Positions 1-33,696 of a stretch of DNA of 33,696 nucleotides are shown piece by piece. Source of the DNA: Oligoflexaceae bacterium. GTDB lineage: Bacteria > Bdellovibrionota_B > Oligoflexia > Oligoflexales > Oligoflexaceae. The notes below the pieces were generated by a model, which worked only from the letters and a program-made list of their open reading frames with translations, searched no databases and had not been told where the DNA came from. Numbering within the stretch: the first letter of the stretch is position 1; each line of letters opens with the position of its first letter. The position numbers and the translations under genes were made by a program. Location: positions 1-33,696 of the forward strand of contig CANJJY010000002.1 of NCBI GenBank assembly GCA_947474445.1. Reading direction: 5' to 3'.

Positions 1-810
1 CGACGTCGTCAGCCTTTTTTTGATGCGCGTTTGGGTATCGTAGGAAAATACTTCGGGATTGCCAGCTTCAAAAGAGGTGTAAACGAGATAGCGGCCGTCA
101 GCGCTCCAATTCGGAGAGATATGGGGCGTATTCCCATCGGTCACCTGGGTGAGGTTTGATCCATCGAAATCAGCGATGAACACCTGCTTGCTTGCTGCTT
201 TTGAGCGGCGCCCGACGAAAGTGATCTTAGAGTTAAAGATGCCCGACTTACCCGTATAGGCTTGAAGCATAAAGTCGGCATATTGCCGCAAGGTCGCCTT
301 ATAATCCGTGATTCGGGTGAACTGCTTGGCCAGAATTTCCTTACCGCGATTGATATCATAGGTCTTGAGTGAAAGTGTCAGGCCCTTCGCCCCGTCTTCA
401 CTGAGGGCTCCCATGGTCAGCGACTCCGCTCCCACCGCCCGCCACTGGACCAATTCTTCGCCGCTCATACTATTGGGGTCGACGATCCATTGCGTAGATT
501 CATGGGTCTTACGCGCTTTCACGTAATTGTCCCAGGCACCGGCGTAGGCACCATCGGCCAGGGTAGAGAAAAATCCAGAAAAGTTGAGCAAGCGCACCAG
601 CTCTTGGGAGCCTTCCTCAGCCAGCTTTTTGCCTTGCGGGCTGGCGATGACGCCTGCCACTTGAAACTTTGGTACGGCGACCACCAACTTTCTAAAAGCC
701 GGGTTATCGACGCTGATGAGAAGCGGGCCCGATTCGGCCGCTTGCAACAAGGGAAAAGTATGAAGTGTAAAAGTGCCCAGCAACAGGGCTACTTGGAAAG
801 ATTTACGCAC
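1..810 (-). CDS. tolB: TolB-like beta-propeller protein of the Tol-Pal system (3' part, truncated by window edge)
   Basis: Open minus-strand frame with GTG start at 810 after a GGAGGT-like RBS; translation begins MRKSFQVALLLGTFTLHTFPLLQAAESG (signal peptide) and includes FVGRRSKAASKQVFIADFDGSNLTQVTDGNTPHISPNWSADGRYLVYTSFEAGNPEVFSYD, typical of TolB propeller blades; sits downstream of tolQ/R/A-like genes. Confidence 0.88.
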   Translation of the reverse strand, partial: MRKSFQVALLLGTFTLHTFPLLQAAESGPLLISVDNPAFRKLVVAVPKFQVAGVIASPQGKKLAEEGSQELVRLLNFSGFFSTLADGAYAGAWDNYVKARKTHESTQWIVDPNSMSGEELVQWRAVGAESLTMGALSEDGAKGLTLSLKTYDINRGKEILAKQFTRITDYKATLRQYADFMLQAYTGKSGIFNSKITFVGRRSKAASKQVFIADFDGSNLTQVTDGNTPHISPNWSADGRYLVYTSFEAGNPEVFSYDTQTRIKKRLTTS

Positions 811-822
811 GGAACCTCCTCA

Positions 823-1695
823 TTAAGGCTTGCATTCAATCAAAATAACCTCGCCCGCGAGCTCTTTGGGGGGAGGATTAAAAGGCGAAGATTTTTGTAC
901 GCTCGCCATGCAGTAATCGTCAAACACTGAATCGCCGGAGCTCTTATCCACTTCGACTTTCATTAATTCACCGCGGACACTCAAAACCATGGCGAGCCGT
1001 GCATTGATACTGGCATTTTGCAGTTCGTAGGTCTTAGGTAAAGCGTAGTTCCTGCGAATCAATCCTGTCAGATAGCCTTTGTATCGATTCTGATCCGCAA
1101 GACCGGCTAGACCTCCAGCATTTTTGCTCAGGCCAACCTCTTTGAGATTATCTTTGATAGCTGCCAGCGCGCTGTTATCCTCGGCCTTCAGCTCTCTCGA
1201 GTTTTCCTTCTGCTTATCCTTCAACTTTTCCCGAATGAGCCTTTCGAGGGCTTCGGACTTTTTGAGTTTGGCTGCTGCATCAGGCTTGACAGTTGTCTGC
1301 CCATCTTTATCGGTTTCTTTGGTCAAGGCCTTACCCGTTTCGACCTTATCATCTTTCTTTTCTTCCGCTATACCTTCTTCTTCTTTTTCTTTCTCTTTAA
1401 TCGTGAAAGTCTTGGTCAGCTGCGGCAGCTGATTGTCGGGAATGACAACTTCTTCTGCCACTTGGGCGCGAGGAATGATCGTCTTTTCTGAACCTCCATC
1501 TTCCACATCGGGGATCATTTCCGTGTCGATGCTCCATTCTTCCATTACCGGTTTCGGCAAGGAGAGAAAGTTAAAGAAGCTCAGAATGAAACCAAGCAGG
1601 TGGGCACCGAGCGAAACGGCGATAAAGATTTGGAGATAACGAGCATCTGCTCGCATCAGATCCTCGTTTGAGTCTACCTGCGCTGTTGCTCCCAA
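823..1695 (-). CDS. TolA/TonB-like periplasmic energy transducer (TonB C-terminal type)
   Basis: 290 aa; one N-terminal TM segment, long Lys/Glu-rich helical linker, C-terminal YLTGLIRRNYALPKTYELQNASINARLAMVLSVRGELMKVEVDKSSGDSVFDDYCMASVQKSSPFNPPP typical of TolA/TonB C-domains; between tolR and tolB. Confidence 0.85.
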   Translation of the reverse strand: MGATAQVDSNEDLMRADARYLQIFIAVSLGAHLLGFILSFFNFLSLPKPVMEEWSIDTEMIPDVEDGGSEKTIIPRAQVAEEVVIPDNQLPQLTKTFTIKEKEKEEEGIAEEKKDDKVETGKALTKETDKDGQTTVKPDAAAKLKKSEALERLIREKLKDKQKENSRELKAEDNSALAAIKDNLKEVGLSKNAGGLAGLADQNRYKGYLTGLIRRNYALPKTYELQNASINARLAMVLSVRGELMKVEVDKSSGDSVFDDYCMASVQKSSPFNPPPKELAGEVILIECKP

Positions 1696-1706
1696 GGGAT
1701 GTACCT

Positions 1707-2150
1707 TTATCCTTTGTCCGGTTTGGACGGGGCCTGCGTGAGCATGCTGATTTTTGTTACGCCGGCGAGTTTAGCCGCACTCATCGCATCGACGACACGA
1801 CCGTACACGACACCCTTATCGGCTCGAATATAGAGCTCTTTTTTCTCACGATTCTGATAGATCTCAAGCAACCTTTGATCGAGATTGGCCGCGAGGACTT
1901 CCATTTTTTCGATGTAGTAATTGCCGCGTACGTTGATTGAGAGCACGACGCGATTTTCCGCCATCCCTGTACTGCGCGCTTTGCTGCTCGGCAGATCGAC
2001 GTTGATCCCACCGATCGATAGAGGTGCCGTCACCATGAAGATAATGAGGAGAACGAGCATAACGTCGACCAAGGGCACGATATTGATATCGGCCATCTGC
2101 CCGCTGTCTTCATCTTCGTCGCCCGAGTTCGAAGTCGTCTTAAAATCCAT
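1707..2150 (-). CDS. tolR: TolR/ExbD family proton channel subunit
   Basis: 147 aa; MADINIVPLVDVMLVLLIIFMVTAPL is the ExbD/TolR TM motif with conserved Asp. Confidence 0.92.
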   Translation of the reverse strand: MDFKTTSNSGDEDEDSGQMADINIVPLVDVMLVLLIIFMVTAPLSIGGINVDLPSSKARSTGMAENRVVLSINVRGNYYIEKMEVLAANLDQRLLEIYQNREKKELYIRADKGVVYGRVVDAMSAAKLAGVTKISMLTQAPSKPDKG

Positions 2151-2159
2151 CGCAGCACC

Positions 2160-3044
2160 TCAAAGCGGGGAACTGGGTGCGCCTGCACCCTTGCGATCGC
2201 TGACGAGATAACGTCCGACGATATTGAGGAAGTCCGAGCAGAAGCCATCGAGCGAACCAAGCAGAGTGCGGATACGCGCGTTGGCAGCGTTAAACCCAAT
2301 GACAGCAGGGATTGCTGCGAGGAGACCAAAAGCCGTGGCTATCAGTGCTTCGGAGATACCGGGCGCCACCGCGGCGAGACTCGCCGACCCGGACCGGGCG
2401 ATACCTTCGAATGAGCCCATGATACCCCAGACCGTACCGAAAAGACCAATAAACGGCGACGAAGAAGCGATGATGGCCAGGAGGGGAAGATAGGATTCGA
2501 GTTTCTTTCGCTCCATCCTCTTAGCTTTAATCAGCGCGCGGTTCAGGTTCTCAATGGCGGCATTGATGGCCATCTGGGGAGAGCTCGTATGTTCCTTGAG
2601 CTGGCTTCCCCTGACTAGTTCGGCATAGCCCGTCCGAAAAACTTCTTTGGCAGGACTGTAGGGATAATCCGCTAGACGGCTGTTCAATTCGTTCAAAGAA
2701 CGACTTTCCCAAAAGCTCTTGATGAAACTATCCGACGTGAGAGTGTGCTTTCTGACGACAAAGAGCTTCCAGAAAAAAATGGCCCAACTGATCACAGAAA
2801 AAGCGATCAGGATGAGCAGTACGATGAAAACGACGAAACCGCTGCGCCACGCCTGAGAGAGCATGGAATGAGAACCTATGTCGGCGACTTCAGTTTCGAC
2901 TTCTCCCGTAGCGGCGGCTGGAGTCGATGATACGTGGACATTTGCAGCTCCAGATTCAGCGAAAGCAAAACGAGACGGAGCTAAAAAACAAGTCAATATG
3001 AGCAGGGCTGAAAAGTAAGTTCGAAACGAAGCAAAGCTGAGCAT
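2160..3044 (-). CDS. tolQ: TolQ/ExbB (MotA/TolQ/ExbB proton channel) with N-terminal signal-like extension
   Basis: 294 aa; SYLPLLAIIASSSPFIGLFGTVWGIMGSFEGIA...VAPGISEALIATAFGLLAAIPAVIGFN is the TolQ signature; adjacent to tolR. Confidence 0.9.
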   Translation of the reverse strand: MLSFASFRTYFSALLILTCFLAPSRFAFAESGAANVHVSSTPAAATGEVETEVADIGSHSMLSQAWRSGFVVFIVLLILIAFSVISWAIFFWKLFVVRKHTLTSDSFIKSFWESRSLNELNSRLADYPYSPAKEVFRTGYAELVRGSQLKEHTSSPQMAINAAIENLNRALIKAKRMERKKLESYLPLLAIIASSSPFIGLFGTVWGIMGSFEGIARSGSASLAAVAPGISEALIATAFGLLAAIPAVIGFNAANARIRTLLGSLDGFCSDFLNIVGRYLVSDRKGAGAPSSPL

Positions 3045-3079
3045 GAGCTACAGACTCCCTGTATGCAGAATTTACGTTC

Positions 3080-3085
3080 TATAAT
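3080..3085 (+). promoter_or_regulatory. Candidate -10 box (TATAAT) in the tolQ/bioB divergent intergenic region
   Basis: Exact TATAAT followed by the palindrome CCCGCGCGGG at 3093-3102; no convincing -35 seen. Confidence 0.35.
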
Positions 3086-3228
3086 ATTACAACCCGCGCG
3101 GGATACCTACTAGCTTTTACGGTGGCCAATGGAAGTGCGCTTTGTGGATTGGCCAAATGCTCTCGCCAATGCGCAGCTTTTGTTCTATTTAGGAAGTTCA
3201 AGGCAGATCCGTTGATGAGAGGCTCAAC

Positions 3229-4272
3229 ATGTTCGATCGAGATCAATTAACGCGGGGCGAAATCAGGCATGACCTGAGTCACGAAGAGATTCAGGCGATC
3301 TACGACCTGCCTCTCACCACTTTAATCCACGCCGCTCAAAGCGTTCATCGCTTGTATTACGCAGCAGATGAAATCCAGATGAGTACCCTCCTCTCGATCA
3401 AGACGGGTGGATGCAAGGAAAATTGCGGTTACTGCCCCCAAAGCGCGCACTACCAGACCACGGTCGAGGCCCATGGCCTTCTCCCCCTTGAAGAGATTGC
3501 GCGAGCTGCGCAAACAGCCAAGGACCAGGGTTCGAGTCGATTTTGCATGGGAGCTGCCTGGAGAAGTCCTCCCAAAAAAGGACCTCAATTCGATCGCGTT
3601 CTCGAAGCCGTCCGCACCGTGCGCGAGCTGGGGCTCGAGGTCTGCACAACGCTCGGAATGCTCGATGCCGAGCAAGCTGTGCAGCTGCGTGAAGCCGGCG
3701 TCTATGCCTACAACCACAATCTCGACACTTCGCCCGACTACTACGAACAGATCGTGAGCACCCGAACCTATCAGGACCGACTGGACACCTTGCGTCACGT
3801 CCGCGAAGCAGGCATGACAGTCTGCTGTGGTGGAATAGTGGGAATGGGCGAAGGCAAAGAAGATCGCATTGGCCTCCTGCGGCAACTGCACCAGCTCGAT
3901 CCTCACCCCGAATCAGTCCCTATCAATCTTCTCGTCAGAGTTGAAGGCACTCCTCTCGCCAAGGAAGACGATCTCGACATCTTTGAAATGGTGCGGACGA
4001 TTGCGACAGCATGCTTGATTATGCCGCAAAGCCGGGTAAGGCTCTCGGCGGGACGCACACAAATGTCAGACGAAGCGCAGGCCCTTTGCTTTCTGGCTGG
4101 TGCGAGCTCAATTTTCACCGGTGATAAACTCCTCACGACACCGAATCCTGGCGATGACAAAGACCAACTCCTCTTCAAGCGACTCGGATTAAAAGCCGTG
4201 CCGGTCCAGGACCAAACGACTAAAGTCTCGACTGCTAACAGTGACCGTGGTGAATGCCTACGCTCGCATTGA
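3229..4272 (+). CDS. bioB: Biotin synthase BioB (radical SAM)
   Basis: 347 aa; [14 protein letters not shown] radical-SAM CxxxCxxC motif, [46 protein letters not shown]. Confidence 0.97.
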
Positions 4273-4281
4273 GGGTGGCTT

Positions 4282-5451
4282 ATGAGCGATTATGCCGGTC
4301 TTGAAAAGCTGCGACAACTCATCCAGCCGCGCCTCGATTTGATTCGAGAGCAAGGCCGATGGCGCTCGCTGCGGACCCTCGAGCCGCAGTCTGGAGCGAT
4401 TGATCTTACCCACAACGACTACCTCGGTCTCAGGCACGATCCGATCTTTCAAGCGCGCGCCCGAGAGGCCGCGGCGGCCTGGCCCGTAGGCGCGGGGGCG
4501 AGTCGATTGTTAGGTGGCGAGCATTCTATCTATGCTGAGGTTGAACGGGCCTTTGCCACATGGAAAGGCGCGGAGTCGGCCCTCTATTTCTCGTCGGGCT
4601 ACGCGGCTAACGAAGCTCTGATGGCAGCCCTAGCTCACTCAGGGGCGGTATTTTTCTCAGATGCGCTGAATCACGCCAGTTTGATCGACGGACTACGCCT
4701 CGCGCGTCTGCAACCGCAGCAAAAAGTGATCTTCCCTCACAATGATTGGCAGTTTCTCGAAGAGAGCCTGCGGCGATCCGAAGCTCCCCTCAAGCTCATC
4801 GTGACCGAAGCCCTCTTCAGTATGGACGGTGATTTTTGCCCTCTCGATGAACTCCGGACTCTCTGTTGCCGCTACCAAGCGCTCCTCGTCGTCGATGAGG
4901 CCCATAGTCTTGGTCTCTACGGTCCCCGAGGCGCAGGTTTCGCGGCGGCCTGTGGATTTCCAGGCGATGCGATGATCAGCGTCAACCCTTGCGGCAAAGC
5001 CATGGCCGCTGCAGGGGCTTTTATCGCAGGACCTAGGTGGCTGCGGGACTATTTGATCAATACCGCGAGGAGCTTCATTTTCAGTACGGGCGCCTCGCCC
5101 TGGCTTGCCGCCGCCCTGGGAGAAGCGATCGCCTATGTGCCGACTCTTGAAACGCGACGTCAGACTCTGCGATCTCAAGCCGCACGTATGCGGAGCGAAC
5201 TATCCAAACTCGATTTTGATATTGGTCCATCATCGTCTCATATCATTCCGTTGATAACAGGGGATGAGGCACGCGCCTTGCATGCAGAAGAATGGATGCG
5301 ACAGCGCGGAATCCTCGTTCGGGCCATTCGACCCCCAACAGTCCCAGAGGCGAGCTGCCGCCTGCGACTCTCGCTGCATGCTGGCCTCGACGAGGCCGCC
5401 GTCGACTCGATTCTGTTGACCTTCAAGGAGCTTCGCTATGCACTTTCCTAA
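4282..5451 (+). CDS. bioF: 8-amino-7-oxononanoate synthase BioF
   Basis: 389 aa; DLTHNDYLGLRHDP, GAGASRLLGGEHSIYAEVE, VVDEAHSLGLYGPRGAG; in the biotin cluster. The usual PLP Lys region reads NPCGKAMAAAGAFIAG. Confidence 0.95.
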   Translation: MSDYAGLEKLRQLIQPRLDLIREQGRWRSLRTLEPQSGAIDLTHNDYLGLRHDPIFQARAREAAAAWPVGAGASRLLGGEHSIYAEVERAFATWKGAESALYFSSGYAANEALMAALAHSGAVFFSDALNHASLIDGLRLARLQPQQKVIFPHNDWQFLEESLRRSEAPLKLIVTEALFSMDGDFCPLDELRTLCCRYQALLVVDEAHSLGLYGPRGAGFAAACGFPGDAMISVNPCGKAMAAAGAFIAGPRWLRDYLINTARSFIFSTGASPWLAAALGEAIAYVPTLETRRQTLRSQAARMRSELSKLDFDIGPSSSHIIPLITGDEARALHAEEWMRQRGILVRAIRPPTVPEASCRLRLSLHAGLDEAAVDSILLTFKELRYALS

Positions 5452-7486
5452 CCTTTTCGTGACTGCGACCGGGACCGATGTAGGCAAGACCATCATCAGC
5501 GCGGCCTTACTGGACGCGGCTGCCCGTCATGGTCATCAGCTGCAGTACTGGAAACCTGTGCAGACGGGAGGCGTTGATATCGATCGCCACAGTATCGAAG
5601 CCGTTCTCAGTCGACCATTACTGTGCCCTTTGCCCAGTTTTTCTTATAGCAAGCCGGCCTCTCCCGACCAAGCCGCCGTCGCCGACAAGGCAGATCCACC
5701 TTATGTCGCGACTCTCATGCAACGATTTCGTCAGCATAGTGCGGGACCTTTACTGGTCGAAGGAGCTGGTGGATTGGCCACGCCGCTCAACGAGGACAAC
5801 GAAACGTGGCTTGGATTTATGATCGCGACGCGCTTGCCGGTCGTACTCGTTTCGAGCACGCGACTCGGGACGATCAATCACACCGTCCTGAGTCTCGAGA
5901 CTCTCGATGCCCATGATATCCCTGTGCTCGGCGTCATCCTCAACGGTCCGCACGATCAGGCGAACCTCCAATCTCTTCAAAGGATGATGCCTCATCACCG
6001 CTTTACAAGTTTTCCTGAAATCAACTTTGAATCCCAATCGACTCAATGGATGGCAGCCACCGATGGGCTGTGGAAATTTCTTAAAGAAGCTTCCGAAGAA
6101 ATCGACGAAGCCACCTGGATCGAGACGGATAAAAAGGTTCTCTGGCATCCCTATACCCAGCATAAGACCGCTCCTGCTCCCGCGCCTATCGTTCGAGCCA
6201 AAGGCATCCACCTCTATACCGAAGAGGGCGACGAGCTGATCGATGGGACTTCTTCTTGGTGGACCTGTTCGATCGGTCACGGTCATCCGGAAATTGGAGC
6301 TGCGATCAGGCGTCAGCAATCTCGATTGGATCATTGTATTTTTGCAGGCGCGACCCATCGCCCTGCAGTTGAGTTAGCCGAAAAGCTCATTGACTTGACC
6401 GAGGGCCACCTCCAGCGCGTCTTTTATTCAGACAATGGATCCTGTGCCGTTGAAGTCGCGTTGAAAATGGCTTCTCAGGGCTGGAAGAATAAGGGCGTCG
6501 CCGATCGTCATCTATTTTTGCATTTCAAAGGCGCCTATCACGGCGATACCTTCGGTGCGATGGCCTTGGCTGAACACGATGGTCTGCATGGGCATCAGCG
6601 CGGCGGTTTGCTCGCCGGGGTTGAAGCAACTCCTGTCACCGCGCATCGCTCGCGTCTTTGCCCTGATGGACCTGCGTCCTTGGCCCAAGGTTTGGACGCG
6701 CTCGATGCAATCTTTGCGCGTCATCACCAAAATCTGGCCGGAGTCCTCATCGAACCCTGGCTCCAAGGTGCCTCAGGCATGAATATCCAGGAACTCAGCT
6801 GGCTTCAGCATCTCGGCCGCCTTTGCCGCTTGCATGGTGTACCGCTTATTCTCGATGAAGTCTTCACCGGCATGGGCCGAGCCGGCGCCCCCTTTGCCTT
6901 CCTGAGAGCCGGTCTTGAGCCCGATATCGTCTGTATTGCCAAAGGCCTGACCGGCGGCAACCTCCCCTTGGCGGCCACTCTCTGCCGAGAAGATATTTTT
7001 GCGCAATTTGAAGACGACGATAGGCAGAAAGCCTTGCTCCATGGCCACACTTTCAGCGGCAATCCGATCGGCTGCGCCGCGGCTCTGGCAACTCTCAAGG
7101 TCTATAAGAAACAGAATCTGTTCGATCGCGCATTGCAGATCGAAGATCGCTTTATGCAATGGCTCGAGTCGCAAGATGATCGGATTGAAAATGGCCGCAC
7201 TCTGGGTGGAGTCATGGCCTGGGAAATTGCGGGAACAGGCTTCGGCAGTTACTTTAGCCCCGCAGCTGAGGCTATGCCGGCTATAGCGCGCCGTCATGGT
7301 CTCCTTTTGCGCCCCCTCGGCAACACCATGTATTTCGTTCCGCCTTTAAGCATTACTTCCTCTGAACTGGAAGATGCTTTGCAGAGAATTGAACGATGCC
7401 TGGACGATATGCTCCCATTATCACTCAGCCATGGACTGACACCCGCAGAGCATGCCTTCGAGGACGGGGCGCAACTGAGCCCATAG
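5438..7486 (+). CDS. bioDA: Bifunctional dethiobiotin synthetase / DAPA aminotransferase fusion (BioD-BioA)
   Basis: 682 aa single ORF. N-terminal ATGTDVGKT P-loop and YWKPVQTG (BioD); C-terminal LWHPYTQHK, GTSSWWTCSIGHGHPE, YSDNGSCAVEVALKMA, YHGDTFGAM, ILDEVFTGMGRAG, CIAKGLTGGNLPLAATL (BioA, PLP lysine). Overlaps bioF by 14 nt. Confidence 0.95.
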   Translation: MHFPNLFVTATGTDVGKTIISAALLDAAARHGHQLQYWKPVQTGGVDIDRHSIEAVLSRPLLCPLPSFSYSKPASPDQAAVADKADPPYVATLMQRFRQHSAGPLLVEGAGGLATPLNEDNETWLGFMIATRLPVVLVSSTRLGTINHTVLSLETLDAHDIPVLGVILNGPHDQANLQSLQRMMPHHRFTSFPEINFESQSTQWMAATDGLWKFLKEASEEIDEATWIETDKKVLWHPYTQHKTAPAPAPIVRAKGIHLYTEEGDELIDGTSSWWTCSIGHGHPEIGAAIRRQQSRLDHCIFAGATHRPAVELAEKLIDLTEGHLQRVFYSDNGSCAVEVALKMASQGWKNKGVADRHLFLHFKGAYHGDTFGAMALAEHDGLHGHQRGGLLAGVEATPVTAHRSRLCPDGPASLAQGLDALDAIFARHHQNLAGVLIEPWLQGASGMNIQELSWLQHLGRLCRLHGVPLILDEVFTGMGRAGAPFAFLRAGLEPDIVCIAKGLTGGNLPLAATLCREDIFAQFEDDDRQKALLHGHTFSGNPIGCAAALATLKVYKKQNLFDRALQIEDRFMQWLESQDDRIENGRTLGGVMAWEIAGTGFGSYFSPAAEAMPAIARRHGLLLRPLGNTMYFVPPLSITSSELEDALQRIERCLDDMLPLSLSHGLTPAEHAFEDGAQLSP

Positions 7487-7497
7487 AGGAGATTTTT

Positions 7498-7983
7498 TTG
7501 CAGTTCAACAAACCTTTGCTGCACCAGGCCCTGCTTGCCCATTTACGGGAAGAACTGAATCATACCTTACTCGCGGCAGAAACAGCGCGCGAAGGTGCGA
7601 CTCACGAAGAAGCTTTGGCCAAAAGCAAGTACGATACCCATGGTCTCGAGCTCTCTTACCTAGCGGGCTCGCAATTTGAGAGAGCCCGCCTGCTCCAGTC
7701 GCAGGTCGCTCTCTTGAGTCGTACCAGCTTTCGCGATTTTGCCCAGGACGAGCCGATCGATCTCGGGGCTCTGGTCGAAGTGCGGGGCGCTCAAGCCAAA
7801 ACCGGGCACTATCTGATCTCGCTGGTTGGAGCCGGCATCAGTGTGCCACTGGACGGTACACTCATCCAAGTGATCTCACCCGATTCTTTGCTCGGTGAAG
7901 AACTGATGAATCGACGAGCTGGCGATCGCGTGGAAGTCGTCGAACGACCTGGGCTTGTCTGGGATATCATCTCCGTCTTTTAA
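7498..7983 (+). CDS. GreA/GreB C-terminal-domain-like protein (transcription elongation factor family)
   Basis: Frame given as 7396..7983; likely start is TTG at 7498 after GAGGAG. N-terminal helical region then DLGALVEVRG...LISLVGAGISVPLDGTLIQVISPDSLLGEELMNRRAGDRVEV, similar to the Gre C-domain ISP.SPLG.ALLGK..GD motif. Confidence 0.6.
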   Translation: MQFNKPLLHQALLAHLREELNHTLLAAETAREGATHEEALAKSKYDTHGLELSYLAGSQFERARLLQSQVALLSRTSFRDFAQDEPIDLGALVEVRGAQAKTGHYLISLVGAGISVPLDGTLIQVISPDSLLGEELMNRRAGDRVEVVERPGLVWDIISVF

Positions 7984-8136
7984 CTCTTCTTTTGCAGCAC
8001 CCACGCCGCCTTACGATGTAAGCACAAACGTGCTGTCTACCAGGCGCTGAGCTCAATGCACGCTTGCTTTTTTGACGCCTAAGGCTATTATGGCTCACAC
8101 AAACGCCTATGCCTATTTGACATCAAAAGGTAAGAT

Positions 8137-9366
8137 ATGAATAACTCAGTGTTTTTTTCCATCGTTCTCGTTTCTCTCGTCCAAGCCTGCGGTCCCCACT
8201 CATCCTCGTCGGAGACCAAAGCGGTCTGGGATGACCTGAATAGTCCCGCGATCATGGAAAAGGGTGGTACGCCCTTTAAAGGTTCCTACCTCAATCGTTG
8301 GAACGAACTTCCTTTGAAAGCCGAACTCAAGACGGTGCCTTGGTCTGATCACTACTGGCCGACGGCTAAAGGCGGTCTCACCTATCGCTGGAATGATTGG
8401 TCGATCAAAGATGAAGAGCTTCTCTATTCTTATCCACTTGAAGACGCGGATAAGATAAAGACAGCCGACACAGCGAAGCTTTCCCCTCTGGAAAAATTCG
8501 ATCTCTTTCTCGGTAAAACCGATTTCCCTTATACAGTGGCCGAACGCGATCGCACCCGGGTGTTGCGGACCGTCGCTAGCAGTCCCAGCTATGACAGTTC
8601 CTATACGATTCCAAGTTGGGAAGGTCTCTGCCACGCCTGGGCTCCCGCAACGCTCGCCTTTGAAGAGCCAGGTGCTGTGACCTTGAAAAGCAAAAAAGGA
8701 TTGGAGATCGAGTTTGGCAGCAGCGACGTCAAAGCACTGCTCGTCTATTTCCTTCATAGTGTTAAAAGCCCAAAAGCCGTCATGCTCGGTCAACGCTGCG
8801 AAGAAGATTTCGCAGGACTCAAAACCGAGCTCGATGCTGGCACGCTCACCCAGGAAGATTATGATCGTCGCATAAACGATGCGCCCTGCATCGACACCAA
8901 TGCCGGCTCTTTTCACATGGTCATCGCCAATGAGATTGGCCGTCGCAATCAAGGTTTCGTCGTCGACGTCACGCGCGATCAAGAAGTTTGGAATCAACCG
9001 GTCTTCGCCTATGAAACAAAGGTCCTCGAAGAATCGCAAAAAGCTAGTCCGGGAGCGGCGCCCGGAACCGTCAAGGAGATCACGGTCGAGACGACGATGA
9101 AGTATATCCAGGAAGTCACCCAGCAGTGGGATCCCGGTGAAGCTCCCGAGGCCTTAGCGGAAAAGGTATATCAGTATCGCTTGGAGCTCGATTCTCACGA
9201 TGGCATCATCGGCGGCGCATGGATTTCTGACGAGCGTCCGGACTTCATGTGGAAGCGCGAAACACCGCAGTTCAAGGGCGAATTTAAAGCTATCGAAGAG
9301 ATCTACAAAGCTTCTTTGAAGGCCAAAGCGACCTCGACGAAAAGAGACCAATCTGCGGCGCATTGA
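8137..9366 (+). CDS. Secreted lipoprotein similar to transglutaminase elicitor (Phytophthora GP42-like) family
   Basis: 409 aa; lipobox-like LVSLVQACG; SWEGLCHAWAPA (candidate Cys nucleophile), NAGSFHMVIANEIG (candidate His), GFVVDVTRDQEVWNQPV, containing the Pep-13 core VWNQPV. Confidence 0.7.
   Translation: MNNSVFFSIVLVSLVQACGPHSSSSETKAVWDDLNSPAIMEKGGTPFKGSYLNRWNELPLKAELKTVPWSDHYWPTAKGGLTYRWNDWSIKDEELLYSYPLEDADKIKTADTAKLSPLEKFDLFLGKTDFPYTVAERDRTRVLRTVASSPSYDSSYTIPSWEGLCHAWAPATLAFEEPGAVTLKSKKGLEIEFGSSDVKALLVYFLHSVKSPKAVMLGQRCEEDFAGLKTELDAGTLTQEDYDRRINDAPCIDTNAGSFHMVIANEIGRRNQGFVVDVTRDQEVWNQPVFAYETKVLEESQKASPGAAPGTVKEITVETTMKYIQEVTQQWDPGEAPEALAEKVYQYRLELDSHDGIIGGAWISDERPDFMWKRETPQFKGEFKAIEEIYKASLKAKATSTKRDQSAAH
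8986..9003 (+). other. Pep-13 core-like peptide VWNQPV inside the transglutaminase-like CDS
   Basis: Codons GTT TGG AAT CAA CCG GTC, in frame with the 8137 start. Confidence 0.85.
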
Positions 9367-9417
9367 GCACCTTTAGTCTTTCTCCGTCATCGCATGCCGA
9401 TGGCGGAGATAAAATAC

Positions 9418-10614
9418 TTAGGGATCAATCAGGGAAAGTGTCCAGATTTCATCGAACTGAACCAAGTGTCCTCCTCTATCTTCGCCGAGGCCTCCTACGA
9501 CATGCACCCGATCGGGAGCTTGAAAAACAAAGCAATGAGCGATGCGACCCAATGGAAACTCTAGCCAGGGTAGAGCCTGCCATTGCTTGTGCTCGCTCGA
9601 CAAAAGATAGACCACCTGGTTAAAGCTTCCGTCGGCAAAGCGTCCCCCACTCAACAAAAACCCTTGCCCTTCAATCCAGGTCATTTGCGGATGAGAAAGA
9701 TCTTCAAAGCGAGCGTCGGGGATGGGTGGCAAGGGAGTCCAACTCTGATCGCTGATCCTATAGACCGCGCCCCTGTTGGCTCGCTTGTCCTCACTCGCCC
9801 CTCCCCAGATATAAACCTCGCCGGCGAACTCATGGGTGTGCATGTTGGCTCTTGGCGATAGGACTTCCACTGGAGGTGCTGGAATCTCTTTGACCTCGCC
9901 TGTAGAAAGATCGATCCAATATCCATCGCTTTTCAACTTTTTGCTGCGGCCTGCAGAATCCAGCGGCTCCCAACCACCCCAAATCATCAACTTACCCTCG
10001 ATCGCGAGAGCGCTATGTCCCATTCGCGAGGGGATGGTTCGTTTGAGGGGCAGTTGAAACCAGGTCAAATTCGAGAGATCGATGCCATTCAAGGCTTCTT
10101 CCCTATTTCCTTGCCTTCCACCGTAGAGCCACACGCGCTTCTCATGCCCTATTAAGCTCGCACGCCGCCGCGGAGCCTTGTCCAGCGGGGAGCCGAGACC
10201 TTGCCAGCGATGCCGATCGACCTGGAACATGAAGCTATCGGAGAGAACTTCTCCTTGGGGACTGACACCACCGACGATAAAAAACTGATCATTGAATCCC
10301 GTGGCAGAGGCCTCCACGCGTGGACGGGGGCCGGCGCTTTCATCGAAGACAGTCCACTTTCCCTTCTCATAGATTCCAAGACGATTGTTCCAAATCTCAT
10401 CTTGATCGTCGCGCGTGCCACCCCAAACAATCAGACGTTGATCGTTCGCATAGCAAGAGGCATGGGCGAGGGGACCTAACTCTGGGGGCAAGCGTGACAT
10501 CTGCCAGGTGCGACTCTGCCCAGCGAGTTCAGGTGCAGGAGTAAGACATCCATTCGTCAGTTGACCGCAAGTCACTAGAAAAATGAAGACCATCCAGAAA
10601 GACTTCATGAACAA
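9418..10614 (-). CDS. Kelch-type beta-propeller lipoprotein
   Basis: 398 aa; signal/lipobox-like LTNGC; repeated kelch motifs (RLIVWGGTRDD, QFFIVGGVSPQG, RVWLYGGRQGN, KLMIWGGWEP, EVYIWGGASED, GFLLSGGRFAD, RVHVVGGLGED). Confidence 0.8.
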   Translation of the reverse strand: MFMKSFWMVFIFLVTCGQLTNGCLTPAPELAGQSRTWQMSRLPPELGPLAHASCYANDQRLIVWGGTRDDQDEIWNNRLGIYEKGKWTVFDESAGPRPRVEASATGFNDQFFIVGGVSPQGEVLSDSFMFQVDRHRWQGLGSPLDKAPRRRASLIGHEKRVWLYGGRQGNREEALNGIDLSNLTWFQLPLKRTIPSRMGHSALAIEGKLMIWGGWEPLDSAGRSKKLKSDGYWIDLSTGEVKEIPAPPVEVLSPRANMHTHEFAGEVYIWGGASEDKRANRGAVYRISDQSWTPLPPIPDARFEDLSHPQMTWIEGQGFLLSGGRFADGSFNQVVYLLSSEHKQWQALPWLEFPLGRIAHCFVFQAPDRVHVVGGLGEDRGGHLVQFDEIWTLSLIDP

Positions 10615-10648
10615 AATTCCTTTTTCGTTCGACGATGTCAGTAAGAAT

Positions 10649-10696
10649 CAAAAAAAATCTGCTCCCGCCGCTGAGGAAGAGAGCAGAGATTTTAGC
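10649..10696 (-). terminator. Candidate terminator downstream of the collagen-like gene
   Basis: Imperfect inverted repeat AAATCTGCTC...GAGCAGAGATTT with a T-run on the minus strand after the stem. Confidence 0.45.
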
Positions 10697-10703
10697 TGAG
10701 AGG

Positions 10704-10747
10704 AAGGCGGCTGCGTGAACAGCATCCAAAGGGTCAGCGGCCGCCTT
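10704..10747 (-). other. Hairpin immediately downstream of the collagen-like gene stop codon
   Basis: AAGGCGGCTGC (10704-10714) pairs with GCGGCCGCCTT (10737-10747), 11 bp with one G:U-type position. Confidence 0.5.
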
Positions 10748-10755
10748 CCATCACC

Positions 10756-12336
10756 TTAGATTCCAGACTCGCCGCGTGGGCCGCGTGGACCTTCAGGTCC
10801 TTGAGGACCAGCGGGACCCTGTGGTCCTGCGGGGCCGATAGCACCCGTTTCACCGCGTGGACCGCGCGCGCCTTCAGGTCCCTGAGGACCCGCGGGACCC
10901 GTGAGACCTGTTGCTCCGGTTTCGCCTTTTGGCCCTGTTGGTCCAGCCACTCCGGTGTCACCTTTCAAACCGCGCGCACCCGCTGCGCCGGCTGCGCCCG
11001 TCTCACCTTTTGGACCCATTGGTCCTGCCACTCCAGGCTCACCTTTAGGCCCGGTGAGGCCTATCGCACCAGCAGGTCCGATGTCACCTTTAGGTCCGCT
11101 TGGTCCTATGGCACCCGTTTCACCACGGGGACCGGCAGGTCCGGTTGCACCTTGGGGACCGACGTCACCTTTAGGTCCCACGGGACCAGGCGCACCGTTT
11201 GCTCCACTGATACCGCGTTCTCCCGCAGGTCCAGCCGGACCTTGAGGGCCTGCCACTCCCGGAGCTCCGGCGTCTCCTTTCGGACCGGCAGGACCCGTGA
11301 GCCCCTGAGATCCTACTTCACCTTTTGGACCGATATCTCCCTTCGGACCTTGTGGTCCTGCCGCTCCCGTTTCCCCTCGCGGTCCATTGGCACCAGCTGG
11401 GCCCTGAGGTCCTGCCTCACCGCGCGGCCCAGGTAGACCGATGGCGCCCGTATCACCTTTGAGACCTTGATCTCCTTTTGGTCCAGGAAGTCCAGTGGGA
11501 CCGGCAGGTCCGGCTGTGCCTCGAGCTCCGGCGTCGCCTTTGAGACCTTGAGGGCCGGCGGGCCCCGCGACTCCAGGAGTACCTTGAGGCCCGGCGGGTC
11601 CGGCAGGTCCAACTGTGCCTCCGAGAAGATTTAAGAGATAGAAGGGAACCCGTTGATCATGAGACGAACTAACCAATCGAATTTCGAGACTTTCAGGATC
11701 GCGGGTAAAGATCTTGTCGGGGATAGGAACCTGGGTTCCAAGAACTGCCATGTGCGTGCAGGTCTTGTTGGTCACAGTTTCCATTTTTTCTTCGCCCCAA
11801 AGCTTTTCGCCCGTCGCCTTGTCGTAAATGCTGTACTTGTAATCGACATCGATCGTACAGCTCGCGCCTCGACTCTGACAATAGCACTTGTCGGCCACGA
11901 TGTGAAACACGCCCACGTTGGTATGCGTCGTGTGTTTTTCGCCCGATGGTGCTGGCGCTGGAGGAGTGGAAGCCAATTGAAATCCAACGAACTTAGGGTT
12001 TTTGTGAGCAAGTATGTGACTATCATATATTTCAAAAGTCAAAATCCATTGGGAAGCCACGCTGCCGGGAGTTACATTCGCGGCATCAATCGTCACCTCT
12101 CCTCTAAATTGCCGCTTCTTGGAAGTTGTCGTCACTGTGACTTTTGAAAAATTAAGGGGAACAGAAACCGGATCATCGTCGTAGGTAACCGAGGCTATAT
12201 CCTGCAGCCATTGCAAATCTTCGTCGTCGTCATCAGAATCGACCTGTATCGTGAAGTGAATCGCCTGCGCAGCGGCAGGCCCTGCCTGTGCAAATCCAAT
12301 CATCATCAAAAGCAGTAGAAAAATCTTTTGTTGCAT
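10756..12336 (-). CDS. Secreted collagen-like protein (bacterial collagen, N-terminal globular head plus Gly-X-Y tail)
   Basis: 526 aa; signal peptide [25 protein letters not shown]; ~238-aa N-terminal region, then uninterrupted Gly-X-Y repeats to the stop codon. Confidence 0.92.
10759..11619 (-). repeat. Collagen Gly-X-Y triplet-repeat coding tract (95 complete triplets plus terminal GI by hand count)
   Basis: Direct reading of the translation from [12 protein letters not shown] ... to [11 protein letters not shown] stop. Confidence 0.93.
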
Positions 12337-12604
12337 ACATACCTCTCTATGAGGGCTTAGTGCCCCACCGAGTCATCGGATCAGCATGCGAGCCATATTG
12401 AGGCTTGCGATAAAGTCCCTCCATCTATCTGTTATAAAAAACCTTTTTTCGCTTCCTTAGGTCGCCATTAAGAGCAGTCGATCGCGACCCTCTCGAGGCC
12501 TGATCCGATTTAAGGAAATTAATAAGCCGAACCTGGCCAAAATCTTGCTGCTTCGTTCGCTTGCGTGCTGAGACCCTCGCATTATCAGGGGGGTCGACTG
12601 CATG

Positions 12605-12657
12605 GACACCGTTCAGGTGTCAAAAAAAGTGACAGGTGCAGCCGCCCGGTTTGCACC
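12605..12657 (+). other. Two small hairpins in the leader of the SH3b lipoprotein gene
   Basis: GACACC-gttca-GGTGTC (12605-12621) followed by A7; GGTGCA-(11 nt)-TGCACC (12635-12657); ATG follows at 12678. Confidence 0.4.
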
Positions 12658-12677
12658 AAATTTTGTGAGGTGTTTTG

Positions 12678-13316
12678 ATGGTGTTGAAGTCGAAGTCTCT
12701 CGTGTTAATGGGTTTGATTCTCAGTTTGTCCGCTGCCTGTTCCTCAACCGATGGAGATGAGAAAAAAGCCGAATCAGCTAGTCCAGAAATTGCCGCTTCT
12801 CCGGGCGAAGCCGGCCCGACAAGTGAAATAAAAGCTGCTCCTGAAGCGCCGGTCACACCAGCCGCCGCCGATACCGCCATCGCAGCCAAGGGCGAAGGCA
12901 GCGCTGCAAACGCTGAAGTAGAAGCGCCCCTCTCTGCACCAGCAGCGACCACTGAGAAAAAGGTGTATCCAACCGCAAGTTTGGTCAACTTACGGCAGGG
13001 TCCTGGTAAGGGTCACCCCGTCGCGCGGAAAGCTAAATTTGGTGAGGCTATCACTTTAAGCGGTGAAGTCAAAGGAAGCTGGTTGAAAACTTCGGATGGC
13101 CTCTGGGTTTCTCAGCTTTTCACTTCAGAAACCAAGCCTGATCATGCGCAAGATCCAGTCGTAGAAGCCGCTCCTGTCGCGAGTCAGGATGCGAGCCCTG
13201 CCCCTGCTCAAAAGGAAGAAGCGCCTGCTGCAGTCGCTCCTAGTTCTGACACTGCTCCCGCAGCTGAAGCCGCACCAACTCCTGCTACGGAAACGGCTGC
13301 ACCGTCCGCACCCTAA
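12678..13316 (+). CDS. Lipoprotein with SH3b-type domain and Ala/Pro/Glu-rich flanks
   Basis: Lipobox LSAACSS; VYPTASLVNLRQGPGKGHPVARKAKFGEAITLSGEVKGSWLKTSDGLWVSQLF fits bacterial SH3 (NLRxGPG). Confidence 0.75.
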   Translation: MVLKSKSLVLMGLILSLSAACSSTDGDEKKAESASPEIAASPGEAGPTSEIKAAPEAPVTPAAADTAIAAKGEGSAANAEVEAPLSAPAATTEKKVYPTASLVNLRQGPGKGHPVARKAKFGEAITLSGEVKGSWLKTSDGLWVSQLFTSETKPDHAQDPVVEAAPVASQDASPAPAQKEEAPAAVAPSSDTAPAAEAAPTPATETAAPSAP

Positions 13317-13326
13317 TCGATAGCAT

Positions 13327-15336
13327 CTATGCTCCCAGCGTCTGAGCTCGATCTGAGCTCGGCGGGGAGCCCTTTTTTTGGGCCAGCGGTTTACCAATGA
13401 ACTCCAAAATGGTGAGTAATAATTTTTCGGTGTTCAGAGGTTTCGTGAGATAGGCTTGAAATCCAGCTTCCAGACAGCTTTCTTTATCCTTTTCCATCGC
13501 ATGCGCTGTCAGCGCAAAAATAGGTACCTGGCAACCTCGGGACCGCAGCATGCTCATCGCCGCATAACCGTCCAAGACTGGCATCTGCAAATCCATCAAA
13601 ATGAGATCAAAAGACCCATCGGTCGCAAAATTCAAAGCTTCCACGCCGTTCTTTGCTCGACTGACCAGGGCCCCTTCCGTTTCGAGGATAAAACTCACCA
13701 GAGCCAACAGATCAGGAGCATCGTCGACGACGAGGATGCGAAAACCTGAAAGTCCAGGACTGAACGCACGGTCAAAAACCATATGAGCCGGAGGCATTTG
13801 ATAAGTCTCGAGGTTTTCAACTAAGTCAGACGCTTTAAGTGCTCCGGGATGAATCGTAACCGTAAAGACGCTACCCCGCGCTGGAGAACTTCGGGTGAGG
13901 ACCACATTACCGCCGAGAAGCTGAGCCAGCCGCCGCGAAAGGGAGAGACCGAGTCCCGTCCCCCCATACTTCCGCGTGATCGAACCGTCTGCTTGAGTAA
14001 AGGGCACAAAAAGCTTGGTGGCTGCCTCCGGACCTATCCCCAAACCAGAGTCTTCGACGACAAAGGCCAAGCAAAGTTCATCCTGATCACCCGGAACCAG
14101 TTTAAGCGTGACGATCACGCCGCCTTGCTGCGTAAATTTGATTGCATTACCGATAATATTGATCAAAATTTGTTTGAGCCGCGGCGCATCACTTTCAATC
14201 GTACGCGGCAAGACACCTTCCGTTTTGAATTGCAGAAGGATGCCTTTTTCCGCTGCTTTCAGCTGCATCAGAGCTTCGACTTCGAAGATCAGTTGGCGGA
14301 GAGATAGGTCTCGGCGATCAACATCAATCCTTCCAGCCTCGACCTTTGAAATATCGAGAATATCGTTGACCAGTAGTTCGAGCTGAAGGCTCGTCCTCTT
14401 GATCGTCCCAATCCATCGCGAGGTTTGCGGGTTAAAGGGTATATTCTTCCCAAGAAGTTCGCTGTATCCGACAATAATAGCTAGCGGTGTGCGGATCTCG
14501 TGGCTCATATTGGCGAGAAAGACGGTTTTCGCCTGATTGGCGTCTTCAGCGTCTCGCTTGGCCTTGAGCAAGGCTGATTCCGCACGTCGCCTTTCGGTGA
14601 CGTCGCGATTCATTCCCACCAGCCGATGGGGTCTGCCCTCGGGATCGAGCTCTAAAATGCCGTTACCCTCGATATAGCGGAGCTCTCCATCCGAAGGGCG
14701 CAGGAAGCGGAACTCAAAGAGTTCGATCACTTTGCCCTGCGTTAATGCTAAAAATCTTTCATCGACTAGATTGAGATCGTCAGGATGAAGGAGCTTGCGC
14801 CAGGCTCGAACAGAGCCATCGAAATCCTCAGGATTCATTCCATAGATCTCATACATCTTAGCGTCCCAGATGATGCGATCAGACCCCAAAGCCGATTCCC
14901 AAATACCAAACCCCGCTCCTGAGACGGCAAGACTGAGGCGCTGACTTATACTGTGTTCAAAATGCTTCTTTTTAACCTCTGCGCGCACGCGATCACTGAT
15001 GTCTTCGATCTGCAGAAGATATAGATCGACTTGCGAGCTGCCTTTATAGGGACAGACACGAATGTTGACGTCTAAATCACAGCCATTTGCTTTGATGATG
15101 CGACTCTGAAGTTGATAGGGCGTGACCTTCTCGACACAGATCTGAGTAAACTGCAGGAGATTCTCCGTCTGTGCCTCGGGGGTTAGAAGACTAAAGAAAG
15201 GCCGGGACTCAAACTGATCCATGGTGTAGCCGCACAGCGCGCACAGCGCGGGGTTCATTTGAATCACCTGCCCTTCAGCCGTCAGTAGTGCCATCCCTAT
15301 CGATGCGTACTCAAACGCTAGATCGCAGATGACCAT
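13327..15336 (-). CDS. Hybrid sensor histidine kinase (PAS-PAS-HisKA-HATPase_c-REC)
   Basis: 669 aa; FLANMSHEIRTPLAIIVGYSELL (H-box), NIIGNAIKFTQQGG (N-box), YGGTGLGLSLSRRL (G-box), ILVVDDAPDLLALV...DLILMDLQMPVLDGYAAM...ALTAHAM...YLTKPL (receiver); N-terminal PAS sequences. Confidence 0.95.
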   Translation of the reverse strand: MVICDLAFEYASIGMALLTAEGQVIQMNPALCALCGYTMDQFESRPFFSLLTPEAQTENLLQFTQICVEKVTPYQLQSRIIKANGCDLDVNIRVCPYKGSSQVDLYLLQIEDISDRVRAEVKKKHFEHSISQRLSLAVSGAGFGIWESALGSDRIIWDAKMYEIYGMNPEDFDGSVRAWRKLLHPDDLNLVDERFLALTQGKVIELFEFRFLRPSDGELRYIEGNGILELDPEGRPHRLVGMNRDVTERRRAESALLKAKRDAEDANQAKTVFLANMSHEIRTPLAIIVGYSELLGKNIPFNPQTSRWIGTIKRTSLQLELLVNDILDISKVEAGRIDVDRRDLSLRQLIFEVEALMQLKAAEKGILLQFKTEGVLPRTIESDAPRLKQILINIIGNAIKFTQQGGVIVTLKLVPGDQDELCLAFVVEDSGLGIGPEAATKLFVPFTQADGSITRKYGGTGLGLSLSRRLAQLLGGNVVLTRSSPARGSVFTVTIHPGALKASDLVENLETYQMPPAHMVFDRAFSPGLSGFRILVVDDAPDLLALVSFILETEGALVSRAKNGVEALNFATDGSFDLILMDLQMPVLDGYAAMSMLRSRGCQVPIFALTAHAMEKDKESCLEAGFQAYLTKPLNTEKLLLTILEFIGKPLAQKKGSPPSSDRAQTLGA
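13331..13379 (+). terminator. Rho-independent terminator of the SH3b lipoprotein gene, embedded in the 3' coding end of the convergent kinase gene
   Basis: GCTCCC (13331-13336)...GGGAGC (13365-13370) with inner GAGCTC-gatct-GAGCTC, then T7 (13373-13379). Confidence 0.65.
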
Positions 15337-15601
15337 GATCTATCCCTCGTGAAAACTGTTTCTTCTATCATCGGCGAAATTGACTCTAAATGTCGCGCAA
15401 AATTTACACAAAGAGTGAGAGCGTCAAATACTCAGACCTGCTGCAGATCGCTCGTTTGCGCGGTGAGCCTTACGATAAGGGTTTCTGATTAGTTTCCCGA
15501 GTCTTAATAGTCTGAGGGCCTAAGCTATACTCCTCCAACGAAGCGCTGAGCAGATAGGGCTTTGAGCCCTCATCATGAAGGCGAACAGGAGGATTTCCGG
15601 C

Positions 15602-16888
15602 ATGTTTTCTCAGTTTATGTTTGCGACCGGCATCGAAAATAGCTATCCGACCATCAGTGGAGGTCGGCATAGGGTCGATGAAATGGAGAAGACTAAACAC
15701 TACGATTATTGGTCCAAGGACTTTGACTGCGTCGAAGAATTAGGCATCAAGGTGCTTCGATACGGCCCCCCACTCCACAAGGTTTGGTTAGGTCCAAACC
15801 GCTATGATTGGGAATTCACAGATCTTGTGTTCAATGATCTCAAACGCCGCAATATGATCGTGATTGTCGATCTTTGTCATTTTGGTCTCCCGGACTGGCT
15901 AGGGAATTTTCAGAACGGCGATATGCCTGAACTCTTCTCTACCTATGCAAAGGACTTTGCGCTTCGCTTCCCTTGGGTCCAGCTCTACACGCCCATGAAC
16001 GAAATGTTTATCTGCGCCCTTTTTTCCGCTCAATACGGCTGGTGGAATGAACAGCTGAAAAGTGATCTCGGCTTTGTTACTGCACTTAAACACATCGTCA
16101 AAGCTAACGTCCTCGCTATGCACGCGATTCTCGAGGTGCAGCCTCACGCGATCTTTGTGCAGAGCGAGTCTTCAGAATATTATCACGCCGACAATCCAGA
16201 TGCGATCGGTCCGGCCGAGTGCATGAACTCGATGCGCTTTCTGTCTCTCGATCTCAATTACGGGCGTCGCGTGAGTTCTGAAATGTATGAATACTTGATG
16301 GATCATGGCCTGACCCGCGATGAATATCATTTCTTTCTGAAGCATCATCTCAAAGCACGCTGCATCATGGGAAACGACTATTACGTCACCAATGAGCACA
16401 GGGTCTCTCCCGACGGCCTAACCCGTCCAGCCGGTGAAGTGTTTGGCTACGATGAGATTACCATGCAGTACTACACGCGTTATCTGCTTCCTGTCATGCA
16501 TACAGAAACTAATTTTGAGCAGGGTCCACGCGGCGATGAGGCCGTGAACTGGCTCTGGAAACAATGGTCAAACGTCCTCCACATCCGAAACAAGGGCGTG
16601 CCGGTGGTCGGCTTCACCTGGTATTCACTGACCGATCAAGTCGATTGGGACACGGCCCTGCGAGAAAATCAGGGGCGCGTTAATCCCCTTGGGTTATTTG
16701 ATCTCGACCGCACCATTCGTCCGGTCGGAACGGCCTATAAACAGCTGATCAAAGATTGGCGAGCTGTGCTTCCCACCCAGAGTATGTGCCTACGTGTCCC
16801 CATTATACCGCCGGGTTTGATGGTTCGAGAATCGCCCTGGCTCTTTCCAGATTTGCGCCCTACAGCCCCATCCAACGCCGAGCATTAA
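15602..16888 (+). CDS. Glycoside hydrolase family 1-like (beta-glucosidase-like) protein
   Basis: ORF track start 15575; ATG at 15602 is preferred (AGGAGGA at 15587-15593, 8-nt spacer). QLYTPMNEMF resembles the GH1 acid/base TxNEP motif, VMHTETNFEQ the nucleophile region, plus VVGFTWYSLTDQVDWDTAL and NPLGLFDLDRTIRPVGTAYKQLI. Confidence 0.75.
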   Translation: MFSQFMFATGIENSYPTISGGRHRVDEMEKTKHYDYWSKDFDCVEELGIKVLRYGPPLHKVWLGPNRYDWEFTDLVFNDLKRRNMIVIVDLCHFGLPDWLGNFQNGDMPELFSTYAKDFALRFPWVQLYTPMNEMFICALFSAQYGWWNEQLKSDLGFVTALKHIVKANVLAMHAILEVQPHAIFVQSESSEYYHADNPDAIGPAECMNSMRFLSLDLNYGRRVSSEMYEYLMDHGLTRDEYHFFLKHHLKARCIMGNDYYVTNEHRVSPDGLTRPAGEVFGYDEITMQYYTRYLLPVMHTETNFEQGPRGDEAVNWLWKQWSNVLHIRNKGVPVVGFTWYSLTDQVDWDTALRENQGRVNPLGLFDLDRTIRPVGTAYKQLIKDWRAVLPTQSMCLRVPIIPPGLMVRESPWLFPDLRPTAPSNAEH

Positions 16889-16901
16889 AAAGGATGCCCC
16901 C

Positions 16902-17651
16902 ATGGAACATCGATTTGAAAACAGCGTGGCGATCGTCACAGGAGCTGCGAGTGGGATCGGACTAGCGACCGCCAAGCGCTTCGCCTCGGAAGGTGCTACC
17001 GTGGTGATTGCCGATCGGGATACGAGCAAGTTAGCGACCGCCGTGCAGGCCGTGGAAGAAGCAGGAAAGAGTAAAGGTCGCGTGTGGGGAAGTACCTGCG
17101 ACGTGTCGCAGGAATCAGATGTTTCGGCCACGTTTCAAGGGACTCTGCAGCGCTTCGCTAAAGTCGATATTATCGTCAACAACGCGGGCCTCATGATTTT
17201 CAAGGCGCTGGAAGATCACAGCATAGAAGATTGGAACAGGGTCCTTTCGGTCGATCTCTTAGGCGCATTCTTGATGACGCGCGAAGCTTTTAGAGGGATG
17301 CCTAGCGGTGGGGTGATCGTCAATGTATCGAGCATTCACGCTATTGAAACAACTCCACTGGTCGCTGCCTATGCTGCTGCAAAGTCAGCGCTGCTCTCTC
17401 TCACTCGATCATCAGCCATTGAAGGCAAAGACAAGGGAATTCGGGTCAATGCCATACTCCCTGGAGCGATCGACACGCCCATGCTGTGGACTAATCCAAA
17501 TGTGAAGTCTGGCAAGGAAGTCGTCTTGAAGGTCGATGTCGGTACCGACGAACAAGTCGCTGCGGCAATCGCCTTTCTCGCCTCAAACGACTCGAGTTTT
17601 ATCCAAGGAGTCTCGCTGCGGGTCGATGGTGGCCGCCTCAACCATCTTTAA
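16902..17651 (+). CDS. Short-chain dehydrogenase/reductase (SDR) family oxidoreductase
   Basis: 249 aa; TGAASGIG, NNAG, S...YAAAKSA (YxxxK), SFIQGVSLRVDGG. Confidence 0.93.
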   Translation: MEHRFENSVAIVTGAASGIGLATAKRFASEGATVVIADRDTSKLATAVQAVEEAGKSKGRVWGSTCDVSQESDVSATFQGTLQRFAKVDIIVNNAGLMIFKALEDHSIEDWNRVLSVDLLGAFLMTREAFRGMPSGGVIVNVSSIHAIETTPLVAAYAAAKSALLSLTRSSAIEGKDKGIRVNAILPGAIDTPMLWTNPNVKSGKEVVLKVDVGTDEQVAAAIAFLASNDSSFIQGVSLRVDGGRLNHL

Positions 17652-18319
17652 CGGCCTGTGGTGTTACACAAGCCGATCTGGATTTTTGCAAAATTTGGAT
17701 CGGCCATGTTCCGCTTCACACCCATGTCGCAGCCGTCGATCGCCGTAAGACTGACATCGAGGCGATCGCCTGTTTTAAAGGTCAAATTAAGCGGCCCCAT
17801 CATCCGACTGTTATAGACGATGGGCGCGGCGGCTGTTCCATCTGCGTGAACAACGAGTACCTCCACGGTATGGCTGCAACCACTGATGCTCGATGTGGTC
17901 GCGACGACGGTCTGGTTCAAGGCAGATACGACATTGAATTTATCGACCTTAAAGTAGCCCTGAAAGCAGAGGACGGCATCGTTATAGTCGAGATCGCTCC
18001 CGACCGCGGTATCTTCAAAATTAACACCGACTTTAACGGTCGAAACGCCGGGAATTTGGGACGCATATTCTTTATTGATTGCTTGCGCTTCGTTGACACG
18101 CGCCACGAGTTCGTTGCTTTCCAATCTTTGTTCGACCGGCAAAGCCTCGATCTGCGCGATCGGTTCTTCCACCGGCGGAGGGAGAGGAGCAGGTTCTTCT
18201 TGGGCGACCGGTTCAGGGTCCACTTTAGTATTAGGCGCGTCATTGAAAGTGGCGTCCGAGCACGCAGCAAGCGCCATGGCCAAAACACTGACGAGCGTCG
18301 CATACGAAGCGAATTTCAT
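17648..18319 (-). CDS. Lipoprotein with DUF4114-like acidic motif
   Basis: 223 aa; lipobox MALAACSD; VGVNFEDTAVGSDLDYNDAVLCFQGYF resembles the FED..GSD.DYNDVVF signature of DUF4114-type domains. Confidence 0.6.
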   Translation of the reverse strand: MKFASYATLVSVLAMALAACSDATFNDAPNTKVDPEPVAQEEPAPLPPPVEEPIAQIEALPVEQRLESNELVARVNEAQAINKEYASQIPGVSTVKVGVNFEDTAVGSDLDYNDAVLCFQGYFKVDKFNVVSALNQTVVATTSSISGCSHTVEVLVVHADGTAAAPIVYNSRMMGPLNLTFKTGDRLDVSLTAIDGCDMGVKRNMADPNFAKIQIGLCNTTGR

Positions 18320-18568
18320 GACATCTCCCCTCTAACTGTTCAGGGGGAGCATCGGAGGCCGTTTCATAATACTTGACTAAAAAGATGAGCGCCGAGATTA
18401 AGTCAATGCTTTTGAGTATATACTGCAAAGAGCGGCGTGCGAGATGGGACCGATCCAAAGGCGTCTTCGGCTCGGGTACTCTTAATTCAATAAAGGCAGA
18501 ATGAGTTGGAAAGGCTGTCAGCCTGAGAGCTAGGACCTTTTCTCAGGCGAACAAGCCCATGAGCCGGA

Positions 18569-18958
18569 TCAGGCGTCGTCATCGTCGTCTTCGTCTTCGT
18601 ACATATCTTCGAGAGACTCTTCGTCAGACTCTTCTTCTTCGAAGAAGGCGTCGTCATCGTCGGCTACTTCTTCCTCTTCTTCGACGGGCGCCGCCTCGAG
18701 CTCTTCGTCTTGGGCCGCACGCCACTCGTCTTCTTCATCATGATCCATCTCGTCGACGGTGTAATCGTCTTCTAAATCTTCGTGACGCGCCTCGAGCCAA
18801 TCCTTGGCGTCATCTTCTGATTCAAATCCGGCTTTTAAAATTTTCCCTGATTCTATGTGATAGACTTTCCAGAGCAAGGTACGATCTCCAATCCTAGAGG
18901 GTGTCCACGTCGGAAGAACGTAGAGCCAGCTCGACCCCTCCGCTAAAAATTTTATCAT
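18569..18958 (-). CDS. Small protein with extremely acidic C-terminal tail
   Basis: 129 aa; N-terminal WKVYHIESGKILKAGFESEDDAKDWLEARHE then a tail of mostly D/E ending EDEDDDDDA. Confidence 0.65.
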   Translation of the reverse strand: MIKFLAEGSSWLYVLPTWTPSRIGDRTLLWKVYHIESGKILKAGFESEDDAKDWLEARHEDLEDDYTVDEMDHDEEDEWRAAQDEELEAAPVEEEEEVADDDDAFFEEEESDEESLEDMYEDEDDDDDA

Positions 18959-19107
18959 AAACCATTCAAATTCCTACCCCTCCCCCCTTTTCATTTCCAG
19001 ATAAGGCGACCGGAGTGTGCCAATTTTGCTTATTTTGAGCTTGCATGGCCCGCGATTCTTTAGTAAACCAGCTTCGTATAAGAATTCAAGCCATAGAGGG
19101 AACTGCC

Positions 19108-19782
19108 ATGGGATTGCTGGCGCTTTTCGGAGTCTTGGCCCTGAGCCCCCAAACGATCTCTCCGAGCCCTTTTGCCTGCCAGCTTTCCCCGAGCCTAGGT
19201 AAAGGACATAGCTCTGTGGGTCAACTCGATACGACAAGCGCCTTGTCCGCGGCCTGTTCTTACCGCCTCTTTGAGACGGGTCGACTCAGTTTTTGGCCTG
19301 AAATTGAAGGGGCCGAATATCGCTGGAATCGATTCCGACAGAACGGCAGCCATTCCAGTTTAGTCGATCTGCAATCGCGCGATCTGGGCCTGGGTCTGGT
19401 GGGTCGCTATCACATGGAATCCTGGAGCATTTACCTGGGTCTACATGCGGGTCAGGGCCAAGGCCGCATCGAACAAACCGAGAGCGGCGCTGCCGACCGT
19501 CAATCAGCTTTTTACAAAAATGCTTCCCATCGCCGGCTCAGTCAAGAAATCGGACTGGAGCGTGCGATCGCCTCGCGTATCGCCGTTTCGGGCGGGCTGG
19601 TCCATGCCTCTGGTCGTCTTTCTTGGGATGCACAATCTGGAAAATTTGAAGGTCAGGACGTAGACGCGGCCAGCCGCTTGACTTTAACTGACACAGTAAC
19701 CGATTCCAGCGCGTTCAGTCGTGATCAGCTAGCCTACGAAAGCTGGGATGTGCGATTCGGACTCCGTCTGCTCATAGACTGA
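19108..19782 (+). CDS. Exported protein, possibly outer-membrane beta-barrel, unknown function
   Basis: ORF 19045..19782; internal ATG at 19108 after GAGGGAA gives MGLLALFGVLALSPQTISPSPFACQLSPSLGKG (signal-like) and alternating amphipathic strands ending YESWDVRFGLRLLID. Confidence 0.55.
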   Translation: MGLLALFGVLALSPQTISPSPFACQLSPSLGKGHSSVGQLDTTSALSAACSYRLFETGRLSFWPEIEGAEYRWNRFRQNGSHSSLVDLQSRDLGLGLVGRYHMESWSIYLGLHAGQGQGRIEQTESGAADRQSAFYKNASHRRLSQEIGLERAIASRIAVSGGLVHASGRLSWDAQSGKFEGQDVDAASRLTLTDTVTDSSAFSRDQLAYESWDVRFGLRLLID

Positions 19783-20305
19783 GAGGGGCTGTCTCGCGCT
19801 CGGCAACATCGCACGCGACGAGTGGACTCAAGCTGCAGATGTACCTCCACTCCCCTTCGCTGACAGGTTGAATGGACAGTCTTTGCCCAGGTCTTAGCAA
19901 AGCCATTGAGGCCAGTGATGCTTCGGCGCGGAGACGCTTCAAGGAGACTGGTTCGTGAAAGCGCTTGATAGCCTGTACCTCAACCGCTACCCAGCGTGAT
20001 GCACCTAGAGCCTGAGACTTAGGATCGAAGTAATCCGATTTGGGATTGAGAGCTGTTTGATCGGGATAGGCCGTTCGTACGACACGAGCAACGCCGACTA
20101 TGCAGGGCTCAGCCGTACTGCTGTGATAGATAAAAACCTCATCGCCATAGGAGAACTCATCCCGCATCAAGTTGCGCGCCTGATAGTTACGCACTCCTTC
20201 CCATCCATCGGTCCGTCCCGGTTTAGATAGAAGGTCAGCGAAACTGTAAGTTTCTGGCTCAGTTTTCATCAGCCAATATTTCTTGCTCGAAACCACCGTG
20301 TTCAC
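19772..20305 (-). CDS. EVE domain-containing protein
   Basis: 177 aa; KYWLMKTEPETYSFADL...WEGVRNYQARNLMRDEFSYGDEVFIYHSSTAEPCIVGVARV is a characteristic EVE domain. Confidence 0.92.
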   Translation of the reverse strand: MNTVVSSKKYWLMKTEPETYSFADLLSKPGRTDGWEGVRNYQARNLMRDEFSYGDEVFIYHSSTAEPCIVGVARVVRTAYPDQTALNPKSDYFDPKSQALGASRWVAVEVQAIKRFHEPVSLKRLRAEASLASMALLRPGQRLSIQPVSEGEWRYICSLSPLVACDVAERETAPLSL

Positions 20306-20390
20306 TCCTCTCCAAATGCACCTAGCGATCTGCCGGTCAAATCAGGTAAACCAGAAGGCTCTGGATAGCCTTTGATCGAAGGAAAAAACT

Positions 20391-23114
20391 ATGCCCAAAC
20401 AACGCCTTTTTATCGTCGATGCCATGGCGATGGCGTTTCGCTCATATCACGCCATTCGCCCCCTCACAAGTCCTCAAGGCACACCCGTCAATGCCGTCTA
20501 TGGGAGCCTGCTTTTTCTTTGGAGTCTCATTGAAAAGCAAAAGCCTGATTTTCTGGCCTTTGCCACGGATAGTCAGGAAAAAACCTTTCGTCACGAGCTT
20601 TATAGCGAATACAAAGCCAATCGCTCGGAAATGCCTCCTGATCTAGTCGTTCAACTGCCTTACCTCTTTCGTTTATTCAAGGCCCTGCAGGCGCCGATGC
20701 TCAAGGAACCAGGGCTGGAAGCGGACGATCTCATCGGCTCGCTAGTCGATCGCTATGCATCCTCCGACCTGCATTGCTATATCGTCTCAGGCGATAAAGA
20801 TTTCATGCAGCTGATCAACGAAAATGTAACCCTTTTTAGTCCGAAAAAGGGAGGTGAAGTCGTCGAGACGAATCTTCCCGAGGTATTTGCCAAATTTGGC
20901 TGTCGCCCCGATCAAGTGATCGACATGCTGGCTCTGATCGGCGACAGCTCAGACAATGTTCCCGGCGTGCCTGGCATCGGTGACAAGGGCGCCGCAAAAC
21001 TTATCCAACAGTTTCATTCTCTCGACGGCATCTATCAGAACCTCGATGCGGTGGCCAATCAAAGGCAGCGCCTGGGTCTCGAAAACAATCGCGAGTTGGC
21101 CTATCTTTCGCAAAAGCTCGTCACGATCCACAAGGAAGCCACGCTTCACTTCAGTCTTGATCAATTGCGTTGCGATCCCTTACGGGCTCTTGCCAACCCT
21201 GACCTTCTCGCCTTGCTCGACGAATTGGACTTCAAATCGTTCGGTGAAAAGGTGCGGACTCGCTTGAAGAGTCTACCCGTGGCAGAGGCCACGCTTCCGA
21301 CTTTGGTGAAAAATGATTTCAAATACCATACCGTCCAGTCGCGAGCGGAGATCGACGCTTTGATCGCCCGCGCTCGAGCAGCGACGATGTTCAGTTTCGA
21401 TACGGAAACGACCGGCCTCGATCGCATCAGCGATAAGCCGATCGGGGCAAGTTTTTCATTTGAGACGGGCGAAGCTTTCTATGTTCCCCTTCACGATGCA
21501 CATCGTCCTCTACCTTACGTCGAAGTTTTGAGCGCCCTGCAAGAGGTGCTCGAAACGCCGGCTTTGAAAGTCGGACACAACGTGAAGTTCGATATTCAAA
21601 TGCTGCATAACATCGAGATCGAAGTGAGCGGGCCTCTGGCCGATACGATGCTCGCCTCGCAGCTCCTCGACGCCAGCGAACGCAGTCACAGCCTCGATGA
21701 ATGCACGCTGCGCTATCTTCAGCACGTTAAAATCAAGACGGATACTCTGCTCGATGCCTCGGGTTCCATGCTGAGCGCGCCGCTCGAACAGCTCAGTGCC
21801 TACGCCTGCGAGGATGCCGATTTCACGCTCAGGCTCTATCACTGCATGCGTCCCAAACTGGAAGCGAACGAACTAGTTTCCGTCTTTGAAGACATTGAAA
21901 TGCCCCTGGCGCCCATCCTGGGGGCTATGGAGCAGCGCGGCATCCATGTCGATGCCGATATTCTGCATGAGATTTCCGGACGGATTGATCTGCGGGCCAA
22001 AGAGTTGGAAAAAGAGATTCACGCACTAGCGGGAGAAGAATTCAATATTGGATCGCCGAAGCAGCTGCAGGTGATCCTCTTTGATAAATTAAAGATTCAT
22101 GAAGAGCTGGGTCTCAAACGGCTGAAAAAGACCAAAACGGGTTACTCGACTGACGTGTCTGTCCTCGAACAGATGGAAGCGCATCCCCTGGCGAAAGCCT
22201 TGCTCGAGTATCGGATGCTGACCAAGCTCAAAAACACTTATGTGGACAGCCTTCCGCAGTTGATCCATCCGAAGACCCAAAGAGTCCATACCCATTTTCA
22301 TCAAAACGGAGCTGCCACGGGGCGCCTGAGTTCTTCCGACCCCAACCTCCAGAACATACCGATTCGCTCGTCCATTGGTCGAGAAATCCGCAAAGCCTTC
22401 TGCAGTAATCTCAAGGATTGGGTCATCATTTCTGCTGACTATTCCCAGATTGAATTGCGTATTCTTGCGGCTCTTTCCGGCGATGAAGCTCTGCGCGAAG
22501 CTTTTATCCAGGGCGCCGATATTCACACTAGTACCGCCGCCAAGATATTTGGGGTCGCTCCCGAAGCTGTCGATGGGGGCCAAAGGGCTCAGGCCAAAGC
22601 CATTAATTTTGGCATCATTTATGGCATGGGCCCCCAACGCTTGGCCCGAGAAACTGGCGTGACCATGAAGGAAGCGAAAGAGTTTATCGAACGATACTTT
22701 GCCAGCTACCCGAAGATCCGCGCTTACATCGAGAAGTCGATACAGTTTGCACGCGACCATGAGTATACCAAAACCATAAGCGGGCGACGCCGTCCCCTCA
22801 AAGAGATCAATGCCAGTCAAGACGGGGGGACTCTCGCCAATGCCCAAAACATGGCTGTCAACTCCCCCGTTCAAGGCTCTGCCGCCGATCTGATTAAAAA
22901 GGCGATGGTTCAGGTTCAAAAGAAGCTGGATGAATCGAAGTACCGTGCTAAAATGCTACTCCAGGTCCACGATGAACTCGTTTTCGAATGTCCTCGGTCT
23001 GAAGTCGACGCTGTTATGCAGCTCATCGACCGCGAGATGGAGCATGCTTTTGATCTCGGAGTTCCCCTGAAAGTCGATGTTAGCTTTGGAAAGAATTGGC
23101 TAGAGGCACATTAA
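20391..23114 (+). CDS. polA: DNA polymerase I (5' nuclease, 3'-5' exonuclease, polymerase)
   Basis: 907 aa; N-terminal 5' nuclease (VDAMAMAFRSYHA, GLEADDLIG, GDKDFMQL), FSFDTETTGLD exo I motif, DYSQIELRILAALSGD motif A, RAQAKAINFGIIYGMG motif B, LLQVHDELVFE motif C. Confidence 0.98.
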   Translation: MPKQRLFIVDAMAMAFRSYHAIRPLTSPQGTPVNAVYGSLLFLWSLIEKQKPDFLAFATDSQEKTFRHELYSEYKANRSEMPPDLVVQLPYLFRLFKALQAPMLKEPGLEADDLIGSLVDRYASSDLHCYIVSGDKDFMQLINENVTLFSPKKGGEVVETNLPEVFAKFGCRPDQVIDMLALIGDSSDNVPGVPGIGDKGAAKLIQQFHSLDGIYQNLDAVANQRQRLGLENNRELAYLSQKLVTIHKEATLHFSLDQLRCDPLRALANPDLLALLDELDFKSFGEKVRTRLKSLPVAEATLPTLVKNDFKYHTVQSRAEIDALIARARAATMFSFDTETTGLDRISDKPIGASFSFETGEAFYVPLHDAHRPLPYVEVLSALQEVLETPALKVGHNVKFDIQMLHNIEIEVSGPLADTMLASQLLDASERSHSLDECTLRYLQHVKIKTDTLLDASGSMLSAPLEQLSAYACEDADFTLRLYHCMRPKLEANELVSVFEDIEMPLAPILGAMEQRGIHVDADILHEISGRIDLRAKELEKEIHALAGEEFNIGSPKQLQVILFDKLKIHEELGLKRLKKTKTGYSTDVSVLEQMEAHPLAKALLEYRMLTKLKNTYVDSLPQLIHPKTQRVHTHFHQNGAATGRLSSSDPNLQNIPIRSSIGREIRKAFCSNLKDWVIISADYSQIELRILAALSGDEALREAFIQGADIHTSTAAKIFGVAPEAVDGGQRAQAKAINFGIIYGMGPQRLARETGVTMKEAKEFIERYFASYPKIRAYIEKSIQFARDHEYTKTISGRRRPLKEINASQDGGTLANAQNMAVNSPVQGSAADLIKKAMVQVQKKLDESKYRAKMLLQVHDELVFECPRSEVDAVMQLIDREMEHAFDLGVPLKVDVSFGKNWLEAH

Positions 23115-23115
23115 A

Positions 23116-23892
23116 ATGACAGAGACAAAACGTGAAGATCAGCTGAAGGTTATGGGCCTGTTCGAACACATTGACGAATTGCGCGGACGCATCATCAAAT
23201 CCATGCTAGCCATCGTCGTCTTATTTGTACTTGGCTATGCTTACGCGAAGGAAATACTCATCTTTTTGGAAGGGCCTTTGATAAGCGTCCTTCCTGAGCA
23301 TGCGCAGGCTCTGCATTTTACCGGTCCGATGGACGTCTTCACCGCTAATATCAAACTCGGACTATTCGTAGGATTGATGCTGAGTTGTCCGGTTTGGCTT
23401 TATCAATTCTGGAAATTCATTGAACCGGCTCTCTACACGAACGAAAAACGCTATGCGATGCCTTTCATGGTGGCGTCGGTCACGCTGTTTGCGATCGGCG
23501 TCAGTTTCTGTTTTTATGTCATTGTTCCCACTTCGCTCAAATATTTAATCGGTCTCGGGACTGAAATGGGAACCACGCCTATCATTACGATCAGTGACTA
23601 TCTTTCACTCCTGATGCTGATGATGCTTGGCTTTGGACTGGTTTTTGAAACACCGGTTATCCTCGTTCTCCTCGCCCTGCTCGGCCTGGTTACGGCGCAA
23701 ACTCTCTCGGAAAATAGAAAGTACGTCATCGTCGTCATTTTTATTATCTCCGCGGTCCTCACGCCGACTCCTGATCCGATTACGATGTTTGCCATGGCCC
23801 TTCCCACCTGTGGTATGTACGAGATGTCGATCCTCTTCATTCGTTTTATCCAGAGGAAGAAAAACACTTCTGGTGCTTCGCATGTGGATTAG
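23116..23892 (+). CDS. tatC: Sec-independent protein translocase subunit TatC
   Basis: 258 aa; GLFEHIDELRGRIIKSMLAIVV, FTANIKLGLFVGLMLSCPVWLYQFWKFIEPALYTNEKRY, DYLSLLMLMMLGFGLVFETPVI, SAVLTPTPDPITM. Confidence 0.97.
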   Translation: MTETKREDQLKVMGLFEHIDELRGRIIKSMLAIVVLFVLGYAYAKEILIFLEGPLISVLPEHAQALHFTGPMDVFTANIKLGLFVGLMLSCPVWLYQFWKFIEPALYTNEKRYAMPFMVASVTLFAIGVSFCFYVIVPTSLKYLIGLGTEMGTTPIITISDYLSLLMLMMLGFGLVFETPVILVLLALLGLVTAQTLSENRKYVIVVIFIISAVLTPTPDPITMFAMALPTCGMYEMSILFIRFIQRKKNTSGASHVD

Positions 23893-24589
23893 TCGCGGCT
23901 TTTTAGTGACCGGCCTCGCTGGTCTCTTGGCCTCGCCTCTTGCGGCAGCAGAGCCAGAAATCGATGCTCGTCAAAACGTTTGGGCTATTGGCTTTCAACT
24001 GCGCCCCCTACAATTCAGAGGCGATGAGAATCAACAGCTCAAGATGAACAGCTCCACCATCGACGTGAGTCGTGTTTGGCTCAAAAAAACCTGGTGGGCC
24101 AGTGTCGATGCTTCACTTGTGGTCGGGCCTTGGAGCCAACGCCGGTCAGTGAGCCCACCGCTGGATTTCAGTGGATCGGGCTTTGGAGCGCGCCTGGCTT
24201 ATCCCCTCTTTGCTGACCAACTGCGACAGGAGTCTGGCGATTTTGGCTTAACGATCGGCCTGGAAACTTTCGACATGATCGGTCGCTCCTATCGCCGACA
24301 AAATCTCGACAACGACAGCTACTCTGAAGGTTGGACCGTGCGGGCTCGCTGGACGGGAATCCTGCCGGGCGTGTTCTATTCAAGCCTTAAACCGGGCCGT
24401 CCGAAGGGCAATCGCCCTGAATGGCTGGTTACGCGGGTTGAAGGCTATACCTTTGTTCTCAGCTCTGCTTTTCCTATCGATGGTCAAATCAAACAAAAGT
24501 TCACTTTCAACGGACTCCCCCTCGTCACGAATGAACCCCTCAAGGGTTATGCTCTTCAACTTGCCTTTTCTGCCTGGCTCGGCATCTGA
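23882..24589 (+). CDS. Exported protein, possibly outer-membrane beta-barrel
   Basis: Given ORF starts at 23627 inside tatC; internal ATG at 23882 gives signal peptide MWISRGFLVTGLAGLLASPLAAAEPE and an 11-nt overlap with tatC. Confidence 0.65.
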   Translation: MWISRGFLVTGLAGLLASPLAAAEPEIDARQNVWAIGFQLRPLQFRGDENQQLKMNSSTIDVSRVWLKKTWWASVDASLVVGPWSQRRSVSPPLDFSGSGFGARLAYPLFADQLRQESGDFGLTIGLETFDMIGRSYRRQNLDNDSYSEGWTVRARWTGILPGVFYSSLKPGRPKGNRPEWLVTRVEGYTFVLSSAFPIDGQIKQKFTFNGLPLVTNEPLKGYALQLAFSAWLGI

Positions 24590-24644
24590 TCGATGTCCGG
24601 AGATTTCCATTGCTTCAGCTTCAGGCCTTTGCCATACCTTAAGT

Positions 24645-25014
24645 CCTACTGCGTTAAGTGGGGGAGAACAAGGCACGAAGGCCAGAAAAAGCCGGAGTTT
24701 ACGCGGGGTAAATGAGGATTTTTGGCCTTGCCTTTGGCGTCGGCCACAGACTCGTTTCTTGGCGTGACCGTAGACTTAGACTTAGCCATTGTGCGTGATC
24801 CTGATCATGTGCAAAAGACCTTTCCCTCTTCGTCTGACGAAGACCACGAGAAGGCTTTAAGGCAAGGGGGTAGGCTAGGATCACGATCACGCACAATGGC
24901 TAAGGCAAGATCTATGGCAAAGGCTACGGTCTATTGTCTGATGGCCGACGCCAAAGGCAAGGCCGGATTTTTTCTGAACGAGTAACGCAGTTATCGTCCA
25001 CTTAACGTAGTAGG
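24645..25014. repeat. Outer inverted-repeat pair surrounding repeat element copy 1
   Basis: CCTACTGCGTTAAGTGG (24645-24661) versus CCACTTAACGTAGTAGG (24998-25014), 16/17 complementary; second pair CAGAAAAA (24683-24690) / TTTTTCTG (to 24976), with equal 21-nt spacing on both arms. Confidence 0.7.
24724..24964. mobile_element. MITE-like palindromic element, copy 1 (241 bp)
   Basis: Perfect 23-bp terminal inverted repeats GGCCTTGCCTTTGGCGTCGGCCA; internal perfect 20-bp arms CTTAGCCATTGTGCGTGATC (24781-24800 / 24886-24905); central CTTCGTC-T-GACGAAG; flanked by direct repeats GGATTTTT (24716-24723 and 24965-24972). Confidence 0.82.
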
Positions 25015-25036
25015 TCTCAAAAAGGGAGGATACCTG

Positions 25037-26365
25037 GTGCAATTTCTTCGTGGCTTGGCCCTATGCAGCCTGTTTGCGTCGCCATCTTTCGCGCAAATCA
25101 AGCAGGACGCTATCAAAACCTGGACGCTGAAAAATGGGATGAAGATCATTCTGCTCGAAGATCATTCGATACCCAACGCGAATATGTATACCTATTGGAA
25201 AGTAGGATCGCGCAATGAGGTTCCCGGCATCACCGGGCTCTCGCATTTTTTTGAGCATATGATGTTCAATGGCTCTAAGAATTATCCGGCCGGTAGCTTT
25301 GATAAAGTCATGGAAGCCGCCGGCGGATCCAACAACGCTTTTACGACAGAAAATGAGACGGTCTATACCAATTGGTTTCCAAGCTCATCGCTCGCCACCA
25401 TTCTCGATCTTGAAGCAGATCGCATCGGTACCTTGCAGTTTGATCAAGCAAAAATCGACAGTGAACGAGGTGTGGTTCTATCAGAACGCTCCACCGGCCT
25501 AGAGAATGAGCCCTGGGAACTCCTCTATCAAACGCTGCGCAGCGTAGCCTTTACCGCCCATCCCTATAGCTGGCCTGTCATCGGCTGGGAGTCGGACATC
25601 AAAGCCTGGACGAAAGATGATCTGCAGCGTTATTTTGCGACCTACTATAATCCCTCGAACGCTGTGATGGTGTTAGTGGGTGACCTGTCGGAACAGGAAG
25701 TTCGCCCACTGATCGCCGCGAAGCTGGAAAACATCGGCCGCCAGGGCACAGTTCCCCCGGTCCGTACCATTGAGCCACCTCAGCAAGGTGAACGACGGGT
25801 TTTCGTCGTCAAGCCGAGCAGCAGCAGTGGGCAATTGATGGTCGCCTATCACGTACCGGAAAGCAAACACGCTGATTACTATGCCCTTGACCTCCTCAGT
25901 GAAATCTTGGCTGGTGGCGCATCCTCGCGGCTTTATAAAAGTCTAGTCGACGAAAAGCGCTTGGCGGCTGACGTCGCCGTCTCGTTTGGAACTAGCTTAG
26001 ATCCAGATCTTTTCATGATCCAGAGCACGGCGATTGAAGGTAAGGACGTTCGACGCTTAGAACGCGCCTTGCTCGATGACATCGAGAAGATCAAAAATCA
26101 GGGCATCAAGCCCGAAGAATTGACCAAAGCACAGAATATTAAATTGGTTGGTCTTTATCGACAGATGGAAACGATCAACGGCAAGGCCGGTCTGCTTGGC
26201 ACCTATGAGGTTTTCTTTGGCGGCTACGATCAGCTGTTCAAAGCGACCGAACGCTACAAGGCCGTGACGGCAGCTGATCTGAGCCGCGTGCTCAAAGCCT
26301 ATTTCGTCAAACAGAACCGCACTGTCGGTATCCTCGACAAGCGTGAAAGCTCTGAGACCCCTTAA
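25037..26365 (+). CDS. M16 family zinc peptidase (catalytically complete)
   Basis: 442 aa, GTG start; signal peptide; GLSHFFEHMMFNGS has HxxEH, with downstream E in FTTENETVYTNWF...LDLEADRI. Confidence 0.93.
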   Translation: MQFLRGLALCSLFASPSFAQIKQDAIKTWTLKNGMKIILLEDHSIPNANMYTYWKVGSRNEVPGITGLSHFFEHMMFNGSKNYPAGSFDKVMEAAGGSNNAFTTENETVYTNWFPSSSLATILDLEADRIGTLQFDQAKIDSERGVVLSERSTGLENEPWELLYQTLRSVAFTAHPYSWPVIGWESDIKAWTKDDLQRYFATYYNPSNAVMVLVGDLSEQEVRPLIAAKLENIGRQGTVPPVRTIEPPQQGERRVFVVKPSSSSGQLMVAYHVPESKHADYYALDLLSEILAGGASSRLYKSLVDEKRLAADVAVSFGTSLDPDLFMIQSTAIEGKDVRRLERALLDDIEKIKNQGIKPEELTKAQNIKLVGLYRQMETINGKAGLLGTYEVFFGGYDQLFKATERYKAVTAADLSRVLKAYFVKQNRTVGILDKRESSETP

Positions 26366-26377
26366 AAAGAAACGAGG

Positions 26378-27781
26378 ATGTTTATGTTAAGGATATTTAG
26401 CACTCTCCTTTTTGCGTTTGGCCTGACGTCTCTCATTGAGGCGTCTCCCTTTAAACTACCTCCTCATCAAAAGGAGCAATGGCCGAATGGCCTTAGCGTG
26501 TTTTTGATGCCGCAAAGCGAAGTCCCTTTGCTACATGTCAGCATAGGATTGCAGGGTGGAGCGTCGTGGGACGAAAACCAGTTGAGCGGCCTGGCTTCCT
26601 ATACCGGTGAAGCCTTGCTGCTTGGAACGCGTCTGCACAAGAAAGCCGATCTAGAGGCCAGCCTCGATTTCCGCGGCGCTTCATTTGGGACAAACGCGCG
26701 CCCCGACTTTCTTAACATCGATCTTTCCATGGCAGCAAAGGATGCCCCGACCTTGATTCCTCTGCTCGGCGAAATTCTTCTGACTCCCACTTTTCCAGAA
26801 GGCGAACTCATCAAGCTCAAGGAAAGGACTGTGTCGGACCTCAAAAAGAAGCGGGAGAGCCCCAATCTTCTCGCCGATCAGTTTTTTAATAAATTAATAT
26901 TTGGGACGCACTCCTACGCCCAAGCTACCGACGGGACGGCGATCAGCATCAGTCGCATCACGCGGCAAAACGTGGTGGCTTACTATCAAAAGGCGTTTCA
27001 GCCGCAGCTTGCAGCCATCAGCGTCGTCGGTGATTTCGAGCCAGAAGCGATGAAAAAGCTCCTTCAAGCGACCTTTGGAGGATGGCAGAAGGGTTCGCAG
27101 GCAGTCGAGTCGGTGCCGACACCAGCTGTCAACGCGGGTGCCGCGCGGGTTTTCCTCGTCGATAAGCGCGATGCGACGGAAACCACGTTTAGAATTGGGG
27201 GACAGGGGGTGCCGCGCAACACGGCTGATTGGATACCCCTTCAGGTGATCAACACGATACTTGGAGGGCGCTTTACCTCTTTGCTCAATGAAGAACTGCG
27301 GGTCAAAACCGGACTCACCTATGGGGCTAAAAGTCGATTTGATCCTTTCAAAATGAGCGGTACATTCGCCATCTCCTCATTTACGGCCAATGACAATAGT
27401 TTCAAGGCTCTCGATCTTGCCTTGGAAACCTACCGGCGGTTTCTCAAACAGGGTATCGATCAATCGACGCTCGATTCCGCGAAGGCTTACGTCAAAGGCC
27501 AATACCCACCGCGCTTTGAGACTCTCGACAGCCTGGCTCAAGTGCTTCTTGATCAGTGGGCTTATCAGCTCCCTGACGATGTGATCGATCGGTTTGAATC
27601 CGAGGTAGATGCCCTGACTCAAACGCGCGCCAACGACTTGATTCGTCAATATTTTCCAGCCGATCGCCTCGATATTCTTTTGATAGGCAAAGCAGCCTCC
27701 TTGCGAAGCGGCGTGCAAAAATACGGTCGCATCATTCAGCTCGACCTAGAAAAGGCTGAAGACGCCAAGCTGCCCCTATAG
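26378..27781 (+). CDS. M16 family peptidase-like protein lacking the HxxEH zinc site
   Basis: 467 aa; M16 fold motifs retained (ELRVKTGLTYGAKS), but the zinc-site position reads LSGLASYTGEALLLGT. Confidence 0.9.
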   Translation: MFMLRIFSTLLFAFGLTSLIEASPFKLPPHQKEQWPNGLSVFLMPQSEVPLLHVSIGLQGGASWDENQLSGLASYTGEALLLGTRLHKKADLEASLDFRGASFGTNARPDFLNIDLSMAAKDAPTLIPLLGEILLTPTFPEGELIKLKERTVSDLKKKRESPNLLADQFFNKLIFGTHSYAQATDGTAISISRITRQNVVAYYQKAFQPQLAAISVVGDFEPEAMKKLLQATFGGWQKGSQAVESVPTPAVNAGAARVFLVDKRDATETTFRIGGQGVPRNTADWIPLQVINTILGGRFTSLLNEELRVKTGLTYGAKSRFDPFKMSGTFAISSFTANDNSFKALDLALETYRRFLKQGIDQSTLDSAKAYVKGQYPPRFETLDSLAQVLLDQWAYQLPDDVIDRFESEVDALTQTRANDLIRQYFPADRLDILLIGKAASLRSGVQKYGRIIQLDLEKAEDAKLPL

Positions 27782-27843
27782 CAACCGTAAATATCAGTTA
27801 TTATTTGATTAAATTACATTATTCAAACATTTCTCAAGCTTTT

Positions 27844-27882
27844 CCTCAGATTGCCGATCCAAAGGCAGTCTGAGGTTTTTTT
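27844..27882 (+). terminator. Rho-independent terminator after the M16 gene pair
   Basis: CCTCAGATTGCC (27844-27855) with GGCAGTCTGAGG (27864-27875), then T7. Confidence 0.8.
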
Positions 27883-27906
27883 GACTTAAAAAAAGGCCCA
27901 TACGCC

Positions 27907-28623
27907 ATGTCCGATCGCCACAAGGCATCCGCTGCATTACCCACTCCGGTGATTCGTAAATTGATCCGGCGCGAGGATACTTTTATCTGCAGCATTTGCC
28001 GCAGCGAATACGACAACAGCCTCGAAGCGAATACCTGTCTCAATCATTGCTGGTTCGATCTTAAACATTTCTACCCTGTCATCCTTCGTCGCGGACCTCG
28101 CCACACTTTGATTTTTCGTTGCCACTTCTGTTGCCGAAACTACGCTGATGAAGGTGAGGCCTTAAGCTGCGCGCGCGCCTGCCTCGGCGAACGGAACAAA
28201 TCGCATATTCGCGAGCAGTTGCTCAACGATCTGCCTTTAGAAGCACCGCCCAAGCGTCCTTCGCGCGTTCGATTAGCGATTACCCGTTCAAGTCCCAGCA
28301 AGATTCTCGGCAAGGAGAAGGTGGAAGAGACCAACTCCGCGGTACCATCGCCTGATGATTCTGATGTCCCGGTGAGTGCAGAATCTCCAGCTCCTACGGA
28401 GGTGGTAGAAAACAAGGAAGTACTCATCAATGAGAAGAGCGGACGCAGGAAGGATTCTTTCTCCAAACCTTGGGTCCGTCACGATGCGAAATATAAGTGC
28501 AATTGTTGTAACAGCATGTATTTTACGAGGATGGAAGCCGAAGCCTGCTTTGACAAGCACTTTGATGCCGAAGGCTATGAAATGGAAAGCGCATCCTCAC
28601 CGGCTAACGTCGGCCCAGCCTAA
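27907..28623 (+). CDS. Protein with three Cys/His zinc-finger-like modules of C2H2 spacing
   Basis: 238 aa; CSICRSEYDNSLEANTCLNHC, CHFCCRNYADEGEALSCARAC, CNCCNSMYFTRMEAEACFDKH share C-x2-C-x3-Y-x4-E-A-x2-C-x3-[CH]. Confidence 0.8.
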   Translation: MSDRHKASAALPTPVIRKLIRREDTFICSICRSEYDNSLEANTCLNHCWFDLKHFYPVILRRGPRHTLIFRCHFCCRNYADEGEALSCARACLGERNKSHIREQLLNDLPLEAPPKRPSRVRLAITRSSPSKILGKEKVEETNSAVPSPDDSDVPVSAESPAPTEVVENKEVLINEKSGRRKDSFSKPWVRHDAKYKCNCCNSMYFTRMEAEACFDKHFDAEGYEMESASSPANVGPA

Positions 28624-28633
28624 TGTTTCAACG

Positions 28634-28869
28634 GGCCTTGCCTACGGCGTCGGCCACATACTCGTTCTTTGGCGTGACCTTAGCCTTAGCCATTGTGCGT
28701 GATCGTGATCATGTGCAAAAGACCTTTCCCTATTCGTCTTACGAAGACCACGAGAAGGCTTTAAGGCAAGGGGGGCAGGCTAGGATCAGGATCACGCACA
28801 AGGGCTAAGGCAAGGTCTATGGCAAAAGCTACGGTCCATTTGTTGATGGCCGACGTCGAAGGTAAGGCC
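28634..28869. mobile_element. MITE-like palindromic element, copy 2 (236 bp)
   Basis: Closely similar to copy 1 along its whole length; GGCC...GGCC termini; 23-bp terminal inverted repeats with 3 mismatches; flanked by 9-bp direct repeats GTTTCAACG (28625-28633 and 28870-28878). Confidence 0.85.
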
Positions 28870-28890
28870 GTTTCAACGACCATCTGACAA

Positions 28891-28925
28891 ATAAAAAAGG
28901 GGCCCGAAGGCCCCTAAGTTTTTGG
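28891..28925. terminator. Bidirectional terminator between the zinc-finger-like gene and hpf
   Basis: A-rich run, GGGGCC-CGAA-GGCCCC, T-rich run. Confidence 0.8.
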
Positions 28926-28938
28926 TGGTATGGAAAGC

Positions 28939-29346
28939 TTAACCGCGACGTCGCATCGCGGCTTGTTCATACTTGAGAATATCATCGGCGTCTATTTCAG
29001 CGATCTCATGGAGATCTTCATCGTCGACCAACACAGGTTTTGTTTTAAAGTGTTTGTGATCCTTCAGTTTCTCTTTTTTCTTTTGAAGCTGCGTGACAAG
29101 CTTATCGATCATAAAATCGACCGACGCATACATGTCTTGGCACTGGTGTTCGACGTTGATCATGAAACCATCGCCGCCGGTAAGCGTACAAAGAACGTGC
29201 TGCTGGTGTTTGTCCAGGGAAAAAGTCAGATGAGCTTCGATCGGTTTAGTCACGAATTTGTCGACTTCGACTTTGATTTTTCCTTTGGCATAGTCTTGAA
29301 GGGCTGGAGAGGATTCCATGTGCTTGAATGAGAATCGAAACTGCAT
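28939..29346 (-). CDS. hpf: Ribosome hibernation promoting factor / RaiA family protein
   Basis: MQFRFSFKHMESSPALQDYAKGKIKVEVDKFVTKPIEAHLTFSLDKHQQHVLCTLTGGDGFMINVEHQCQDMYASVDFMIDKLVTQLQKKKEKLKDH; start at 29346 preferred over 29394 because GGAG precedes it. Confidence 0.9.
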   Translation of the reverse strand: MQFRFSFKHMESSPALQDYAKGKIKVEVDKFVTKPIEAHLTFSLDKHQQHVLCTLTGGDGFMINVEHQCQDMYASVDFMIDKLVTQLQKKKEKLKDHKHFKTKPVLVDDEDLHEIAEIDADDILKYEQAAMRRRG

Positions 29347-29606
29347 AAAGGACTCCAAAGAACGTTTAGCCATTAGTCTTGAGAGCTTTGACAATTGAGC
29401 CTTCTGTAAGAATCACCTACGGGGCAGTCTGTGCCTCCTTTCTCATTTCATTATCGGCTGAAACCCGCTCGGCATGAAGGAACAAAATTGCCGATTTTGA
29501 TTACTTTTTAGCTAAAGTAGGACAGGACACTTGAGAAATTCTTCAAAGTTTTCTAATAATTCTGAACGCTCGTAAGATTCCGGAGCGGAAAGGGAATTCA
29601 GGGCAC

Positions 29607-31841
29607 ATGCAACTATCTGACACCACTGGCCTTGAGGTCCTGCAGGGCGAACTGCAAAAAATTTCCTATCAAAACGTGGATAACGGCTGGACCGTGGTCC
29701 GCATGCGCTGTGACGAAAAAGAAGTGCCCATCACTGTCGTAGGCCATTTTGGTCAAATGACGATAGGCGAGTATTATGAGCTGCATGGAGAATGGGTTCA
29801 GCACGCCAACTACGGGAGGCAGTTTAAGGTCAGTCGTTGGGCGCAGATCTATCCCCATAGCCTTGCCGGCATCCTCAGATATCTTAAGTCAGGGATAATA
29901 CGGGGGATTGGTGATAAAACCGCCGAACGTATCCTGACCCACTTCGGTCACGCCACCCTGGAAATCCTCGATAAAGACCCGGATCGACTCCTAGAAATCC
30001 CTAAAATCGGTCGCAAAAAGAAGCAGGACATCCTCAAATCCTGGAACGAGAGAAAGAGGTTTCGCGAAGCCGAGATCTTTCTGAGTACACATGGGATCAG
30101 TCCGACTTTCATTAGTAAAATCGTTCGCATTTATGGTGAGCGAGCGCCACAGTTGATCCAAGAAGATCCTTATCGCTTGGCGCGTGATATCGCCGGCATC
30201 GGATTTTTGAGTGCCGATCAGATTGCCATGAATCTTGGAACTCCCGCTGATTCACCCATGCGGATCCGGGCAGCTCTTACCCACCAGCTTGAGGTCGCGG
30301 AAGAAAACGGGCATTGCTTCCAAACGCGTCCGCAACTCCGCGATGCGCTGGCTGTCCTTTTGAAATTGCCGCAGGTCAGTATCGAAGCGGCGATGGAAGA
30401 GACTCTCTCAGACCTGACCGAGCAGGGAACCATCGCTTTTGATGAAGTAAGAACCGAGGACGGGCAGATTCTCGATATCTATTATAGCGCTCGCACCTTC
30501 GCCGCAGAAGACATGGTAGCCCGCGGCATCGCAGATCTGCTCAAGACCAAATTCGAAGCAGAACCGGAGGACAGGATCTTAAGGTACCTGCAAAGTTATG
30601 CCGAAATTTCCGGCCAGCCGTTTTCACCGGAGCAGCTCGATGCCGTGCGGAAATCAGTCAGTCATCGCGTCTTTGTCTTGACCGGTGGCCCTGGTGTTGG
30701 AAAAACGACGACGGCCAACGCGATCATTCGACTGCTATTGAAAATGCGCAAATCCGTAGCGCTGGCTGCACCGACCGGTCGCGCTGCACAGAGGCTCTCG
30801 GAAGTGGCTGCCATTGGAGCCAAGACCATCCATCGCTTGCTTGAATGGTCGGCTGCCGAACACACCTTTCTTCGTGATGAGACGACTCCGCTCGATGCCC
30901 AAGTGATTATCATCGACGAAGCTTCGATGCTCGACATTCACCTGGCTGCCGCTCTCATCCGCGCTTTACCGCGCGACGCACAGCTTATTTTTATCGGTGA
31001 CGTCGACCAACTCCCGTCCGTTGGACCTGGCAACGTCCTGCGCGATCTGATCGAGTCTGGGGTCGTTCCCTTCACCAAGTTGAGTCAAATATTTAGGCAG
31101 GCCGCCGGGTCTTCCATCGTACAGGTCGCTCACCAGATCAATCGGGGCGAGATGCCGAACTTTGTCGACCATGCGGCTTCCGATTGCCAGTTTATTGCGA
31201 TAGAAGATGCAAGTCATATCCGGGAAGTAATCAAGAGCCTCGTTCATCAGACTCTTCCTGAGCGTGGCTCCTATGATCCTCTGCGCGACATTCAAGTTCT
31301 CACTCCCATGAACCGGGGACCGCTGGGCACCTACCAGCTCAATCAAGAACTCCAAGAGCTTTTGAATCCTCAGGGCAACCGCGGCGAGAAACTTGACACA
31401 GACGTGGTCACCTTGCGGCCTGGCGACAAAGTCATACAGACCGTGAATAACTATGAACTCAATGTTTTTAACGGTGATATAGGTTTCGTCGAACACGCTG
31501 GATTTGATGGAGGGCAGGTGCTCGTCAACTTTGGCGACAGAAAAGTGAGTTACGCCAAAGACGATGCCTATGATTTGAAGCTCGCTTATTCGATCACCAT
31601 CCACAAATCGCAGGGCAGTGAATTTCCTGTGGTGATCATCCCCGTCAGCATGCAGCACTATATCATGTTGCAGCGCAATTTGATTTACACGGCGATCACC
31701 CGGGCGCGGCGCCTCGTAATCTTAGTCGGCACCACCGCGGCCCTCGCTCAAGCGATCAAAACCCAAACGAGCCTCAAGCGTCAGACACATCTCATTACCC
31801 GCCTCGTCCAATGCAGTCGCCCGCGGGCGTCGGACGGATGA
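29607..31841 (+). CDS. recD2: RecD2-like ATP-dependent 5'-3' DNA helicase
   Basis: 744 aa; N-terminal OB-like and HhH region (GIIRGIGDKTAERILTHFG...LLEIPKIGRKKKQDIL), Walker A LTGGPGVGKTTT, IIIDEASMLD, GDVDQLPSVGPGNVLRDL, AYSITIHKSQGSEFPVV. Confidence 0.93.
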   Translation: MQLSDTTGLEVLQGELQKISYQNVDNGWTVVRMRCDEKEVPITVVGHFGQMTIGEYYELHGEWVQHANYGRQFKVSRWAQIYPHSLAGILRYLKSGIIRGIGDKTAERILTHFGHATLEILDKDPDRLLEIPKIGRKKKQDILKSWNERKRFREAEIFLSTHGISPTFISKIVRIYGERAPQLIQEDPYRLARDIAGIGFLSADQIAMNLGTPADSPMRIRAALTHQLEVAEENGHCFQTRPQLRDALAVLLKLPQVSIEAAMEETLSDLTEQGTIAFDEVRTEDGQILDIYYSARTFAAEDMVARGIADLLKTKFEAEPEDRILRYLQSYAEISGQPFSPEQLDAVRKSVSHRVFVLTGGPGVGKTTTANAIIRLLLKMRKSVALAAPTGRAAQRLSEVAAIGAKTIHRLLEWSAAEHTFLRDETTPLDAQVIIIDEASMLDIHLAAALIRALPRDAQLIFIGDVDQLPSVGPGNVLRDLIESGVVPFTKLSQIFRQAAGSSIVQVAHQINRGEMPNFVDHAASDCQFIAIEDASHIREVIKSLVHQTLPERGSYDPLRDIQVLTPMNRGPLGTYQLNQELQELLNPQGNRGEKLDTDVVTLRPGDKVIQTVNNYELNVFNGDIGFVEHAGFDGGQVLVNFGDRKVSYAKDDAYDLKLAYSITIHKSQGSEFPVVIIPVSMQHYIMLQRNLIYTAITRARRLVILVGTTAALAQAIKTQTSLKRQTHLITRLVQCSRPRASDG

Positions 31842-31904
31842 AGGCTCATCTTGTCATCTCCGTATGTGCGGGGAAGAATGTTCTCAGCGTAGGAGTAAAT
31901 ATTT

Positions 31905-33554
31905 GTGAATGAGCGCAGGCTGTGGCCTTGGACTTTGCTATTCGTCTTCGTCCTCACCCTAGTTCGCTTCGTCAACGCGGCTTGGCTTCCGCCCATCCAG
32001 GACGAGGCTTATTACTTTTATTGGAGTCGCTTTCTCGATTGGGGCTATTTCGATCATCCCCCACTCGTTGCCTGGATCGCCTCCTTGATCAATATTTGGC
32101 CGAGTTCGATGCTCGCAGCACGCTTTGGAACCCTGGTTTTGAGTCTTCTGGCGCTGCCTCTTCTCATCAGTTTTTTTCGCCTGTCAGGTCTCGACTCAAG
32201 GCGTTCGCGTGCCATCGCTCTAGTCCTGACGACGGCCAATCTCGGTGGCATTTTGCTGGGCTATATCACGACGCCTGATATCCCTTTGATTTTTTGCTGG
32301 ATCGCCGCCCTTCACGAGGCTAGTCATGCCCTAGTTCGCGATCCCCGGCGGTGGCTCAGCGCTGGCTTCTTCACCGGACTCGGCATCATGGGCAAATACA
32401 CGATGGTCCTGATCGGCCCGGTTTTTCTCATCGCACTCCTCTATCATCCAAAGAAGCTTCGTCAGATATGGCCTTATCTTGGGGGGCTCGTCGCAGTTCT
32501 CACCTTACTGCCCCACATCTTTTGGTTAGCTGACAATGATTGGATCACTCTGCGCTTTCAGTTCGGCCGCGGTTTAAAGAGCGAGTACGGTGTTGCGATG
32601 CAGATGGCGAGTGACCTGCCCGGCGCTGTCAAGGCACCTGCCGATGGCATCGAATCGCGCCTCGCCCAATATTTCAAACTCCCCGAGGATGAAATAGCAA
32701 AGCCGCGTCCAAAGCCCAGCGGCTTCAAGCGCTGGACGCAAGGCGTCGGCGATTATATCGGCGGACAAGTGGCCATTTGGGGATTTCTCTTGATTCCTAT
32801 CGGCCATGCGTTCTGGCAAAGGCGAGGTAAACATAAGCAGCAGACAGCCAGCTGGTCCCATCCTGCCCTGCGAGCACTGGCTTGGGCCGGTGCCTTAGTC
32901 CCACTTCTCTTATTCGGACTGATCAGCCCTGTTCAACATGTCGAGACCAACTGGCCCGCCATGTACGTCATCGGCGCCGCTTTATGTCTCGCGCATTCCC
33001 TGCGTTTCGATCCGCGCCTTCTCGTCTATGCGGCCGGTGCCAATCTTTTTTTGAGTCTCTTGGTGACGGGATATACCTACCAGCCTTTCTTAAACAAAAG
33101 TCCCCACAAGGATCGTCTGCTTAAAGAAACCCATGGGTATCGCGACCTGGCCGCGAGCCTTTCGCGCCTCGATCATCCCCTCTTTCTCGACACCTATCAA
33201 AACGTATCTCAAATAGCTTTCTATGAGCCGCATCTCCTGGTCCAGCAGTGGCCCGGCATCGCGCGAACCTCTGAACTCCTGCGACGCCCCGAAATGAATC
33301 CTTTGCCCTGGCTTCTCCTGCAAACCCAGGGATCGTTCTATCTTCTCAGCGACAATTTTATTCCACCGCACATTCCTGGTGCCACGCTGAGCGAGGTATC
33401 AGAAATTCTCGACTGTTTCCAAGACGGAATCATCATTACGCGCTTCGACGCCGATCGGAGCTATGTACGCCCCTGCGAAAAACGCATCCACCGGTGGACT
33501 TTATCGCAGTACAAAATTGAAAGTCTCCAAGTCCCTTCTTTCCCTGCTCAGTAG
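31905..33554 (+). CDS. Glycosyltransferase family 39-like membrane protein (ArnT/PMT type)
   Basis: 549 aa, GTG start; PPIQDEAYYFYWSRFLDWGYFDHPPLVAWIASL is the GT39/PMT_2 signature; many TM helices. Confidence 0.88.
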   Translation: MNERRLWPWTLLFVFVLTLVRFVNAAWLPPIQDEAYYFYWSRFLDWGYFDHPPLVAWIASLINIWPSSMLAARFGTLVLSLLALPLLISFFRLSGLDSRRSRAIALVLTTANLGGILLGYITTPDIPLIFCWIAALHEASHALVRDPRRWLSAGFFTGLGIMGKYTMVLIGPVFLIALLYHPKKLRQIWPYLGGLVAVLTLLPHIFWLADNDWITLRFQFGRGLKSEYGVAMQMASDLPGAVKAPADGIESRLAQYFKLPEDEIAKPRPKPSGFKRWTQGVGDYIGGQVAIWGFLLIPIGHAFWQRRGKHKQQTASWSHPALRALAWAGALVPLLLFGLISPVQHVETNWPAMYVIGAALCLAHSLRFDPRLLVYAAGANLFLSLLVTGYTYQPFLNKSPHKDRLLKETHGYRDLAASLSRLDHPLFLDTYQNVSQIAFYEPHLLVQQWPGIARTSELLRRPEMNPLPWLLLQTQGSFYLLSDNFIPPHIPGATLSEVSEILDCFQDGIIITRFDADRSYVRPCEKRIHRWTLSQYKIESLQVPSFPAQ

Positions 33555-33594
33555 GTAGGTAGAGAGGAAATTGAGGCCTTTTTTGATGGCGAGA

Positions 33595-33696
33595 TTATTC
33601 GCGGAAAAAGCCGACGTAGATGTCCTGCTGAAACTTCTCGGGAAGGGGTGCGGAGAGCTGTCCATCCGCCAAAAACTGACGAATCGCATAGCGTGA
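33595..33696 (-). CDS. C-terminal end of an unidentified protein, truncated by the window edge
   Basis: Minus frame reads SRYAIRQFLADGQLSAPLPEKFQQDIYVGFFRE followed by TAA (33595-33597); protein-like composition only. Confidence 0.4.
   Translation of the reverse strand, partial: SRYAIRQFLADGQLSAPLPEKFQQDIYVGFFRE

Follow-up and report, generated by a model that had tools for sequence, protein, structure and literature searches.

The closest described relatives of the protein studied here are the GP42 transglutaminases of oomycetes, represented in the PDB by GP42 of Phytophthora sojae (3TW5), a cell-wall enzyme recognised by plants and the source of Pep-13. A 2016 review citing the 2011 structure paper restricts GP42 homologues to oomycetes and certain marine Vibrio, and has an ancestral oomycete acquire the gene from Vibrio (PMC4915311). 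In Phytophthora, 14-17 copies are found per genome (PMC7285336), and the domain is also part of the carbohydrate-binding CBEL proteins of Pythium (PMC7720654). According to a review of papain-like enzymes, GP42 has no His at the canonical place of the active site and employs the one that immediately follows the Cys (PMC10318531). Other well-known transglutaminases, of the Streptomyces mobaraensis and mammalian types, share with the protein described below the proposed reaction only; the PDB sequence search and Foldseek gave no sequence match and no significant structural match to them.

The window, that is the whole stretch of 33,696 nucleotides analysed, contains at 8137..9366 on the forward strand one uninterrupted ORF (409 aa) that starts with ATG, just before which stands AAAAGGTAAGAT. 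From the ORF, its PF16683 profile and its match to 3TW5, it is annotated as the CDS of an exported putative lipoprotein homologous to the GP42-type transglutaminases. The protein begins with MNNSVFFSIVLVSLVQAC-GPHSSSS, which resembles a lipoprotein signal, and residues 1-18 (8137..8190) read as a signal peptide whose hydrophobic stretch ends in the lipobox VQAC18. The lipobox that the original prediction had claimed would be a slightly atypical one, Gln at -2 being unusual against the consensus [LVI][ASTVI][GAS]C, and the n-region carries no positive charge. In the AF2 model this part forms a helix at 7-17, after which comes a linker of low confidence. At the other end, the window protein has no additional sugar-binding domain of the kind found in some relatives.

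On Pfam, the TGase_elicitor domain (PF16683) matches residues 53-373 (8293..9255) over profile positions 15-331 of 361, with an E value of 3e-37 and a score of 128.7 bits (cut-off 25), while no NCBIfam family was matched. In a sequence search of the PDB the only convincing match was 3TW5 (E 5e-24), the next one standing at E 0.26. The AF2 model, built from 42 aligned relatives, has a pLDDT of 89.9 and a pTM of 0.87, and Foldseek against the PDB aligned it to 3tw5_A with an E value of 1.7e-20, a probability of 1.00 and a TM of 0.75 on target length, no other PDB match falling below 0.001. The resemblance to GP42 first noticed on the sequence is hence borne out by the profile search proposed with it, which excludes an absence of similarity, and by the fold of the model. 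Given this agreement of sequence and predicted fold, membership of the window protein in the GP42/TGase_elicitor family is supported; the family is an already named one, and transglutaminase chemistry would be carried over from GP42, in which the activity depends on Ca2+. Both proteins have in common the Pfam family, the fold, the Cys position, the His and Asp motifs, VWNQPV and export, but they are ~29% identical, the window protein is a bacterial putative lipoprotein and GP42 has F and Y where the family otherwise keeps the extra cysteines C221 and C251. The nearest bacterial relatives, PF16683 proteins of other Bdellovibrionota (Halobacteriovorax, Bacteriovorax, Pseudobacteriovorax, Silvanigrellales), are up to ~52% identical and of the same size class with the same motifs, but many bear a plain signal peptide instead of a lipobox and some have lectin or ankyrin C-termini.

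Conservation was counted over 134 diverse aligned rows, among which the crystal mutant of GP42 was included. The Cys motif SWEGLCHAWAPA (8614..8649) holds the putative nucleophile C165 (8629-8631), a Cys in 132 of the 134 rows, the exceptions being the GP42 crystal mutant and one paralogue, L100, with Glu. In the model C165 starts the helix 165-174, and in the sequence alignments it pairs with a Ser of 3TW5, which we take to be the C290S mutation of GP42. The His motif NAGSFHMVIANEIG (8899..8940) contains H260 (8914-8916), which lies on the helix 256-269 and is found in all 134 members. The end of the FVVD strand (8956..8967) brings the acidic D277 (8965-8967) just after the strand 274-276, with 131 Asp and 3 Glu at this position, and N286 is invariant (134/134); D277 and V284-V289 (VWNQPV) both lie inside FVVDVTRDQEVWNQPV. 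The Cys, His and Asp motifs that the original prediction had picked out coincide with invariant residues of this alignment. H166 (8632-8634), the His adjoining the Cys, is present in 111/134 rows and its position varies between clades, being H or N/D/E/T. In a clade with GHCNG it is occupied by Asn, and two members of this clade in the source genome nevertheless reach 117 and 123 bits against PF16683. Given that H260 is invariant and H166 is not, the alignment suggests that H260, rather than the His next to the Cys, may do the general catalytic work in the family, and the catalytic set of the window protein would consist of C165, H260, D277 and N286. The exceptional L100 (7896-9002, forward strand, Oligoflexus sp. 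LF-bin-353), in which Glu replaces the nucleophilic Cys, is apparently a catalytically dead paralogue. In two divergent paralogues on other contigs of the source genome (L006 on C243 and L007 on C274) a large insertion separates the Cys motif from the His motif, and L007 has CD in place of CH.

The reading that we favour, by analogy with GP42 and with a probability of about 0.7, is that the window gene codes for a papain-like cysteine enzyme of PF16683, exported and probably anchored in the outer membrane, which acts as a transamidase (or deamidase) on extracytoplasmic proteins. C165 would form a thioester with a protein glutamine side chain, the acyl group of which would then be passed to lysine or another amine to give an isopeptide cross-link, or the glutamine would be deamidated. 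The targets would lie outside the cytoplasm, in the cell's own envelope, in biofilm or matrix, or on the surface of a neighbour or prey cell, and the lipobox points to an outer-membrane anchor. Signal peptides or lipoboxes were seen on most relatives inspected. A strict lipobox rule, applied as a regular expression, was satisfied by 58/143 family members, many of the remaining ones having ordinary signal peptides and some ORFs starting upstream; hence the idea that the whole family consists of lipoproteins was not upheld. Some relatives end in lectin domains, ricin-B in L011 and in the Vibrio copy and a mannan-binding MVL lectin in L054. Given these C-termini and the CBEL proteins of Pythium, carbohydrate-rich cell surfaces are a plausible place of action in bacteria and oomycetes. 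Furthermore, PolA is 65-71% identical to that of congeners and the best congener match of the transglutaminase homologue is 46%, in congener genomes whose incompleteness makes loss and missing data inseparable. A weaker conservation than that of a housekeeping gene, through rapid change or turnover, fits an interaction-type role.

Around the gene, the window shows no operon and no adjoining gene indicating a substrate. Upstream lie a biotin operon and one ORF of no assigned family; the gene downstream, which encodes a Kelch protein, is read from the other strand. The biotin operon comprises BioB, BioF and a BioD-BioA fusion at 5438-7486 (forward strand), with AAA_26 and Aminotran_3 in one ORF of 682 aa. 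The Kelch-repeat protein, itself a putative lipoprotein, is convergent with the transglutaminase gene (9418-10614, reverse strand). Two genes away, at 10756-12336 (reverse strand), is found a secreted protein of 526 aa, the C-terminal half of which consists of collagen-like Gly-X-Y repeats (PF01391, 6 stretches). In L066, another Oligoflexaceae locus, a homologue of the upstream ORF lies near a transglutaminase relative, and in L152, from a genome of the same family, a Kelch protein 26-28% identical is located ~3-4 kb from a transglutaminase homologue. Beyond these two cases no conservation of the neighbours was found, and it was judged too weak to retain an operon partner.

To our knowledge, PF16683 activity has been measured on oomycete proteins only. 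Judged at the sequence level, ~29% identity to GP42 does not prove that the window protein performs the transglutaminase reaction, and papain-like folds also serve as proteases or deamidases, which counts against a fixed transglutaminase reading. A less likely alternative is a cysteine hydrolase of the GP42 fold (protease, glutaminase/deamidase or peptidoglycan amidase), for which transamidation would be secondary and which would digest or modify envelope proteins of prey or neighbours. Members of the papain-like superfamily are mostly hydrolases (PMC10318531), the family is expanded in Bdellovibrionota and the neighbours of the active-site Cys differ between clades, all of which would suit such an enzyme. 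However, the VWN(Q)P motif, which belongs to the Pep-13 region of GP42, is conserved throughout the family, the entire GP42 architecture is matched on Foldseek, and Silvanigrellaceae, listed as non-predatory (PMC11656739), are among the lineages carrying the family. A role of the family in predation is possible. Taken with these points, the transamidase (or deamidase) remains our preferred reading.

VWNQPV had been singled out by the original prediction as the first six residues of Pep-13, a 13-residue elicitor of immunity in potato and parsley, with the proposal that plants could sense it. In the phmmer alignment to 3TW5 these residues pair column by column with Pep-13 of GP42, so that the identity sits at the homologous position and reflects homology, not chance. 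The homologous stretch VWNQPVFAYETKV (8986..9024) is identical to Pep-13 (VWNQPVRGFKVYE) at 6/13 positions, all in the first half, positions 7-13 all being different; the 13-residue sequence is hence not present in full in the window protein. Other bacterial members reach 9/13 identity, namely L023 (VWNQPVYGFKTTI), L025, L028, L130, L072 and L113. Across the family, W285 is found in 132/134 aligned rows, N286 in every row, P288 in 113/134 and Q287 in 97/134, and a regular expression finds the exact VWNQPV in 49/144 members. On this alignment VWNQPV belongs to a family-wide motif, VWN(Q/Y/H/F)P (8986-9000). According to work by Brunner et al. from 2002, W231 and P234 are reportedly needed for transglutaminase and elicitor activity alike, which would explain why W and P are retained in bacteria with no known link to plants.

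Perception of the Pep-13-like stretch by plants, or an action of the protein on plant cell walls, seems very improbable to us. Both Pep-13 W2 and P5 are retained, and the W2A exchange leaves Pep-13 almost without activity in potato, so that W2 is needed (PMC6895089), but the need for W2 does not make it sufficient for perception. Indeed, the half that is kept is the family-wide one, found in marine and groundwater bacteria too, positions 7-13 are lost to identity and the host has no known plant link; the proposed plant sensing is thus not supported. A coincidental or convergent resemblance of an unrelated secreted protein, in favour of which there is nothing except the shortness of the match, is refuted by the collinear full-length homology and the fold shared with GP42 and deserves practically no credence.

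The family proved to be common and multi-copy across Bdellovibrionota, so that its extension to another lineage, as originally predicted, goes far beyond one protein. At least 8 loci scoring above the PF16683 cut-off were counted in the source genome, an assembly of 4.1 Mb in 465 contigs with a completeness of 82%. Family members were found in 34/38 genomes comprising the source genome, four congeners, three genomes of the same family and 26/30 other members of the order. Among genomes of at least 90% completeness, 38/43 in the same phylum and 98/192 in the phylum of Halobacteriovorax are positive, the latter with up to 13 matches each, counts which may exceed those of genes since one gene can give several pieces. 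No match to the family was observed in 14 well-known control genomes. Altogether at least 556 relatives were retrieved across named genomes, the best 80 of which are mostly titled Bacteriovoracales, Halobacteriovorax, Oligoflexia, Silvanigrellales, Pseudobacteriovorax or Bdellovibrio. The MAG titles of some relatives name other classes, and several of these have proteins identical to those of genomes of the same order or phylum (L030/G031, L039/G028, L027/G195). Searches of viral contigs gave 22 pattern matches, none of them a relative, and phages gave no match to the window protein. The distribution of the GP42 family is therefore wider than stated in the literature (PMC4915311). Among the papers searched, we found none joining the family with a phylum-wide multi-copy presence in Bdellovibrionota, although the species lists of Pfam/InterPro may already show it.

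Among plasmids, the only match, queried with the window protein and with GP42 alike, was one Vibrio owensii record. On this mobilizable plasmid (NZ_CP025798.1) a gene at 7665-9500 (forward strand, L101) combines PF16683 with a ricin-B lectin domain. Its product, WP_233902700, annotated as a ricin-type lectin domain protein, shares PF16683 (E 1.8e-41) and export with the window protein but is 29.5% identical to it, carries the additional lectin domain and belongs to another clade of the family. Trees of 142, 67 and 57 sequences, which contained one oomycete and one Vibrio sequence, placed the Vibrio protein inside a Bdellovibrionota clade with support of 99 (23 rows), and of 99/97 (21 rows) in another tree, and the window protein in a separate clade with proteins of Oligoflexales and Bacteriovoracia. 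It is possible that the plasmid was a vehicle of transfer of the family.

The position of the oomycete sequence is less clear. The best match of GP42 is the family member L029, with 135 bits, the Vibrio protein reaching 110 bits and the window protein 103 bits, and dozens of Bdellovibrionota proteins outscore the Vibrio protein against GP42 on BLAST and phmmer. However, the terminal branch of GP42 measures 1.9-2.8 changes per site and the AU test did not reject GP42 and Vibrio as one clade (p 0.556). Given so long a branch and this test, descent of GP42 from Bdellovibrionota rather than from Vibrio is not claimed. On these sequences the branch of GP42 is too long to place, and a specific link of the window protein to oomycetes is not supported.

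Taken as a whole, the broadest reading remains tentative, with odds clearly below even: Bdellovibrionota would be the main bacterial reservoir of the GP42 family and the source of the Vibrio gene, by way of a plasmid, and of the oomycete genes, the proteins would be exported cross-linkers acting at the contact with other cells, and the catalytic His would be H260 and not the one adjacent to the Cys. Since the family is multi-copy across Bdellovibrionota, the lone Vibrio sequence is nested there and dozens of proteins of this group score better than Vibrio against GP42, the question of the origin of the oomycete gene is reopened. The wide alignment makes the claim on the active site, H260 versus the Cys-adjacent His, testable by simple mutants. 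Finally, for a family whose biological role in Phytophthora is unknown (PMC7773600), these proteins offer model enzymes from bacteria.
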